From positions 1 through 64,000 of the forward strand of contig DXCM01000086.1 of assembly GCA_019116025.1 (NCBI GenBank): 64,000 bases of DNA, read 5' to 3'. The notes under the pieces are model-generated. The model searched no databases, was not told the DNA's origin, and worked only from the letters and a program-made list of their open reading frames with translations. The position numbers and the translations under genes were made by a program. This document shows, in pieces, positions 1 to 64,000 of the stretch (position 1 is the first letter of the stretch; each line of letters begins with the position of its first letter). The stretch comes from Candidatus Companilactobacillus pullicola. Lineage in GTDB: Bacteria > Bacillota > Bacilli > Lactobacillales > Lactobacillaceae.

Positions 1-53
1 ATTTGTTTTTTGATATACAAGCTGACTTTTGAAAGAATTAAGCACTTTTAATG

Positions 54-72
54 TACAAGTATACCAATTGTA
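54..72. promoter_or_regulatory. Imperfect operator-like inverted repeat
   Basis: TACAA and TTGTA arms flank a GTATAC-containing centre. The layout resembles GntR-type operators of sugar genes. It lies about 110 bp upstream of the PTS promoter, so it may serve a gene beyond the left edge. Assignment is weak. Confidence 0.25.
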
Positions 73-180
73 GATAGTGCTTTGATAATTCACTGTTATC
101 AGTTTAAAGCCTATATTACCAATGAATATATAATATAAGCATATGTTCAACATTTACCTTAAAATTTATTCGCATAAATA

Positions 181-209
181 TTGACTATGAAATAGACCCT
201 CTATATAAT
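181..209 (+). promoter_or_regulatory. Promoter of the PTS IIABC gene
   Basis: TTGACT (181-186) and TATAAT (204-209) are separated by 17 bp, close to the sigma-A consensus. The predicted start point falls near 216, about 40 nt before the chosen start codon. Confidence 0.75.
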
Positions 210-222
210 GTAAGCGTACTCA
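209..222 (+). promoter_or_regulatory. Catabolite response element (cre) overlapping the transcription start
   Basis: TGTAAGCGTACTCA matches the CcpA consensus TGWAANCGNTNWCA at 13 of 14 positions. It begins on the last base of the -10 box and covers the expected +1. CcpA bound here would block initiation, giving glucose repression of the PTS gene. Confidence 0.7.
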
Positions 223-256
223 AATAATGGAATTATTTTCAGAAGGACTGAGCATT

Positions 257-2233
257 ATGAATAATCAAATATTGATTTCATTGGTAGCTCCTGTTGATGG
301 GAAGTTAATGCAACTTTCTCAGGTTAAAGACCCGGTCTTTTCTCAAGGACTGATGGGACAAGGATTTGCTATTGAACCGACAAACGGAAACATTGTTTCA
401 CCAGTTTCGGGAACGGTGACGTTAGTTTCAGAGACTAAGCATGCTTTCGGTATCAAGACAAAAGATGGTGCAGATATTTTGATTCATCTGGGGATTGATA
501 CTGTGGAACTTAAAGGTCAACCATTTACGGTGTCCATTAAGCAAGGCGACCAAGTTACAGCCGGTCAAGAAGTTGTCAAGATGGATTTGAAGATGGTTAC
601 TGATGCAGGCAAGCAGAAGACTGTTATTCTCGCCATCACGAATAGTAACGATATATTAAAGCAGTTTATGACGAGCAATTTTGATCAAGATGTAAAGGCC
701 GGAACAACTGTAGCAGTCGCATCTGTTAATCAGGCTCAAGAAAAACAACCTGCCAAAGTAGGCTCGGGTAAGTATGATCAATTAGCCGCCGATATTGTTA
801 AAAACGTTGGTGGTACTGACAATATCAACAGTTTGATTCACTGTATAACTAGATTACGTTTTTATTTGAAAGATGATAACAAAGCCAATGATCAAGCAAT
901 TGAAAATTTGGATGGAGTTATCAGTGTTGCTAAGGCTGGTGGTCAATATCAAGTTGTTATTGGACAAGCCGTTACAGACGTTTATGACGCCGTTATAGCT
1001 CAAATTGGTACGCAATATGCAAATAATTCAGCTACAGCTGAGGCAGTAGCTCAAACCACTAAAGAAGCCAATAAAGCTAATGAACCTAAAGATTTTTGGG
1101 CAAAAATTAAAAGTGGCCTTAGCAACTTCATTGGTGTTTTGACTGCTTCAATGATTCCTATCATTGGAATTTTAGCTGGTTCAGGTATTTTAAAAGGTAT
1201 CCTGGCTGCTTTGACAGGATTCAAGGTATTATCAACGACCAGTGGTACTTATGCCATTCTTAATGCGGTCGGGGATGCAACTTTCTATTTCTTACCAGTT
1301 ATTTTAGGATTTACCGCCGCTAGAAAATTGGGTTCAGATCCAATCGTTTTGGCAATTGTCGGGGGAATTATTATCTATCCTAATCTTGTGGCTTTGGCTG
1401 GAAAAGCCAGTACTGCAAGTACCACCTTTTTAGGAATCCCCACAACGTTAGTTTCATACACTTCATCAGTTTTCCCAATTATCGTAGCTGCTTGGTTAGG
1501 TAAATATGTTGAGAAATTCTTGAAGAAAGTTATTCCGCTCTATCTCAGAAGTGTTTTCATACCTATTATTGAAGCACTGGTTCTTAGTTTAGTTATTATT
1601 ATTGGTGTTGGGCCAATCATTACCGTTCTAAGTAAAGGTTTATCAAATGGTTTGGTTGCCATTTACAGCTTTAGTCCTACACTTTCTGGATTAGTACTTG
1701 GTGGTGTTTATCAGACAATGGTTATTTTCGGCCTACACTGGGGACTTATTCCTATTATTATTAATGATATTGCAACAAATGGTCACAGTTATATCAATGC
1801 TATCGTATCAATTACAATGGTTGCTCAAGGTGGAGCTGTTTTAGCTGTCTTCTTGAAGACAAAGGATAAGAAGTTGAAGGAAGTTTCATTAGCAGCCGCT
1901 GTTTCAGCATTCTGTGGTGTTACCGAACCTGCACTGTATGGTGTCAACTTGAAGTACAAACGAATCTTCGTTGTTGCAAGTATTGCTAGTGCTTTAGGTG
2001 GTGCCTTGACCGGATTCTTAAGAGTTAATAACTATGCATTGTCTGGAGCTTTAATTGGATTCCCAGCCTTTATCACACCAGGTGTCGGTATTGGCAGCAA
2101 TTTCTATGGATATTTGATTTCACATTATGGTACGCTTTTAATCTCAGTTGTTTTAGTTTATCTATTTGGTTTTACCGACAAAATGTTGGCCAAAAAAGCC
2201 GATCCCATGAACATGAATATAAAAACAGCTTAA
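257..2233 (+). CDS. PTS sugar transporter subunit IIABC, beta-glucoside/sucrose type
   Basis: This membrane permease phosphorylates a sugar as it imports it. Domain order is IIA(Glc-type) at about 1-150, IIB at about 172-255 and a multi-span IIC from about 285. The IIA histidines are His62 and phospho-accepting His77 (ILIHLGID); the IIB phosphocysteine is Cys196 (LIHCITRLRF). A longer frame begins at an ATG at 227, but that codon lies about 11 nt after the predicted start point with no ribosome site. The ATG at 257 follows AGAAGG with 10-nt spacing and gives 658 aa. The IIC belongs to the beta-glucoside/sucrose/trehalose group; the exact sugar is not readable from sequence. An esterase-like gene follows 22 nt downstream, probably in the same transcript. 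Confidence 0.88.
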   Translation: MNNQILISLVAPVDGKLMQLSQVKDPVFSQGLMGQGFAIEPTNGNIVSPVSGTVTLVSETKHAFGIKTKDGADILIHLGIDTVELKGQPFTVSIKQGDQVTAGQEVVKMDLKMVTDAGKQKTVILAITNSNDILKQFMTSNFDQDVKAGTTVAVASVNQAQEKQPAKVGSGKYDQLAADIVKNVGGTDNINSLIHCITRLRFYLKDDNKANDQAIENLDGVISVAKAGGQYQVVIGQAVTDVYDAVIAQIGTQYANNSATAEAVAQTTKEANKANEPKDFWAKIKSGLSNFIGVLTASMIPIIGILAGSGILKGILAALTGFKVLSTTSGTYAILNAVGDATFYFLPVILGFTAARKLGSDPIVLAIVGGIIIYPNLVALAGKASTASTTFLGIPTTLVSYTSSVFPIIVAAWLGKYVEKFLKKVIPLYLRSVFIPIIEALVLSLVIIIGVGPIITVLSKGLSNGLVAIYSFSPTLSGLVLGGVYQTMVIFGLHWGLIPIIINDIATNGHSYINAIVSITMVAQGGAVLAVFLKTKDKKLKEVSLAAAVSAFCGVTEPALYGVNLKYKRIFVVASIASALGGALTGFLRVNNYALSGALIGFPAFITPGVGIGSNFYGYLISHYGTLLISVVLVYLFGFTDKMLAKKADPMNMNIKTA

Positions 2234-2255
2234 TAAGTTAAGGAGATATGCAGAT

Positions 2256-3080
2256 ATGGAGACGAAACAATACAATCTCACTATCTCTGATCACGATTTT
2301 AAGGTTAAAGGATATTGGCTCGATCAGGTCGATGACTTTGGACAAGAAGTTGATTTTCCGATAGTGATTATTTGTCCCGGTGGTGGATTTACTTTCCATT
2401 CACAAAGAGAAGAAGAACCGATTGCCTTGAGGTTCAATTCGTATGGAATGCATGCGGTGGTCCTAGAGTATCAATTGATTGGTGATGAACCAGTTTATCC
2501 CATTGCTTTACAAGAAATGGCGAAAACAATTGATTGGATCACAACGCAGGCAACAGCACATCATATTGATACGAAACGAATAATTCTAGCCGGATTTTCA
2601 GCCGGAGGACACGTTGTAGCGACTTATAACGGCGTTGCAACAAATCCAGAATTAAGCCAGAAATATCATTTAGATCAGTATCAAGGAACTCATGCGGCCG
2701 TTATACTCGGATATCCGGTTATAGATATGACCGTAAAAGGCAGTTTTCCAGATGACGATCAAGCGCTTCATCAAATTACCGAAGATAAGAGCTTGTGGAA
2801 AGCACAGGAACTGGTAAATTCACAATCCAAGCCGGCGTTTGTTTGGCAGACGCAGACTGATCAATTAGTTAAAGTCGTCAATACGATTAAGTATGTCGAT
2901 CAATTGAACGATGTGAACGTGCCAGTTGAATACCATCTATTTGGGTCGGGAATTCATGGACTAGCCTTTGGGACATATGTGACTCAAAAGCCAGGAAAGA
3001 AGAAGTATTTGAATTCATGGACTGCCAAGTGGATCGAGTTAGCTTTTAACTGGATGCAAATGATGAAATTTCTTGGATAA
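2256..3080 (+). CDS. Alpha/beta hydrolase, acyl-esterase/lipase-like
   Basis: A cytoplasmic serine hydrolase of the esterase/BD-FAE type, 274 aa with no signal peptide. The oxyanion-hole motif is CPGGGF (40-45). The nucleophile elbow GFSAGGH places Ser at 115, and the likely remaining triad residues are Asp202 (QTDQLV) and His234 (GSGIHG). A strong AAGGAG lies 10 nt before the ATG. The gene sits directly behind the PTS permease and ends at an intrinsic terminator. A role in removing acyl groups from the imported sugar, as seen for acetyl-esterases in other PTS operons, is inference. Confidence 0.8.
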   Translation: METKQYNLTISDHDFKVKGYWLDQVDDFGQEVDFPIVIICPGGGFTFHSQREEEPIALRFNSYGMHAVVLEYQLIGDEPVYPIALQEMAKTIDWITTQATAHHIDTKRIILAGFSAGGHVVATYNGVATNPELSQKYHLDQYQGTHAAVILGYPVIDMTVKGSFPDDDQALHQITEDKSLWKAQELVNSQSKPAFVWQTQTDQLVKVVNTIKYVDQLNDVNVPVEYHLFGSGIHGLAFGTYVTQKPGKKKYLNSWTAKWIELAFNWMQMMKFLG

Positions 3081-3084
3081 ATAA

Positions 3085-3130
3085 ATATCACAATTAGATG
3101 CCAGACGTATCTAGTTGTGATATTTTTTTT
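3085..3130 (+). terminator. Intrinsic terminator after the PTS/esterase operon
   Basis: A 15-bp stem (ATATCACAA-TTAGAT against ATCTAGTTGTGATAT, one G-T pair) with a 9-nt loop is followed by a run of T. Confidence 0.85.
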
Positions 3131-3141
3131 CGAAAGTTAAC

Positions 3142-3170
3142 TTGACAATTTTTAAGAAAGGGCTTACATT
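3142..3170 (+). promoter_or_regulatory. Promoter of the beta-glucoside operon with weak cre
   Basis: TTGACA (3142-3147) and TACATT (3165-3170) are 17 bp apart. A cre-like sequence AGAAAGGGCTTACA at 3155-3168 (two mismatches to the consensus) lies between and over the -10 box, suggesting CcpA control. The cre part is uncertain. Confidence 0.6.
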
Positions 3171-3194
3171 AATAACCGTTAAGAAAATAAATTA

Positions 3195-3270
3195 GACATG
3201 TAACTGGTAAAGCAGGCAGGATCTAAAAGAATCAGAGCAAATTCTGAATTTTTTAGGTGCTGTCTTTTTT
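3195..3270 (+). promoter_or_regulatory. RAT antiterminator / terminator switch (LicT-type)
   Basis: The leader contains a ribonucleic antiterminator at 3195-3227 whose core TAACTGGTAAAGCAGGCA resembles the LicT/SacY RAT. Its 3' half is reused as the left arm of a terminator (about 3211-3264, T-run to 3270): TTCTGAATTTTTTAGGTGCTG pairs back with the GCAGG...CTAAAAGAATCAGA strand. The two folds exclude each other. The antiterminator protein that should bind here is encoded in the same operon at 6706-7536. Confidence 0.85.
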
Positions 3271-3385
3271 TGCGACTAATATCAACCGACTGTATTTCTG
3301 GTTCTATGTAATGGATGCTTATTAGTTAGAAACTTTACACTGTAACTGAATTTGAACGGAAACGTGTCTGAGAGGAGTGAACGTA

Positions 3386-6684
<3,299 letters not shown>

Positions 6685-6705
6685 TGATAGGGAGGCGGTT
6701 TATGG

Positions 6706-7536
6706 ATGAAAATTAAGAAAGTTCTGAATTCCAGTGTTGTTTTGGCTGTGAATGATCAAAACCAAGAATTCATTCTCTTAGGTAAGGGAATTGGCTACGG
6801 TAAGAAAATTGGAGCAATTCTTGAAAGTGATTCCTACAATCAAGTTTTCGTACCAGTTAGTAACGGCAACGTTGAACAACTTCTAACTTCGATTGCCCAG
6901 TCGTCTCCTAAATTAATCGAAATTGCCCAAAAAATTATCAATTATGCCACCGAAAGTTTGAATACCAAATTGAGTGATGCACTCTATGTTTCCTTGTTAG
7001 ATCACATGAAATTTGCATTGGAACGGGAAGAACATGGCATCGTTATAACGAATAAAGTTTATTGGGAAATTAAGACTTATTATTCTAAAGAATTTTCCGT
7101 GGGAACTTATGCCGTGAAGTTGCTGAATGAAGAAATGGGAACTAAATTCTCAGATCAGGAAGCTTCTAATATTGCCGCTCATATTATCAATGCTGAAAAT
7201 GGCAGCGATGATCGTCGGGATGCATTGAAAGCTAGTCAAATTATTGGAAGAATCGTTAATATCATCAAGTATCAGTTTCAAGGTGGAATCAACGATTCAG
7301 CTCCCAACTTTCAGCGTTGTGTCGTGCATATAAAATTCTTAGTGGAACGCATAATCGCAGATAATATGTTTGAAGACGCCGATCCAGCCATCTTTGCTAT
7401 TGTTAAAAGTAAAGATGAACAGGCTTTTCAAATAGCTCAGAAAGTATCAGATTATATAAAAATTAAATTTGGTGAACCATTGACAGATGAAGAATTGATG
7501 TTGATGACGATGCAAATTCAAAGAATAGATAAATGA
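6706..7536 (+). CDS. licT: LicT/BglG-family transcription antiterminator
   Basis: A 276-aa RNA-binding antiterminator. The N-terminal CAT domain (about 1-55, beginning MKIKKVLNSSVVLA) binds the RAT RNA. Two PRD domains follow (about 70-170 and 175-276), each with histidines that receive PTS phosphates (for example LDHMKF, AAHIIN, VVHIKF). GGGAGG lies 10 nt before the ATG. It is the last gene of the bglP-bglA operon and should act on the leader at 3195-3270, giving substrate-dependent self-induction. Confidence 0.9.
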   Translation: MKIKKVLNSSVVLAVNDQNQEFILLGKGIGYGKKIGAILESDSYNQVFVPVSNGNVEQLLTSIAQSSPKLIEIAQKIINYATESLNTKLSDALYVSLLDHMKFALEREEHGIVITNKVYWEIKTYYSKEFSVGTYAVKLLNEEMGTKFSDQEASNIAAHIINAENGSDDRRDALKASQIIGRIVNIIKYQFQGGINDSAPNFQRCVVHIKFLVERIIADNMFEDADPAIFAIVKSKDEQAFQIAQKVSDYIKIKFGEPLTDEELMLMTMQIQRIDK

Positions 7537-7568
7537 AAAGGATCACTTCTATTGAAGTGATCCTTTTT
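7536..7568 (+). terminator. Intrinsic terminator of the beta-glucoside operon
   Basis: AAAAGGATCACTTC and GAAGTGATCCTTTT form a 14-bp stem with a 4-nt loop and a T-run. The left arm overlaps the last base of the licT stop codon. Confidence 0.9.
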
Positions 7569-7864
7569 GTGTTCAGACAAGCAAAGTAATGGCTGTTTAC
7601 AATGATCATCAGAATATCATATTAATGGATTGGATAATTGCGGATGGTATTAATCTACTTAGTAACTTTTTGAATTTTTAAAATAAAGGGTATTTATTTT
7701 TATGGTTGTCCACAATTATCGGAAGTCATGTTCCAACAATCACCTATTTATAACGACCATTCCACTGAATCACTGTAAACTCGGGCTTGTTATGACCTCT
7801 TCCTTAGTACATTTATATAGTACGATGTGGGATTGGTCCCAGGTCAAGCATAATTTGAAAAAAA
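7569..7864. other. Intergenic stretch without a convincing gene
   Basis: No supported gene is seen. The right part (about 7750-7860) is rich in imperfect inverted repeats, e.g. GTAC-N9-GTAC and GACCATTCCAC against GTGGGATTGGTC. It may be a degraded structured repeat, but it shows no clear match to the two repeat families found elsewhere. Confidence 0.3.
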
Positions 7865-8821
7865 TTAGTAAGCATCGACCCAATGTGGATTTTGCGTTTC
7901 ATAGGGTAATTGTGCTGAGTTCAGTTCGTTGTATAAATAAATGAACGCATTATGAGCTTGATTTTTAAAACAGAGGTCGATTGTCGGTATGTTCATTATT
8001 TTAGCAATTTCGCTATTGTTGCTGCCGACCACAAGACAATCTTCAGGAACTTTTTTGCCGTTTTTTCTCAATGTGGAAATAAATTCTGCAGCTACGAAAT
8101 CATCATAGAAAATAACCGTAGTAGGGTGATTAGGATTATCTAACCATTTTTTAGCAACGTCTTCACCAGTTTTCATTTGCGTATGATAGAACAGTTGAAA
8201 ACTCTGATTGCTATCGGGATGAGCTGTCACGAAGTCATCTATCGCTCTGACTCGAGCACGTGTATTGGCATTTCTTAAACCAGATAAGACATGTCCAATA
8301 TCTTTATGACCAGATTTATAGAGGTGGTTAAGTACCTGAAGGTAAATCGGGTAATGGTCGATAAAGTTGGAATAAATGTTAGGACGGTTAACTCGATGCC
8401 AGGTGGAAATAGGGCCGAATTTAGCATAAGAACTGATAGTATCCCATGAGTTGATCCTCGTTAAAATGAAGATAGCGTCTAAAGCGTGAGTTGTCAGCAA
8501 TCGCAGAGCTTTTAGTTCATTATCCGCTGTTTGTGTGAAGTAAACGTTGACGCTGTAGCCATGCTCTGCCGCAATCTTAGTAAAGGAATTGAGAAAATCC
8601 CCTACGAAGGGAAAGTATTCACTAACAAGAAAACCAATCGTGTTTGTTCGTTTTTTCCGTAAATCTTTAGCAACTTGATTAGGGACGTAATTCATTTCAT
8701 GCATCGCATCGAGAATGATTTTACGTTTATCTTCACTCACGTAACCATTGCCACTCACAACGCGAGAGATGGTGGATTTGGAGATTCCGGTCTTTCTTGC
8801 TAAGTCATAAATTGTCGTCAT
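7865..8821 (-). CDS. LacI-family transcriptional regulator
   Basis: A 318-aa DNA-binding repressor. The N-terminal helix-turn-helix (TIYDLARKTGISKSTISRVV) and hinge helix (NQVAKDLRKKRTNTIGF) are intact. A periplasmic-binding-like effector domain follows (about 60-318), so a sugar or related ligand is expected. Two LacI-type palindromes lie within 90 bp upstream, consistent with autoregulation. No catabolic gene is adjacent: the next gene is an EamA transporter on the other strand. The target is therefore unclear. Confidence 0.88.
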   Translation of the reverse strand: MTTIYDLARKTGISKSTISRVVSGNGYVSEDKRKIILDAMHEMNYVPNQVAKDLRKKRTNTIGFLVSEYFPFVGDFLNSFTKIAAEHGYSVNVYFTQTADNELKALRLLTTHALDAIFILTRINSWDTISSYAKFGPISTWHRVNRPNIYSNFIDHYPIYLQVLNHLYKSGHKDIGHVLSGLRNANTRARVRAIDDFVTAHPDSNQSFQLFYHTQMKTGEDVAKKWLDNPNHPTTVIFYDDFVAAEFISTLRKNGKKVPEDCLVVGSNNSEIAKIMNIPTIDLCFKNQAHNAFIYLYNELNSAQLPYETQNPHWVDAY

Positions 8822-8855
8822 TAAGTGTCACCTTTCTGTATCTATAAAGATATAC

Positions 8856-8869
8856 TAATCGTTTTCCGG
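8856..8869 (-). promoter_or_regulatory. LacI-type operator-like site 1
   Basis: Read on the minus strand this is CGGAAAACGATTAG, centred on CG like other LacI-family operators. It lies 35 bp upstream of the LacI-type gene. Confidence 0.4.
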
Positions 8870-8892
8870 ACATTCTGGGGTTAATTCTACTC

Positions 8893-8906
8893 TGGAAACG
8901 TTTACT
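8893..8906 (+). promoter_or_regulatory. LacI-type operator / cre-like site 2
   Basis: TGGAAACGTTTACT is a near-palindrome around CG and fits the cre consensus at 12 of 14 positions. It could bind the neighbouring LacI-type protein or CcpA. Confidence 0.5.
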
Positions 8907-9044
8907 ATGCCAGGATTGGTTGTTTTATTATTAGTCGTTGTTATACTGGATGATGTTAACCATAAGGAAGGTGAGTATTTATCGTTAGTTGACAGCAGTA
9001 ATATTTCGGCTATTCGCGAGGGTAGCGTAGCAATGAATTCATAG
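8907..9044 (+). other. 45-codon open frame, possible gene remnant
   Basis: The frame starts with an ATG that follows the palindrome at 8893 with no ribosome site, reads a short hydrophobic stretch (PGLVVLLLVVVIL) and then a polar tail ending at TAG. The frame stays open upstream to a stop at 8856, so it may be the end of a lost gene formerly driven from this region. It is not recognised as any family. Confidence 0.2.
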
Positions 9045-9072
9045 GAAATCAAAGCGAAGGGAAATATTACTC

Positions 9073-10023
9073 ATGAAGTCTAAAAGGATTTTAGGATCCG
9101 TGTTTTTAACCATTGCTTCAATTATTTGGGGAGCAATGTTCGTAGTTGTAAAAATTATTGTAAATGAAGTACATCCAATTCAACTAGTTTGGTTGGAGTA
9201 TCTGATTGCATTAGTATTCTTAATTGGATTTTCAATAATGAAAAAAGAGAAGTGGCACATCAATTGGTCTGACTTGAAATTAATTTTTTGGATCGGAATC
9301 ATTGGAAATACCATTTCACTAGTTGCCCAAGAAATGGGTACAGGGTTGTCAAATGCCCAGACAGGATCGGTTATCACATCAACGATACCTGCATTTATGA
9401 TCATCTTTGGTTGGTTAATTCTCAAAGAAAAGTTGGATAAGGTTAAAGTCTTTTCCGTGATTATTGCTATTCTCGGAGTAGTTATGATTGTTGGATTAAA
9501 GATGTCAGGAACCAATGTCATATTAGGAGTTCTGCTTCTAGTGCTTGATTCCATCGCCTGGGCTTTAATGTCAGTTCTAGTTAAAAAAGTAAAGACGTAC
9601 AGTTCTTTACAAATTACTATTATGTCAACCGTAGTAGCTGTTGTTGCTTTGACACCATTTATTTTGAGTGATATGTCATCACTTACAAGCATTAACTTTG
9701 CTGACCCAACGATCATTCTTAGTTTACTTTACATCGGTGCCGTTTCAACTGCCGTTGCCTATGTAATGTGGAATCGTGGCCTCCAAATCGTCAGTGCCGG
9801 TTCTTCAGGATTGTTCTACTTGATTCAACCAATCGTCGGATCATTTCTAGGTTGGTTACTATTAGGTGAACAAATCTCCGTCGGCTTTATCATCGGTTCG
9901 GCCATGATTTTAGCCAGTGTCTGGATCTCAGTTAAATTCGACGGTTCATCCACGGATGAGACTCGTTTAGAGAGAACACGACCAGCAAAACTGAATGCAA
10001 AATTAAAATTGAATAATAATTAA
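9073..10023 (+). CDS. EamA/DMT-family transporter (copy 1)
   Basis: A 316-aa integral membrane protein with ten predicted hydrophobic segments in two EamA repeats. Hallmarks are the N-terminal IIWGAMFVVVK and the second-repeat YLIQPIVGSFLGWLLLGE. Family members export metabolites or amino acids, but the substrate cannot be deduced. GAAGGG precedes the ATG. A close paralogue follows at 10180. This copy carries a longer charged C-terminal tail of about 27 residues. Confidence 0.85.
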   Translation: MKSKRILGSVFLTIASIIWGAMFVVVKIIVNEVHPIQLVWLEYLIALVFLIGFSIMKKEKWHINWSDLKLIFWIGIIGNTISLVAQEMGTGLSNAQTGSVITSTIPAFMIIFGWLILKEKLDKVKVFSVIIAILGVVMIVGLKMSGTNVILGVLLLVLDSIAWALMSVLVKKVKTYSSLQITIMSTVVAVVALTPFILSDMSSLTSINFADPTIILSLLYIGAVSTAVAYVMWNRGLQIVSAGSSGLFYLIQPIVGSFLGWLLLGEQISVGFIIGSAMILASVWISVKFDGSSTDETRLERTRPAKLNAKLKLNNN

Positions 10024-10024
10024 T

Positions 10025-10056
10025 AAGGTAAATCCAAAACGGATTTGCCTTTTTTT
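10025..10056 (+). terminator. Intrinsic terminator after EamA copy 1
   Basis: AAGGTAAATCC and GGATTTGCCTT pair with one G-T pair around a 5-nt loop, followed by T-run. Confidence 0.85.
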
Positions 10057-10085
10057 ATGTTTTCGACTCCATCTTACTGTGATAA

Positions 10086-10094
10086 TGCTATAAT
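10086..10094 (+). promoter_or_regulatory. Extended -10 promoter of EamA copy 2
   Basis: TGCTATAAT is an extended -10 element about 85 nt upstream of the start codon. No good -35 is visible. Confidence 0.5.
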
Positions 10095-10179
10095 TTTTTA
10101 CAAAAATAAGATTTCAAAAGAATTTATTTAATTATAAATTTTGTTCCGGAGAGACCAATAGCTAAAAGGACTAAGCATT

Positions 10180-11055
10180 ATGGATTCTAACAAAGTATTA
10201 GGTTCTATTCTTTTAGGAGTCGCCGCCAGTATTTGGGGTGGGACTTTTGTTGCAGTGAAAATGGTAGTGGGCGTGATACATCCACTCCAGTTGGTTTGGC
10301 TAAGGTATTTAGTCGCGTTAATCTTTTTAGTCGGTTTCTCATTGATCAAGCGAGAAAAGTGGCATTTGAAAAAGAAAGACTTGAAGTGGTTTATCCTCTC
10401 AGGATTGACAGGGTACGCACTCTCATTAGTCGCTCAAGAAACCGGAACCTGGTTTTCCAGCGCTCAAACAGGAGCCGTGGTAACATCCTCGACCCCAACC
10501 TTCATGGTGATTTTTGCATGGCTAATTTTAAAGGAAAAATTAGATCGCGTTAAGATCATTTCTTTAGTGATGGCAACACTCGGGGTAGTGATGATAGTCG
10601 GTATCCATTTGAGTGGTAAACATATCTTAATCGGTGTCTTGTTCTTAGTATTAGCGGCATTGAGTTGGTCGTTTATGTCAGTAATGATCAAATTATTGTC
10701 AGAATACTCAGCGCTACAAATAACGATTATCTCAACCGTTGTCGCAATGATTTGTTTGACCCCATTCGTGATGGGAGATTTAGCATCCTTATCCAATGTT
10801 AACTTTTTCAACCCTAAGATTCTGGCTTGTTTGTTCTATGTTGGCGCAATCTCGACCGCCATGGCCTTTGTCATGTGGAATAAAGGCTTAACAATGGTCA
10901 GTCCCAGTGTTTCCGGATTGATTTATCTGTTACAACCAATCGTCGGCACCTTGTTAGGCTGGCTGATTTTAGGAGAAGGTTTGACTTGGGGCTTTGCGGC
11001 GGGCACAGCTTTGATTCTGACTAGTGTATGGGTTTCAATTAGATTTGCAAAGTAG
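10180..11055 (+). CDS. EamA/DMT-family transporter (copy 2)
   Basis: A 291-aa ten-span transporter, clearly a paralogue of the gene at 9073. The two share segments such as IHPLQLVWL, SLVAQETG and YLLQPIVGTLLGW. It has its own promoter and terminator, so the pair is a tandem duplication with separate transcripts rather than an operon. AAAGGAC lies upstream of the ATG. Substrate unknown. Confidence 0.85.
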   Translation: MDSNKVLGSILLGVAASIWGGTFVAVKMVVGVIHPLQLVWLRYLVALIFLVGFSLIKREKWHLKKKDLKWFILSGLTGYALSLVAQETGTWFSSAQTGAVVTSSTPTFMVIFAWLILKEKLDRVKIISLVMATLGVVMIVGIHLSGKHILIGVLFLVLAALSWSFMSVMIKLLSEYSALQITIISTVVAMICLTPFVMGDLASLSNVNFFNPKILACLFYVGAISTAMAFVMWNKGLTMVSPSVSGLIYLLQPIVGTLLGWLILGEGLTWGFAAGTALILTSVWVSIRFAK

Positions 11056-11061
11056 ATATAC

Positions 11062-11097
11062 AAAAAGGTCCTATTCCATTGAAATAGGACCTTTTTT
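11062..11097. terminator. Bidirectional intrinsic terminator
   Basis: AAAAAGGTCCTATT pairs with AATAGGACCTTTTT; T-runs occur on both strands. It serves EamA copy 2 (+) and the HicB-like gene (-). Confidence 0.85.
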
Positions 11098-11103
11098 GAT
11101 CAA

Positions 11104-11451
11104 TTAAACATGTAATTCTTTCTTTAGAGTTGTTGTCAGTAATTCAGAAAAATTGATGTTATTCTCTTTTCCTAATTTGTTTAGATAGTTAGGGATGGTA
11201 AGAGTCTTTTTAATCGTTTTAAAGTCATTCTTGCGACGATACTCATCAATATCGACATCCACCAGAGTGACAATGTTGCCATCTTTTGAGGTGGGAAGTA
11301 CGTAATTTGATGTGGGTACGTCTAAATTGTTATCTTGTTTATTAATAATGTTCAGCCCAATGTAGTCGCGAGCCATTTGAATAGCATCATCAATATTTTT
11401 ACCTTGTGTCATACCGTCAATGTCGGGAATTTTAATACTTGAAGTATACAT
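11104..11451 (-). CDS. HicB-like antitoxin, apparently 5'-truncated
   Basis: A 115-aa frame with a HicB-type fold: partial N-terminal domain (IKIPDIDGMTQGKNIDDAIQ, normally preceded by about 10-15 more residues) and a C-terminal ribbon-helix-helix-like region (KKTLTIPNYLNKLGKENNIN). A TGA lies two codons upstream of the only ATG and no ribosome site is visible, so the original start appears to be lost. No HicA toxin gene is adjacent. It may be a degraded or orphan antitoxin. Confidence 0.6.
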   Translation of the reverse strand: MYTSSIKIPDIDGMTQGKNIDDAIQMARDYIGLNIINKQDNNLDVPTSNYVLPTSKDGNIVTLVDVDIDEYRRKNDFKTIKKTLTIPNYLNKLGKENNINFSELLTTTLKKELHV

Positions 11452-11491
11452 GTGTCACGTGTATATTGAGGCTTAAAAAGAGGAGAATGTG

Positions 11492-11785
11492 ATGAATAGA
11501 ATTCCCACCCCTAAAATAAGTGAAATTCTCAAAGAAGAATTCATGGAACCATTAAATTTGTCAGCTTATGCATTGGCTAAACATATTATGGTACCAACAT
11601 CTCGTATTCAAGACTTATTACATGATCGACGTCAGGTAACAGTTGATACTTCCGTAAGATTGGGGAGGTTCTTTGGCGTTTCGGATCGTTATTTCTTAAG
11701 TCTTCAAAATGACATCGACATTCGAAATGCGGAAGAAATTAATGGTGAAGAATATAAACGGATTAAGCACTATCAAATAGGATAA
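11492..11785 (+). CDS. HigA-family antitoxin-like XRE regulator
   Basis: A 97-aa helix-turn-helix protein of the HigA/VapI group: SAYALAKHIMVPTSRIQDLL followed by HDRRQVTVDTSVRLGRFFG. The frame can start at GTG 11489, but AGGAG (11481-11485) is 6 nt from ATG 11492, which is chosen. A HigB toxin would usually precede it in the same direction; instead a divergent HicB-like gene lies 40 bp away. It therefore looks like an orphan antitoxin or a repressor. Confidence 0.8.
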   Translation: MNRIPTPKISEILKEEFMEPLNLSAYALAKHIMVPTSRIQDLLHDRRQVTVDTSVRLGRFFGVSDRYFLSLQNDIDIRNAEEINGEEYKRIKHYQIG

Positions 11786-11787
11786 AC

Positions 11788-11821
11788 AAAAAGACGAGTC
11801 CATTTGGATTCGTCTTTTTTA
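11788..11821. terminator. Bidirectional terminator for higA-like gene and alsD
   Basis: AAAAGACGAGTCC pairs with GGATTCGTCTTTT around ATTT, with T-runs on both strands. On the minus strand it lies directly after repeat copy A and so ends the alsS-alsD message. Confidence 0.85.
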
Positions 11822-11828
11822 AGTTAAG

Positions 11829-11981
11829 AATAACCATGATTCTATGTTTTATAGTAGAAATAAGCTGCGCAGGCCAGATTCCTGTGCTTTGCTACAGCAC
11901 TGAAATTGCCCGCAAAAGACGCGTGCGATTCCAGTACTTAGGCAAATACTCAGAATCTAAGCGGGCCTGCTTCGCTTTCTA
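11829..11981 (-). repeat. Family-1 structured repeat, copy A (3' UTR of alsD)
   Basis: Read on the minus strand it begins with the alsD stop codon (TAGAAAGCGAAGC). Outer stem GCAGGCC/GGCCTGC and a second segment AGATTC/GAATCT enclose the shared TTTGCCTA...TAGCAAA element. The inner hairpin is AGTACTG-AAT...ATT-CAGTGCT. It ends CTACTATAAAACATAG...ATGGTTATT. The core is shared with copies at 22087, 25341 and 61841, while the stems differ but remain paired. Confidence 0.85.
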
Positions 11982-12686
11982 CTCCGCTTTATGTATATCT
12001 CCCAGAATATCTTCTCCAGAAAAATCAAAATCCATGTAAGAATGATTTTTAACGGGGAGATGTTGTTCCAAGGTATCGAATTGTTGGAGTTGGACGTCAC
12101 CACTTGCGGTACCAAATGATAACAGGTGTCCACCGAAGTCGTGTTCATCGGATATAAAGTGATGGTGGAAGCCTCCTACGGCAGCTCCGTCGAAAATTTC
12201 GGGGGAGTAATAGCTCAACAAGGTACCTGTAACGTCTGCTTTTTCAAAGATGCTTTGTTTTTCAGCTGTTTTAGCCAAGGTTTTATATGGCTTATGTGAT
12301 TTTCTGACGGCACGGGTTCTCACATTGGTAAAGTGGCCGTGTAATTCTATTGAGAAGAATGTGTTGGCACTTGTTAGTGAGAGAATCTTGTCCTCAAGAT
12401 CTTTCTGGCTGATTTTATCAACGTTAACTAATTGTTGGTAGTCGCCAAAGTGGATGTTAGCGAAAGGTAGTGTGAAGCGGTTGTTAACAATATTGACTTC
12501 GCCGGTACTGTCGACTTGATAAGGCTTGCCATCTAGAATTATTAATTCACCGTCGAGTCCTTCACCAGTCCCAATACCAGTATCGCCATGGGTCAACAAT
12601 TCCTTCATAGTAATGGTACCGTCGAGTAAACCTGGCACTAGTAAAGCTAATGTTCCGTGTTGATAAAGAATATTTGATTTTGGCAT
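11979..12686 (-). CDS. alsD: Alpha-acetolactate decarboxylase
   Basis: A 235-aa cytoplasmic enzyme converting alpha-acetolactate to acetoin. Typical features are GTLALLVPGLLDGT near the N terminus, the HGDTGIGT segment, ELHGHFTNVRTRAV, and the metal-binding GGFHHHFISDEHDFGGH. It lies 18 nt downstream of acetolactate synthase on the same strand, giving an acetoin/diacetyl pathway that disposes of excess pyruvate. The TAG stop codon is part of the repeat element that follows. Confidence 0.92.
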   Translation of the reverse strand: MPKSNILYQHGTLALLVPGLLDGTITMKELLTHGDTGIGTGEGLDGELIILDGKPYQVDSTGEVNIVNNRFTLPFANIHFGDYQQLVNVDKISQKDLEDKILSLTSANTFFSIELHGHFTNVRTRAVRKSHKPYKTLAKTAEKQSIFEKADVTGTLLSYYSPEIFDGAAVGGFHHHFISDEHDFGGHLLSFGTASGDVQLQQFDTLEQHLPVKNHSYMDFDFSGEDILGDIHKAE

Positions 12687-12704
12687 GAGATCCTTCTTTC
12701 TATA

Positions 12705-14381
12705 CTAATTCAAGACGTCATCGACCAACTTGGATGCTAATTGGATGTTGTCAGAATAATCGACGGGGATGTGTAGAATAACAGGTCCCTTTGTATCGAA
12801 AGCCTTGGCTAGCATTGGTTCAAGATCCTCAGTTCTTTCGACGCGCATACCAGTGGCACCAAAACTTTCAGCATATTTAACAAAATCAACCGGTCCTAAT
12901 TTAACACCAGCATCGTGGCCGTATTTGGCGATCTCTTGGAAACGAACCATGTCATAATAGCCGTCGTCCCAAATCAATTGTACGATATTAAGGTGCAAGC
13001 GGACAGCAGTTTCTAACTCTTGACCAGAAAATAGGAAACCACCATCACCAGCAACGGAAACAACTGGTTTTTCAGGACGTACCAAAGCGGCAGCAATTGC
13101 CCAAGGAAGTGCAACACCTAGCGTTTGCATACCATTACTGAAGAGTAGGTGACGAGGCTTGTAACTTCTGAAGTGACGTGCCATCCAGATGTAAAGACTA
13201 CCAACATCAACTGTGACAGTCGTGTCATCTTCAACTTGGTTTTGCAAAGCATGGATGATAGCAAGTGGATGAATTCCGTTCTTGTCAGAATGGTTAGCAG
13301 GAATGGCATCCTTCTTTGTGAACTTCTCTTGTTGATCAGCCAGATGTTTGTGCATATCTTCGCCTAGGTCGATACCATCCGGTAAGTTAGAGCTAACTTC
13401 GTTAAGAGTCTTAGCAATATCAGCGTTCACAATCAAGTCGGGTTGATAATCATTGGTGATTTCAGGCTTGATACTATCGAGATTAATAATTTCTCCCGAA
13501 CGACCAATATTCCAGTTACGAGCCTCATATTCAATTGGATCGTAGCCAACTGCGATGATCAAGTCACTTTCCTTGAGGATCGTGTCACCAATTTGGTTAC
13601 GGAACAAGCCGACACGGCCGTAGTAGTTTTTCTCCAAATCACGCGATATGACACCAGCACCCTGGAAGGTTTCCACAACTGGAATCGAGAACTTGTGCAA
13701 GAATTTGTGGATAGCGTCGGTAACTTCATTGGTAGAAGAACGCATACCTGCTAAAATTACGGGTAACTTAGCCTTTTCGATTTTTTCGATAATTTGGTTG
13801 AGAGTCTCAGAATCGACGCCACCTTGTTCGACCTTGTGAAGTGGTTTGATAACCGGACGAGTTACTTCGTCATTTAGTACATCTTGAGGGATGGACATGA
13901 AAGTTGCCCCAGCCTTGGGTGAAATAGCATTTTGGTAAGCGTTTGCAAAGGTCTCCGACAAATTGTTAGCATCTTGAACTTCAACACTATCCTTAGTAGT
14001 AGTGGAAAGAAGTTCCTTACTGGAGATACTTTGGTGAGTTAAACGGGCAATATCGTTTCGGGGAACTTGACCACCTAAAGCAATAACCGGATCACCTTCA
14101 GAAGTAGCGGTGATTAGACCAGTAGCTAAGTTGGAGACACCAGGACCTGATGTTGTAGCCACAACTCCGGGTTTACCAGTTAAACGTCCGATACCGGCGG
14201 CGATGAAGGCTGCGTTTTGTTCGTGACGGGTAATAATTAGTTCAGGAGTTCGTGAATCGTCGTTGTGTTCAAGGGATTCAAAGAGTTGATCGATCTTCGC
14301 ACCAGGTAATCCGAAGACATAATGTACACCTTGGTTGATCATCGATTGGATCAAAGCTTGAGCACCATTAGTTTTTGTCAT
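12705..14381 (-). CDS. alsS: Catabolic acetolactate synthase
   Basis: A 558-aa thiamine-diphosphate enzyme joining two pyruvates to acetolactate. The N-terminal TPP domain carries the catalytic Glu in ITRHEQNAAF; the central domain covers about 190-340; the C-terminal TPP-binding domain has AGDGGFLFSGQEL followed by IWDDGYYDM. Pairing with alsD and the absence of a regulatory small subunit indicate the catabolic form. The gene is divergent from a MarR regulator, with a palindrome over its presumed -35 box. Confidence 0.92.
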   Translation of the reverse strand: MTKTNGAQALIQSMINQGVHYVFGLPGAKIDQLFESLEHNDDSRTPELIITRHEQNAAFIAAGIGRLTGKPGVVATTSGPGVSNLATGLITATSEGDPVIALGGQVPRNDIARLTHQSISSKELLSTTTKDSVEVQDANNLSETFANAYQNAISPKAGATFMSIPQDVLNDEVTRPVIKPLHKVEQGGVDSETLNQIIEKIEKAKLPVILAGMRSSTNEVTDAIHKFLHKFSIPVVETFQGAGVISRDLEKNYYGRVGLFRNQIGDTILKESDLIIAVGYDPIEYEARNWNIGRSGEIINLDSIKPEITNDYQPDLIVNADIAKTLNEVSSNLPDGIDLGEDMHKHLADQQEKFTKKDAIPANHSDKNGIHPLAIIHALQNQVEDDTTVTVDVGSLYIWMARHFRSYKPRHLLFSNGMQTLGVALPWAIAAALVRPEKPVVSVAGDGGFLFSGQELETAVRLHLNIVQLIWDDGYYDMVRFQEIAKYGHDAGVKLGPVDFVKYAESFGATGMRVERTEDLEPMLAKAFDTKGPVILHIPVDYSDNIQLASKLVDDVLN

Positions 14382-14447
14382 TGTATCTAACCTCTTTTTT
14401 GTGTAGATTTGTTCTATAATTATTTATAGGAAAAAAATAAAGCATTT

Positions 14448-14465
14448 GTGTTGATTTGTCAACAC
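14448..14465. promoter_or_regulatory. Operator-like palindrome between alsS and marR-type gene
   Basis: GTGTTGA-TTTG-TCAACAC is a perfect 7-bp inverted repeat. It contains a minus-strand TTGACA (14457-14462) that, with TATTTT 17 bp further on, can form the alsS promoter. The neighbouring MarR-type protein is the obvious candidate to bind it. Confidence 0.6.
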
Positions 14466-14492
14466 GTAAATCTTTTCATGGAGTGAAAGTGA

Positions 14493-14921
14493 ATGAAAAA
14501 TATCGGATACTTAGCACAAGATATTTCTATCTTACACCGTCAATATTACAAGGATACACGGGAAGAATTCAATCAAATTAACTTGAATCCGACCGCAGCT
14601 TGTATTTTATTGGCTGTAAGTGATTATGAAAATATTAGCCAGAATCAAGTGGCCCGTTCTTTAGTTATCGACAAGGGCTTAGCCACTAGAGAAATCAATA
14701 AAATGAACAAGTTGAATTACCTGACAAAGTCTGATGGGGCAGGGAAAACCAAGGTTCTCAACCTCACTGATGAAGGTAAGCAAATCGTTGATAAAGTTCA
14801 GAAGATTCGTAGTCAATGGTGGGAAGACCGCTTTGTGAAAGCCGGAATTCAAAAAGATAGTCCATTAGTTTCTTCCATAGAAGCAGTTGTTTCAACCATT
14901 GTCGGTCCCCTAAAGGATTAA
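14493..14921 (+). CDS. MarR-family transcriptional regulator
   Basis: A 142-aa winged-helix protein with the MarR layout: N-terminal dimer helix, recognition region (SQNQVARSLVIDKGLATREI) and wing (LTKSDGAGKTKVLNLTDEG). It is divergent from alsS with a shared 110-bp intergenic region holding a palindrome. A role in controlling acetolactate/acetoin synthesis is inference; LysR-type AlsR does this job in Bacillus, so a MarR protein here would be a different solution. Confidence 0.85.
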   Translation: MKNIGYLAQDISILHRQYYKDTREEFNQINLNPTAACILLAVSDYENISQNQVARSLVIDKGLATREINKMNKLNYLTKSDGAGKTKVLNLTDEGKQIVDKVQKIRSQWWEDRFVKAGIQKDSPLVSSIEAVVSTIVGPLKD

Positions 14922-14928
14922 AATGTAT

Positions 14929-14955
14929 TCCACACTTTTGGTGTGGATTTTTTTG
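14929..14955 (+). terminator. Intrinsic terminator after the marR-type gene
   Basis: TCCACAC and GTGTGGA pair around a short T-rich loop, followed by seven T. Confidence 0.75.
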
Positions 14956-15041
14956 TTTAAATAAAAATTAGTACGATTATTTTTTGATCTTTCTGCTATT
15001 ATTTAGTTGTGTCTGCGCTTACTTAATTGGGGGAGAGAAAA

Positions 15042-17285
15042 ATGTTCTTTTTAATTTTGATTTTTGCTGTAATTGGATTCTATATCACAAAATTTAAATT
15101 ACAAATGGATAAAACAGGAGTAATAATTGCAACAATTGGTACACCAATAGTATTGCTCGTGTTATTGGATATGATATTGAACAATATTCATTTGTTTTTG
15201 CGATTATTACTTTTAGCCATAGTTGTGTTTGCAGGCTATAAATACTTTATTGATAATAAAACATTGAGAAGTTGGAAAAATAAGTCATTTGATTCCATAA
15301 ATACTAATCAGTATGTAACAATTTTGGAGAATGCTGTTAATAGGACTGACGACACGGGTATTTCTTTTAATGTCGAAGCTGCGTCGGATGATATTCCCAC
15401 CAATAGAGCCGACTATTTTTCAAAAGGAAGCAAATTAGAAACTGATCAAAAGGAAATATTTCCGATATTCTATGACTTTGCACCAACTAGTGTGGATCCT
15501 CAATTACAAGAATATGGTTATTTAGTTACAAGTGTTGAAGTAATAATAAAGCAACAAATTAAGGTGAAAGACAAGATTAATAAAAAGCATTATGAATGCA
15601 AATCAACTTATCTTCCATTTCAAAACGTTTATCAAGTGGAAAGAAGAAAAAAGGAATTAACGATTTTTTATGATAAAAGAAAAAATGAAACTGTTAATTT
15701 AGATTCAGAAAGAACTGCAGTTTTTTTACAAAGAGTATTTCAGGCATCAATAGATAGTGGATGGACAAAGAACTGTGAAGAAGAGATGCATAAGTGTGCT
15801 CAAGAGGAGAGAGAGGAAATAGATCAAAGAGCCAACCAGGCCCTTAAAAATGTAGAAGTAAAAAATAATAATCAGAGTTTTGTTAATACCACGAATGCTA
15901 ATGCAGGAATTAATATGCAAAATGACATTAAACTTAATCAACTGAATGATAGGTTTGGTGGTGGGCAAGGTCATGGACATGTTGGCGAACAATATGGCGA
16001 TGCTTTTGATGGACTCAAACATTGGAATGCAAAGAGATTAGGCGGAACACATGAGAAGTATGGAGCCGATAGATTGGTTAATCATGTAAATATACAGACT
16101 AAGTATAATAGCAGTGCTAGAAGAAGTGTTGGACAAATATTTGGTAGTGATGGAACAGCTAAATATGTAAATCCAGATGGTTCCATGATGGTAGTAGAAG
16201 TACCGAAGGATCAGTATGGAGCCGCTGTTCGTGAAATGAGTAAAAAAATAAAAAATGGTCAAGTGCCTAACGAAAATCCAGCAAATGCTGATAAGAATGC
16301 TGCTAAATACGTAAAGAAAGGCGCTATTACCTATGATCATGCTAGAATTGCAACTAAATCTATTTTTGACAGAAATTCCACGATAAATGTTGTTGATAAG
16401 AATGGTAATGTTGTTCATAATCCAGATGGAACTATTAAGCAGCGAAACGTTAGCTTTGGCGATAAAATGGTATATTCTTTCGGTGGAGATTTTGTTACTG
16501 GAGTTAAATCCACTATGCCAATGGCCTTCGTAGTTGGAGTATGGGTATTTTGTAATAATATGTGGAATGGCAAAAGTGTAGAGGAATCATTAAAAAATTC
16601 AGCCATTACGATGTTTAAAGTAGGTGGTACTGGTGGAGTTATGTACGCATTGTCCTCACAGATTGGTGGCTCTGACACGCTGAAGAAAATGATAAATAAA
16701 CAATTAGTGAAACATGGTAGAGATGAAATAAAACATGAGGTTATAGCCAGCAAAACAATGGGGGTATTAACTATTGTTGTTACCGAAGGACCAGATGTTG
16801 TAAATTGTTTGATGGGAAAAATTTCTATGAAGCAATTGATAAAAAACAGTGTTGCCAACATTGGTGGTGTTTTCGGTGGTGCTGCAGTAGGTTCCCTTGC
16901 GGGATCTATTGTTCCTGGAATTGGAAATGTGGTTGGTGGCGCTATTGGTGGAATCGCAGGTTATGCAGAATCAAAAAAAGTTATGGATAAGTTTGTTGAG
17001 GATGATGCAGTTACAATGACTAAAATTCTAAAAGAAGAATTTATCAATGTGATACTTTATTCACCCTTGAATCCTGATGAATTCAAATGTGTTATGGACG
17101 ATATATTTAATGATAAAAAAACTCCAAAGTTGTTACAAGATATGTATGTATCAAAGAAACCACGTAAATACATTCATGATAAACTCGAAGATCTTGTTAT
17201 TAACTTGTTTGAGCAAAGGCCTATTGATGAAAATTTAATTATTAATTCTTTTAAAAATTCTAATGATGAATATGTTTCTGCATAA
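15042..17285 (+). CDS. Large membrane-associated protein with glycine zipper, unknown function
   Basis: A 747-aa protein starting at ATG 15042 behind GGGGGAGAG. Two or three hydrophobic segments fill the first 75 residues. A soluble region with an acidic linker follows, then a central domain rich in conserved-looking motifs (GADRLVNHVNIQTKYN, YVNPDGSMM, EVPKDQYGAAV, KGAITYDHARIATK). Two hydrophobic segments lie around 480-545. A glycine-zipper helix pair (about 606-642) is followed by FVEDDAV and a helical C terminus. The central-to-zipper part recalls a widespread bacterial family of unnamed membrane proteins; that is memory, not a search result. It stands alone between convergent terminators and uses a more AT-rich vocabulary than its neighbours, consistent with an accessory gene. 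Confidence 0.7.
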   Translation: MFFLILIFAVIGFYITKFKLQMDKTGVIIATIGTPIVLLVLLDMILNNIHLFLRLLLLAIVVFAGYKYFIDNKTLRSWKNKSFDSINTNQYVTILENAVNRTDDTGISFNVEAASDDIPTNRADYFSKGSKLETDQKEIFPIFYDFAPTSVDPQLQEYGYLVTSVEVIIKQQIKVKDKINKKHYECKSTYLPFQNVYQVERRKKELTIFYDKRKNETVNLDSERTAVFLQRVFQASIDSGWTKNCEEEMHKCAQEEREEIDQRANQALKNVEVKNNNQSFVNTTNANAGINMQNDIKLNQLNDRFGGGQGHGHVGEQYGDAFDGLKHWNAKRLGGTHEKYGADRLVNHVNIQTKYNSSARRSVGQIFGSDGTAKYVNPDGSMMVVEVPKDQYGAAVREMSKKIKNGQVPNENPANADKNAAKYVKKGAITYDHARIATKSIFDRNSTINVVDKNGNVVHNPDGTIKQRNVSFGDKMVYSFGGDFVTGVKSTMPMAFVVGVWVFCNNMWNGKSVEESLKNSAITMFKVGGTGGVMYALSSQIGGSDTLKKMINKQLVKHGRDEIKHEVIASKTMGVLTIVVTEGPDVVNCLMGKISMKQLIKNSVANIGGVFGGAAVGSLAGSIVPGIGNVVGGAIGGIAGYAESKKVMDKFVEDDAVTMTKILKEEFINVILYSPLNPDEFKCVMDDIFNDKKTPKLLQDMYVSKKPRKYIHDKLEDLVINLFEQRPIDENLIINSFKNSNDEYVSA

Positions 17286-17334
17286 AAAGGGAGCTTAATC
17301 ATACCGTTTGAGTATGGATTGAACTTCCTTTTTG
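17284..17334. terminator. Bidirectional terminator between convergent genes
   Basis: AAAAAGGGAGCTTAATCATAC pairs with GTATGGATTGAACTTCCTTTT with few mismatches. It overlaps the last codons of the WYL regulator gene on the minus strand. Confidence 0.75.
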
Positions 17335-18287
17335 ATATTGTCGGCCAAACTTTGTGGCGATAAGACCTTAACATTTTGTCCCTGACTCAAAAGCCACATC
17401 ATAATACCGCGCTCACCAAAAGTATCGGCTTCGATAATGACACTGCCGCCTTTTCGAGGCTGATCAGAACTGGTGTCAGGAATAGCGTCACCATTGGGGT
17501 TACAGCGTGCAAATACTTTAGCAGTCGGAATACGATCCAGCGCTGCCTCAACGATGCCCCAGTATTGAAATCTGATGTGAGTTAATTTTCCAGGGTACAT
17601 GAATTGGATTCTTTGACGGAATTTACCTTCTTCAAAACGTTCTTGGTAGCCTAACTCAATTCGACCATTGGGATGATAGTCTTCGATACGGTCAACTCGA
17701 TAAAGTAAACTGGCCTTATAGTCAGGATTGTAGGAAACCAAATAGAAATAGTACTCTGAGAAAATCAAAGCCTGTGGTAAAACATCACGTGTGACGACTT
17801 CAGAATGTTGCCGACGGTATTTAATTTGGACAGAGCGGTTTTGAATAATATATTTGCTCAAATTCCAAATTTTATCGAGTAATGGTTGTTGATTCTGCAA
17901 AGGTGTATAGTTAAAAATCTCATTTTGTAGTAGAGGGCTAACTTCGTTACGGGTGCTGCTAGGGGTTAGATTCAAAAGACCACTGATAGTATTGCGAAGG
18001 TCATCTTCATTGAGGGCACGACTGGCCAATAAAATTTTGATTAAAGCTAGAATTTCTTGGGCATTAATAACGTGTTGGTCACTGTGCAAGTGATAGCCGC
18101 CGTTACTTTTTTCATATTGAATTGTGTAGGGGAGAGCATTGTCAGCAAAAGCCGAATTAATTTGGCTGATATCACGTTGAATTGCTCGAGGCGTTACATC
18201 ATATTTATTTGCCAAATCGCTTTTATTGAGGATTTGGTTGTCTAATAGTTGGATATATATGGAGAATCGACGTTCGGATGTATTCAA
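17295..18287 (-). CDS. WYL-domain transcriptional regulator (YafY/DeoR type)
   Basis: A 330-aa protein with an N-terminal HTH (SDLANKYDVTPRAIQRDISQ), a middle all-helical region and a WYL domain (about 140-230; VSYNPDYKASLLYRVDRIED) followed by a WCX-type C-terminal domain. WYL regulators sense small ligands or nucleic acids and often control accessory or stress genes. It is divergent from a small Mor-type gene, with an inverted repeat between their starts. Confidence 0.82.
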   Translation of the reverse strand: MNTSERRFSIYIQLLDNQILNKSDLANKYDVTPRAIQRDISQINSAFADNALPYTIQYEKSNGGYHLHSDQHVINAQEILALIKILLASRALNEDDLRNTISGLLNLTPSSTRNEVSPLLQNEIFNYTPLQNQQPLLDKIWNLSKYIIQNRSVQIKYRRQHSEVVTRDVLPQALIFSEYYFYLVSYNPDYKASLLYRVDRIEDYHPNGRIELGYQERFEEGKFRQRIQFMYPGKLTHIRFQYWGIVEAALDRIPTAKVFARCNPNGDAIPDTSSDQPRKGGSVIIEADTFGERGIMMWLLSQGQNVKVLSPQSLADNIKKEVQSILKRYD

Positions 18288-18317
18288 AATTTTTTCCTCC
18301 TTCGACGTAAATGGACG

Positions 18318-18335
18318 TATCCTGTCTACCGGATA
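18318..18335. promoter_or_regulatory. Inverted repeat inside a promoter
   Basis: TATCC-N8-GGATA lies between TGGACG (18312) and TATTAT (18334), a possible promoter for the gene at 18404. It is a candidate operator for the WYL or Mor-type protein. Confidence 0.35.
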
Positions 18336-18403
18336 TTATAAGGTACTTAGTGATAGAAGGTTAATAATAAGATTGTTGAATTAAGGAAAATTAGGTGATA
18401 AAT

Positions 18404-18655
18404 ATGTCTGAAAAAGTTGACTATGAAATTTTAAACGAATCATACAAAGGGTTAGCAGAAGTTATCGGCGTGGAAGCAATGTTAAAAGTCCGTGACAACT
18501 ACTGTGGGATGCAATTACAGTTGCCAATGCGTCTCTACGATGCTAATAAATTACGTAAAAAATTACAAAAAATGAATGTACAGTCTGATCAAATTATGGA
18601 ATTATCGAGAAAATATGGTTACTCGCCACGTTGGATCAGAGAAGCCAGCAAATAA
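18404..18655 (+). CDS. Mor-like small DNA-binding protein
   Basis: An 83-aa protein resembling the C-terminal HTH part of Mor/C-type activators (QLPMRLYDANKLRKKL then IMELSRKYGYSPRWIREAS). The frame can start at GTG 18395, but AGGTG at 18393 is placed correctly for ATG 18404. It is divergent from the WYL regulator and ends in a strong terminator. Its target is unknown. Confidence 0.65.
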   Translation: MSEKVDYEILNESYKGLAEVIGVEAMLKVRDNYCGMQLQLPMRLYDANKLRKKLQKMNVQSDQIMELSRKYGYSPRWIREASK

Positions 18656-18715
18656 AAAAAAGCGTTTGACAACGCGTGATTTTACTACAATCATGCCTAC
18701 TCAAACGCTTTTTTG
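18654..18715. terminator. Bidirectional nested terminator
   Basis: AAAAAAAGCGTTTGA pairs with TCAAACGCTTTTTT, and a second hairpin (GCGTGATT/AATCATGC) sits in the loop. It serves the Mor-like gene and overlaps the end of mntR. Confidence 0.8.
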
Positions 18716-19372
18716 TGTCTCTTTAACTTTTTCGATGTGGATCATCTTCGTAATGTTCTTAGGAAGAATCTGTTTTAAATTGTTACGCAGATTCAAGATG
18801 ACCATTGAGTGATCGTAATCATTGATGTTGAGGATTCGAATGGAATCAGAGAGTTTTATATCAATGTTACTGAGAATTTTAAATAGATAGGAATCTTCGG
18901 TAAAGTTGACGATTTGGAAAGTTGTGTCAGAAATGTTTTGACTCGCTAACAAAGATTCACTGGGAAAAATAGGAATAGCGGAATTAATTGGAATGACGTT
19001 GCCGTGTGGACAAGTCTGGGGATATTCCAGATGGATATTTAACCGATCAATCAATAGTAAATCGGGATGATCCGATAAAGTCGTGGCCTTATCGTAGATG
19101 TCGCTTAGTGGAATATCCAGTTTTTCGTAAAGCCAAGTTTCTATTAAACGGTGCTGTTGAATTAAAGGGATGACGTCATTCAAACCTTTTTTAGTCAATT
19201 TGCTGCCGTAATATTTCGTATACTTAACCAAGCCTAACTTTGACAGATGTTGCGTACGGTCAGAAATGGAAGCCTTACTGACATTAGCTTTGATAGCTAA
19301 GTCGATATTGTTGACGTTTTGGAAACTGCCGCCGAGTTCGAAAATGAGTCGTAAAAAATTCAGGTCGTTCAA
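18701..19372 (-). CDS. mntR: Manganese-responsive DtxR/MntR-family repressor
   Basis: A 223-aa metalloregulator: winged-helix DNA-binding domain (VNNIDLAIKANVSKASISDR), dimer/metal domain with the conserved CPHGNVIP, and a C-terminal SH3-like domain. The only plausible start is TTG at 19372, since a TGA lies three codons upstream and no ATG fits; family proteins often begin a few residues earlier. It is encoded beside mntH, and three DtxR-type boxes lie between. It should repress manganese uptake when the metal is plentiful. Confidence 0.85.
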   Translation of the reverse strand: MNDLNFLRLIFELGGSFQNVNNIDLAIKANVSKASISDRTQHLSKLGLVKYTKYYGSKLTKKGLNDVIPLIQQHRLIETWLYEKLDIPLSDIYDKATTLSDHPDLLLIDRLNIHLEYPQTCPHGNVIPINSAIPIFPSESLLASQNISDTTFQIVNFTEDSYLFKILSNIDIKLSDSIRILNINDYDHSMVILNLRNNLKQILPKNITKMIHIEKVKETQKSV

Positions 19373-19410
19373 AGTCGTTCACCACTTTTTCTTAATAAGG
19401 TTCTTTCAAC

Positions 19411-19572
19411 CTATTTTCTGCGATTTTTGAAGATCATGTCATCTAATAGTAGGGAATTAGTAAAAATCCTCGAATACATACCAACTAGAACTTCGGAAGT
19501 TAGCCAGTTATTGGTTAGAAACTCCTCATTGTTGACCTCGTCGATAACTTCTTGATGTGTTTCTTTTCGCAT
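19411..19572 (-). CDS. Small 53-aa protein upstream of mntR
   Basis: A short frame beginning MRKETHQEVIDEV and ending FKNRRK. A strong GGAGGA lies 7 nt before the ATG. It is followed 38 bp later by mntR on the same strand, and a DtxR-type box lies 36 bp upstream of its start. It has no signal peptide or membrane segment; charged ends flank a mildly hydrophobic middle (EVLVGMYSRIFTNSLLL). Family not recognised. A role in manganese homeostasis is inferred from position only. Confidence 0.6.
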   Translation of the reverse strand: MRKETHQEVIDEVNNEEFLTNNWLTSEVLVGMYSRIFTNSLLLDDMIFKNRRK

Positions 19573-19607
19573 GATGTTCCTCCATTAATAATAATTGGAG
19601 TACTTTA

Positions 19608-19621
19608 TTAGTTTGACCTAA
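19608..19621 (-). promoter_or_regulatory. MntR-box-like site 3 (upstream of small ORF/mntR)
   Basis: TTAGTTTGACCTAA has one good half (CCTAA) and one degenerate half compared with TTAGG-N-CCTAA boxes. It would place mntR and the small ORF under autoregulation. Confidence 0.4.
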
Positions 19622-19782
19622 TAAAAATAGTTAAACATAAATATAAATGCCATTATATAGAGATACCACTCGAAATTTATATTCATGAGACGCTATAACT
19701 CCGTCGGTAACGGCTTTAATATAACATAAAAATTTTATTTAAAATAGTTAAGAGGGGGTTAAGATTAATTTGCTATATCACA

Positions 19783-19796
19783 TTAGGTAGCCTCAA
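19783..19796 (+). promoter_or_regulatory. MntR-box-like site 1
   Basis: TTAGGTAGCCTCAA is an imperfect DtxR-type inverted repeat. It lies exactly 84 bp (about eight helical turns) from site 2. Confidence 0.6.
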
Positions 19797-19866
19797 AAGT
19801 CTTTATAACGGGCAAGTAATCGTTTTCTGAAATTTTTGCATAAAAATTACCAATTGTACTTTTTTA

Positions 19867-19880
19867 TTAGGCAGCCTTAA
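19867..19880 (+). promoter_or_regulatory. MntR-box-like site 2
   Basis: TTAGGCAGCCTTAA contains the inverted repeat GGC-A-GCC with TTA/TTAA flanks. It ends 7 bp before the -35 box of the usp-mntH promoter. Confidence 0.65.
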
Positions 19881-19887
19881 AAAATAG

Positions 19888-19915
19888 TTTACATAGATTT
19901 AAAATGCGGTAGAAT
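19888..19915 (+). promoter_or_regulatory. Promoter of usp-mntH
   Basis: TTTACA (19888-19893) and TAGAAT (19910-19915) are 16 bp apart. The leader to the usp start is about 55 nt. Confidence 0.6.
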
Positions 19916-19974
19916 GGTTTTTGGAAAGGCAAGACGTACTTGTCTGGTAAAAATAAATTGGAGGAAAGAAACCA

Positions 19975-20415
19975 ATGTCAAAGCAAAACAACACATTTGA
20001 ACGTGTCTTGGTTGGTGTTGATGATTCTGATGATGCACAAATGGCATTTAGATATGCTATGCACCGTTGTATCAAAGACAATTCAACTTTGATTATCACT
20101 TCCATATTGGAAAGCGGAGATATGAATGTATATCAAGCCTTAACTAGAGATTATGTTCACGGTGAGCGTAAAGATCTAGAAGAGCATATGCAAGAGTATC
20201 GTAAAGTTGCCTTGGATGCTGGAGTCCAAAAGGTCGAACTTATGATTGGTGAAGGGGATCCCGGCGAGACAATCGTGAAAGATATCATTCCTTCCGCAGA
20301 CGCTGATTTGTTAGTGATCGGTTCGTTATCTAAGAAGGGGATTAAGAAGTACTTCGGTTCTCAAGCCGCATATATGGCGAAATATTCACCTATTTCTGTG
20401 ATGATCATTCGCTAA
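19975..20415 (+). CDS. Universal stress protein (UspA family)
   Basis: A 146-aa cytoplasmic UspA-fold protein. It opens with RVLVGVDDSDDAQMAFRYAM and has the nucleotide-binding GSLSKKGIKKYFGSQA signature near the C terminus (the usual G-2X-G-9X-G-S/T pattern in modified form). TTGGAGG precedes the ATG. It is the first gene of a two-gene operon with mntH, 30 nt apart, and so probably shares Mn control; Usp-Nramp pairing is common in lactobacilli. Confidence 0.9.
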   Translation: MSKQNNTFERVLVGVDDSDDAQMAFRYAMHRCIKDNSTLIITSILESGDMNVYQALTRDYVHGERKDLEEHMQEYRKVALDAGVQKVELMIGEGDPGETIVKDIIPSADADLLVIGSLSKKGIKKYFGSQAAYMAKYSPISVMIIR

Positions 20416-20445
20416 AACCAAATTCAAATATAAGGGGAGATTAAT

Positions 20446-22086
20446 ATGGCTGAAAAGCGTAAATTAATCCAATATGCCAATGGTCCTTCGCTAGAAGAGA
20501 TCAATGGTACAGTCGATGTTCCAAAGGACAAAGGCTTTTTCAAAACTTTACTTGCATACTCAGGTCCAGGGGCTTTAGTTGCCGTTGGTTACATGGATCC
20601 AGGTAACTGGTCAACATCAATCACCGGTGGTCAAAATTTCCAATACCTATTAATGTCAGTTATTCTTTTGTCTAGTTTAATTGCCATGTTGTTACAATAT
20701 ATGGCTGCTAAACTAGGCATCGTGAGTAAGATGGATCTAGCGCAAGCAATTCGTGCTAGAACAAGTAGATCATTAGGAATTGTTTTATGGATTTTAACTG
20801 AGTTCGCTATTATGGCGACAGATATTGCCGAAGTTATCGGTGGTGCGATTGCTTTATACCTATTATTCAATATTCCATTAGTAATCGCCGTATTTATCAC
20901 CGTTGGTGATGTATTAGTATTGTTATTATTAACTAAGATCGGTTTCAGAAAAATTGAAGCTATCGTTGTATGTTTAATTCTTGTTATTTTATTCGTATTC
21001 GTTTATCAAGTTGCATTATCAAATCCTAACTGGAGTGCTGCCTTTGCTGGATTACTTCCAACAGGCAAAACTTTCGCTACACATCCATCAGTTGGTGGAC
21101 AAACACCTCTTCAAGGTGCATTAGGAATTATTGGTGCCACAGTTATGCCTCATAACTTGTACCTACATTCAGCTATTTCTCAAACAAGAAAAGTTGATCA
21201 CGCTGATGAAAAATCAGTTGCTCAAAACGTACGTTTCTCAGCATGGGATTCAAATATCCAATTAACAGCCGCATTCTTCGTTAATGCCTTGCTATTGATC
21301 ATGGGTGTTGCCGTCTTCAAGAGTGGTGCCGTTAAAGATCCATCATTCTTCGGTTTGTACCAAGCATTATCAGATACATCAACTCTAAGTAATGGCGTTT
21401 TGATTGCCGTTGCTAAGTCAGGTATTCTTTCAACATTGTTCGCTGTTGCCCTTTTGGCTTCAGGTCAAAATTCAACAATTACCGGAACACTTTCAGGACA
21501 AGTTATTATGGAAGGTTTCGTTCACATGAAGATGCCTCTATGGTTACGTCGTTTAGTAACACGTTTGTTATCAGTTATCCCAGTTCTTATCTGTGTTATG
21601 TTAACAAGCGGTAAGAGTTCAATCGATGAACACGTGGCTTTGAATGATTTGATGAACAACTCACAAGTATTCCTAGCCTTCGCCTTACAATTCTCAATGT
21701 TGCCATTACTATTAATGACCGACAGTGCTACCGAAATGGGTAAGAAATTTAAAAACGCAGCCTGGATCAAAGGATTCGGTTGGTTCTCAGTATTAGCCTT
21801 AACATTCTTGAACCTTTACGGATTACCAGATCAAATCAAAGCCTTCTATGGAGACGGAATTACAGCTACACAATCAACACAAGCCGATATTATTGCTTGG
21901 GTATTGATTATAGCCGTAGTAGCCTTGTTAGTATGGACCTTGGTTGATATGCATAAAGGTAATGAAAAGTTGAAGACAGAATTAGCAAGTGAACACGTAT
22001 CATCAACATATGAACACTTAGCTAAGTTATCTAGAGAAGCCGGTTCAGAAGCCGAATTCGATAGAGAAGCAGTGGCAGATCGTTAA
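20446..22086 (+). CDS. mntH: Nramp-family Mn2+/H+ symporter MntH
   Basis: A 546-aa proton-coupled manganese importer with eleven or more membrane segments. The metal site is visible: MDPGNW in the first helix and TVMPHNLYLHS in the sixth. ASGQNSTITGTLSGQ is also conserved. The N-terminal cytoplasmic region is about 30 residues. It is co-transcribed with usp behind two MntR-like boxes. A family-1 structured repeat begins right after its stop codon. Confidence 0.95.
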   Translation: MAEKRKLIQYANGPSLEEINGTVDVPKDKGFFKTLLAYSGPGALVAVGYMDPGNWSTSITGGQNFQYLLMSVILLSSLIAMLLQYMAAKLGIVSKMDLAQAIRARTSRSLGIVLWILTEFAIMATDIAEVIGGAIALYLLFNIPLVIAVFITVGDVLVLLLLTKIGFRKIEAIVVCLILVILFVFVYQVALSNPNWSAAFAGLLPTGKTFATHPSVGGQTPLQGALGIIGATVMPHNLYLHSAISQTRKVDHADEKSVAQNVRFSAWDSNIQLTAAFFVNALLLIMGVAVFKSGAVKDPSFFGLYQALSDTSTLSNGVLIAVAKSGILSTLFAVALLASGQNSTITGTLSGQVIMEGFVHMKMPLWLRRLVTRLLSVIPVLICVMLTSGKSSIDEHVALNDLMNNSQVFLAFALQFSMLPLLLMTDSATEMGKKFKNAAWIKGFGWFSVLALTFLNLYGLPDQIKAFYGDGITATQSTQADIIAWVLIIAVVALLVWTLVDMHKGNEKLKTELASEHVSSTYEHLAKLSREAGSEAEFDREAVADR

Positions 22087-22241
22087 AGAAGAGAGCGAAG
22101 TAGGCCCGGGAATTTCCGAGGATTTGCCTAAGAACTGGAATTAGCCGCCGAACTTGCGGATGATTTCAGTTCTGTAGCAAACTGGAAGAAATTGGCCTAC
22201 GTAGCTCGTTTCCACTATATTGCCAAGAACCATGGTTATTA
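22087..22241 (+). repeat. Family-1 structured repeat, copy B (3' UTR of mntH)
   Basis: Outer stem GTAGGCC/GGCCTAC, second segment AATTTCC against GGAAGAAATT, shared TTTGCCTA...TAGCAAA, inner hairpin AGAACTG-AAT...ATT-CAGTTCT with a GCGG tip stem, and 3' end CTCGTTTCCACTATA...CATGGTTATT. It begins at the mntH stop codon and is followed 46 nt later by a terminator. Confidence 0.9.
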
Positions 22242-22287
22242 AAAAAAACAAAGAAATCAAAATTATTTCTAAAACAAAACCAAAACA

Positions 22288-22327
22288 AAAAACTAGAAAA
22301 TCCAATTAGAGGATTTTCTAGTTTTTT
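22288..22327 (+). terminator. Intrinsic terminator of usp-mntH
   Basis: AAAAACTAGAAAATCC pairs perfectly with GGATTTTCTAGTTTTT around a 7-nt loop, followed by T-run. Confidence 0.9.
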
Positions 22328-22419
22328 TATTATCTAAATAATCAAGCATATTTAAAAATGTACTTGATAAGTTGAAATTATCAATGATGAAATAAGACGT
22401 ACTTGATCATTCGAAGTCT

Positions 22420-22830
22420 TTAAATCAAAATCCCATTACAGTGATCAACTTCATGCTGAATAATCTGCGCAATAAAATCAGAGAACTCCTGTGTATGTTC
22501 TTGAAAGTTAACATCCAGATACTTAACCGTAATATTCTTAAAACGTTTAGTAGGACGTTCGCCATCAAGAGAAAGACAACCCTCAGAAGTGTGATAAGGA
22601 TTCTGCATACTTATAATAGAAGGGTTTATCATTGGAACATTCATAATACCCATAGAAAAGGCGATGATACGCTTGTTGACGCCAATCATGTTAGCCGCCA
22701 TACCAACACAGTTTTCAGAATGAGATTGCAAAGTATCGAGCAAATCTTGAACGACTTGAGAATCATTTTTAGTAGCCAGCTCAGATTTTTGACTGAGAAG
22801 TGCTTGATCGTGGTTTATCGGTTTAATCAT
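22420..22830 (-). CDS. def: Peptide deformylase homologue (variant motif 1)
   Basis: A 136-aa protein of the deformylase fold. Motif 2 (EGCLSL) and motif 3 (QHEVDH) are intact and would bind the metal. Motif 1 reads CVGMAANMIG instead of the usual GxGLAAxQxG, so the catalytic Gln is replaced by Met. The protein is also shorter than typical housekeeping deformylases. It may be a second, weakly active or inactive paralogue; the main deformylase gene would then lie elsewhere. Confidence 0.8.
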   Translation of the reverse strand: MIKPINHDQALLSQKSELATKNDSQVVQDLLDTLQSHSENCVGMAANMIGVNKRIIAFSMGIMNVPMINPSIISMQNPYHTSEGCLSLDGERPTKRFKNITVKYLDVNFQEHTQEFSDFIAQIIQHEVDHCNGILI

Positions 22831-22976
22831 TTTTGTATTTCCTTTATTTTTATTGGATTGAGTTTAGGTCAGTAATGACTATAGAGGACTTAAAAAAACT
22901 TTGGTTAAAATACATATTAAATAGGTGTAATTCACTAATTTTCATTTGTATCAAATTAAACAATCGAAGTACTCTT

Positions 22977-23152
22977 TAGTCCGGAACAAGAATTGGGAAT
23001 GCGTTCAGCTATGAAATTATTGTTATCAGCTTTGCCGATTACAATAAGGTCGACTTTTGAAATCCATTATTTTGCACGAAGTGTAAAATAATTAGTTCAA
23101 AATCGCGCCCATAGCGTTCCAACAGCATTCCCAATTTTTGTGGAGGACGGGA
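22977..23152 (+). repeat. Family-2 structured repeat, copy 1
   Basis: The outer arms AATTGGGAATGC (22991-23002) and GCATTCCCAATT (23125-23136) pair perfectly. Inside, GTGAAATT introduces hairpin 1 (TTATTGT-ATC...GAT-ACAATAA). Hairpin 2 follows (ATTATTTTGCAC-GAA-GTGTAAAATAAT, closed by TTTTGAA/TTCAAAA). The segment GCGTTCCA precedes the right arm, and GGAGGACGGG follows. It shares this plan with copies at 53636 and 53991. It fills most of the gene-free stretch between def and the GT8 gene. Confidence 0.8.
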
Positions 23153-23292
23153 ATTTAAGTATATCCCCAAAACTACCAAACTTTTGGAAGAACCCTATAG
23201 AATGCTCTAATTATAAGCGAAGAAAGATAACAGATTCAACCGGCAAACAGCTATAATGAAGGTAGTTAATCTATTCAGAGGGGGAATCACCA

Positions 23293-24105
23293 ATGAATTT
23301 ATTATTCGCAATTGATGACAACGTCGTCGATCAAATGTTAACAGTCTTATATTCAATCAAGCGTAACACCACCGCACCAAATTTTTCCGTATACGTAATT
23401 CAAGATAAGAAGTTAACCCACACCCAAAGAATTGTCCAAGTCTGCAAGAAACTTGGAATGAATTATCATCCAATCATCGTATCCAACACTCATTTCGACA
23501 AGGCACCAGTAACCGACCGCTATCCGAAGACGATTTACTACCGCCTGTTGGCCTACGAATACCTACCTAAGAATTTGAAACGAGTCCTCTATCTCGATAC
23601 TGATGTCTTAGTAATCAATGATCTGAAAAAGTTATATAACTTGGACTTCAATGGTTACTGGTACGCAGCTGCCAGCCACGTCGCACTGGATGTAACTGAT
23701 TCATTGAATAAGATCCGTTTAGGTAACTATGATACTGACGGCTATTACAATTCCGGTGTTATTTTGATGAATCTACCCGAAGAACGGGCCCATGTCAAAG
23801 CTGAAGATATCTATGGCTATATCAGAATCAAAAATTTGGCATTATTTTTACCAGACCAAGATATCTTAAATGGACTCTACGGACAGCACATCAAGAAGAT
23901 CCCTGATGAACTCTACAATTATGATGCTCGAATGAATCCACTTTATTACGCTAAGAGTAATGGTGTCTGGGATATCGATTGGGTGATCGAACATACCTCG
24001 ATTCTGCACTTCTGTGGCCGCGACAAGCCTTGGAAGCCAGACTACAAAGAGCGTTATTCAGGATTATACAAACATTATGCGCATGTTGCCAAAAGCTTAC
24101 ATTAG
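23293..24105 (+). CDS. Glycosyltransferase family 8
   Basis: A 270-aa cytoplasmic GT-A enzyme. Family motifs are YLDTDVLV (metal-binding DxD), YYNSGVILMNL, LPDQDILNGL and LHFCGRDKPW (nucleotide-sugar binding). AGAGGGGG lies upstream of the ATG. It is a single-gene unit preceded by a family-2 repeat. Acceptor unknown; GT8 enzymes in lactobacilli act on cell-wall polymers or surface glycoproteins. Confidence 0.87.
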   Translation: MNLLFAIDDNVVDQMLTVLYSIKRNTTAPNFSVYVIQDKKLTHTQRIVQVCKKLGMNYHPIIVSNTHFDKAPVTDRYPKTIYYRLLAYEYLPKNLKRVLYLDTDVLVINDLKKLYNLDFNGYWYAAASHVALDVTDSLNKIRLGNYDTDGYYNSGVILMNLPEERAHVKAEDIYGYIRIKNLALFLPDQDILNGLYGQHIKKIPDELYNYDARMNPLYYAKSNGVWDIDWVIEHTSILHFCGRDKPWKPDYKERYSGLYKHYAHVAKSLH

Positions 24106-24116
24106 TAGGCTTTTTT
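24091..24116 (+). terminator. Terminator overlapping the GT8 stop codon
   Basis: AAAAGC-TAC and GTA-GCTTTT pair with a small internal mismatch and a 4-nt loop, followed by T-run. Confidence 0.6.
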
Positions 24117-24136
24117 ATTTTGTAAAAAAAATCACA

Positions 24137-24156
24137 TCAAAGTGATATCACTTTGA
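24137..24156. promoter_or_regulatory. Perfect 20-bp palindrome (operator)
   Basis: TCAAAGTGATATCACTTTGA is a perfect palindrome. It lies 11 bp upstream of the -10 box of the ribbon-helix-helix gene and covers its -35 region, the usual position for an autoregulatory operator. Confidence 0.75.
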
Positions 24157-24164
24157 CATAAAGG

Positions 24165-24173
24165 TGCTATAAT
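24165..24173 (+). promoter_or_regulatory. Extended -10 promoter giving a leaderless mRNA
   Basis: TGCTATAAT ends 6 bp before the ATG at 24180, so the expected start point is at or next to the first base of the start codon. There is no room for a ribosome site. Confidence 0.65.
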
Positions 24174-24179
24174 ACAGAC

Positions 24180-24503
24180 ATGGCAGATAAAATGATTACA
24201 TTAAGACTAGACAAAGATTTGTACGAACGGATCGCAGAAGATGCCGGACGTGAAAATCGCAGTGTTAATAATTATATTGTCACCAAATTGAGTGAAGCTG
24301 TACCTACAAATAACCTCGAACAGCGCCAAATTGTAGGATCTATCGTCAGAGGGGATAAGATCAATATGGCAAACGACTTGGTCGAGGTTAAAGGTATCTA
24401 CTATCGCTATGATCTACTGGCAAATGATTCAGTTAACACCCAACGCAATTATCAGGTTATAAAAGCCAACGGCAATATCCTGACAATTCAGGAATTAAAA
24501 TAG
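24180..24503 (+). CDS. Ribbon-helix-helix regulator with C-terminal extension
   Basis: A 107-aa protein. The N-terminal 40 residues form an Arc/CopG-like ribbon-helix-helix (MITLRLDKDLYERIAEDAGR then NRSVNNYIVTKLSEA). The C-terminal 60 residues are beta-rich and not recognised. The gene appears leaderless and sits behind a perfect palindrome, suggesting self-repression. A slipin gene follows 18 nt downstream, so the two are probably co-transcribed. Confidence 0.75.
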   Translation: MADKMITLRLDKDLYERIAEDAGRENRSVNNYIVTKLSEAVPTNNLEQRQIVGSIVRGDKINMANDLVEVKGIYYRYDLLANDSVNTQRNYQVIKANGNILTIQELK

Positions 24504-24521
24504 AAAAGTAGGCGGGGAATA

Positions 24522-25340
24522 ATGTTTGGATTTAAGGTAGTGCGTCAAAATCATGTAGGATTGGTTGAAACTTTAGGGAGATACAAGCGTGAAGTTAACG
24601 CTGGTTTGAGTTTTTACATACCCATCTTTCAAAAAGTCAGAATAGTAGACTTGGCAATGATACCGTTGTCCTTAAAAGGATATTCCGTTATTACCAAAGA
24701 TAACGCTGAAGTACAAACCAACGTTACTCTAAATTATCATGTAACCGATGCACGTAAATTTGAATATGAGAACAGCAATTCAGTTGAATCAATGGTGCAA
24801 TTAGTCCGTGGACACTTACGTGATATTATTGGTAAAATCGACTTGAACGAAGCACTAGGATCAACCTCAAAAATCAACGCAGACTTAGCCGCAGCCATCG
24901 GGGACTTGACTAACACCTACGGAATCAAAGTCGACCGTGTAAATATCGATGAATTGAAACCATCAGCCTCCATTACTGAATCAATGGAGAAGCAAATCAG
25001 AGCCGATCGTGAGAAGACAGCCGCAATTGCCAAAGCCAATGGTGAAGCTAGAAGTATCGAAATCGAAACCAAAGCTAGAAACGACGCAACCGTTTCAACA
25101 GCCAAAGCCGAAGCAGCCGCAACCATCGCCAGAGCCGACGCCAAAGCATACGAAATCAAGAAGTTGAATGATATGTTAGCCTCAGCTGACAATAAATACT
25201 TCACAGATCAACAAATCCAAGCCTTCGCAGCCTTGGCACAATCTTCAAGCAATACCGTTGTAATGAGTAAAGAAGATATCGGTAAGTATTCCGAGATCCC
25301 AGTTACAGCACAAGTTATGAATCAGATCAGCAAAAGATAG
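24522..25340 (+). CDS. SPFH/Band 7 (slipin-type) membrane scaffold protein
   Basis: A 272-aa SPFH protein. A short hydrophobic N-terminal hairpin precedes the Band 7 domain (about 8-180: VGLVETLGRYKREVNAGLSF, ITKDNAEVQTNVTLNYHV). An Ala/Glu-rich coiled coil (about 150-215) and a C-terminal oligomer segment follow. Such proteins organise membrane microdomains. The ribosome site is GGCGGGGA. It is co-directional with the RHH gene; a family-1 repeat starts at its TAG stop. Confidence 0.87.
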   Translation: MFGFKVVRQNHVGLVETLGRYKREVNAGLSFYIPIFQKVRIVDLAMIPLSLKGYSVITKDNAEVQTNVTLNYHVTDARKFEYENSNSVESMVQLVRGHLRDIIGKIDLNEALGSTSKINADLAAAIGDLTNTYGIKVDRVNIDELKPSASITESMEKQIRADREKTAAIAKANGEARSIEIETKARNDATVSTAKAEAAATIARADAKAYEIKKLNDMLASADNKYFTDQQIQAFAALAQSSSNTVVMSKEDIGKYSEIPVTAQVMNQISKR

Positions 25341-25516
25341 AGAGAGCGAGGTGAGGGCGGTCAGCCTCCGAGGATTTGCCTAAGTACTGAAATCGCACGC
25401 GTATTGTGCGGGCAATTCCAGTACTGTAGCAAACCGGAAGAGGTTGCCCTCACGCAGCTCATTTCAATAGAGAGCGGAGCTCGTTTCCACTATAAGACAT
25501 AGAACATTGGTTATTA
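25341..25516 (+). repeat. Family-1 structured repeat, copy C (3' UTR of slipin), with rearranged 3' part
   Basis: Outer stem GTGAGGGC/GCCCTCAC, second segment AGCCTCC against GGAAGAGGTT, shared TTTGCCTA...TAGCAAA, inner hairpin AGTACTG-AAT...ATT-CAGTACT. After the right arm the terminal part is doubled: GCAGCTCATTTC is followed by a fresh element start (ATAGAGAGCG, 25467-25476) fused to a normal 3' end (GAGCTCGTTTCCACTATA). This looks like a tandem copy with its centre deleted. Confidence 0.9.
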
Positions 25517-25577
25517 AAATTGAAACAGTACCACAATTGCAAAAAAGATTACCATCATTTATAATGTGATTGTAATC

Positions 25578-25613
25578 GAAAAGAGATCACAGGAATTGCG
25601 CTCCCGTGATCTC
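25578..25613 (-). terminator. Hairpin with minus-strand T-run
   Basis: GAGATCAC (25583-25590) pairs with GTGATCTC (25606-25613); on the minus strand it is followed by CTTTTC. It could end a minus-strand transcript through the decayed glycosyltransferase. Confidence 0.4.
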
Positions 25614-25615
25614 AA

Positions 25616-25771
25616 TCATGACTCGAATAGTTTTGTTGGTTGGCTAACCCTAGTGGTTAGCTTTTTTATTATCCAATAGGCCAGTGCAAAGAATAAACAC
25701 CCAATACCTAATTGAACAACGGATTCTGCGAAAACAAACACAGTCCAACGCCACCTAATCCTTTCACTCAT
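25616..25771 (-). CDS. Possible small membrane protein (51 aa)
   Basis: The frame starts at an ATG preceded by GGAGGG and encodes MSERIRWRWTVFVFAES, one strong membrane helix (VVQLGIGCLFFALAYWII) and a basic tail. Its 3' part overlaps a plus-strand terminator, and its 5' end adjoins a decayed glycosyltransferase, so it could be chance. Family not recognised. Confidence 0.35.
   Translation of the reverse strand: MSERIRWRWTVFVFAESVVQLGIGCLFFALAYWIIKKLTTRVSQPTKLFES
25642..25667 (+). terminator. Intrinsic terminator downstream of slipin and repeat copy C
   Basis: GCTAACC-CTAGT-GGTTAGC is a perfect 7-bp stem followed by six T. It is the first plus-strand terminator after the slipin gene. Confidence 0.7.
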
Positions 25772-25777
25772 AGTTAA

Positions 25778-26061
25778 CCCTCCATTTCTCCAGTAATCGA
25801 GAGGGAATATACTATTCGCTTTTAAAGCCACTAAAGTCTCATCAAGGAGTAAGTACCCCAAGTGATTTTTACATCGTGCAATATTAATAACGTCGTTTTC
25901 TCAACACAAGCGTGTAACTTCTGCTTGTCTTGTTGAGTTAACGGCGTTTTTTTGTCTATTAGTAGATAAATATCGTTTCGAGAATCGTCTAGCAATGTTA
26001 ATAGGAAACCGAGTTGTTCAAATTTATTATCTGCGATGATCAAATATGCGTGTTTAGTCAT
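25778..26061 (-). pseudogene. Decayed Core-2/I-branching-type glycosyltransferase (5' fragment, frameshifted)
   Basis: From ATG 26061 (GGAG upstream) the frame reads KHAYLIIADNKFEQLGFLL, LLDDSRNDIYLLIDKK and VKITWGTYSL, the N-terminal signature of Branch-type beta-1,6-N-acetylglucosaminyltransferases. The frame then stops at 25831. The sequence continues in another frame as LLDETLVALKANSIFPLDYW, consistent with loss of one base near 25845. Everything beyond about 95 codons of a protein usually near 300 is missing. It is a relic at the edge of the exopolysaccharide locus. Confidence 0.7.
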
Positions 26062-26209
26062 GATTGGCATCTCCAAGGCATAACTTTTTGACAGATATTA
26101 GCACATTAATTTTGAAAATTAAAAAATAATCATATGAAAATAGGCACTTCATACATTAAGTCTAATTGAGGCCTTAATGGTGATTGTTTATGGAAAATGA
26201 TAGTACTAT

Positions 26210-26292
26210 GACAATCAGAAACCTTATGAGGGACTAGTTTTATGGAAGCTATGAGTGGCTTTTGTGTAATTGTCGTTTCGTAAGGTTTTTTG
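26210..26292 (+). promoter_or_regulatory. Possible attenuator leader of the exopolysaccharide operon
   Basis: Two interleaved pairings are possible: GACAAT (26210) with ATTGTC (26269), and AAACCTTA (26219) with TAAGGTTT (26281), the latter followed by a T-run. Because the arms alternate, the two folds compete, like an antiterminator and terminator. The terminator stem is short with a long loop, so this is tentative. Confidence 0.35.
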
Positions 26293-26326
26293 CATATCCT
26301 GAATTCTATTCATTAGGAGGAGCAAA

Positions 26327-27103
26327 TTGGAAAATCAACAAAAAATCAATGTGTTGCGAATCTGGGAGATAATTCGAAAACACATTCGTATGATTATTGG
26401 TACAGCATTTTTTATAACCATTATCTCCATTTTTGTAACTTTCTTCGTTATGACGCCTAAATACAGTGCCACAACTGAGATCTTGGTCAATCGTAAGGCT
26501 TCTCCTGATGCAGAGGCTAGTCAGTTTCAACAAGCTCAGGCTGATGTGCAATTGATCAGTACCTACAAAGACATCATTACAAGTCCCACAGTTTTAAATG
26601 AAGTTAATCAACGAGTTCGTGATTATCCTGGTTATCAAGGTGCCGGCAATTTGTCCAAGTCTTTGTCAATCAGTAATGCGCAGAACTCACAAGTGTTTTC
26701 CTTAACAGCCAAATCGACAGATGCGGGAACAGCCGCTGCTATTGCTAATGAAACTGCCAGTGTCTTTAAAAAACGTGTTGGGAAGTTGATGAGTATCGAC
26801 AATGTTTCGATTGTTTCCAGAGCTACGGTCGATCCGACGCCAACAAGTCCTAAGAAAATTTTGAATATCTTGATTGGAATTATTTTAGGCATCATCTTCG
26901 GTATCGCCTTTGCTTGTTTGAAAGAATTGAGCAATCGCGCTGTCACTACCGAAACTGAATTAAGTGATGAATTAGGTTTGACCAGTTTGGGAATTGTTGA
27001 TGAGATTGATCAACAAGTGATTGAACAAACAGATACTAAGAGATCATTTGTAGACGATCCAACTTTAAATACGGTTGATGAAAGAAATTACAGGAGGGTT
27101 TAG
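26327..27103 (+). CDS. Wzz/CpsC-type polysaccharide chain-length and kinase-modulator protein
   Basis: A 258-aa membrane protein with two helices (about 20-45 and 180-200) flanking an extracellular Wzz domain (YSATTEILVNRK, DVQLISTYKDIITSP). The proline-rich VDPTPTSPKK precedes the second helix. The start is TTG at 26327 behind AGGAGG; no ATG is available. It is the first gene of the polymer locus and should pair with the downstream kinase to control chain length. Confidence 0.87.
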   Translation: MENQQKINVLRIWEIIRKHIRMIIGTAFFITIISIFVTFFVMTPKYSATTEILVNRKASPDAEASQFQQAQADVQLISTYKDIITSPTVLNEVNQRVRDYPGYQGAGNLSKSLSISNAQNSQVFSLTAKSTDAGTAAAIANETASVFKKRVGKLMSIDNVSIVSRATVDPTPTSPKKILNILIGIILGIIFGIAFACLKELSNRAVTTETELSDELGLTSLGIVDEIDQQVIEQTDTKRSFVDDPTLNTVDERNYRRV

Positions 27104-27108
27104 ACCCA

Positions 27109-27849
27109 ATGTTAAATTTCAAAAATAAGCATAAAAAATTAGATAATTACAGTTTGCATCATGGTGTGGGTTTAGTTGCTTCGGATGATCCTAACGGTGT
27201 AATTTCGGAACAATTTAAGACGATTCGAACTAACATTCAGTTTTCGTCAATTGATAAACCTTTGAAGTCGATTCTGTTCACTTCCTCAGAACCATCTGAA
27301 GGTAAGTCAACTGTCAGCAGTAATGTCGCTGTGACTTGGGCGCAACAGAATGAGAAAGTTTTATTGATCGATGCAGATCTACGTCGACCTACGGTTCATC
27401 AAACATTCAATGTCAATAATCAAAAGGGCCTATCCAATTATCTATTGGGCAACGCAACTTTTGAAGAGATTATTCAACCAACCGAGTTTCACAACCTGTA
27501 TGTTATTGCGAGTGGACCAATTCCACCTAATCCTTCAGAGTTGCTTGGTAGTAATAAGATCAAACAACTGTTTACTAGACTTTCAGAAAGTTTTGGACTG
27601 TTGATTTTGGATGCACCACCAATCAATACAGTAACGGATGCGCAGGTTTTAGCCAATTTGGTTGATGGCGTGATCTTAGTTGTTCCACAAGGAATCGCTA
27701 ATAAAGCCGCCGTCGCTCATGCTAAACAGGCTTTGTTGATGGTACACGCACATATTTTAGGGGCAGTGATGAATCGAGTCATTCGTGACCAACATTATGG
27801 TTATTATGGGAGTTACTACGGTTTAGAGAAATATCAGAGAAAGAGTTAG
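27109..27849 (+). CDS. CpsD/CapB-family tyrosine-protein kinase
   Basis: A 246-aa bacterial tyrosine kinase. Walker A is SSEPSEGKSTVSSN, Walker A' is VLLIDADLRRPT, and LLILDAPPIN is Walker B. The C terminus carries the autophosphorylated tyrosine cluster (YGYYGSYYG). It lies 5 nt after its membrane partner and together they regulate polymer assembly. Confidence 0.92.
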   Translation: MLNFKNKHKKLDNYSLHHGVGLVASDDPNGVISEQFKTIRTNIQFSSIDKPLKSILFTSSEPSEGKSTVSSNVAVTWAQQNEKVLLIDADLRRPTVHQTFNVNNQKGLSNYLLGNATFEEIIQPTEFHNLYVIASGPIPPNPSELLGSNKIKQLFTRLSESFGLLILDAPPINTVTDAQVLANLVDGVILVVPQGIANKAAVAHAKQALLMVHAHILGAVMNRVIRDQHYGYYGSYYGLEKYQRKS

Positions 27850-27913
27850 TGAAGTATATCCGAGGAGAAAATTTAAATTGACTGAAAGCTAAGAGGCTTT
27901 TGGGGCAGGATAA

Positions 27914-28579
27914 ATGATCGAATCGAAACATGAGAAGTATAAGAAGTTACATTTTGACATTGGGACAGCTTGGTATCTATTTGTTAAAAGAGTATTCGAT
28001 ATCATCGTTTCAGCGCTGGCATTACTGTGTTTGAGTCCAATCTATCTGATTATTGCCTTAATAGATCACTTGAGCAAGCTCAATCGGGGGCCAGTGTTAT
28101 ATGGACAGGTACGAATGGGATTCCATGGACAAAAATTTAAAATGTATAAGTTTCGTTCCATGGTCGTTAACGCAGACGAAGAACTGCACGCTGATAAGAA
28201 ACTGTATGCAGAATACGTCAGGAATAATTTTAAACTGCCACCAGATGAAGATCCACGTATTACCAAGTTAGGGAGATTCTTGAGAAGATCTTCAATTGAT
28301 GAGATACCGCAGTTTATCAATATTTTTAAGGGTGATATGAGTTTGGTAGGGCCAAGACCAGTAGTCGAGGATGAACTGAAAGAATATGACAGTAAGAAGT
28401 TATTATCAGTTAAACCTGGTGCCATGGGACTTTGGCAAGTGTCAGGTCGCAGCAAAGTTGGTTATCCCAGACGGGCTGAAATTGAGATGCATTACATTGA
28501 CGAAGCTTGTTTGACAGTTGATTTGAAAATCATCTTAGCCAACTTTGTCGATATTTTTAAAGAAAACGGGGCTTATTGA
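27914..28579 (+). CDS. Priming undecaprenyl-phosphate sugar transferase
   Basis: A 221-aa polyprenol-phosphate hexose-1-phosphate transferase (bacterial sugar transferase family). One N-terminal membrane helix (IIVSALALLCLSPIYLIIAL) precedes the catalytic domain with YKFRSM, DEIPQFINIFKGDMSLVGPRP and LWQVSGRS. It starts repeat-unit assembly on the lipid carrier. The sugar (glucose, galactose or a derivative) cannot be told from sequence. Confidence 0.92.
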   Translation: MIESKHEKYKKLHFDIGTAWYLFVKRVFDIIVSALALLCLSPIYLIIALIDHLSKLNRGPVLYGQVRMGFHGQKFKMYKFRSMVVNADEELHADKKLYAEYVRNNFKLPPDEDPRITKLGRFLRRSSIDEIPQFINIFKGDMSLVGPRPVVEDELKEYDSKKLLSVKPGAMGLWQVSGRSKVGYPRRAEIEMHYIDEACLTVDLKIILANFVDIFKENGAY

Positions 28580-28580
28580 T

Positions 28581-29354
28581 ATGGATGCAAAAGTACTCGT
28601 AGCGGCACATAAAGCTTTTCCGATGCCAGCTGATAAAAAGACATATCTACCAGTTTTGGTAGGAGCTGTTAAGAATTTTAAGCAAGGTATTAAATTTCAA
28701 CGTGATGATAATGGTAGGAACATTTCTGAAAAGAATCCTCATTATAACGAATTGACCGCAATGTATTGGGCCTGGAAAAATCTTGATACGTCGGATGCAA
28801 TTGGGCTCGTGCAGTATCGCCGCTTTTTCAAATCATATGAAGATAAAAACGGTCCACTGACTGATGAAGAGATTGCCGATATTTTGAAGACGACCGATAT
28901 TATTTTGCCAACTAAACGTCATTACTATATTGAGACGAATTATTCGCATTATGTTCATGCACACAAGAGTGATCCCTTAGATAAATTACGTTATGTGATT
29001 GCTACTTATTATCCTGATTATCTAGATTCCTTTGATAAGGTAATGCATCGTCGCAGTGCACACATGTTCAACATGTTCATCATGAAGAAACAATTTTTTG
29101 ATCAATATTCACAATTCCTGTTTAACGTCTTAGATATTTTGGAAAAACAACTGGATATCTCGAATTATTCGCAACAAGATTCACGCGTTTATGGATACCT
29201 GGGTGAATTGTTAATGGATGTCTGGGTCGAGAAGAATCGGGTTCATTATACCGAAGTCCGTTGGTATGAAGTGGGACCAAAACATCTGTTGAAAAAATAC
29301 TTCTATTTCTTCTGCCGGAAGTTTGGTTTAGAAGTAGGAAAGACGCACTTCTAA
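28581..29354 (+). CDS. DUF4422-family glycosyltransferase
   Basis: A 257-aa protein with the DUF4422 signature: VLVAAHKAFPMP at the start, NPHYNELTAMYWAWKN, IGLVQYRRFF and DIILPTKRHYY. An upstream in-frame start inside the previous gene is rejected because the ATG at 28581 gives the family N terminus. It overlaps the next gene by the ATGA arrangement. Family members act on polysaccharide repeat units; specificity unknown. Confidence 0.85.
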   Translation: MDAKVLVAAHKAFPMPADKKTYLPVLVGAVKNFKQGIKFQRDDNGRNISEKNPHYNELTAMYWAWKNLDTSDAIGLVQYRRFFKSYEDKNGPLTDEEIADILKTTDIILPTKRHYYIETNYSHYVHAHKSDPLDKLRYVIATYYPDYLDSFDKVMHRRSAHMFNMFIMKKQFFDQYSQFLFNVLDILEKQLDISNYSQQDSRVYGYLGELLMDVWVEKNRVHYTEVRWYEVGPKHLLKKYFYFFCRKFGLEVGKTHF

Positions 29355-30403
29355 TGAAGAAAAAAGTTGCTATCATCACACCTAAGTTATCGGGCAATGG
29401 TGGTACGGAGACAGTTTTGAAGACAGTTTTGCAGGAGAATAAGTACTTTAAAAATTTGAATCGAATCGACCTGGTTATCTTAGGTGGTCACAAGCATAAT
29501 CAGTGGATCACTGAATTACCAAGCAAAGTGAAGGTCCATTTTTCAACAGATAATCAAATTTTAAGAATATTGGTCCTGAGTTATTGGTTGTTGTTTGGCG
29601 GCTTTGAACAGGTGATCTGTTTGAGTACGACTATTATTCGTTGGTCGGCCTTAATTAGAAAAATCTTTCGTAAGAAGTATTTGATAGTTTCTTGGATTCA
29701 TTTCTCGATTTTCAATGAGAAAACAGTTGATCCTGACAAATTGCATTATGCCGATTATCACTTGGCTATCAGTTCAGGTATCGTTAAGCAACTAAAATCG
29801 TTGGGTATCACAGCTAATCGGATCTGTTTGATTTTTAATCCAGTTGACAAAAAGAAACGAGTAATTCTACCGGCTAATGATGGTGTAATTCATTTAGCTT
29901 ATGTCGGGCGAGTGATGTTGAATGGGCAAAAGGATTTACAAGAATTGTTTGATGCTCTAGCACTTTTGCCATCCCAAACAGTTATTTTACATATTTACGG
30001 TACGGGACAGATAGCCGAATGTAAGGACTATCTGACTGAACACCATGTAAAACAGACGGTCATCTGGCACGGGTGGGTACAAGATCCTTGGCAAGAGATT
30101 CAGACGTTAGATGCAACAGTTTTGACTTCACAGTATGAAGGCTTCCCAATGGCTCTAGCGGAATCAATCAGTTATGGCGTTCCTGGAATTGCTTCAGATT
30201 GTCCAACTGGACCAGCCGATATTATCGATTCACAGAATGGTTTTCTCTATCAAGTCGGTGATGTTAAAGGTTTAGTAATCGACATTCTGAAGTTGATCAA
30301 GCAAGTACATTTCAATCATGCCACGGTGCAACGGACGTTAGAAAAATATGCAACTGATAAATTTTGCCAACGTTTTTGGACTAGTTTAGCGGAAATGAAG
30401 TAG
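29354..30403 (+). CDS. Glycosyltransferase family 4 (GT-B fold)
   Basis: A 349-aa enzyme with N-terminal KLSGNGGTETVL and C-terminal donor-binding region (YVGRVMLNGQKDLQELFDAL, WHGWVQDPW, LTSQYEGFPMALAESISYGVPGIA). The ExFG-like EGFPMALAE motif is intact. It overlaps the DUF4422 gene by one base and abuts the next glycosyltransferase. Confidence 0.88.
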   Translation: MKKKVAIITPKLSGNGGTETVLKTVLQENKYFKNLNRIDLVILGGHKHNQWITELPSKVKVHFSTDNQILRILVLSYWLLFGGFEQVICLSTTIIRWSALIRKIFRKKYLIVSWIHFSIFNEKTVDPDKLHYADYHLAISSGIVKQLKSLGITANRICLIFNPVDKKKRVILPANDGVIHLAYVGRVMLNGQKDLQELFDALALLPSQTVILHIYGTGQIAECKDYLTEHHVKQTVIWHGWVQDPWQEIQTLDATVLTSQYEGFPMALAESISYGVPGIASDCPTGPADIIDSQNGFLYQVGDVKGLVIDILKLIKQVHFNHATVQRTLEKYATDKFCQRFWTSLAEMK

Positions 30404-31396
30404 ATGATAAAGATGAAAATAATTTTGAGTATTATCATTCCGATGTATAACGCTGAGCAAACGATTGGTCGTTGTCTTGATTCAATTGAACGACAACAAG
30501 TCGATTTCCCGTTTGAAATTATTGTGGTTGACGATGGCTCAACTGATGATTCGATTGGTTGTATTAAAACGTATCAGAAAAAATTTGCCAATATTGAATT
30601 ATTCAGACAACAGAATTTGAAACAGTCAGCAGCTCGTAATAACGGTTTGAATCATGCCAATGGTGAGTATGTGATGTTCTTTGACAGTGATGACATTGTT
30701 GAAAGTAATATGTTACAGACCATGGTTCATAAAGTTGAAGCTGACAATGATTTAGTTATGTGCGGTATTAAAAAGATTTATCCGGATAAAACAGTTGTGG
30801 AAGATCAAACTGATTTGACTGGTGCTGAGAATGAACAGGATTTGATTACCAATTATTTGGATAAGAATAAGGAATTTGACACTGGTTTGTGGAACAAGAT
30901 TTTTCGTAGAAGTCTGATTCAAGGACATCAGCTCCGTTTTAACAATGGCAATTTCTTCGAGGATTCTCTGTTCAATCTACGATACTTGCTGAACTGCCGA
31001 CCAGGAAAAGTTGTCTTCATCAAGCAGACACTGTACGACCTTTACAAGACTTCGGGAACAACGACAACTTCGTTCAACCCCCAAATCAGTTATTGGGCTA
31101 GTAAGTATGAAAATAAGGTCCAAGCAATTTTGAATAGCCGCGGATTACATGTCAAAACTGCGATTATCAATGCTTTTAAGATCAGAACGACGTTATATAT
31201 CATCCATCATCACATCAAATATGACACAAGCTGGAATAAAGCAAGGCAAAGAAAATATTGGTCACTTTATTCAATTCCAGCCATTCTGACGGCTTTGAAA
31301 TATTTGCCAAAAAAGTATGCAATCGCGGTTATCTTAGCTAGATTTTCACCCCAAATTTATATCCGTTTGTATCGAAAGAAGAATCCAGTAACGTAA
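30404..31396 (+). CDS. Glycosyltransferase family 2
   Basis: A 330-aa GT-A enzyme: LSIIIPMYNAEQTIGRCLDS, VDDGSTDDS, SAARNNGLNHANGEYVMFFDSDD (DxD). Two ATGs lie close together (30404, 30413). The first is used here; the second gives a more typical N terminus. It is part of the polymer operon. Confidence 0.88.
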   Translation: MIKMKIILSIIIPMYNAEQTIGRCLDSIERQQVDFPFEIIVVDDGSTDDSIGCIKTYQKKFANIELFRQQNLKQSAARNNGLNHANGEYVMFFDSDDIVESNMLQTMVHKVEADNDLVMCGIKKIYPDKTVVEDQTDLTGAENEQDLITNYLDKNKEFDTGLWNKIFRRSLIQGHQLRFNNGNFFEDSLFNLRYLLNCRPGKVVFIKQTLYDLYKTSGTTTTSFNPQISYWASKYENKVQAILNSRGLHVKTAIINAFKIRTTLYIIHHHIKYDTSWNKARQRKYWSLYSIPAILTALKYLPKKYAIAVILARFSPQIYIRLYRKKNPVT

Positions 31397-31419
31397 TTTT
31401 AGTTAGTCTGGTGAGCAAA

Positions 31420-32343
31420 ATGAAACAAGTTACAGCATTAGTAGTTACTTATAATCGTTTGAAACTTTTAAAAGAGAATATTGCCGCCATCACTGCTCAA
31501 ACTTATTCAGTGAAACACATTTTGGTGATCGACAATAACAGCCAAGATGGGACCAAAGAGTATCTCGACTCACTTCAAATCGGCGGTTTGATCGTCAAAC
31601 ATCTAGCCAAGAATCTAGGCGGTTCAGGTGGTTTCTACGAAGGTATCAAAATTTTTGAAGAACAATTGACTGATGATTTCGTTTGGATCATGGATGATGA
31701 TACGATTCCCACTTCAACATCTCTAGAGAAATTGCGTCAGTGTTGGTCAACAATTGGTCAATTTGGATTTTTAGCCAGCAATGTTCGTTGGATCGACGGT
31801 AAGCCGGCGGTAATGAATGTACCAGCTATCGATCAAGCACATTGGAGTAGCGACGACTTGAAAATCAGCGACAATATTTTTTATCCACGAGTCAGTTCAG
31901 CTAGTTTTGTTTCCTTACTAGTTCCGCGAGAAGTGATTTCCATTAAGGGCTTGCCTTATAAGGAATTCTTCATTTGGGAAGATGATGCAGAATATACCTC
32001 TCGAATCAGTCAGAAATACAGCTGTTACTTCGTTCCAGAGAGCATTGTTCATCATAAAACCAAGTCCAATGATGGAATCGACATTATTGATGAAAGTGGC
32101 AGTCGGTTAAACAGATACTTTTATCTTTTTCGGAACAAAACTTTTCGTGCTCGTAAGGCCAAGGGTGCGGAGAAAATTAAATCCTTAGGTCGAATCGGAA
32201 TTGAATATGGTCAAGTTTTATTCAGCCACAGAGTTCATCAACGTTTTAAGAAATTGGGCATTATGTCTAAAGGTATTATCGAAGGCATGTACTTCAATCC
32301 AAAAATTCATTACGTATTGAATGCCAAAACTAAAGGTGACTAA
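31420..32343 (+). CDS. Glycosyltransferase family 2, galactofuranosyl/rhamnosyl-transferase-like
   Basis: A 307-aa GT-A enzyme with VVTYNRLKLLKENI, VIDNNSQDGT, NLGGSGGFYEG and WIMDDDTIP (DDD metal site). The NLGGSGGF-WIMDDD pattern is typical of GlfT-like enzymes, and a UDP-galactopyranose mutase lies 1.2 kb downstream, so galactofuranose transfer is a reasonable inference. ATG 31420 is preferred over GTG 31411, whose bases form the ribosome site. Confidence 0.85.
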   Translation: MKQVTALVVTYNRLKLLKENIAAITAQTYSVKHILVIDNNSQDGTKEYLDSLQIGGLIVKHLAKNLGGSGGFYEGIKIFEEQLTDDFVWIMDDDTIPTSTSLEKLRQCWSTIGQFGFLASNVRWIDGKPAVMNVPAIDQAHWSSDDLKISDNIFYPRVSSASFVSLLVPREVISIKGLPYKEFFIWEDDAEYTSRISQKYSCYFVPESIVHHKTKSNDGIDIIDESGSRLNRYFYLFRNKTFRARKAKGAEKIKSLGRIGIEYGQVLFSHRVHQRFKKLGIMSKGIIEGMYFNPKIHYVLNAKTKGD

Positions 32344-32364
32344 TCTCAAGGAGGGACTGATGAC

Positions 32365-33543
32365 ATGAATTTTGGAATGGTTTATGCAGTGTTACTAGTA
32401 CTCTTTTTGATTTTTGGTTATATCTTCAAAGAAAATAATTTAAAACATTATTTCCTGATCAGCGATATTCTGTTAGCTTTGCCGGCTTATGTGGCTAATC
32501 CGATGAGTGGTGTTTACTTTGATACGGTTCGTTTTCAATATATTTTGGATCAGATTCGTGATGCTAATTTAATTTCAGGCCTGAGTGGCGGATTAAATTG
32601 GGTGCTAAATTATTCAGAATATGCCGCTGAACCAGTGGTAGCCGTCTATATTTGGATCTTTAGTTTTTTCAAAAATAATGGGATGTTCTTCTTCGTAACG
32701 ACGTTCTTATTCCTAATTTTTCTTTCACATTTGTTGTTGAAAGTTGGCAGGTATTTCAAAGTTTCACACTGGAATCTGATTTTGATTCAATTCGTGATTC
32801 TGACAACTTTTAACCTGTTTTATCAGATTGAGGGTATTCGTAATTTCTTGGCCTTCATGATCTTTGCTTGGGCTATCTTCACTGATTTGACCGCAACTCA
32901 AAAACATGAAAAAGTTGAAGCCATCATTGCTTACATCTTCTGCATGTTCTTTCATCCCATTGCCATCGTGTTCGTGCTTTTTAGATTGTTATTAGCACTA
33001 AAGAATAAATTTGTTTTCTTTGGCAATCACATCTTTGACGCAGTAGTGATGGTGATTCTCTTGACTTATAACCATTTCATGAGTTTCATCATTAATCTTT
33101 TGGCCCAGATTAGTGAGTTACCAATGATGAGTTCACTTTTTTCCAAGTCGCAGAATTACGTTTATGGACAAACTGAATTCAGTGCTTCAACTGGTAGAGC
33201 GGAAGTTTCCTTCACGTCGATGGTTTTTGTAGCTTTGATTGTAGAATTGTTATTATTCCTATCTTTGTATAAAAGTACGGTTTTACCAAAAGGTTACTTG
33301 ACGCTGTATCTATATATCATCGCTTTTACAATTGGATCATTTATGAATTCACAGATTTACTTGCGGGCCATCATGTTATTGCTTTTCATGAGCGCACCAT
33401 TGAAGGCATTACTGTTTTCAACCGAGTGGCTCAAAGACAGAACCCTTTATCTGATGTTCTTCTATAATTTGATGACTTACGCCACAGCCTTTGTACTCTT
33501 TGGATATTGGTACGTTGCAGTTTATCAGACCGTGGCACTTTGA
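32365..33543 (+). CDS. Polysaccharide polymerase, EpsG/Wzy type
   Basis: A 392-aa integral membrane protein with about ten or more hydrophobic segments. FNLFYQIEGIRNFLAFMIFA and MFFHPIAIVFVLFRLLLA resemble the EpsG/Wzy family core. Its place between glycosyltransferases, glf and a flippase supports a role in polymerising the repeat unit on the outer face. Wzy proteins vary greatly, so the call rests on topology and context. Confidence 0.8.
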   Translation: MNFGMVYAVLLVLFLIFGYIFKENNLKHYFLISDILLALPAYVANPMSGVYFDTVRFQYILDQIRDANLISGLSGGLNWVLNYSEYAAEPVVAVYIWIFSFFKNNGMFFFVTTFLFLIFLSHLLLKVGRYFKVSHWNLILIQFVILTTFNLFYQIEGIRNFLAFMIFAWAIFTDLTATQKHEKVEAIIAYIFCMFFHPIAIVFVLFRLLLALKNKFVFFGNHIFDAVVMVILLTYNHFMSFIINLLAQISELPMMSSLFSKSQNYVYGQTEFSASTGRAEVSFTSMVFVALIVELLLFLSLYKSTVLPKGYLTLYLYIIAFTIGSFMNSQIYLRAIMLLLFMSAPLKALLFSTEWLKDRTLYLMFFYNLMTYATAFVLFGYWYVAVYQTVAL

Positions 33544-33555
33544 TGGAGGCACAGT

Positions 33556-34674
33556 ATGACAAAATATTTAGTCGTTGGTTCAGGACTGTTTGGAGCAGTT
33601 TTTGCGTATGAGGCTGCTAAACGAGGTCATCAAGTCAAAGTAATTGAGAAACGTGATCATATTGGTGGCAATATTTATACGCATGAAGTTGCCGGTATTC
33701 AAGTACATGAATATGGAGCCCATATCTTTCACACCAAGTCATCAGAGATTTGGCAATATATTAATCAGTTTGCGGAATTCAATCACTACATCAACAGTCC
33801 CATCGCCAATTTTAATGGGGAAATCTACAACCTGCCTTTTAATATGAACACTTTTAATAAATTGTGGGGCGTGGTTACTCCAGCTCAGGCGCAAGCCAAA
33901 ATTGAACAACAAAAGGAGGTCCTAAAACTCGATGGTAATCCCAAGAATCTGGAAGAACAGGCTATTTCTTTAGTTGGTCCTGACGTTTATCAAAAATTGA
34001 TCAAAGGTTATACCGAGAAACAGTGGGGCAAGTCAGCCAAGGATTTACCAGCCTTTATCATTCGTCGTCTGCCAGTACGCTTTACTTACGATAACAATTA
34101 TTTCGACGACCCTTACCAAGGAATTCCCATTGGTGGCTACACGCCGATCATCGAAAAAATGTTGGGTAATAAGTTAATTGAAGTACAGACTCGGACTGAC
34201 TTCTTTGATCACAAAGATGAATATTTGAAGTCAGATGTCAAAATCATTTTCACAGGAATGATCGATCAATTCTTCGATTATCAGTTTGGAGCTTTAGAGT
34301 ATCGAAGTCTTCGTTTTGAAACCGAAGTGTTGGATCAAGCTAATTATCAAGGTAATGCGGTGGTTAACTATACCGATTCACAGACACCTTACACGAGAAT
34401 CATTGAACATAAATTCTTTGATCTCAAACAAAGTACCAAAGATAAGACCGTTATTACGCATGAGTATCCTAAGACTTGGAAAATTGGGGATGAACCTTAC
34501 TATCCAATCAACGATCATGCCAGTAAAGAACTCTATGCTAAGTATCTGCAACTAGCTCGTAAAGATTATCCACAAGTGATTTTTGGGGGACGTTTAGGTC
34601 AATATCGTTACTACAATATGGATCAGACGATTATGGCAGCTCTACAAACTGTCAAGAAAGAATTTGACGATTAA
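33556..34674 (+). CDS. glf: UDP-galactopyranose mutase
   Basis: A 372-aa flavoenzyme making UDP-galactofuranose. The N-terminal dinucleotide fold KYLVVGSGLFGAVFAYEAA with VIEKRDHIGGNIYT binds FAD. EYGAHIFHT, YTEKQWG, RLPVRFTYDNNYF and GRLGQYRYYNMD are strongly conserved in the family. It supplies the precursor for a galactofuranose-containing polymer. Confidence 0.96.
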   Translation: MTKYLVVGSGLFGAVFAYEAAKRGHQVKVIEKRDHIGGNIYTHEVAGIQVHEYGAHIFHTKSSEIWQYINQFAEFNHYINSPIANFNGEIYNLPFNMNTFNKLWGVVTPAQAQAKIEQQKEVLKLDGNPKNLEEQAISLVGPDVYQKLIKGYTEKQWGKSAKDLPAFIIRRLPVRFTYDNNYFDDPYQGIPIGGYTPIIEKMLGNKLIEVQTRTDFFDHKDEYLKSDVKIIFTGMIDQFFDYQFGALEYRSLRFETEVLDQANYQGNAVVNYTDSQTPYTRIIEHKFFDLKQSTKDKTVITHEYPKTWKIGDEPYYPINDHASKELYAKYLQLARKDYPQVIFGGRLGQYRYYNMDQTIMAALQTVKKEFDD

Positions 34675-36089
34675 TGAAAGTTATTAAAAATTACCTCTAT
34701 AATGCTTTTTATCAAGTATTTATTCTGATAGTTCCCTTAGTAACAACGCCATATTTAGCTAGAGTGTTAGGTCCGAAGGGAGTAGGAATAAATTCTTATA
34801 CGAATTCAGTTATTCAATATTTCATCCTTTTCGGCAGCCTCGGCGTGAATCTTTATGGAAATCGACAAATTGCTTTTGTCCGCAATGATCGGCAAAAATT
34901 GACCGCCACGTTCTACGAAATTTTCCTGATGCGCCTGATAACAGTGGTCATAGCCAGTTTAGCCCTTGGAATATTCATTGGATTAGTGAGTGATTACCGA
35001 ATCTATTATTTAGCTCAAGCCATTTCGTTAATAGCTGTTATCTTTGATATTTCCTGGTTCTTTATGGGAATTGAGAACTTTGCTGTAACAGTATTACGAA
35101 ATTTCATCATTAAAATTTTAACTTTGGTCAGTATTTTTACCTTAGTGAAATCAAAAGCTGATTTGACAGAGTATATCTTGATTCTGTCACTGTCATTGTT
35201 GATTGGTAATTTGACCTTGTTTCCCAGTTTGCACAAGTATATCGACAAACCCAAATTTAAAGACTTACGGATTGCAAAACATTTCAAACCAGCCTTGATT
35301 CTGTTCATACCGCAGATTGCTACTCAAATCTATGTTGTTTTGAACAAGACGATGTTAGGTTCAATGGTTTCAGTCCAGGCTTCTGGGTACTTTGATCAAT
35401 CAGATAAGGTCATCAAAATGATTCTAGCGGTAGTGACGGCGACAGGAACTGTAATGTTGCCACATGTTGCGAATGCTTTTGCTAATGATCGTTTGGATAA
35501 AGCTAAAGAGTATCTGTATACCAGCTTTTCTTTTATTACCATGTCGTCTATCCCGATGATGTTGGGGTTGATGGCTATTGCCGCTAAGTTTGTACCATTG
35601 TTCTTTACCAACAGATTCCACGGAGTTATTCCGATTATGCTGATTGAAGCGTTGATCATCATCTTGATTGCTTGGAGCAATGCGATTGGGATGCAGTATT
35701 TACTACCAACTAATCAGACTCAAGCCTATACAGTCTCAGTTATTTTGGGAGCGGCGGTAAATTTGATTGCTAACATTCCACTGATTTTCTTCTGGGGTAC
35801 AGTTGGAGCAGCTATTTCAACAGTTTTATCAGAATTGTCGGTCACTTTGTATCAATTAGTCTCTATCCGGCACCAAGTATCTTATCGTAAGTTGTTTGAT
35901 GACACTCATAAGTATTTGCTGTCAGGATTAATTATGTTTTGGATTGTTTTTTCATTAGATAGAATTCTACCTAATGGATGGTTCTCAATCATTTTTGAAG
36001 TATCCATTGGTTTCTTGACATATTTGACTTTGATGATGTTATTCAAAGTTAAGATGCTAACTCAAGCTAAGCGATTCTTGAAAAAATAA
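34674..36089 (+). CDS. Oligosaccharide flippase (Wzx family)
   Basis: A 471-aa membrane protein of the MOP superfamily with about 12-14 helices. NAFYQVFILIVPLVTTPYLA and the GVGINSYTNSVIQYF segment are typical of Gram-positive Wzx. It overlaps the glf stop (TAATG arrangement) and would move the lipid-linked repeat unit across the membrane. Confidence 0.9.
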   Translation: MKVIKNYLYNAFYQVFILIVPLVTTPYLARVLGPKGVGINSYTNSVIQYFILFGSLGVNLYGNRQIAFVRNDRQKLTATFYEIFLMRLITVVIASLALGIFIGLVSDYRIYYLAQAISLIAVIFDISWFFMGIENFAVTVLRNFIIKILTLVSIFTLVKSKADLTEYILILSLSLLIGNLTLFPSLHKYIDKPKFKDLRIAKHFKPALILFIPQIATQIYVVLNKTMLGSMVSVQASGYFDQSDKVIKMILAVVTATGTVMLPHVANAFANDRLDKAKEYLYTSFSFITMSSIPMMLGLMAIAAKFVPLFFTNRFHGVIPIMLIEALIIILIAWSNAIGMQYLLPTNQTQAYTVSVILGAAVNLIANIPLIFFWGTVGAAISTVLSELSVTLYQLVSIRHQVSYRKLFDDTHKYLLSGLIMFWIVFSLDRILPNGWFSIIFEVSIGFLTYLTLMMLFKVKMLTQAKRFLKK

Positions 36090-36114
36090 ATATCTATATG
36101 AGGAGGAAAACCTT

Positions 36115-37089
36115 ATGTATAGAAGCAGAAATAAGAGACACACTATTAGAGATTTATGTATGTGGTTCGTTTTAATTTTTATTTTAGGTGGCGCAGCCTT
36201 TGGAATGACTCGTTATCGTGATGTTAAGAGTGCGGTCAACAGTTCGTTTGTACCTTCTGGAGCTGAAAGTCGTGATATCCACGCTGAATTGGCAGCTCGC
36301 AAACCATTCTCCATTTTGTTGATGGGTATCAATACCAATAATTCAATCAGTTCATATAAAGGCGACACTCACAGTATGATGGTTCTAACTGTGAACCCAG
36401 CTACTAAGAAGACTACTATTACTACAATTCCACACGATGTTGCTATTAAAGTGCCTGGATTTGAAAATAGTTCACCAGCCATGATCAGTTCAGCCTACTC
36501 ATTAGGTCAAACTAAGACGGCTGTTACATCTGTTGAACAACTTTTGAATGTGCCAATTGATTCATACTTGCTATTGAATATGGATGGTATGAAACAAGCA
36601 ATTGACGATGTCAAAGGTATTGAAGTTGTTCCTGATGCTTCATTTAGTGTTGCAGGTTATAGTTTCGTAAAGGGCAATTCAACACATATGGACGGCAGAG
36701 AAGCCATGGCTTATATCAGTAATGGTAATGACTATGTTCGTGAAGACCGTCAAAGAGCTGTTCTATCAGCTTTGCTACACAAAGGTCGTTCAATTTCTAC
36801 ATTGTTCAATCAACGTTTGATCAATTCAGTTTCTGGTCAAATGGAAACAGATCTAACTTTCGACAGTATGACTTTACTAGACAAGAATTATGATGAAGTC
36901 GGTGACCACACTGTAGAAGACAACCTTCAAGGCAGTGCCATTAAGGTATCTGGTCAAAATATGGAAGTTGTTAATAAAGCAGAATTGCAACGTGTTACAG
37001 ATGACCTCAGAACTAACTTAGGATTATCAAAGGCTACAACTGGTGATATTGAATATGTACCGGTTCAAGTTCCAGTCGCTAAGAAATAA
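36115..37089 (+). CDS. LytR-CpsA-Psr family protein with altered catalytic motifs
   Basis: A 324-aa membrane-anchored LCP protein (helix at about 15-35, extracellular LCP domain from about 60). These enzymes attach polymers to peptidoglycan. Normal GR(S/T)D(S/T)M is GDTHSMM here and IPRD is IPHD, so the Arg and Asp that hold pyrophosphate and magnesium are replaced. The later VREDRQRAVL keeps its arginines. The intact relative at 40537 reads GRTDSMM and IPRD. It may bind polymer without catalysis or be drifting. It ends the main polymer operon with a strong terminator. Confidence 0.88.
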   Translation: MYRSRNKRHTIRDLCMWFVLIFILGGAAFGMTRYRDVKSAVNSSFVPSGAESRDIHAELAARKPFSILLMGINTNNSISSYKGDTHSMMVLTVNPATKKTTITTIPHDVAIKVPGFENSSPAMISSAYSLGQTKTAVTSVEQLLNVPIDSYLLLNMDGMKQAIDDVKGIEVVPDASFSVAGYSFVKGNSTHMDGREAMAYISNGNDYVREDRQRAVLSALLHKGRSISTLFNQRLINSVSGQMETDLTFDSMTLLDKNYDEVGDHTVEDNLQGSAIKVSGQNMEVVNKAELQRVTDDLRTNLGLSKATTGDIEYVPVQVPVAKK

Positions 37090-37100
37090 ATTTTGATATC

Positions 37101-37140
37101 AAAAAGGGAACCATATCGTTGTGATATGATTCCTTTTTTT
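37101..37140 (+). terminator. Intrinsic terminator of the polymer operon
   Basis: AAAAGGGAACCATATC pairs with GATATGATTCCTTTT with minor mismatches and a short loop, then T-run. The next gene starts 16 nt later. Confidence 0.85.
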
Positions 37141-37156
37141 GAAGAGAGGAAACGTT

Positions 37157-38149
37157 ATGAAAAGAATTGACTGGATTGATTTTGGGAAAGGTTTGACGAT
37201 TTTCTTTGTGGTCGTAGCTCACTGCCTGAGTGATCTGTTAGAATCACACCACTTTGAAAATTATAATTTGATCTCACAATTTTTACTGGGAATTATTTTG
37301 ACCTTCGTCATGCCTTGTTTCTTTGCGCTATCAGGGTTCTTGTACCGTGCTCCTAAGTCAGGTGGTGAATATCTTAAAGGTATGGAAAGAAAATTCTATG
37401 GATTGATGATTCCATATGCAATTTTTTCCGTAATTTTTATTATGCTGCAACAATTTGATAGGAGTAATGTTAACAAGCTCTATACTTGGAGCAGTTTAGG
37501 TCAAATTTGGAATAAACCGATTGGTGAATTGTGGTTTTTGTACAGTCTGTTCTTCATTTTTCTAGTAGTTGGTTTAGTTGAGCTATTGCATATTCAATGG
37601 TACTGGCAATTACTTATTTACGGTGGCCTATTCATTCTTGTACAAGCAGTGCAACTGCCGTTTATGATTTCTGGAACCTTTGGTTGGCTACCTTGCTTCA
37701 TGATTGGAGTCATTTTAAAGAAACATCAAACTTTGTTGAAGAATAAACTACTATTTTTTAGTTCATTAGTTGGGATGTTGGTCAGTCTAATATTCCAATA
37801 CTTCTTAGTTAGTGATTGGTACAACACTGATGGGATGGTACCGGCAACTAGCATTTCTAAGCTATTAAGTATTTTCGTTTTCTTCTATCTTTTTAGTAAT
37901 CTACATTCAAACCGTTTGTATGAGTACTTCAGTAAATATGGTCAAGCTTCCATCGTAATTTACTTGGTTCATGTACCGATTAAGACATTATTGAAAGTAT
38001 TTCTCTTTAGAATTGGTTTATCAAATTACTTCTTAGTTGTGCTGGCTTTGATTGCTGGGACTTGGTTATTATCACTCTTCGTTTGCTTCTTGGTTAATAG
38101 AATTAAACTGATCAGATGGATCTTTTATCCACGATTATTAAGGAGTTAG
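37157..38149 (+). CDS. Membrane acyltransferase family 3
   Basis: A 330-aa integral membrane O-acyltransferase with about ten helices. The family N terminus RIDWIDFGKGLTIFFVVVAH is present with the active His, followed by FFALSGFLYRAP and GELWFLYSLFFIF. It probably acetylates the surface polymer or wall. GAGAGGA precedes ATG 37157; an in-frame GTG/TTG upstream lies in the terminator and is rejected. Confidence 0.87.
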   Translation: MKRIDWIDFGKGLTIFFVVVAHCLSDLLESHHFENYNLISQFLLGIILTFVMPCFFALSGFLYRAPKSGGEYLKGMERKFYGLMIPYAIFSVIFIMLQQFDRSNVNKLYTWSSLGQIWNKPIGELWFLYSLFFIFLVVGLVELLHIQWYWQLLIYGGLFILVQAVQLPFMISGTFGWLPCFMIGVILKKHQTLLKNKLLFFSSLVGMLVSLIFQYFLVSDWYNTDGMVPATSISKLLSIFVFFYLFSNLHSNRLYEYFSKYGQASIVIYLVHVPIKTLLKVFLFRIGLSNYFLVVLALIAGTWLLSLFVCFLVNRIKLIRWIFYPRLLRS

Positions 38150-38238
38150 ACGAAAAGTACAAAACGATTCTTATAAATAACCACATAAAAATTCATGGAC
38201 TATTATTACGGCAAAAGATACGGAAAAGGATGATAGTT

Positions 38239-40383
38239 ATGTTATTAAATAAGAAATGTGTATATTTAGGGGCAACACTATTTTCAGCAATGATTTTGAC
38301 ATCATTATCCAATCAAACCGTTAAAGCTGACGTTACAACTGACGGAAATACTAATGTGAGTGTTGAAAAGACGGTACAGCCAACTACTGCAGTTACTACA
38401 AAAACTTCAGATTCGACAACTCAGGCACCAACAAATAAGGCTGGTGTATCAAAAACGGTAACGGCTACGCAATCATCGACTGTTGATACAAAAACAGAAA
38501 CGGCACCAGCTACTGACGCACAAAAGGTAACTGCACCAGTCGACGATTCAGTGGCAAAAGCTACAGTTACTCAAGCCACCAAATCAGTGGTTAAAGCAAC
38601 GCCAACTGTAGTTAAGAAAATACAACCAATCACTGTAGTAGTGAACAAACCAAATTCGGCAGCTACAGTAATAGATTTCAAGGATCCGACATTATCATCA
38701 ATGGTCAAATGGTCGTTGGGTTTGACTGACAAAGACAAAGTAACCGTCGGAGAATTTCAAAAGTTTAATAATTCTGAATTTTTCCTAAATGAAACTGTTT
38801 ATGCTGGTGGCAGTAATCCTAATGTAACCGATCAAACGGACAAACCGATTGAAAATCTTAGTGGTTTGCAAGTATTGAAATATTTGCCTAAGAACACACA
38901 AGTATTTTTCCAAGTCAGATTAGCCTCTGATCCTAAGGCCAATCTTGATTTGTCGCCTTTGTATGGAATTCCTATCTACAACTTCACGTTAGATGGTAAT
39001 TATAGTGATGCCAAGGCTAAAGAAATTGATTTAAATCAATTGACTAAATTAGATATTTCTAAAGCTACAAATGTTGAATTGACTGGTGATACTTCTGTTT
39101 CCGCAAATTCAGGAATTACGCAACAACAATTGGAAAAGATTGCCCCATGGTTGGTCAAGTTTGCTAACAATGGTAGAACTTATAATGATATTGTTTTGAA
39201 TAATGGTTCGATCTCTGACTTTTCAGCTTTGAAGGGTATCAATCGAACAAATTCGGTAACTGTGTTCGTTAATCACAATAATGTGGCTAGTACTAAACCC
39301 GTATATGCTACCGCAAGTAAGGCAGATTTAACCTTTACTGCTTTACCATTTAAAGGAATTGATGGCGACGATTTGGCCTCGACTTATCACTACACAACAA
39401 CAGTTAAGAAACCTAGCGACGATGACCTGATTCATGTTAGTGGCGATACCTATAGAATTGCTGATCCGGATACTTCGGCTAAAAAACTGACTTATGGTAT
39501 TATTGGCGACTACATCAGCAGTAATGACGACTCAATGTTGGAGAAGAGTTATGGTAATTCAACCTTGGATTACTTTGGAATGTACTCACAACCTTTAGTT
39601 TGGAAGACAGTTGCTAAGCCAGTAGTAAAGCCAGCAGTAAAACCAGCAACTAAACCTGTAACGGGACCTACCATTGAACCGGTACAATCAAGCATAATTA
39701 GTAGTGGCAGTTCAAGTGGTTCTGTTGGTTCGGTTGATGTACCGGAGACATCTGGATCTACAGCTAATTCTTCGAATGCTATCTCAGTTTCTACATCAAG
39801 AGGTACGGTTAGAACAATAAACAGTTACACTAGGCTGTTTGATGCAAAAGGCAATGTTACTGCAATTGAATTAGGCCCTAATACTGGTTGGTCTTACAAC
39901 GGAATTGTTGATATTAATGGTAAAAAGTTTTATGAAGTGGGAACGAATGAATATTTGCCAGCTGACAGTGGAGTTACTTACACACCTATTAAGATTAGGA
40001 CAGTTATTTCGGCTCCTTCTTCAGTGGTTTTGTTCAACTCTAATGGAGACAGAGTAAGTAGAACATTGCCTGCACGTTCTCATTGGTTGACTGACAGTAG
40101 TGCCATTATCAATGGAGTGAAAATGTATCGGGTTGCTAGTGATGAATGGGTGGCTGCGGATTCTGTCAGCATATCTATTTCTTCTGGTGATAAGACATAT
40201 GCTACGTCTACAACTTTTCCTAAGGTATTTACAGGTAGGACTAAGACTCCTGTCTATTCTGCTAATGGTAAGTTATTGAATTATCAATTGTCGAGCGGAT
40301 CTTCTTGGAAGATTGATCGTAGAGTTATTATTGATGGGGTTACTTACTATCGTATTGCTACAGATGAATTTGTTCGGGCATAA
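38239..40383 (+). CDS. Secreted surface protein with three C-terminal SLAP-type repeats
   Basis: A 714-aa exported protein. The signal peptide (LLNKKCVYLGATLFSAMI...) is cut after TVKA. A Thr/Lys-rich region (about 30-145) precedes a central domain with leucine-rich-like segments (LQVLKYLPKNTQVF, LDLSPLYGIPIYNFTLDG). A Ser-rich linker leads to three copies (about 60 aa each) of a SLAP/surface-layer wall-binding unit, each with a W and a Y/DEW-like end (TNEYLPAD, SDEWVAAD, TDEFVRA). The frame is open further upstream, but AAAGGATG before ATG 38239 fits best. It is probably a non-covalently wall-bound adhesin. Confidence 0.8.
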   Translation: MLLNKKCVYLGATLFSAMILTSLSNQTVKADVTTDGNTNVSVEKTVQPTTAVTTKTSDSTTQAPTNKAGVSKTVTATQSSTVDTKTETAPATDAQKVTAPVDDSVAKATVTQATKSVVKATPTVVKKIQPITVVVNKPNSAATVIDFKDPTLSSMVKWSLGLTDKDKVTVGEFQKFNNSEFFLNETVYAGGSNPNVTDQTDKPIENLSGLQVLKYLPKNTQVFFQVRLASDPKANLDLSPLYGIPIYNFTLDGNYSDAKAKEIDLNQLTKLDISKATNVELTGDTSVSANSGITQQQLEKIAPWLVKFANNGRTYNDIVLNNGSISDFSALKGINRTNSVTVFVNHNNVASTKPVYATASKADLTFTALPFKGIDGDDLASTYHYTTTVKKPSDDDLIHVSGDTYRIADPDTSAKKLTYGIIGDYISSNDDSMLEKSYGNSTLDYFGMYSQPLVWKTVAKPVVKPAVKPATKPVTGPTIEPVQSSIISSGSSSGSVGSVDVPETSGSTANSSNAISVSTSRGTVRTINSYTRLFDAKGNVTAIELGPNTGWSYNGIVDINGKKFYEVGTNEYLPADSGVTYTPIKIRTVISAPSSVVLFNSNGDRVSRTLPARSHWLTDSSAIINGVKMYRVASDEWVAADSVSISISSGDKTYATSTTFPKVFTGRTKTPVYSANGKLLNYQLSSGSSWKIDRRVIIDGVTYYRIATDEFVRA

Positions 40384-40389
40384 AGTAAA

Positions 40390-40429
40390 GAAATCGTTAA
40401 GACTCGTTTGAGTTTTTAACGATTTTTAT
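40390..40429 (+). terminator. Intrinsic terminator after the SLAP-repeat gene
   Basis: AAATCGTTAA-ACTC pairs with GAGT-TTAACGATTT around GTTT, followed by T-rich sequence. Confidence 0.8.
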
Positions 40430-40536
40430 TTCCTATATTAAAGATATTTTCCCCTATGCCTCTAAACACCTTGCTAAATATGATAAAATTTATATAAGTG
40501 TCTAATGGCAGTTAGAAAATGTGGGGGAGAAACAAA

Positions 40537-41946
40537 ATGCACAGAAAACACAAAAGTCACACATTTCGTAATGTACTTTTATCTATTTTAGCTCTAGTTA
40601 TCTTCGGTACGGCGGCATTTGGGATGTCACACTACCGTAGTGTCAAAGCGGCGATTAACAGTTCTTTTGCACCGGCAAATGTGGATAAGTCACGTGATGT
40701 TAGTTCGATTTTGAAAAAGAAAACGCCAGTCTCAATTTTACTGATGGGAACGGATAACGGGGATTCTGGTCGTAACTACACTGGTCGTACAGATTCGATG
40801 ATGGTTGTCACGATTGATCCTAAAACTAAGAAGACTTCTATCACAAGTATTCCACGGGATATAGCAGTTGTAATTCCAGGTTACAAGGAGAAGTCACCAG
40901 CTAAGATCGATGCGGCTTATTCTTATGGGCAAGCGAAAACAGCTGTCTCGACTGTTTCAAAACTTTTGAATGTGCCAATTGATTTCTATGCTTTGATCAA
41001 CTTGGATGGCATGGAAGATGTGATTGATCAAGTTGGTGGTGTCGATGTCTACGAACAAGGTGAAAAGACGCATATGGATGGTGCTAAAGCCATTGATTAT
41101 GTCAACAACGCCAACAATGATTACGGTCGTCAGTTACGTCAATTCGATGTTCTGAGTGCTATTTTGCATAAAGGTGATTCAATTTCAACCTTGTTAAATC
41201 AAGATTTCTTCAACTCAATGGCTGATGAAACACAAACTGATTTAACTTTCGCTGATTTAAACGTTTTAGCCAAAAATTATTTTTACAATGGTGAAACGAA
41301 CCAAACTCATATGCAGGGAACACCAGCTAAGGTTGCTGGTCAGAGTATGAAAATTGTTAAGAATTCTGAGTTGCAACGGGTAACTAATTTTGTCCGTGAT
41401 AATATGGATTTGAAGCATGCCAAGACGGGTAAGATTTCTTATCAAAAAGGTGAGAAGATCACTGAACCTGCTAAAAAGAAAGCTAAGAAGAAGACAACTA
41501 AGAAGAGTAAGAAGAAGGATACAGCTAAGAAGGAAACAACCGATAACAGTGCTACTGATACCGATAATGGAACAGACAATAGTGCTGCATCCAATACAAC
41601 TGGTACCACGAGTTCAGCAACAGGTTCTTCTTCAACAGCGGGAGCCGGTTCGACTGCTAATAGTACTGGTACTTCATCTTACACAGGTAATTCTTCCGGC
41701 AGCACATCTTCTAACACCGGATCTTCATACAGTAGCGGAGCATCTGGTAACAGTGGAAGTTCAGCCAATGGTGGCTATTACGGTGGCGGTTCATCATCAA
41801 ATAGTAGTTCTGGTTCAAGTGCTGGCAGTGGCAGCAGTTCTTCCAGCAACAGTGGTGAATCATCATATGGTGGTGGCTCATCGTCTACCGACAGTTCTAG
41901 TAACGGTGTAACAAATGGTTATGAATCATCAGGTTATGGTGAATAA
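40537..41946 (+). CDS. LytR-CpsA-Psr family transferase with long Lys then Ser/Gly tail
   Basis: A 469-aa LCP protein. One N-terminal membrane helix precedes an intact LCP domain (GRTDSMM, IPRDIAV, DYGRQLRQFDVL), so it should ligate polymers to the wall. After about residue 310 comes a Lys-rich stretch (KKKAKKKTTKKSKKK) and a tail of about 135 residues almost wholly Ser, Gly, Thr, Asn and Ala with some Tyr. The tail could contact the wall or be O-glycosylated. The ATG at 40519 lacks a ribosome site; GGGGGAGA fits ATG 40537. Confidence 0.9.
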   Translation: MHRKHKSHTFRNVLLSILALVIFGTAAFGMSHYRSVKAAINSSFAPANVDKSRDVSSILKKKTPVSILLMGTDNGDSGRNYTGRTDSMMVVTIDPKTKKTSITSIPRDIAVVIPGYKEKSPAKIDAAYSYGQAKTAVSTVSKLLNVPIDFYALINLDGMEDVIDQVGGVDVYEQGEKTHMDGAKAIDYVNNANNDYGRQLRQFDVLSAILHKGDSISTLLNQDFFNSMADETQTDLTFADLNVLAKNYFYNGETNQTHMQGTPAKVAGQSMKIVKNSELQRVTNFVRDNMDLKHAKTGKISYQKGEKITEPAKKKAKKKTTKKSKKKDTAKKETTDNSATDTDNGTDNSAASNTTGTTSSATGSSSTAGAGSTANSTGTSSYTGNSSGSTSSNTGSSYSSGASGNSGSSANGGYYGGGSSSNSSSGSSAGSGSSSSSNSGESSYGGGSSSTDSSSNGVTNGYESSGYGE

Positions 41947-41957
41947 AGATTATATAT

Positions 41958-42014
41958 AAAAAAAGTTCTAGATTTTCAATTGCAAAAGCGATTGAGAAAA
42001 TCTAGAACTTTTTT
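41958..42014. terminator. Bidirectional terminator between LCP and AAA ATPase genes
   Basis: AAAAAGTTCTAGATTTTC pairs with GAAAATCTAGAACTTTTT; an inner short pairing extends it. T-runs on both strands. Confidence 0.85.
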
Positions 42015-42045
42015 ATCGTATTGAGCCCATGAGATAGATAGTTAA

Positions 42046-43251
42046 TTATCTTTTGAATTCCTTAATACTTTTAATGGTTGCTTTCTTTAGAGCCATATAA
42101 GCATCATATTCAGGAGCAGTTCCCGAAATTGCACTTGACATAAAGACGTCTGATCTTAAAACATCACTTCTAACTTTAGTACTTGAATAACGAGTTAACG
42201 ATATCTTATCGAATCTTCTCGCAATATAAATTTGATCGTTTCTATCAAGGTCATCTAAAAATTCAGAATAGTGTGTAGTGAATATTAATTTTGCATTATT
42301 TATATTAATAAATGGATCTTTAAAGTAATTTAAGAAGGTTCTGGCTATAGCATGATTAAAATGATTTTCAATTTCGTCGACAAATATTATTCCACCATCT
42401 TTTAGAGTTGATAAAATCTGTGTATATAATGAAATACCCTTTGTTGTCCCAGATGACAAATAAGAATTGATTACTGAGAAACTTCCATCAGCAATTTCTC
42501 TTTGACCTTTGAATTTTAATCTAAAGAGTACTTGATTAGTACCAGAACCTTCTATGGTTTCTTTCTTTAAATATTCAATTGAAGAATCCAAATAATTTAG
42601 AATTTCTGTGGGTACATTTCCCAAATTAGATACAAATCTATTAGAATTGGTAAAAATAGTATTATCTGTTATTCTTGGCGCCTGGTATTTATGACTGTTG
42701 ATCAATGACTTAAACAAAGAGTCATCAGGCGATAAAATGGACGAGACCTCAGGTCTTAAGTTATTTCTATCTAGCACAAGTTTTGATTTTTTGAAATTCA
42801 ATAAATCCTTTTTACTCTCAGATAGTAATGCTTTTTTCGTATAAATTTTTTCTTTGCTTATTACAAATTCTGGTTGTTCGTTGGTAATAACCTGAGAAAT
42901 GCTTAGTTCATCTTTAATCAAAATACCATCGGATCCATACAAAAAAACGTCGAAATCAACTGTAGAATTATCTAATAATACTTCAGTTAGCCCAGTTTCA
43001 CCAATCGATTTATTGTTAAATAACAAATATAAAATTCCCATTTCTAATTTCATAATCGTTGTTTTACCCGTAGCGTTTTTTCCTACAATTGTTGTTAAAT
43101 TGTTTGTGTAATTATTACCGTATAAATGATTAAGAGAATCAGCTTTGTCCTGAGCAACACGGCTTGAAGTTAATAGAGAGAAATCAATCTCTTCTTCAAA
43201 TAAAGGATAATTTCGTATTCTGATATCTAATAACCTTAGTCTATTTGTCAT
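42046..43251 (-). CDS. AAA family ATPase (AAA_15/AAA_21, defence-type)
   Basis: A 401-aa SMC/ABC-like ATPase. Walker A GKNATGKTT is at 57-65, followed by a long helical insertion, the signature-like LSSGTTKG, Walker B GGIIFVDEIENH and a TTHYSEFLDDL switch segment. Such stand-alone ATPases resemble AbiL/RloA/OLD-type proteins found in abortive-infection or restriction loci. No TOPRIM or nuclease domain follows the ATPase, so an effector would have to be supplied elsewhere. The gene has its own unit, divergent from an AbrB-like gene. Confidence 0.8.
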   Translation of the reverse strand: MTNRLRLLDIRIRNYPLFEEEIDFSLLTSSRVAQDKADSLNHLYGNNYTNNLTTIVGKNATGKTTIMKLEMGILYLLFNNKSIGETGLTEVLLDNSTVDFDVFLYGSDGILIKDELSISQVITNEQPEFVISKEKIYTKKALLSESKKDLLNFKKSKLVLDRNNLRPEVSSILSPDDSLFKSLINSHKYQAPRITDNTIFTNSNRFVSNLGNVPTEILNYLDSSIEYLKKETIEGSGTNQVLFRLKFKGQREIADGSFSVINSYLSSGTTKGISLYTQILSTLKDGGIIFVDEIENHFNHAIARTFLNYFKDPFININNAKLIFTTHYSEFLDDLDRNDQIYIARRFDKISLTRYSSTKVRSDVLRSDVFMSSAISGTAPEYDAYMALKKATIKSIKEFKR

Positions 43252-43464
43252 TTTAATATTCCTTTTTGCTATTTAAAACACAATTTTTAATTATATAGTT
43301 ATTTTTCAATGATATTCTATCAGTTTTAAGTGCTTTTATCCAGAAAATGTGTTTGAAGCAGAATGACTATTTAGACAAATTTTTTTCAAGTCATAATTCT
43401 ATAATATCTGTAGTACCAATGATAGTGTAAGATATAATATTTTGAAGAGAGGAAAGTAACAATT

Positions 43465-43701
43465 ATGACTAATGATAGAACTGTAAAAATAAGAAAATCT
43501 GGGCATTCAACGGTTTTAACTGTTCCTTCTTACATAAAACCTCAAGCAGACATTTATAACGTTCATCAGGGAAGTAACGGTGAAATCATTTATGTTCCAA
43601 AACATTTGAACCCATTTAAAGATAAAAGGGTGATAAAAAAATATCGTAATTCTTTTCAAAAAGAAGAAATGGGCAAGTATCTTTTTGGAAGTGAATCATA
43701 G
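43465..43701 (+). CDS. AbrB/MazE-like antitoxin domain protein
   Basis: A 78-aa protein whose N terminus (VKIRKSGHSTVLTVPSYI) is a SpoVT/AbrB-type swapped-hairpin DNA-binding element as in MazE/PemI antitoxins. GAGAGGAAAG precedes the ATG and TATAAT lies at 43433. A MazF/PemK toxin would normally follow, but only a terminator and the ArsR gene lie downstream, so it is an orphan. Its divergent neighbour is the AAA ATPase. Confidence 0.7.
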   Translation: MTNDRTVKIRKSGHSTVLTVPSYIKPQADIYNVHQGSNGEIIYVPKHLNPFKDKRVIKKYRNSFQKEEMGKYLFGSES

Positions 43702-43737
43702 TAGCTGCATTCTCAATAGTCATTATCGTAGAAAATC

Positions 43738-43786
43738 AAAAATTCCACCAAAATAACCAATTAAGTTATTCAGTGGAATTTTTTTG
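43738..43786. terminator. Bidirectional terminator between convergent genes
   Basis: AAATTCCAC and GTGGAATTT with inner AATAAC/GTTATT form a long hairpin; T-runs on both strands. Confidence 0.8.
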
Positions 43787-43788
43787 CA

Positions 43789-44148
43789 TTAAAAATCATT
43801 ATCGTCCTCAATAATATGTTCCTTAGTCTGTTTGAAGATCGTAATAATATGTTGGTCGCTCAAACGGTAGTGGATATTTCTACCACGTCTGGCATTTGAG
43901 ACCAAATTTAATTGCTTTAAAATGCTGAGCTGGTGGGAGATGGAGGACTGGCTCATGTCCAATGTATCCGCAATCTCACCAACACTTAGTGGTGTTTCGG
44001 CCAAAGCTAGGATGATCTTGACCCTGGTCATATCGCCGAAAGCCTTGAAGATGTTGACCATAGCTTCCAAGTCGGTATCATCGGGTAAATTCTGCTTCAA
44101 ACTGTGAAGCGCTTGTTGGTGCTTGACCTCAAAATTTTGTTCTGACAT
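43789..44148 (-). CDS. ArsR-family metal-sensing repressor (CzrA/CadC type)
   Basis: A 119-aa winged-helix protein: FKAFGDMTRVKIILALAETP, LSVGEIADTLDMSQSSISHQ (recognition helix) and LVSNARRGRNIHYRLSD (wing), then a C-terminal helix with DQHIITIFKQTKEHI whose Asp/His spacing fits the alpha-5 zinc site of CzrA. It is divergent from a P1B ATPase with an operator between them, the standard arrangement for metal-induced efflux. Confidence 0.9.
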   Translation of the reverse strand: MSEQNFEVKHQQALHSLKQNLPDDTDLEAMVNIFKAFGDMTRVKIILALAETPLSVGEIADTLDMSQSSISHQLSILKQLNLVSNARRGRNIHYRLSDQHIITIFKQTKEHIIEDDNDF

Positions 44149-44174
44149 TTTTCGTTCCTCTTATCAAAATTGGG

Positions 44175-44204
44175 TTGCAAACTGTTACCTCATTATATTA
44201 TAAT
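44175..44204 (+). promoter_or_regulatory. Promoter of the metal ATPase gene
   Basis: TTGCAA (44175-44180) and TATAAT (44199-44204) are 18 bp apart. Confidence 0.65.
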
Positions 44205-44206
44205 TC

Positions 44207-44230
44207 ATATATGAATGAATGCTCATATAT
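44207..44230. promoter_or_regulatory. ArsR/CzrA-type operator
   Basis: ATATATGA-N8-TCATATAT is a perfect 8-bp inverted repeat covering the start point just after the -10 box. Size and sequence fit SmtB/ArsR operators. Confidence 0.7.
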
Positions 44231-44269
44231 TCAGATGAACATGTAAACCTTTTCAAGGAGGACAACGTT

Positions 44270-46183
44270 ATGAAATTATATAATGTCCAAACTGATTACA
44301 AAGTTAAAAAGAAAGCTAAACAAATAAAAAGTGAAATGAGTTCGGAAACGAAACTGACGATTACGCGACTTTTAGTTGCCTTCATTTTATTGATAGTCGG
44401 GTCCAGTTCCTTTGTTCCGGAACCTTTTAATATTGTCTTACTAGTCAGTGCCTATTTAGTAATAGGAGCACGGATCGTTTGGCAAGCTATCAAGAATATT
44501 TTTCACGGAGAGATCTTCGATGAAAACTTCTTGATGAGTATTGCGACAATTGGGGCAATTATCCTCAAACAATATCCCGAAGCCATTGCGGTTATGTTGT
44601 TCTATGAGTTGGGTAATGTCTTTGAAGATATTGCCGTCAACAAGTCGAAACGTTCCATTTCTGCACTTCTAGAAGTGAAACCAGCCTATGCAACTTTGAT
44701 TACCGGTCGTCAAAATAAAGTAGTCGATCCTAATCTAGTTCAAATTGGTGAAACGATTTTGGTTAAACCGGGTGAGAAGATTCCACTAGATGGAACGGTT
44801 ATTCTTGGTAGTTCAGCGGTTGATACATCAGCTCTAACTGGTGAATCAATGCCGCAATCGATCAAGGTGGGTGACACTGCTTTGAGCGGTTCAATCAATC
44901 AAACGGGAACACTACAGATCAAGGTGACCAAGCTTTACAATGATTCAACCGTAGCCAAGATTTTGGATTTAGTTGAGAATGCCAGCAATAAAAAGGCCGA
45001 TACAGAAAAATTTATCACTAAGTTTGCTAAAATTTATACACCAATCGTCGTTTTTCTAGCGGTAGCCTTGGCAATAGTGCCATCATTAGTGACGAGTGAT
45101 TGGAATACTTGGATCTACCGAGCATTAATTTTTCTAGTAATTTCTTGTCCTTGTGCCTTAGTTATTTCAGTCCCATTGAGTTTCTTCGGCGGTATCGGTG
45201 CTGCCTCCAAACAGGGAATTCTCGTTAAGGGTAGTAACTACTTAGAAGCCTTGAATGACGTGGATACGGTGGCTTTTGATAAAACGGGAACGCTGACAAA
45301 AGGGCAATTCTCAGTTGTGCAAGTCAATCCGGTCAATATTTCAGAACAAAAATTATTACAGATGGCAGCCAGTGTTGAGAAGAACTCGACCCATCCCATC
45401 GCCAAATCAATTTTGCAAGCCTACAAGGGAGACTTGATCCCGATTGTTAAAGCTGACGAACAGGCTGGTCACGGATTAAGCGCTGAAGTCGACGGTCAAA
45501 CAGTTATCGTGGGTAACGCCAAAGCCCTCAAACAAGCTGGTATCACTTTCACTGAAACAGATGCCGTCGGTACGATCGTTTATGTCGCAGTCGATAACCA
45601 GTTCTGGGGCGACATTGTGATTGCGGATGTACCAAAGAATGACGCCCAAAAGGCAATTGAATTGTTGAACAACCGTGGCATTCACAAGAACGTCATGTTG
45701 ACAGGCGACAATCAAACTGTTGGTCAAGCAATGGCTAAGAAGTTGCAGATGAGTGCTGTTTACACGAACCTTTTGCCAGAAAATAAAGTTGAGATCATCA
45801 ATGATTTATTGAAAGTATCACATAAGAATAACAAGAAAGTTGCCTTTGTTGGTGACGGAATCAACGACACTCCCGTTTTAGCGACGGCGGATATCGGATT
45901 TGCGATGGGTGGTTTGGGTTCAGATGCAGCCGTTGAAGCAGCTGATATTGTCATCATGGGCGACGAACCATCAAAAGTTTCCGAAGCCATGAAGATAGCT
46001 AAAAAGACCCGTCGCATCGTAGTTGAGAATATCTCCTTTGCCTTGATCATCAAGATTTTGTTCCTATTATTAGGAGCACTAGGAATGGTCAATATGTGGC
46101 AAGCTGTTTTCGCCGACGTTGGTGTAACAATCATTGCCGTACTAAATGCGATCCGTTTGCAATTCATTAATTTTGATAACTAA
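44270..46183 (+). CDS. Heavy-metal-translocating P1B-type ATPase (Cd/Zn/Co efflux)
   Basis: A 637-aa pump with no N-terminal metal-binding domain. Eight membrane helices are expected. The metal-site motif SCPCALVIS, phosphorylation site DKTGTLTKG, STHPIAKS (HP locus) and GDGINDTPVL hinge are all present. AAGGAGG lies 8 nt before ATG 44270; the frame is open upstream but runs through the operator. Divergent ArsR control indicates export of zinc, cadmium or cobalt rather than copper (CPC plus ArsR/CzrA partner). Confidence 0.9.
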   Translation: MKLYNVQTDYKVKKKAKQIKSEMSSETKLTITRLLVAFILLIVGSSSFVPEPFNIVLLVSAYLVIGARIVWQAIKNIFHGEIFDENFLMSIATIGAIILKQYPEAIAVMLFYELGNVFEDIAVNKSKRSISALLEVKPAYATLITGRQNKVVDPNLVQIGETILVKPGEKIPLDGTVILGSSAVDTSALTGESMPQSIKVGDTALSGSINQTGTLQIKVTKLYNDSTVAKILDLVENASNKKADTEKFITKFAKIYTPIVVFLAVALAIVPSLVTSDWNTWIYRALIFLVISCPCALVISVPLSFFGGIGAASKQGILVKGSNYLEALNDVDTVAFDKTGTLTKGQFSVVQVNPVNISEQKLLQMAASVEKNSTHPIAKSILQAYKGDLIPIVKADEQAGHGLSAEVDGQTVIVGNAKALKQAGITFTETDAVGTIVYVAVDNQFWGDIVIADVPKNDAQKAIELLNNRGIHKNVMLTGDNQTVGQAMAKKLQMSAVYTNLLPENKVEIINDLLKVSHKNNKKVAFVGDGINDTPVLATADIGFAMGGLGSDAAVEAADIVIMGDEPSKVSEAMKIAKKTRRIVVENISFALIIKILFLLLGALGMVNMWQAVFADVGVTIIAVLNAIRLQFINFDN

Positions 46184-46204
46184 GATTGTGAGTTATAAGA
46201 ACAA

Positions 46205-46232
46205 AAAAAGAGACCAGGAATGGTCTCTTTTC
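46205..46232. terminator. Bidirectional terminator
   Basis: AAAAGAGACCA-GGAA-TGGTCTCTTTT, perfect stem; T-runs on both strands. It serves the ATPase gene and the WxL gene on the other strand. Confidence 0.85.
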
Positions 46233-46244
46233 TTTATCTAAAAT

Positions 46245-48542
46245 TTACATGCTGTCGTCTAAGGTCCAAACAATCGTACCCTTGTAAGTACCAGCAGAAT
46301 TGTCACCACTGGCTTCAAGTAAAATACCACTGCTATCAGACCATTGTTTATTAATATCGGTCACGGAATTATCGTTCAAAGTAGTTCCGGAAGCAATCTG
46401 AACATCGTTTCCTTCAATTGAATTGATAGTACCGCCACTCTTGAAGACAACGTCCCCATTGAAATCAGTAGTAGTACCAGTCTTAACCAACTTAGAAGCA
46501 TTGGCAGTCAATCGCCAACTATTACCGGAACCTCTCGTATCGCTAACAGCTAAGCCCCAGTCGCCAGTCCGACCGAGCAATTGATTCTTTGAAGTACTGC
46601 CGTTAACAGACTTGAAGTAGCCATTGATGGGGTATTGAGAAATAGAAACTGTCCCACCAGCAACCGTGATATTGAACGTTAATTCGTTAGACACACCGCC
46701 GTTATTGTCAGTGATATAGACCTGCAAAGTGTTATCCGGCAACAAGTCATCCTTAGAAATAGTAGCTTTCAGTTGGCCGACAGGATCACTACTACTCATG
46801 GAAAAAGTTTTTTCGGTGCCATTATTTAAAATAGTGTGGACTGTCATGTTAGCATTTGTCACTGTTTTAGAAGTGTCGGCATAAGCGACGTTCCCCACAA
46901 TATTAGCATCCTGATTTTTCTTGAGTTTCAAAGGATTGTCAGTCGTTGAAGTTAAATTGAGGTCCGGTTGTTTAATAGTGAAGATAGGTGAGTAACCATC
47001 ACTGATCGAGTTTGTACCAACGTATTTAGCATGCTGTGCAGCAACTGTAGTGTTGGAGGTTACCTTATTTGCGGTCCCGTAAATAGTGATTGTTGCGGAA
47101 GGATCAGTACTGCTTAATGACTTTGGCAAAGTGTAGGTCAAAGTTGAGATACCATTAGTCGTCTTAATATCTGAAGCTGGAATTTTAACCGTATCTGAAC
47201 CGACCGTTAATTGACCGATATTGCCGTCACCGTCAGCTTTATAAGTAACGTTTTGTGGCAAGTTGATCGTGCTTTCGATTGAATCCCAATCTTCATTACC
47301 ATCATCGTAGTGAAGGTTGTAATTGAGCTTCAAATTATCGCCGGAGTAAGCATAGTCTTTTGCAGATGTGAGAGCCTTATCATTTCTCGAAGTATCAACA
47401 AAGTTAAAACTGTTACTAGACTCCACGAAACTAGGAATCTGTTCAAAGATAACCAAACCATTTTCAGCGGATGTACCAGTTGAACCAGTAAAGCCATAAA
47501 GCAAGCGGTTATCTTTGATTTTACCAAAACGTCCTGTACCGTTGACATCGGCGTCAGATAACTTGACCACGCCAGCAATATTTTTACTACTAGTAATCGG
47601 GCTGCCATCAAGATTCTTATCATTGTAGTGATAAGTAATAAGTTTATTAGGAAAATCGACAGTAATGGTTAAGTGTATCCAATTATTAGTATTCATTATA
47701 TCGGGAACTAATAAATCATCATCCCCCTTACTTCCAGGGAAGGAATGATTCATAGTGTAGTAATAGGCTTTTTTGGCACTGCTAAATACCGTCGGCTTAT
47801 AAGAGATGGCAACGGGATTGTACGTGCTGGCCTGTGCCGGAAATCCAGAAGCAATGTGTGAGTACGTATCACCATTATCGCCGTCGTCGAATGAACTGGA
47901 AGGATCAGAATTCATAAGCTGGTTGTAAGCGGTCTCGGCATTAGAACTGAATTTAGTAATATTTGGAAAAGGATCAAATTCCAAAGCCCAACTATTTTGA
48001 ATGGCCTGAGCACTAAGTGTGGAGGCATCTGAGGTGGTGGGATTTACATCTGATCCCCAAACACCAAGCGTTTCACCAACATTAATCGAATCTCTGTAAC
48101 TAGAGATGGCATTAGTACCTCGACTATCATTTTGCAAAACAAAAGCTAAGCCATCACCCTTATTAGTAGCATCCTTATAATTAGTCATAACCATCCACAT
48201 AGAGAGAGTTTGTTTTTTATCTGTACTGATGTAATTTTGTTTGTCGGGGTCACCCCAGATACCACCAGCTTGAGAACCACCGTTAACAATTTGGACAATA
48301 CTAGTCCCATCGCTATTAGGAGCCAAAACTTTACTGGAAACACCCGGATTATAGACGGTACCGTCGGCGGCAGTCACAGGCATAGCAAATCTACCGTTAG
48401 ACATATTAATTCCCTGTGGAGCAGTGCTGACAGCCTTGTCATAAGCTGAATCGGCGTGTACGGGAATAGTAAATAAAGTACTTATAATTATTATCAAAAA
48501 ACTTGTTAACAGGATGAATAAAGTCCTCTGCTTCATCATCAT
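46245..48542 (-). CDS. Large L-type-lectin / WxL surface protein 1
   Basis: A 765-aa secreted protein. The signal peptide ends at VHA-DS. An L-type lectin-like domain covers about 35-380 (WGDPDKQNYIST, GDGLAFVLQNDSRG, ETLGVWGSD, IQNSWALEFDPF). Ig-like repeats follow. The C-terminal WxL domain has both motifs (SWRLTANASKL and YKGTIVWTL) for peptidoglycan binding. The longer frame starts at GTG 48551, but GAGG suits ATG 48542. It is probably an adhesin or carbohydrate-binding component of a csc complex. Confidence 0.85.
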   Translation of the reverse strand: MMMKQRTLFILLTSFLIIIISTLFTIPVHADSAYDKAVSTAPQGINMSNGRFAMPVTAADGTVYNPGVSSKVLAPNSDGTSIVQIVNGGSQAGGIWGDPDKQNYISTDKKQTLSMWMVMTNYKDATNKGDGLAFVLQNDSRGTNAISSYRDSINVGETLGVWGSDVNPTTSDASTLSAQAIQNSWALEFDPFPNITKFSSNAETAYNQLMNSDPSSSFDDGDNGDTYSHIASGFPAQASTYNPVAISYKPTVFSSAKKAYYYTMNHSFPGSKGDDDLLVPDIMNTNNWIHLTITVDFPNKLITYHYNDKNLDGSPITSSKNIAGVVKLSDADVNGTGRFGKIKDNRLLYGFTGSTGTSAENGLVIFEQIPSFVESSNSFNFVDTSRNDKALTSAKDYAYSGDNLKLNYNLHYDDGNEDWDSIESTINLPQNVTYKADGDGNIGQLTVGSDTVKIPASDIKTTNGISTLTYTLPKSLSSTDPSATITIYGTANKVTSNTTVAAQHAKYVGTNSISDGYSPIFTIKQPDLNLTSTTDNPLKLKKNQDANIVGNVAYADTSKTVTNANMTVHTILNNGTEKTFSMSSSDPVGQLKATISKDDLLPDNTLQVYITDNNGGVSNELTFNITVAGGTVSISQYPINGYFKSVNGSTSKNQLLGRTGDWGLAVSDTRGSGNSWRLTANASKLVKTGTTTDFNGDVVFKSGGTINSIEGNDVQIASGTTLNDNSVTDINKQWSDSSGILLEASGDNSAGTYKGTIVWTLDDSM

Positions 48543-48651
48543 GTTGATCACATCCTCAAAATGCCATATTCTGACTCTATAATATATCCATGAAGTCGAA
48601 AATGATACAATTTGATTTTTTTATTTATACAATAAATATGATTTAAAAAAT

Positions 48652-48682
48652 AAAAAAGATAACCGATTGGGGTTATCTTTTT
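48652..48682. terminator. Terminator after the 1055-aa WxL gene
   Basis: AAAAAGATAACC and GGTTATCTTTTT form a 12-bp stem with a short loop; its distal arm touches the stop codon of the gene at 48681. Confidence 0.75.
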
Positions 48683-51600
48683 ATAAACTTTCAGTTAAAT
48701 TCCAATAGATCGTACCTTGATAATCGCCAGCTTGCGGTAAAGTATCGGCTTTGAGCAGGATACCTTCGTCAGAACTCCATTTGTTACTAATATCGACCGT
48801 GTGAGCGTCCAAATTAGTATCTTTGGCAATCATCGGATCAAGGCTCAGAGGAATAGCTAAGCCATCTTTATTGATGTAGGACATTGAAAGATCAGAAGCC
48901 TTATTAGTTGAAGCGTAATCTAAGTTACCAGCCTCAGCTTTAAGAACCCAGCCAGCCTTGTAGCTTGTCACATCCAGATCCCAGTCACCGGCACGACTGA
49001 TATAGCCAGGCTTGAAGGATTTGGGATCAATCGTCTTGAAACGATAATTGTTAAAATCTAGTTCCAAAGCTTTGGCTAAAATTTTCAAGTTAAAGGATTC
49101 AGTGTTGGTCTTTCGCCCATAAGGGTCGGTGAAGTAGACGGATACCACAGAAGTATCTTTATCAGTCGGCAATTTTAATTCATCGCCGGTTAAGTCGAAA
49201 CTCATGTCGAACGCTGAATCCTTAGCTTCAGTGGGATTGGATATTTTAGAATTGATAGGCGTCTGGTCATCAACGGTGAAGACACCAGTTAAATCGTGTT
49301 GATTCAAAGTATAATCACTGCCGTAAGTGAAAGTCATTGGGAAATGAACCTTGCCACTAGCACCAAGAACAGTTATATTGCTAGATTGCGCTTTGATAGT
49401 TGGCGTTAGTTTAGGAACATTGATGGTTACTGTCGTTTCGGCACTAGCGTACTTGCCATCTTGAATGGTAATTTTTACAATATTTTTACCTTCAGTTAAG
49501 ACGTTATCGTCAGCGGGATTCTTGAGATAATCCTCTAAACTTTGACTGACTGGTTTGTCGTAGGCGATAGGTTTCAAATCAATATCGATTTTGCCATCAT
49601 GTGCCATGGTTTTGGTTATCTTGTGAACTGTACCATCAGGATTAGTGATCTCATAAGTTTTAGTGACGTTATCATCTTTAAAGGCTGAGTTGTCAGAATA
49701 CTTGTAGCTTCCTGATAGCGTGACCGGTTTATTATCATCGACCGTGATATTAATTTTGTCAGGAGAAATCACTAGTTCACTGTCGGTGACGGTGATGTTG
49801 TAGGTTACGGTGTTGGAAACCAATCCCTGGCTATCGGTAAGATATACTTTGATTTTATAACTACCTGGATCCAAGGTTTCTTTAGGGATGTCGAGTGAAT
49901 AGTCACCAGTTGTAGCATCTTTTGCAACGGGTACACTCCAGGAACTCTTCATATTAGTAGTTTTACCGTTGCTATCGAAAACTTCACCATAAGCTGATAG
50001 GTCATCGCCACTGAATTTGGAATTGAACAAATAACTGGCAGTTCCCTTGAGTTTTAAGTCGTTAGTTTTCTTGATAGTTTGTGTTTCTGAATCTTTATCT
50101 GCGGTAATCTGTAATTTCTGATTAGTGATTTTGAAGCCATAACTCATGACATCAGCATTGTAGTAATCACTCTTATAAGCGGTATGTTCGGGATCGACTG
50201 TGGTTGAAGTAACAGTATTACTTACAGGGGCACTGGCAGTCCCGTAAATCTTGATATTCAGTTCGGTACTCTTTTTGGAAAGGGCACCAAGGTCTAAATT
50301 AAGGGTCTGGACATCATCGCCATCAGCGTTCTTAGTTGTGGTTAACTGTGAAGCACTAATGTAAGTAACGCTATTAGGGTCGTCAGGATAGGTGATCTCA
50401 CCAATATGATTGTTACTATCATTTTGATAAGTCACGTGTTGTGGCAACTGCATTTTAGCGGTGATATCACCAGTACCAACGGCACCAGAATCATATTTCA
50501 AATTATAGTTGAAGGCCAATTTGTCACCGTCGCCAACGGTATAATCAGAATCGCTGGCTGTTGGATTTTCAGAACGACGGTCAAGATCTTTGATAGCCCG
50601 TTTTTGAGTAACATCGTAAAGACTTGATGTATCAATAACATTGGCCACAGCGGGGATTTTTTCAAGGATGACATCGTTGTATCCAGGTGTGGAACCAGGA
50701 GAACCTGTAGAACTAGTGAATCCCCAACGAATCTTAGTTTGACCGTCGCTTAGATTAAACTTTCGTAGATCAATTTTAATAGGATCATCAATGTCACGAG
50801 GACGTTTGTCCCAAGTACTGTATGGCTTAACAGTTCCGTCTGTTTCACGATCATTGTAGACATAGCTGATGTAACCATAATTACTATCATCTTTATCAGG
50901 TTTATAGGTAAAAGTGAAGTGGTGCCAAGCATCCTTACCGGTGTTATTTGTATTGGAATCATAGCCACCGATAGTTGCGTTAAAAATAACATTGTGGTGA
51001 TGCAAACCATAGAAGTTATTAATGCTTGCCATCTTTAAAGCATAAGAATCGGGATCACCCGGATAAGTCCAAGCAACGTGTTGGCCTTTAGCTTCAAGGG
51101 TATTTTTACTATCGTACAAGCCATCGAAGAGGTCGTTGGTAGAGTTGTCGTTATACTGTTGCGTACCATTTTTTAAACCAGCGTTTGAACTTGAATTGTT
51201 AAAGGCATCGAATTCGAGTGCAAAACTATTCTGAATAGCGTAACTAGCAATAGTACTGGTGTCAGTGAGACTTTTTGGTGCGACCATTCCTCCGTAAACA
51301 CCTAATGATTCACCATAGGCTGGATAATTTTTTTCAGGATCCAAAAAAGATATTAGTCCAGCTTTTTTATAATAACGTCCAATGGCGTCGCTTCCTCTGG
51401 AATCATTCTGTAATACCAGAGCAACCCCATCACCGGAAACGTTGAACGTTGGTCCTACGTAGATCCAACCGGTAATTGTTTGCTCCTTAGTTAAGTCAAA
51501 ATAATTGTATGATTCGGAAGAATCGTCTGGATTGGTCATCCTTCCCCAGATAGATCCGACTTCATCTTTGTTACCATCGGTCATTTGAATAACATCGACA

Positions 51601-51848
51601 GGATTAGAACTCGTTTTATCAGCCTTTAGAATCTGTACAGAATTATTTGTATCAGGAGTTCCAGTATAAGTTGTGGGATATTCAAAAAGATTACCGATCT
51701 TTATTCCATTGGGTGCTGCTTTTAAAACGTCAGAATATGACGGAAACTGATCCGCCGCTTGAATCCTAGTTGTGTGCATAAAAAAGATGGTTAACGCAAA
51801 AAAGAGCATAACTATAATGGATAGATTATGTCTCTGTTTATAATACAT
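48681..51848 (-). CDS. Large L-type-lectin / WxL surface protein 2
   Basis: A 1055-aa secreted protein: signal peptide ending near TRIQA, lectin-like domain (about 35-390; GDGVALVLQNDSRGSDAIG, GESLGVYGGM, IQNSFALEFDAFN), four or so Ig/bacterial-surface repeats, and a WxL domain (AGWVLKAEAGNL, YQGTIYWNL). It shares architecture with the genes at 46245 and 62190. GAGGGAAT precedes the ATG. The two minus-strand WxL genes are separate units with a terminator between them. Confidence 0.85.
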   Translation of the reverse strand: MYYKQRHNLSIIVMLFFALTIFFMHTTRIQAADQFPSYSDVLKAAPNGIKIGNLFEYPTTYTGTPDTNNSVQILKADKTSSNPVDVIQMTDGNKDEVGSIWGRMTNPDDSSESYNYFDLTKEQTITGWIYVGPTFNVSGDGVALVLQNDSRGSDAIGRYYKKAGLISFLDPEKNYPAYGESLGVYGGMVAPKSLTDTSTIASYAIQNSFALEFDAFNNSSSNAGLKNGTQQYNDNSTNDLFDGLYDSKNTLEAKGQHVAWTYPGDPDSYALKMASINNFYGLHHHNVIFNATIGGYDSNTNNTGKDAWHHFTFTYKPDKDDSNYGYISYVYNDRETDGTVKPYSTWDKRPRDIDDPIKIDLRKFNLSDGQTKIRWGFTSSTGSPGSTPGYNDVILEKIPAVANVIDTSSLYDVTQKRAIKDLDRRSENPTASDSDYTVGDGDKLAFNYNLKYDSGAVGTGDITAKMQLPQHVTYQNDSNNHIGEITYPDDPNSVTYISASQLTTTKNADGDDVQTLNLDLGALSKKSTELNIKIYGTASAPVSNTVTSTTVDPEHTAYKSDYYNADVMSYGFKITNQKLQITADKDSETQTIKKTNDLKLKGTASYLFNSKFSGDDLSAYGEVFDSNGKTTNMKSSWSVPVAKDATTGDYSLDIPKETLDPGSYKIKVYLTDSQGLVSNTVTYNITVTDSELVISPDKINITVDDNKPVTLSGSYKYSDNSAFKDDNVTKTYEITNPDGTVHKITKTMAHDGKIDIDLKPIAYDKPVSQSLEDYLKNPADDNVLTEGKNIVKITIQDGKYASAETTVTINVPKLTPTIKAQSSNITVLGASGKVHFPMTFTYGSDYTLNQHDLTGVFTVDDQTPINSKISNPTEAKDSAFDMSFDLTGDELKLPTDKDTSVVSVYFTDPYGRKTNTESFNLKILAKALELDFNNYRFKTIDPKSFKPGYISRAGDWDLDVTSYKAGWVLKAEAGNLDYASTNKASDLSMSYINKDGLAIPLSLDPMIAKDTNLDAHTVDISNKWSSDEGILLKADTLPQAGDYQGTIYWNLTESL

Positions 51849-52009
51849 TTTTATTCCCTCTTATATTACATGTTACATATCTTTATAAATATAATACTAT
51901 TAAAAAATATTTATAACTATATCAAAAAGAGAAAAATTGATTTATTAATACTGATTTTTTTAATAATTATAGTAATGGCGGCGACATTTTATGTCGTAAC
52001 CACAAACTA

Positions 52010-52051
52010 AAAAAGATGGAACTTCCTATCATAAGGAGTTTCCATCTTTTC
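52010..52051 (-). terminator. Terminator of the purine permease gene
   Basis: On the minus strand AAAGATGGAAACTCC pairs with GGAAGTTCCATCTTT, followed by T-run. Confidence 0.8.
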
Positions 52052-52074
52052 TTGTTTAATTCTAAAATTCAATT

Positions 52075-53415
52075 TTAACCTGGCAAAATATTAATAAAGT
52101 AAAGTAGGATAATGAATACCACGAACAAAATGTACATAATAGGTGTAACTTCCTTACGACGACCTGCGGCCCACATTGTTAATGGGTAGAAGAGGATTCC
52201 GAAAGCAAATCCGTAAGAGATGTTGTATGTCAAAGGCATACCTACAATAGTAAGAAAGGCTGGCATAGCAATTTCAAACTTGCTCCAGTCGATTTGTTTC
52301 ATTGATTCGGCCATTAAGATACCGACAATGATCAATACTGGAGCGGTAACGTTTGAAGTAACGACGGTCAATAGTGGTGAGAAGAACATAGCGATGGCAA
52401 ACATTACACTGACAACTAACGATGTTAAACCTGTACGTCCACCAACAGCGATACCGGCAGATGACTCAACGTAAGCGGCAGTTGGAGTAGTACCCATAAC
52501 TGCACCACCTAACATAGAAATAGAATCAGCCATCAAAGCACGACCAATTCGAGGCATCTTGTTGTCCTTCATGAAGCCAGCTTGTTCAGCTAAGCCGATC
52601 AAAGTACCAGCAGTATCAAAGAAGGCAACTAATAGGAAGACTAGAACAACGGCCCAAAGTTTGGGATCAGATAGATCAGGTAAGTGAGCGATACTGACAC
52701 CAAAAGTTGGTTTCATACTTGGGATGGTTGAGATAACTTGTTTTGGCAATGGAATTAATCTCGTTACCAATCCTAAAATAGTAGTCAACACCATACCGAT
52801 GAAGATTGATCCGGGCACCTTTTTAGCCATTAATAGACCAGTTACGACTAGTCCAAAAATTGTTAACCAAGTTGTTGGAACAGTTAGTGAACCCATTGCG
52901 ACAAGCGTTGACTTGCTGCTGACAACTAAGCCACCACCTTGCAAACCAACAAAAGCGATGAAGAGTCCAATACCAGAAGCCATGGCCAATTTTAAGTCAT
53001 GTGGAATTGAGTCGATTACCAATTCACGCAATTTTAATACAGAAATCAATAAGAATAGAATACTGGACATGAAGACTCCAGCCATTGCGGTTTGCCAAGG
53101 AATACCCATGGCGAGAACAACTGAGTAGGTGAAGAAGGCATTATCACCCAAACCTGGAGCAATTGCAATCGGATAATTAGCTAATAATGCCATTAAAATA
53201 GAACCCAAGATTGCTGAAAGTGCAGTAGCTGTGAAAACAGCACCTTTGTTCATACCCGCGACCCCTAAAACTTGCGGATTGACAAAGAGGATGTAGGCCA
53301 TTGATACGAAGGTCGTCAAACCAGCTAGAATTTCGCGTCTAACAGTAGTCTGAGCTTCTTGCAAGTGGAACAATTTTTCAATGAAGCTACGATTTGAACC
53401 TGTTGAAGAATCCAT
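52075..53415 (-). CDS. NCS2-family hypoxanthine/guanine permease (PbuG/AzgA type)
   Basis: A 446-aa nucleobase transporter with about 12-14 helices. EILAGLTTFVSMAYILFVNP, ANYPIAIAPGLGDNAFF and FLLVAFFDTAGTLIGLAEQAG are diagnostic of the AzgA-like subgroup that imports purines. AGGGGGT lies upstream of the ATG. A PurR-box-like sequence about 100 bp upstream suggests purine control. No purine riboswitch is seen in the leader. Confidence 0.9.
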   Translation of the reverse strand: MDSSTGSNRSFIEKLFHLQEAQTTVRREILAGLTTFVSMAYILFVNPQVLGVAGMNKGAVFTATALSAILGSILMALLANYPIAIAPGLGDNAFFTYSVVLAMGIPWQTAMAGVFMSSILFLLISVLKLRELVIDSIPHDLKLAMASGIGLFIAFVGLQGGGLVVSSKSTLVAMGSLTVPTTWLTIFGLVVTGLLMAKKVPGSIFIGMVLTTILGLVTRLIPLPKQVISTIPSMKPTFGVSIAHLPDLSDPKLWAVVLVFLLVAFFDTAGTLIGLAEQAGFMKDNKMPRIGRALMADSISMLGGAVMGTTPTAAYVESSAGIAVGGRTGLTSLVVSVMFAIAMFFSPLLTVVTSNVTAPVLIIVGILMAESMKQIDWSKFEIAMPAFLTIVGMPLTYNISYGFAFGILFYPLTMWAAGRRKEVTPIMYILFVVFIILLYFINILPG

Positions 53416-53513
53416 GATATAACCCCCTAGGTTTTTTTATTACTTAGAAAGTATTACAAAAATTATGGAAAATAGCAAGTAAAATACGATTTATTTGAGC
53501 TACGTTTTGGATA

Positions 53514-53526
53514 ATTGTTCGGGATT
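53514..53526 (-). promoter_or_regulatory. PurR-box-like sequence upstream of the purine permease
   Basis: On the minus strand AATCCCGAACAAT matches the lactic-acid-bacterial PurBox AWWWCCGAACWWT at 12 of 13 positions. Confidence 0.5.
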
Positions 53527-53602
53527 ATTGATATATAGATATAATTATTTACAAATTTAAATGTTTATTATAATTAAATAACGAATAATAACTATTATAT
53601 AC

Positions 53603-53628
53603 AAAAAAAGATAGCCTAATAGGTTATC
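53603..53628 (-). terminator. Minus-strand terminator behind family-2 repeat copy 2
   Basis: GATAACC-TATTA-GGCTATC-type hairpin (minus strand) is followed by seven T. It would end a minus-strand transcript through the repeat. Confidence 0.6.
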
Positions 53629-53635
53629 AGTTCTT

Positions 53636-53800
53636 TATTGTGGGCTTGGAATGCGGCGGACGCGGCTTGAAGCTAATAATTTTTCACTTCGCGAAAAATC
53701 ATGGATCTCCAAGTCCGGTCTTCTACTAACCTTGCTTCGCAAGCTAAGTAGAATTTCACCACTTAGGGCCCACAGATTTTCAACCACCGACTGGATTTCT
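53636..53800 (-). repeat. Family-2 structured repeat, copy 2
   Basis: Read on the minus strand: outer arms TGTGGGC/GCCCACA, then GTGAAATT, hairpin 1 (TTCTACT-AGCTTGC...GCAAGGTTAGTAGAA), GACC, hairpin 2 (ATTTTTCGCGAAGTGAAAAAT closed by CTTG/CAAG), GCATTCCA. It has the same order as the copies at 22977 and 53991, with different but paired stems. A terminator follows directly on the same strand. Confidence 0.75.
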
Positions 53801-53990
53801 GTTTCTATTGTTATTTATTGGAGATGCGATATATGGGTAGTTTTTAGTTCTATGTAAAATCAGATGAAGTTAGACTCAAAAAGGCAGCAGGGCTCATCAA
53901 TTGAACTAATATGTCTGAATATCTGTTTTTATAAACGTTATTTCTACTATATTAGTATCCTAAGAATATATAAACGATAGAACAACACAT
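53801..53990. other. Short gene-free spacer between two repeat copies
   Basis: No supported gene or RNA is seen. It separates the oppositely oriented family-2 copies 2 and 3. Confidence 0.4.
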
Positions 53991-54152
53991 TAGTCTGGAG
54001 TAACAAGGCCGATTGGTCTCAGCCGTGAAATTATACTTAGCGATTTATCGCTTAGTATAAGACCTGTATTTGAAACAGTTGTGGTCTTCAATTGGTTCAA
54101 ATCAGTGTCCACAGCGTTCCAGACCAATCGGCCTTGTTGCGGAGGACGGGTA
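53991..54152 (+). repeat. Family-2 structured repeat, copy 3
   Basis: Outer arms AACAAGGCCGATTGGTCT (54002-54019) and AGACCAATCGGCCTTGTT (54121-54138) pair over 18 bp without mismatch. GTGAAATT, hairpin 1 (TACTTAGCGA-TTTA-TCGCTTAGTA), GACC, hairpin 2 (ATTTGAA...TTCAAAT), GCGTTCCA and the trailing GGAGGACGGG follow the family plan. Confidence 0.85.
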
Positions 54153-54172
54153 CTTATTCTATACCGCCTTAC

Positions 54173-54814
54173 TTAGCTAAAAATGTCTTCTTCTGGTTGA
54201 TCTCCACTTGCAAAGGTGTATTCTTTGCCGATTGTGGATGAATTTTGGATGATTAGGGCGATTGCTTTGGCGACGTCTACTCTTGGAATTGTGTCATTTT
54301 CGTTTGGTCCCAACAGCTTGATTTTGCCTGTGCCGTCTTCATTAGTTAGGGTTCCGGGGTGAATGATTGTGTAATCTAGGCTGGTTCCACGTAAGTGATC
54401 GTCGGCATAATGTTTGGCAATCATATATGGTTTGATTCCAGAGGCACTCCATTTGTTGCGGTTATCGCTGTAAACAGAACTAACCATGATGTAGCGTTTG
54501 ATCCCGATTGCTTCGGCTACCATCATCGTTTTGATAGCACCATCGAGATCTATTTCCATAGTTAAAGCATCACTAGCACCACCAGATCCAGCTGAGAAGA
54601 CGATTACATCGGCATCGGATTCTTCTATTGAATTCTTAATATCGTCTAGAGAAGCGGTTAAATCGATAAATTGAGTCTCAATATTGTTTTCGTTGTAGGC
54701 CTTGATCTGTTCTTGACTACGCAATCCGGCAACAAATTCGATGTTCCTTGATTGCAATTCACCAATCAGTAAGTGTCCTATCTTGCCGTGGGCACCAATT
54801 ATAAGAACTTTCAT
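54173..54814 (-). CDS. NAD(P)-binding NmrA/SDR-like protein (YhfK type)
   Basis: A 213-aa atypical short-chain dehydrogenase/NmrA-like protein. The N-terminal VLIIGAHGKIGHLLIGEL is the dinucleotide-binding loop; DVIVFSAGSGG, IMVSSVYSDN and DYTIIHPGTLTNEDGTG follow. The active-site Tyr-x-x-x-Lys is modified (YMIAKHYAD). Substrate unknown; relatives respond to oxidative or redox stress. It is divergent from a flavoprotein gene. Confidence 0.82.
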   Translation of the reverse strand: MKVLIIGAHGKIGHLLIGELQSRNIEFVAGLRSQEQIKAYNENNIETQFIDLTASLDDIKNSIEESDADVIVFSAGSGGASDALTMEIDLDGAIKTMMVAEAIGIKRYIMVSSVYSDNRNKWSASGIKPYMIAKHYADDHLRGTSLDYTIIHPGTLTNEDGTGKIKLLGPNENDTIPRVDVAKAIALIIQNSSTIGKEYTFASGDQPEEDIFS

Positions 54815-54924
54815 ACTCAGACCTCCTTAGTTAACCATACTGTATCAACAAATTTTTAATAATGCTAGTGTTTTGAATCTTATATTTGAGTATATTAGAC
54901 TTATATACAAAGGGGAAAATGCGT

Positions 54925-55686
54925 ATGAAAATATTAGGGATTTTGGCTTCACATCAAGAACATGGTCTCAATGCCCAAATGTTGGATGAAGTGTTGAAAA
55001 ATGTTGATAGTGGAGTCGAAACGGAGACAATTTTTTTAGAGAATTATGATATTACGCCACACAAGTATCATGAGGATAATCCTGTTTTGGATGAATTAGC
55101 TCAGAAATTAATGGACAGTGATGTCTGGGTCTTTGCTGCACCGACTTATTGGCGTGAATTGTCGGGTGTTTTGAAGAATTTCTTTGACTGCATGCGTCCA
55201 AAATTCGTTTACTTCAAACAAAATGGCGATACGATACCTGGTCAATTCAAGAATAAGCACTATTTGAGTATTTCATCTTGTTACGTTTCTACATTAGAGA
55301 ACTTTGTCACCGGCGTCACCGACGATTCATTTAAAACCATCGATCGAGTGATGTCAGCTGCTGGCGTGATAAAAGTTGGAGAAATAGTTTTGCCTAATAC
55401 ATTTGGCATGAAAACCATTCCATATAATAAGAAGAAACTGTGTCAAAAATACGCTAAAAAGATTTCTGTCAGGAAGAGAAAGGATGATTCAACCGTGAAA
55501 AGATATATAGAGCTATTCTTTATGATTGCCGTTATGGCACTAATAACAATGGGGATTCAATTGCCACTCACAAACTGGATCGGTAATAATTTCTGGTTGA
55601 ATTACGCTAGTTTTACGGTAATTTTCTTTGTCTTGCTGGCTTGCATCTTGCACTTTATGACTTTTGTTAAGCATCGTCGTCGCTAA
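54925..55686 (+). CDS. Flavodoxin-fold NAD(P)H reductase fused to two membrane helices
   Basis: A 253-aa protein. Residues 1-180 form an NADPH-dependent FMN-reductase/flavodoxin domain (ILGILASHQEHGLNAQML, VWVFAAPTYWRELSGVLKNFFDC). A linker KKISVRKRKDD leads to two C-terminal membrane helices (LFFMIAVMALITMGIQLPL and FTVIFFVLLACILHFM), which most relatives lack. AGGGG best fits ATG 54925. It could pass electrons to membrane components, but that is inference. Confidence 0.75.
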   Translation: MKILGILASHQEHGLNAQMLDEVLKNVDSGVETETIFLENYDITPHKYHEDNPVLDELAQKLMDSDVWVFAAPTYWRELSGVLKNFFDCMRPKFVYFKQNGDTIPGQFKNKHYLSISSCYVSTLENFVTGVTDDSFKTIDRVMSAAGVIKVGEIVLPNTFGMKTIPYNKKKLCQKYAKKISVRKRKDDSTVKRYIELFFMIAVMALITMGIQLPLTNWIGNNFWLNYASFTVIFFVLLACILHFMTFVKHRRR

Positions 55687-55689
55687 AAT

Positions 55690-55734
55690 AAAAAAATCTC
55701 GGTCAATTTGTTAGGAATTGATCGAGATTTCTTG
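55690..55734. terminator. Bidirectional terminator between flavoprotein and tpx
   Basis: AAATCTCGGTCAATT pairs with AATTGATCGAGATTT with one G-T pair; flanking A- and T-runs serve both strands. Confidence 0.8.
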
Positions 55735-55802
55735 TTATTATCAGGAATGGTTCAACGCATTTGTATAGGAATTTTTACAAATGTTGAATTAGTTCAATGG
55801 TT

Positions 55803-56297
55803 CTAGTTCATTTGGTTAATTTGATCCAGCACCTTGTCATAACTTGGTTCGTCAGTTTGCACCGGAACAACCTCAGAATAAGTGATTTCACCGTTAGGGT
55901 CAACTACCCAGACCGAACGTGCCAAGATGTCTAAGTCTTCGATCCAAAGATTCGATTTCTTAGCAAAGTCACGATCAACGTCAGCTAGCATTTGCATGTT
56001 CTTAACATTCTCGGCAGCACACCAGTGATTTTGCTCCTCAACGGTATTAGTGGAAATGGTGACGAAGTTGATAGCCGTGTGACCGTCGACTTCTTCATTG
56101 AAACGTTTAGTTTGAATACTGCAGACACTAGTATTGATATTAGGTACAACACTGATCAGAAGTGGTTTGTCGAGTAAATCACTGAGCTTAACTTCTTGAT
56201 TGTTCTTATTATATACAGTAAAGTCAGGGAACTTGTCCCCAACAGCAAGAGGTTGACCAATAGTGGCAACAGTTTGTCCTTTAAATTCCAAATTCAT
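55803..56297 (-). CDS. tpx: Thiol peroxidase
   Basis: A 164-aa atypical 2-Cys peroxiredoxin. The peroxidatic Cys lies in NTSVCSIQTKRFNEE and the resolving Cys in NHWCAAENV; VGDKFPDF is at the N terminus. It reduces hydroperoxides using thioredoxin. GTG 56309 is an alternative start, but AAAGGGTG is better placed for ATG 56297. Confidence 0.92.
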   Translation of the reverse strand: MNLEFKGQTVATIGQPLAVGDKFPDFTVYNKNNQEVKLSDLLDKPLLISVVPNINTSVCSIQTKRFNEEVDGHTAINFVTISTNTVEEQNHWCAAENVKNMQMLADVDRDFAKKSNLWIEDLDILARSVWVVDPNGEITYSEVVPVQTDEPSYDKVLDQINQMN

Positions 56298-56392
56298 ACG
56301 AATATTCACCCTTTCTTTTTAAATACTAGATTTATTATAAGTTAGGGCTAAATAAAAACCTAGAAATTAGATTGTAAATTAGAGGTTACAAC

Positions 56393-56905
56393 ATGTTAAT
56401 AGAAGGAAAAGATATCAAGATAAGAGATTTCCAAGAAACAGACTTTCCCCAGTTCCAAGCCTTAGTAGGTGATAGAACCAATCATGAGCTGGCAGGATTG
56501 GAATACAGCATCGATCCAAGCTATGTTCATGAGTTGTTTGAGATGTATAAGAGAAGAGATGATTCTCATGTGATTGCCGAAGTAAAAAACAATACAATGG
56601 TAGGAATAATCGAAATCAATCATCGAGGGGAGTACGCAGACCTTGCGGCAACAAGAGAAATTGGCTTTGTAGTCGATCAAAAGTATCGTCGCAAAGGTTA
56701 CGCTACTCAAGCTATTCAATTAGTGGTTGATTACGGATTCAATCAAGAGCATTTAACCGAGATTTGGTCATCTACCGAAGAGAATAATCAGGTTCCACAA
56801 AAGGTTTTAGAAAAATTAGGATTCAAATACATTTATAGTGCCGACCAAGCGCTTCCATTCGCCACACAGAGCAATATGGTGAAATATTACCTTTTGAAGA
56901 AATGA
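56393..56905 (+). CDS. GNAT-family N-acetyltransferase (RimJ/RimL-like)
   Basis: A 170-aa acetyltransferase. IKIRDFQETDFPQFQAL opens the fold; EIGFVVDQKYRRKGYATQAIQ is the acetyl-CoA-binding motif A (RRKGYA); VPQKVLEKLGFKYIYS is motif B. AGAGG precedes the ATG. Acceptor unknown. It precedes the csc cluster but is probably a separate unit. Confidence 0.85.
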   Translation: MLIEGKDIKIRDFQETDFPQFQALVGDRTNHELAGLEYSIDPSYVHELFEMYKRRDDSHVIAEVKNNTMVGIIEINHRGEYADLAATREIGFVVDQKYRRKGYATQAIQLVVDYGFNQEHLTEIWSSTEENNQVPQKVLEKLGFKYIYSADQALPFATQSNMVKYYLLKK

Positions 56906-57018
56906 TTCACTTTTTGTAAGAAATTCTTAATTATTTCGGAGCAAGTAAACGATATACGGATGGTACTATACTTGTTGTAAGGAGAAAATAGACTGACTTT
57001 TGATGAGAGGTTTTTTAT

Positions 57019-57486
57019 ATGAAAAGAAAGATGAGAACTAGAAAAAGTCTCACAGTCAAAAAGCGAATAGTCGGTTTCTTCGCAATTGCCGTTATATTAT
57101 TAGGTGTGGTTGCAGGATTCAGCATTAACAAAGTTATTGCTGAATCTAACAACACGGCAGGGAATGGCGCTGCAGCACCAGTTGCGGTACTTGCCAAGAC
57201 GTCTGATAGCGATGCTTCAGGCGCAGGCGGGGGAGCAACCAATGCTAACGTCTTAGTTGGTGATAATACCGGAACAAGTACCGGTACACAAACACAGGCT
57301 AAAGATACTGACTATATTCCGTCAGTCAGCGTCAACAACATGTCGACATACCCACAAACGGGAGATGCACATGATACCGGATTAGTCATTTTAGGCTTTA
57401 CTATTTTGATTGGTCTATTCGCTTTTTATGGATTGAAGTTCCGGAAAAGCTTTCAATCTTTACACGTTTCAAAGGTAACAAATTGA
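57019..57486 (+). CDS. Small sortase-anchored surface protein (csc cluster stalk), YPQTG motif
   Basis: A 155-aa surface protein with a basic N terminus and signal helix (IVGFFAIAVILLGVVAGF). A Gly/Ala/Ser/Thr-rich stretch (about 45-100) leads to a sorting signal YPQTGDAHD at 111-119, a membrane helix (LVILGFTILIGLFAFYGL) and a basic tail. The first motif residue is Tyr instead of Leu. In csc clusters a small LPXTG protein of this kind (CscD) accompanies WxL and DUF916 genes. GAGAGG precedes the ATG. Confidence 0.82.
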   Translation: MKRKMRTRKSLTVKKRIVGFFAIAVILLGVVAGFSINKVIAESNNTAGNGAAAPVAVLAKTSDSDASGAGGGATNANVLVGDNTGTSTGTQTQAKDTDYIPSVSVNNMSTYPQTGDAHDTGLVILGFTILIGLFAFYGLKFRKSFQSLHVSKVTN

Positions 57487-57609
57487 TTCAATTCCGATAA
57501 ATAACTTTTACAAATTATGAGATGTACGGTTCGTAAAATTTGTTATTATCTAATTGTAATCAAGAAAGACAAAAACAAAAATAATTTTCTATATCAGGGA
57601 GGATATATC

Positions 57610-58425
57610 ATGAAATTATCTAAGAGTGTTTTAGCAGGATCATTAGCAACAGCAGGAATCGTTTTAGGAGCAATCGCACCAGCAGTTACAGCACAAGCCG
57701 CTACAGCAACAGGTGCTACAGCTAACGATGGTACTGTTACATATAAAGCAGGTACAAACGTTGGACCACTTGGTGGAGAAGATAGTAAATTAGCAATTGC
57801 CTTTGATTCAGCAGAAGGTAAAGGCGATGGTGAAGCAAGTGCAGAATCAAATGCTAACGTTAAGGTTCAATCAGGACTTCTAACATTAGATGCTGTTCCT
57901 GACTTTGGATTTGCTAACGCTGCTGAAGGTACAACAGTAGCATTGGATAACAATGATACTAATGGACATCCAGCAACAGATAGTGAAGGTCAAGATAAAT
58001 TAACAGTTACTGATTCTCGTGCCGGTGCACCTGGTTTTACAGTTGATGCAGCTATTACAAAGTTCCTTGCAGAAGGTTCAACTGATGCTACAAAAGGTAA
58101 AGCTTATACATTGAATTTGGGTCAAGCAAAGCTATTGAATGATAAAGGTGATAACGTTTCAACAAATGGTGTTGCTCTTACAAATGAAGCTCACCTTGTT
58201 GGTAAGGCTGATGGTACAACAGGTGACACATCTAATGTTATTTCACTAGATAAAGATACATACAACAATGGACCTATCAATGCTTCATTCAATAAGGATG
58301 CTGGTAATGCAACTTTGAATTTGAATGATACTTCAGATCCTGCAGCAGGTAATGGTGTTAAATCATACAATGCTACAATCACATGGACATTGAAGACTCT
58401 TGCAACATCAACTGATAAAGCTTAA
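57610..58425 (+). CDS. Small WxL-domain surface protein with altered first motif
   Basis: A 271-aa secreted protein cut after VTAQA (residue 30). Nearly the whole mature part is a WxL domain with the typical GGEDSKLAIAFDS-like and LTVTDSRAGAPG segments. The distal motif (YNATITWTL) is intact, but the proximal WxL is FTV (PGFTVDAAI). GGGAGG lies 7 nt before ATG 57610. It likely binds peptidoglycan together with the DUF916 proteins that follow. Confidence 0.87.
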   Translation: MKLSKSVLAGSLATAGIVLGAIAPAVTAQAATATGATANDGTVTYKAGTNVGPLGGEDSKLAIAFDSAEGKGDGEASAESNANVKVQSGLLTLDAVPDFGFANAAEGTTVALDNNDTNGHPATDSEGQDKLTVTDSRAGAPGFTVDAAITKFLAEGSTDATKGKAYTLNLGQAKLLNDKGDNVSTNGVALTNEAHLVGKADGTTGDTSNVISLDKDTYNNGPINASFNKDAGNATLNLNDTSDPAAGNGVKSYNATITWTLKTLATSTDKA

Positions 58426-58454
58426 TTAAATCAGAATAAAGTGAATAAATAACG

Positions 58455-58484
58455 ACCACTACTACAATAGTAGTGGTTTTTATT
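58455..58484 (+). terminator. Terminator after the small WxL gene
   Basis: ACCACTACTA-CAA-TAGTAGTGGT, perfect 10-bp stem followed by a T-rich run. Confidence 0.85.
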
Positions 58485-58542
58485 TTATAATATGAATGGG
58501 TTAATAATCATTAGATAGGTGATTTAAATATGGAGGTTTCAA

Positions 58543-59634
58543 ATGTTAAAAATTAAGTCAAAGATTACATTTATTTTGCCAGTAATTTTTGCATTTTTGT
58601 TAAGTTTACTGGGTGTAACAAATGTTAGTGCCGCAACTTCAGGAGATTATACAATTAGAGCTGCCGGAACTAGTAATGATGTCGTTAATGTTGATAACGG
58701 AAATTATTTTGTTACTGGAACTCCAGGTCAGACAACGGAAATAAAATTGCAGGTAATTAACAAGGCAAGTTCGACTCGTAATTTCATTTACTATGCTTCA
58801 ACAGCATATACCAATGATAATGGTGCTTTGGCATATGATAAGTCAAAGGTAACAGATCCATCTCTAAAGATTCAGACAAAAGATGCTATCTCTCCAAATA
58901 AATCTACATTTAAAGTTCCAGGGAATACATCTGCTATGATAACTTTGAAGTTAACGATACCTAGCAAAAAGTATGATGGTACTATAATGGGTGGTGTTAC
59001 TGTTGCACCTTATAAAGAAAAGGCTAAGGGGACTGTTGGAAGTAACGGTAATTTAATTAAGAATAAATTTAGTTACTCTATTCCTGTTCAAATTAAGCAA
59101 AAGGGATCTGAAACAGTTCAACCTAAATATTCAATTAGAACAGTTAAGCCTGATTTGACTACTACTTCTAAAGGACAGAAGCAAGGTGTCCAAGCTAATA
59201 TCCATAATGCAACTAATTCTTACTCTGGATCCTTATCAGCCAAGGCGATAGTAACTAAAAAGGGTGATAAGAATTTTAAAATCACACAATTGTACGATGA
59301 TCAGAATCTTGCTTCCACAACAAATTATAATCTAGGTATTTCATGGGGAAAGAAGACACTCCAAGCCGGTGATTATCATTTGAAATTAACTTATAAAACT
59401 CAAGGTGGTTTGAAGACTTGGGTTCTAAACAAAGACTTTACAATTACAAACAACGATGCTGCTAAGTACAACAAATTAGCAGGTATTAAGCCAAACTATC
59501 TATGGTTATACATCCTATTAGGTATTCTTGCATTGGCAATTATCCTAGGATTGGGTATTTACTTAGGTAAGAGAAACAACAATAAGAACAACAACGGTGG
59601 AAATGGTAGTCAACCAACAAGACGTCGCCGTTAA
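58543..59634 (+). CDS. DUF916/DUF3324 WxL-complex protein 1
   Basis: A 363-aa membrane-anchored surface protein (CscA type). Signal peptide ends near NVSA-AT. The DUF916 domain (about 30-160: RNFIYYASTAYTNDNG, GTIMGGVTVAP) is followed by DUF3324 (about 180-310: PDLTTTSKGQKQGVQANIHN). A C-terminal helix (LWLYILLGILALAIILGLGIYLG) and an Arg/Asn-rich tail hold it in the membrane. GGAGG precedes the ATG. Known family members bind WxL proteins and peptidoglycan. Confidence 0.9.
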   Translation: MLKIKSKITFILPVIFAFLLSLLGVTNVSAATSGDYTIRAAGTSNDVVNVDNGNYFVTGTPGQTTEIKLQVINKASSTRNFIYYASTAYTNDNGALAYDKSKVTDPSLKIQTKDAISPNKSTFKVPGNTSAMITLKLTIPSKKYDGTIMGGVTVAPYKEKAKGTVGSNGNLIKNKFSYSIPVQIKQKGSETVQPKYSIRTVKPDLTTTSKGQKQGVQANIHNATNSYSGSLSAKAIVTKKGDKNFKITQLYDDQNLASTTNYNLGISWGKKTLQAGDYHLKLTYKTQGGLKTWVLNKDFTITNNDAAKYNKLAGIKPNYLWLYILLGILALAIILGLGIYLGKRNNNKNNNGGNGSQPTRRRR

Positions 59635-59662
59635 TATTGTTTGATAAATAATTAAATATTAA

Positions 59663-59692
59663 GCTGTTCCAAGACTTGGAACGGCTTTTTTA
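59663..59692 (+). terminator. Terminator between DUF916 genes 1 and 2
   Basis: GCTGTTCCAAG-A-CTTGGAACGGC with one mismatch, followed by six T. Confidence 0.8.
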
Positions 59693-59730
59693 GTATTATT
59701 AGAGGTGAAGTAATTATCAGGGGCAGAACA

Positions 59731-60723
59731 ATGAATAAAAAAATAATCTATTTTCTATCAATGGTATTCTTTGCCTTTATAGGCTTTGTGACGATAAATG
59801 GTACAACTGTGAAAGCAGATATTAATAATGTTACGGTTACGCCTCTAATTGAAGATGACTCTGCTGATGTCACTGACAGATTCGATATTGTTGGAAAACC
59901 GAATGCCACTCGTACAGTTAAAATTTCTATTGGTAATTTCAGTATCAATAAGCTACATCTAAAAATTGTACCGACAAATGCAACGACTTCGATGGACGGT
60001 AAAATTGTCTATACTGATAAAGTTCGTGCAGGTCAATATGGTCTTAAGTATGCATTTGCTGATATGACTAAGTCCCAAACTCTAGTTTTAGCACCTAATA
60101 AGACCAAAGATGTGACTTTTAAAATTAAATTGCCATCTGAAAAGGTTGACGGTTTAGTTATGGGTGGTTTTAATGTTTACGATGCTTCTAAAGATGGTCT
60201 CAAAGGTAACGCTAATGTTCCAGTATGGATAACTGGCGACAATAAAGCGGTTGGTGGCATTGTCAGTTTGCACAACTTAGCTTTGGACGTTATTGATCGT
60301 AAGCCGCACGTTATTATTAATTTACAGAATAAAGAACCTGGTCAGATGAAGAATGTTATTGTTCATATGACTGTAAAACGTAAAAGTTGGTTAGATCGTT
60401 TTAACTTAGGACCTAAGGAAATGGTTGCCGATACGACGTATAATAAAGTTGCACCTAATTCCGCAATTCCGGTTGATTTTGATCAGAATCAAACGCCGAT
60501 TCAAGCTGGAACTTACGTTGTTAAAGGTGCGGCCAGAAGTGGAAAAGCCACTTGGACTTTTCACAAGACATATAAAATTACGCAAGATCAAGCTAATGAT
60601 ATCAATAAACGTTGTAAAGGTTTGGTTTACAACAAAACTACAACTTACATCCTTATTGTCTGTGTCTTAGTTTCATTGATCTTCCTTATTTTCTGGGCTA
60701 TTTGGTATTCAGGTAGGAGTTAA
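59731..60723 (+). CDS. DUF916/DUF3324 WxL-complex protein 2
   Basis: A 330-aa protein of the same architecture: signal peptide (ending TTVKA), DUF916 (VTPLIEDDSADVTDRFDIV, VDGLVMGGFNVYDAS), DUF3324 (VSLHNLALDVIDRKPHVIIN) and a C-terminal helix with a very short tail (YILIVCVLVSLIFLIFWAIW). It lies 4 nt before the third copy and is co-transcribed with it. Confidence 0.88.
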   Translation: MNKKIIYFLSMVFFAFIGFVTINGTTVKADINNVTVTPLIEDDSADVTDRFDIVGKPNATRTVKISIGNFSINKLHLKIVPTNATTSMDGKIVYTDKVRAGQYGLKYAFADMTKSQTLVLAPNKTKDVTFKIKLPSEKVDGLVMGGFNVYDASKDGLKGNANVPVWITGDNKAVGGIVSLHNLALDVIDRKPHVIINLQNKEPGQMKNVIVHMTVKRKSWLDRFNLGPKEMVADTTYNKVAPNSAIPVDFDQNQTPIQAGTYVVKGAARSGKATWTFHKTYKITQDQANDINKRCKGLVYNKTTTYILIVCVLVSLIFLIFWAIWYSGRS

Positions 60724-60727
60724 AAAT

Positions 60728-61840
60728 ATGAGAAAACGGATAATATTATTTCTTTCAACACTGTTGATGTGTCTGGTTGCCTTTCTGCCAGCGACAACAG
60801 TGAAAGCAGCACCAGATAAATCATATGCGATCCAAGCAATTTTACCCGATAATCAAGTTGACAAAAATGAGTCATATTTCGATTTGAAGATAACTCCTAA
60901 GAAGGAACAAACTTTGAAGGTGTTGATTGCTAATACTGGTACGAAACCAATCACGGTAACCGCTGAGGTCAATAATGCCTATACGGCGGACTCTGGTGTG
61001 ATTGGCTATGACAAATACAACGCTAAATTGTACAAGTCAAAACTTCCTTCATTGACATCATTAGTTGATGGTTCAAGGAAACAAGTTGTAAAGTTAGGCA
61101 CTGGTGAGAATAAGACTGTTTCATTCAAAGTTAAATCGCCAGATTCTGAATATGCTGGGATTATTCTTGGTGGTGTCACGACTACAGCCTCAGTTAGTCC
61201 CACTAAGTCAAAGAACATCAACATTAAGAACCAAGTACGTTACGTCAAAGGTGTTGTATTGCGTTCCAAAGATGATGGAGTAATGCCTGATATGCATCTA
61301 ACATCAGCCGCTCCAAGAGCCGTAGCCGGTTCAACGGGTATTTCATATATGTTGGATAATACAGCTCCAATTAACGTCAACAAGGTCAAATTAACAGCAC
61401 GTATCAAACATAATGGTAAAACTATTAAGTATAGTGCTGACAATTTACAGTTTGCGCCTAACTCACAATTCAATTATTTCATTCCGATTAGTAAGTTAAG
61501 TGCCGGTAGCTATAAAGCACACATTACTTTGAAGAATGATTCTGGATTCTCGAAATCATTCGATAAGAATATTTCGATCCAACAGAAGGAAATTGATAGT
61601 GTACAAAAAGCTGTTAATCCAAAACAGGAAAGCAATAATAAGCAGTGGATTGGTATTATTGTTGGAATTATCGTTCTAATTGTTATTGCAGTTTGGATGT
61701 ACTTGTACTATTCACAACGTAATAAGAATGGTAAAGGACCTAAGGGTCGTAGTGGATTGAGGTTAGGTAAGAAACCTAAGAATGATCCTAATAAGACTAC
61801 TAGATCTGGTAATACTAGAACCGAAAGACATAAGAAGTAG
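60728..61840 (+). CDS. DUF916/DUF3324 WxL-complex protein 3
   Basis: A 370-aa protein: signal peptide ending TTVKA-AP, DUF916 (YAIQAILPDNQVDKNESYF, YAGIILGGVTTTASV), DUF3324 (YVKGVVLRSKDDGVMPDMHL) and a C-terminal helix (WIGIIVGIIVLIVIAVWMYL) with a long basic tail (about 40 residues). The TAG stop is the first part of repeat copy D, so the tail length may have been set by that insertion. Confidence 0.9.
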   Translation: MRKRIILFLSTLLMCLVAFLPATTVKAAPDKSYAIQAILPDNQVDKNESYFDLKITPKKEQTLKVLIANTGTKPITVTAEVNNAYTADSGVIGYDKYNAKLYKSKLPSLTSLVDGSRKQVVKLGTGENKTVSFKVKSPDSEYAGIILGGVTTTASVSPTKSKNINIKNQVRYVKGVVLRSKDDGVMPDMHLTSAAPRAVAGSTGISYMLDNTAPINVNKVKLTARIKHNGKTIKYSADNLQFAPNSQFNYFIPISKLSAGSYKAHITLKNDSGFSKSFDKNISIQQKEIDSVQKAVNPKQESNNKQWIGIIVGIIVLIVIAVWMYLYYSQRNKNGKGPKGRSGLRLGKKPKNDPNKTTRSGNTRTERHKK

Positions 61841-61991
61841 AGAGTGGAGCAGGGGTGGTTAGCCCACGAGGATTTGCCTAAGAAGTGAAATTATCCGCCG
61901 AACTTGCGGATGATTCCACTTCTGTAGCAAACCACAATGGGCTACCCCTGCGGAACTCGTTTCCACTATAAAACATAGGACCATGGTTATT
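61841..61991 (+). repeat. Family-1 structured repeat, copy D (3' UTR of DUF916 gene 3)
   Basis: Cleanest copy. Terminal AGTGGA/TCCACT, outer stem GCAGGGGT/ACCCCTGC, second segment AGCCCA/TGGGCT, shared TTTGCCTA...TAGCAAA, and inner hairpin AGAAGTG-AAT-ATCCGC with GCGGAT-ATT-CACTTCT. It starts at the TAG stop and is followed 7 nt later by a terminator. Confidence 0.92.
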
Positions 61992-61997
61992 TAAAAA

Positions 61998-62057
61998 CAA
62001 AGGGACCAGTGAAGAAGTCATCAATTTTGGATGATTGCTTCACTGGTCCTTTTTTAT
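61998..62057 (+). terminator. Terminator after DUF916 gene 3 and repeat copy D
   Basis: AAGGGACCAGTGAAG pairs with CTTCACTGGTCCTTT; an inner TCATC/GATGA extends the hairpin; T-run follows. Confidence 0.88.
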
Positions 62058-62189
62058 TTAAGAAACTATTCACAAAATTAGTCAAATAATCATTTAATTA
62101 ATTGAACTTTTTGATTATTATGGTAGCTAGATTTTATCATTGAGAATATAATCATTCACATAAGTAGTCTCAAGAGGGAGGGACTTACT

Positions 62190-64000
62190 ATTGGAAGAAT
62201 AGGGAAGTCAGTAAAAATAATTTGCCTACTTTTATTTATTTTGACATCATTTTTATTTATTGGAGGGACTAGAGTTTTGGCTGGTAGTACGCCATCGGGA
62301 TTAAACTCAGATGATATTTTGGGATATAATCCTTCAGAGTCAATCGGTGGAAGACCAAAAAAAGATGGGATTTTTACATGCCCCACTAAATTAGTCACTG
62401 GTGGAGGTAATGGTGCAATTGTTTATACCAGTATTTCTAGTAATTCAACTCATATCAGTTTTTGGAACACTAGAAGCAATAACGGCGTTCTCTGGTCAAA
62501 TGAAAAAAATAAAATGGATGTCACGAAGAATCATTACTTTTCTTTTTGGTTAAACGTTCCCGCTACAACTGAAGTGGGCGGAGGTCTAGCCTTTGTCATG
62601 CAAAATGATTCAAAAGGGACAAATGCATTATCAACTTTGAATGGCAACTTGATTTCACCGATGGAAACATTAGGAGTCTGGGCTGCTGATCAAAATAGTC
62701 CGCATATGGCTAATGCTATTCAAAACAGTTGGGCACTAGAATTTGATAATTATCCTAATACGACAGGGACAATTGATAATGCTTTTGACAAAGATTCGAG
62801 TTTAGATAACTCACAATTGGGTATCGGTAAACTACATATTGCCTCCAATTATCCGGCTGATGCGACTTCTTATGTGCCATTGAACAATAGAGCGTACACA
62901 TTGATTCATCGTTCACCGATTTACCGTACGATCGGTTTTGACAGTGGCTGGCATCATGTTTCAATATTGTATAATCCTAATGATGATAAGACTGCAAATG
63001 TTACTTATAAATTCAATGATAAGAATATTGATGGGACTCCAAATGTGAATACTGGAGTGGATTCCGTTACGAATCCAATTGAAGAGGACAAAACGGTTCA
63101 GCTTGATTTAAGTAAATTCAATTTGGGTACTAATAAGAAACTTACTTGGGGTTTTGTCGGTGCTGGAAAAACAACACCTAGTGCCACTCAAGTAATTTAT
63201 GAACAATTGTCGTCTCTAGCCGATGTTTCACAAGATGCTAAGATTTTTGATACTACTCAAAATAATCGTGAACTAACATCTAACTATAAAGAAATCAATG
63301 CTGGCGATGCTTTAAAAATGCAATATACTTTGAAATATAACGGCGGACAAGAAAATTTTGAAAATGTAAAAACGACGATAGGGTTACCAGAAAATGTTAC
63401 CTTGAATCATGGGGCCTCGATTAAGTTTGCTAACGGTAATACTGAAGCTATTTCCGATACGGAAATTGATAAAGCCAATAATACTAGAGTCTTGAATCAC
63501 ACGATTAGTGCCACCAGCAATGCAATGAATATGACGAACAATCAGGCTACGATTACTTTAACTGGTACAACGCCAAGTACTGTGGCAGATAATACCGAAG
63601 TTCCTGCTAGCCACGCTCATTTTGTCAGTGATACTTATATTGGTGATGCGATGGCAACTGATTTTATTATTCGTAATCCCAAAATTAAGACGTTGAATTT
63701 GAGTGCTGATATGACGCCGACTGAGATTTCGGCAGTTACTAGTACCAACTTAACTGGTTCACTCAGTTATGCTGATGGCAGTGCCTTTGAAAGTGAAGGG
63801 GCCTTTCTCAACATAACAGTTGATGATAAGGATTTAAGTCAGATGGCGATTACAACTGATGATAATAGTAAAAGGATTGATTTTTCAATTCCCTTTTATG
63901 GTAGTGCAGATGCCGGTAATGATTTGTCCTCACAACAAATTTTAGGTGTAGGGACACATAAAATTACAATTTACGCTAATGACCATTACAATAATAAATC
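62190..64000 (+). CDS. Large L-type-lectin surface protein (WxL family), partial, probable ATT start
   Basis: The frame is open from 62190 to the right edge (over 600 codons). The signal peptide is excellent: GRIGKSVKIICLLLF...TRVLA-GS. A lectin-like domain follows (GGGLAFVMQNDSKGTNAL, ETLGVWAAD, IQNSWALEFDNYP), then Ig-like repeats, as in the genes at 46245 and 48681. No ATG, GTG or TTG lies in frame between the ribosome site and the signal peptide. GGGAGGG (62176-62182) is 7 nt from ATT 62190, so AUU is the likely start. The C-terminal WxL domain would lie beyond the window. Confidence 0.85.
   Translation, partial: MGRIGKSVKIICLLLFILTSFLFIGGTRVLAGSTPSGLNSDDILGYNPSESIGGRPKKDGIFTCPTKLVTGGGNGAIVYTSISSNSTHISFWNTRSNNGVLWSNEKNKMDVTKNHYFSFWLNVPATTEVGGGLAFVMQNDSKGTNALSTLNGNLISPMETLGVWAADQNSPHMANAIQNSWALEFDNYPNTTGTIDNAFDKDSSLDNSQLGIGKLHIASNYPADATSYVPLNNRAYTLIHRSPIYRTIGFDSGWHHVSILYNPNDDKTANVTYKFNDKNIDGTPNVNTGVDSVTNPIEEDKTVQLDLSKFNLGTNKKLTWGFVGAGKTTPSATQVIYEQLSSLADVSQDAKIFDTTQNNRELTSNYKEINAGDALKMQYTLKYNGGQENFENVKTTIGLPENVTLNHGASIKFANGNTEAISDTEIDKANNTRVLNHTISATSNAMNMTNNQATITLTGTTPSTVADNTEVPASHAHFVSDTYIGDAMATDFIIRNPKIKTLNLSADMTPTEISAVTSTNLTGSLSYADGSAFESEGAFLNITVDDKDLSQMAITTDDNSKRIDFSIPFYGSADAGNDLSSQQILGVGTHKITIYANDHYNNK

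Follow-up and report, generated by a model that had tools for sequence, protein, structure and literature searches.

We show that four repeats in the window, the 64,000-nucleotide stretch of Candidatus Companilactobacillus pullicola DNA analysed here, belong to a dispersed, non-coding family of structured repeats that sit right where protein genes end, in sense orientation. That this structured family is locked to stop codons is virtually certain, and it very probably spreads between loci by copying. A role as RNA, and not just as folded DNA, is likely, and we favor, with moderate and slightly lesser assurance, the view that this dispersed structured repeat serves as a 3′ element of the mRNA, locked to the ribosome at termination. 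Dozens of genes in the source genome end in the same folded signal, and this large family, for which Rfam offers no match, occurs in nearly every searched genome of one genus and in further genera.

The preliminary description had reported four elements in the window, with outer stems that differ between copies and with paired inner hairpins. A direct check of the sequence finds all four in place (Table 1), with the outer stems GCAGGCC/GGCCTGC, GTAGGCC/GGCCTAC, GTGAGGGC/GCCCTCAC and GCAGGGGT/ACCCCTGC and the inner hairpins AGAAGTG/CACTTCT, AGAACTG/CAGTTCT and AGTACTG/CAGTACT as quoted there; the inner hairpin of copy 1 reads AGTACTG/CAGTGCT, with one G·T. The extent of the elements needed correction, since the structured unit proper spans 122-124 nt and the remainder of the intervals first given is a conserved tail, CCACTATAAAACATAGAACCATGGTTATT and variants of it. 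Neither the stop codon at the start of each copy nor the size of the family figured in that account. A same-strand stop codon lies at the start of all four copies and is TAG in three of them, and in copies 1 and 4 the AG of the unit completes it. A covariance model finds these four places alone in the window, scoring 126-133 bits in the sense direction against 50-53 bits in the opposite one, a scan that fixes boundaries and strand only, as the four copies belonged to the training of the model. The miniature beside copy 3 is read as a deletion derivative of the unit. Orthologs of the window host genes are present in relatives.

Table 1. Structured units, tails and host genes in the window
Feature	Position	Strand	Remarks
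Structured unit, copy 1, subtype A	11858..11980	-	AG of unit completes TAG stop of acetolactate decarboxylase gene
Tail of copy 1, CTACTATAAAACATAGAATCATGGTTATT	11829..11857	-	
Host gene, alpha-acetolactate decarboxylase (alsD), PF03306	11979..12686	-	copy 1 overlaps stop codon
Structured unit, copy 2	22090..22211	+	3 nt past TAA of Nramp-type transporter gene
Tail of copy 2	22212..22241	+	
Host gene, Nramp family transporter, PF01566	20446..22086	+	
Structured unit, copy 3	25341..25464	+	abuts TAG of Band 7 gene directly
Core-less miniature of unit beside copy 3, AGAGAGCGGAGCTCGTTTCCACTA	25469..25492	+	small hairpin, outer sequence same as copy 3
Tail of copy 3	25493..25516	+	
Host gene, SPFH/Band 7 protein, PF01145	24522..25340	+	
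Structured unit, copy 4	61839..61962	+	AG of unit completes TAG stop of WxL-interacting protein gene
Tail of copy 4	61963..61991	+	
Host gene, WxL-interacting protein, PF06030 and PF11797	60728..61840	+	

Each window copy folds as one rod, far better than its shuffles do (z = -4.7, -5.9, -3.8 and -6.8), and for none of the four did any of 200 shuffles match the real sequence. A single rod with recurring internal loops is seen in all four window copies and in 23 of the 24 displayed units from other genomes, L161 being the sole exception. Recurrent features include AGAGnG and CnCGTTT at the base, a bulge past the second stem, a loop at YGAGSA and, in many units, a CTA/GTA loop. Because AGAGnG, CnCGTTT and YGAGSAT were demanded by the patterns that fetched most loci, their constancy in the wider sets is partly by construction; two units behind alsD orthologs that were reached without a pattern (L121 and L129) share the recurrent motifs.

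Compensatory change among the four copies had been taken as the mark of a fold under selection, and an alignment of 53 subtype-A units on the structure of copy 4 (42 pairs) supports this claim. Compared with shuffles that ignore relatedness among the 53 units, 24 of the 42 pairs have changed on both sides (19.7 in shuffles), and the 2190 cells, 96.3% of them paired, include 327 double-changed ones (104 in shuffles). The covariation score of 0.430 stands against 0.181 in the same kind of shuffles (reached by 0 of 500) and against 0.056-0.098 with the partner slid, the true register having an advantage over the slid versions because the structure was derived from one of the 53 sequences. Weaker measures are the pairs with double changes, reached by 1 of 500 shuffles, and the further pair types, reached by 24 of 500. 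Wobbles in this alignment comprise 104 G·T and 43 A·C, 18 of the latter at one pair. A model built from the 53 aligned units (R1) gave 65 matches in 50 loci, 58 of them on the sense strand. Among these 58 sense rows, which are mostly of other subtypes and were aligned by fitting to R1, both sides have changed in 39 of 41 pairs, pairing holds in 96.5% of cells, and G·T outnumbers A·C by 126 to 14, from which it follows that the sense strand is the folded strand. This bias fits mRNA as well as one strand of single-stranded DNA and does not distinguish between them. The fold itself appears to be preserved, since paired bases change together.

The start of the units is tied closely to stop codons. 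Among 57 arrays in the source genome, 52 have a sense ORF ending nearby, and 51 of these start between -11 and +5 nt from the sense stop, the other lying at +77. Uniform placement in the same spacers would put 7.7 of the 52 arrays between -12 and +8 of the stop, as against the 51 observed, in a test that omits the five arrays where no sense ORF ends near. The overlap between array start and stop codon often takes the form TAGAG, divided after the T, and the adjoining stops are TAG in 44 of 52 cases, compared with 19 of 82 for motif-free ORFs of at least 200 aa in this genome. Two tail motifs follow 39 and 43 of the 52 arrays. Of the five arrays with no sense ORF near, L022 lies directly behind a terminator, and another, the minus-strand match at L010, could have arisen by chance under the loosened pattern. 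Elsewhere, the interval from -12 to +8 holds all 20 fetched loci of one relative (G007) and 16 of 21 of another (G018); anchoring is looser in a mixed set from the same genus (14 of 29) and in other genera (7 of 14, a set that includes at least one chance match). Such exact one-way placement raises the question of how any repeat finds stop codons. The idea that units truncate genes and so give a false impression of anchoring was rejected, as profiles and orthologs show whole genes. Family profiles reach or nearly reach the C-terminal end in 8 of 10 proteins, the other 2 being uninformative; these 10 come from a list of 16 proteins with a unit overlapping their stop. RNase H orthologs end in LLNETMD(K/R/Q)M in all 12 resolved loci out of 13, G005 having given another ORF.

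Wider scans place the four copies in a large family. The pattern of the window subtype, TTTGCCTAAG..CTGTAGCAAA, matches 34 places in the source genome and a pattern of the outer ends only matches 66, with 0 matches for either pattern reversed. Units there carry at least three inner types on a common outer frame and often stand in tandem. Across the source genome and its relatives, the window-subtype pattern was found in 6 of 41 genomes, every one of the same genus. A wider pattern was found in 35 of the 36 genomes of the genus, with 0 reversed matches in any and with 1 to 160 counts per genome, some units being counted twice because AGAGAG yields two starts. Throughout the order, 55 of 395 genomes match; since 12 of the 395 have one reversed match each, single matches at this scale are worth little, whereas some genomes from four other genera within the same family reach counts of 16 to 78, far in excess of the control. 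Outside the own family and a second family (f5), 14 genomes match the wide pattern and 10 match its reversed control. The window-subtype pattern also retrieved 58 genome stretches, of which 46 belong to Companilactobacillus or uncultured Lactobacillus (Companilactobacillus kimchii, C. paralimentarius, C. musae, C. suantsaicola and one uncultured Lactobacillus assembly) and 12 to unrelated organisms.

A second model (R2), made from alignment A4, found 0 units on 12 contigs of unrelated organisms with a loose pattern match. It found six loci of a genus (g47) in f5, of which L201 was inside its training and five were outside it (L195, L197, L198, L199 and L200, E 7e-12 to 1e-15, with L199 and L200 nearly identical); R1 missed five of these six. 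R2 additionally finds L208 and a unit on a Lactiplantibacillus plantarum plasmid; in 12 further pattern loci presented to it, one of them again from g47 (L196), it finds no unit. When applied to 398 genomes of the phylum, R1 found the source genome only, a result of little weight given the strict filters and the lack of any other own-family genome among the genomes listed. The plasmid unit from Lactiplantibacillus overlaps the last two bases of celB, as annotated by others. In plasmid searches, one query retrieved two L. plantarum plasmids, a second retrieved one of this pair, and two queries from other genera retrieved none. A phage collection gave no match to two queries, and among the viral stretches from the loose pattern scan (at least 120), R1 found 0 units in the 80 that it scored and R2 0 in 40 of these 80. 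The source assembly is listed with 8.2% contamination, and a few of its contigs may come from another strain or species.

The near-stop start, the single orientation and the sense-strand wobbles together favor a role in mRNA. In the transcript, the unit would open the 3′ untranslated region. Given the usual ribosome footprint, its short base stem would lie within the ribosome halted at the stop, and its strong second stem would meet the leading edge of that ribosome. It is possible that the rod shields the 3′ side of the mRNA from nucleases or that it affects termination and recycling, as proposed for REP sequences. Copies would spread as non-autonomous repeats by means of some enzyme, and gene conversion may swap the inner core between copies.

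The one-strand bias would equally follow from one DNA strand folding for transposition. The fold could be kept for a trans-acting single-stranded DNA transposase of the Y1/HUH type (as for REP and IS200/IS605) that recognises the hairpin, with the stop codon as the least harmful insertion site, an explanation that we consider unlikely but the most serious of the alternatives. Conserved sequence at both ends (AGAGnG, CnCGTTT), the imperfect palindrome, the bias toward one strand and the many copies are all in keeping with it, and REP elements provide a precedent, since passages of PMC3733652 describe GTAG REP termini as often giving a TAG stop to flanking ORFs. The same passages portray REP elements as palindromic, present in many copies, mostly downstream of coding regions and in many cases plausibly transcribed (PMC3733652), and to that extent REP and BIME elements (GTAG and CGTC families, RAYT transposases) share copy number, palindromic form and location with the family described here. 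However, only 18 of the 36 genus genomes have Y1_Tnp (PF01797), and copy number does not follow its presence (Mann-Whitney p 0.45); the high-copy genomes G017, G008, G021, G009, G006 and G002 lack it, and the match in the source genome contains an internal stop. Moreover, least-harm placement predicts use of the whole spacer rather than of the 20-nt interval that holds nearly all arrays (51 of 52, 7.7 expected), and gives no prediction of one orientation. REPs measure 20-40 bp, whereas the units here form rods of about 107-130 nt in which internal loops are conserved. Unlike REPs, they stand in tandem, head to tail, in one orientation and locked to the stop; they have no GTAG tag, their ends being AGAGnG/CnCGTTT with variable bases ahead of the unit; and no Y1 transposase tracks them in the way of RAYT. 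REP is thus the best functional parallel, but by size, tag, orientation and helper the family is not REP.

The cores of 15 unit pairs in G007 are at least 97% identical, with a mean difference of 0.2%, but the 5′ outer arms of these pairs show 1 to 7 differences over 12 bases, and 16 different 5′ arms among 20 units make the arms copy-specific; G018 has just two such core-matched pairs, with 1 and 4 arm differences. One core is found with varying outer arms and tails, and near-identical cores occur at different loci, the simplest reading being that a contiguous inner part is converted between copies and that the arms are older. At six places in the source genome (8 rows) the outer hairpin is kept and the core is missing, and three of the six are solitary copies behind a gene, at -2 to +6. 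A selfish structured RNA element of nested build, whose inner cores move between outer hairpins with site-specific arms and which inserts in the sense direction at stops by a route that reads translation termination (for instance through mRNA ends left by the terminating ribosome), is an alternative to which we give still less credence than to the transposase. The possibility that arms are copied from the target flank was dropped, because the excess of shared words traces back to nearby copies of the element's own arms, in tandem or solo; the local downstream arm repeats are second units or remnants. Downstream of RNase H in G007 (L361 / L465), a repeat of about 100 nt with the 3′ arm and tail occurs twice behind the unit, without a core.

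A SINE-like retroelement, whose RNA is reverse transcribed and inserted, would suit the sense orientation, the hairpin with its conserved tail and the location at mRNA ends. We regard it as very improbable: RVT_1 reverse transcriptase is found in 12 of the 36 genus genomes and is absent from the source genome and from the many-copy genomes G007, G017, G008 and G021, although a lost or distant helper could account for this. In searches for Y1_Tnp and RVT_1, neither enzyme tracks the family, and no mobilising enzyme was found. One genome (G043) has seven reverse transcriptase matches, six with identical scores, which are perhaps one group II intron in several copies.

Complementarity of the arms could in principle also arise from template switching during replication (quasipalindrome correction) rather than from selection, and the copy-specific outer arms of G007 are almost perfectly paired, with 236 Watson-Crick pairs, 1 wobble and 3 mismatches of 240 (242, 4 and 6 of 252 in G018). 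However, such correction would also erase the mismatched loops that recur and are retained both inside the genus and between genera, and it yields no excess of G·T over A·C (126 to 14), so that we find this origin scarcely probable. Least credible of all is that the units are intrinsic transcription terminators or parts thereof, since, although they sit at gene ends, the rod is followed by GTTT and the tail instead of a T-run, and separate terminator-like sites lie downstream, visible past copies 1 and 4 and found within 260 nt of 30 of 52 arrays versus 37 of 200 shuffled windows.

In agreement with the initial failure to recognise a named element, no Rfam family reaches its gathering score on any unit. 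Scans of the window, of 10 loci and of 20 loci gave nothing at that score except one tRNA in L163, and permissive E-values brought up just snoRNA, miRNA and bacterial sRNA models that are unrelated and score under gathering. Skipping-rope RNA, which the family may resemble, had no match in the scans of the window and loci with an Rfam copy that probably includes it. Among folded DNA elements, integron attC sites also place a hairpin behind each gene, as recombination sites that come with an integron integrase and gene cassettes, and EFAR elements are mosaics that integrate into stem-loops. Efa-1 of Enterococcus faecalis is presented in part of PMC2267715 as a 163-bp intergenic, folded and dispersed element with a pair of adjacent stem-loops, in contrast to the one rod here; EFAR, counted among MITEs in a passage of PMC3733652, was compared by its description. 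MITEs such as RUP, Bcr1, NEMIS and ERIC (from a list in PMC3733652) are like the family in being short, non-coding, folded and dispersed repeats beside genes. With regard to MITE features, the ends of the family are complementary in part and no target duplication is visible at one near-empty allele, and its stop-codon placement is far tighter than the 'intergenic' location of MITEs. No description of this family appeared in the literature searched, though an earlier mention may exist.

Orthologous stops occur both with and without a unit and thereby constitute natural experiments on stop-codon structure, mRNA life and translation termination. Across 30 alsD loci, R2 finds units in four (the source genome, G014, G051 and G009), with differing subtypes. 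The nearest empty alsD allele (G045), the one near-empty allele available, retains TAGAGA and may be a deletion scar; no target duplication or clean empty site was seen. The Nramp gene is followed by units in G000, G045, G014 and G019 and by none in G004 and G022, and its length in the bearing species falls short of that in two unit-less species by about four or five codons. The RNase H stop bears a whole unit in G007 (96 bits) and, in G004, a partial unit that belongs to another subtype (31 bits, E 1e-4). Directly past the same stops, other long palindromic-looking intergenic sequences of a different kind are found behind alsD in G001 (L126) and behind RNase H in G002 (L476), and CRISPR-like repeats, ATCATCCC-ATGTATAT-GGGAACAC, begin soon past alsD in G023, G049 and G012 (L117, L118 and L119). 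Finally, at two places in G000 (C5:4880-5264 and C31:9430-9816), each gene of a convergent pair ends in its own unit, and the two units face each other across a short spacer.
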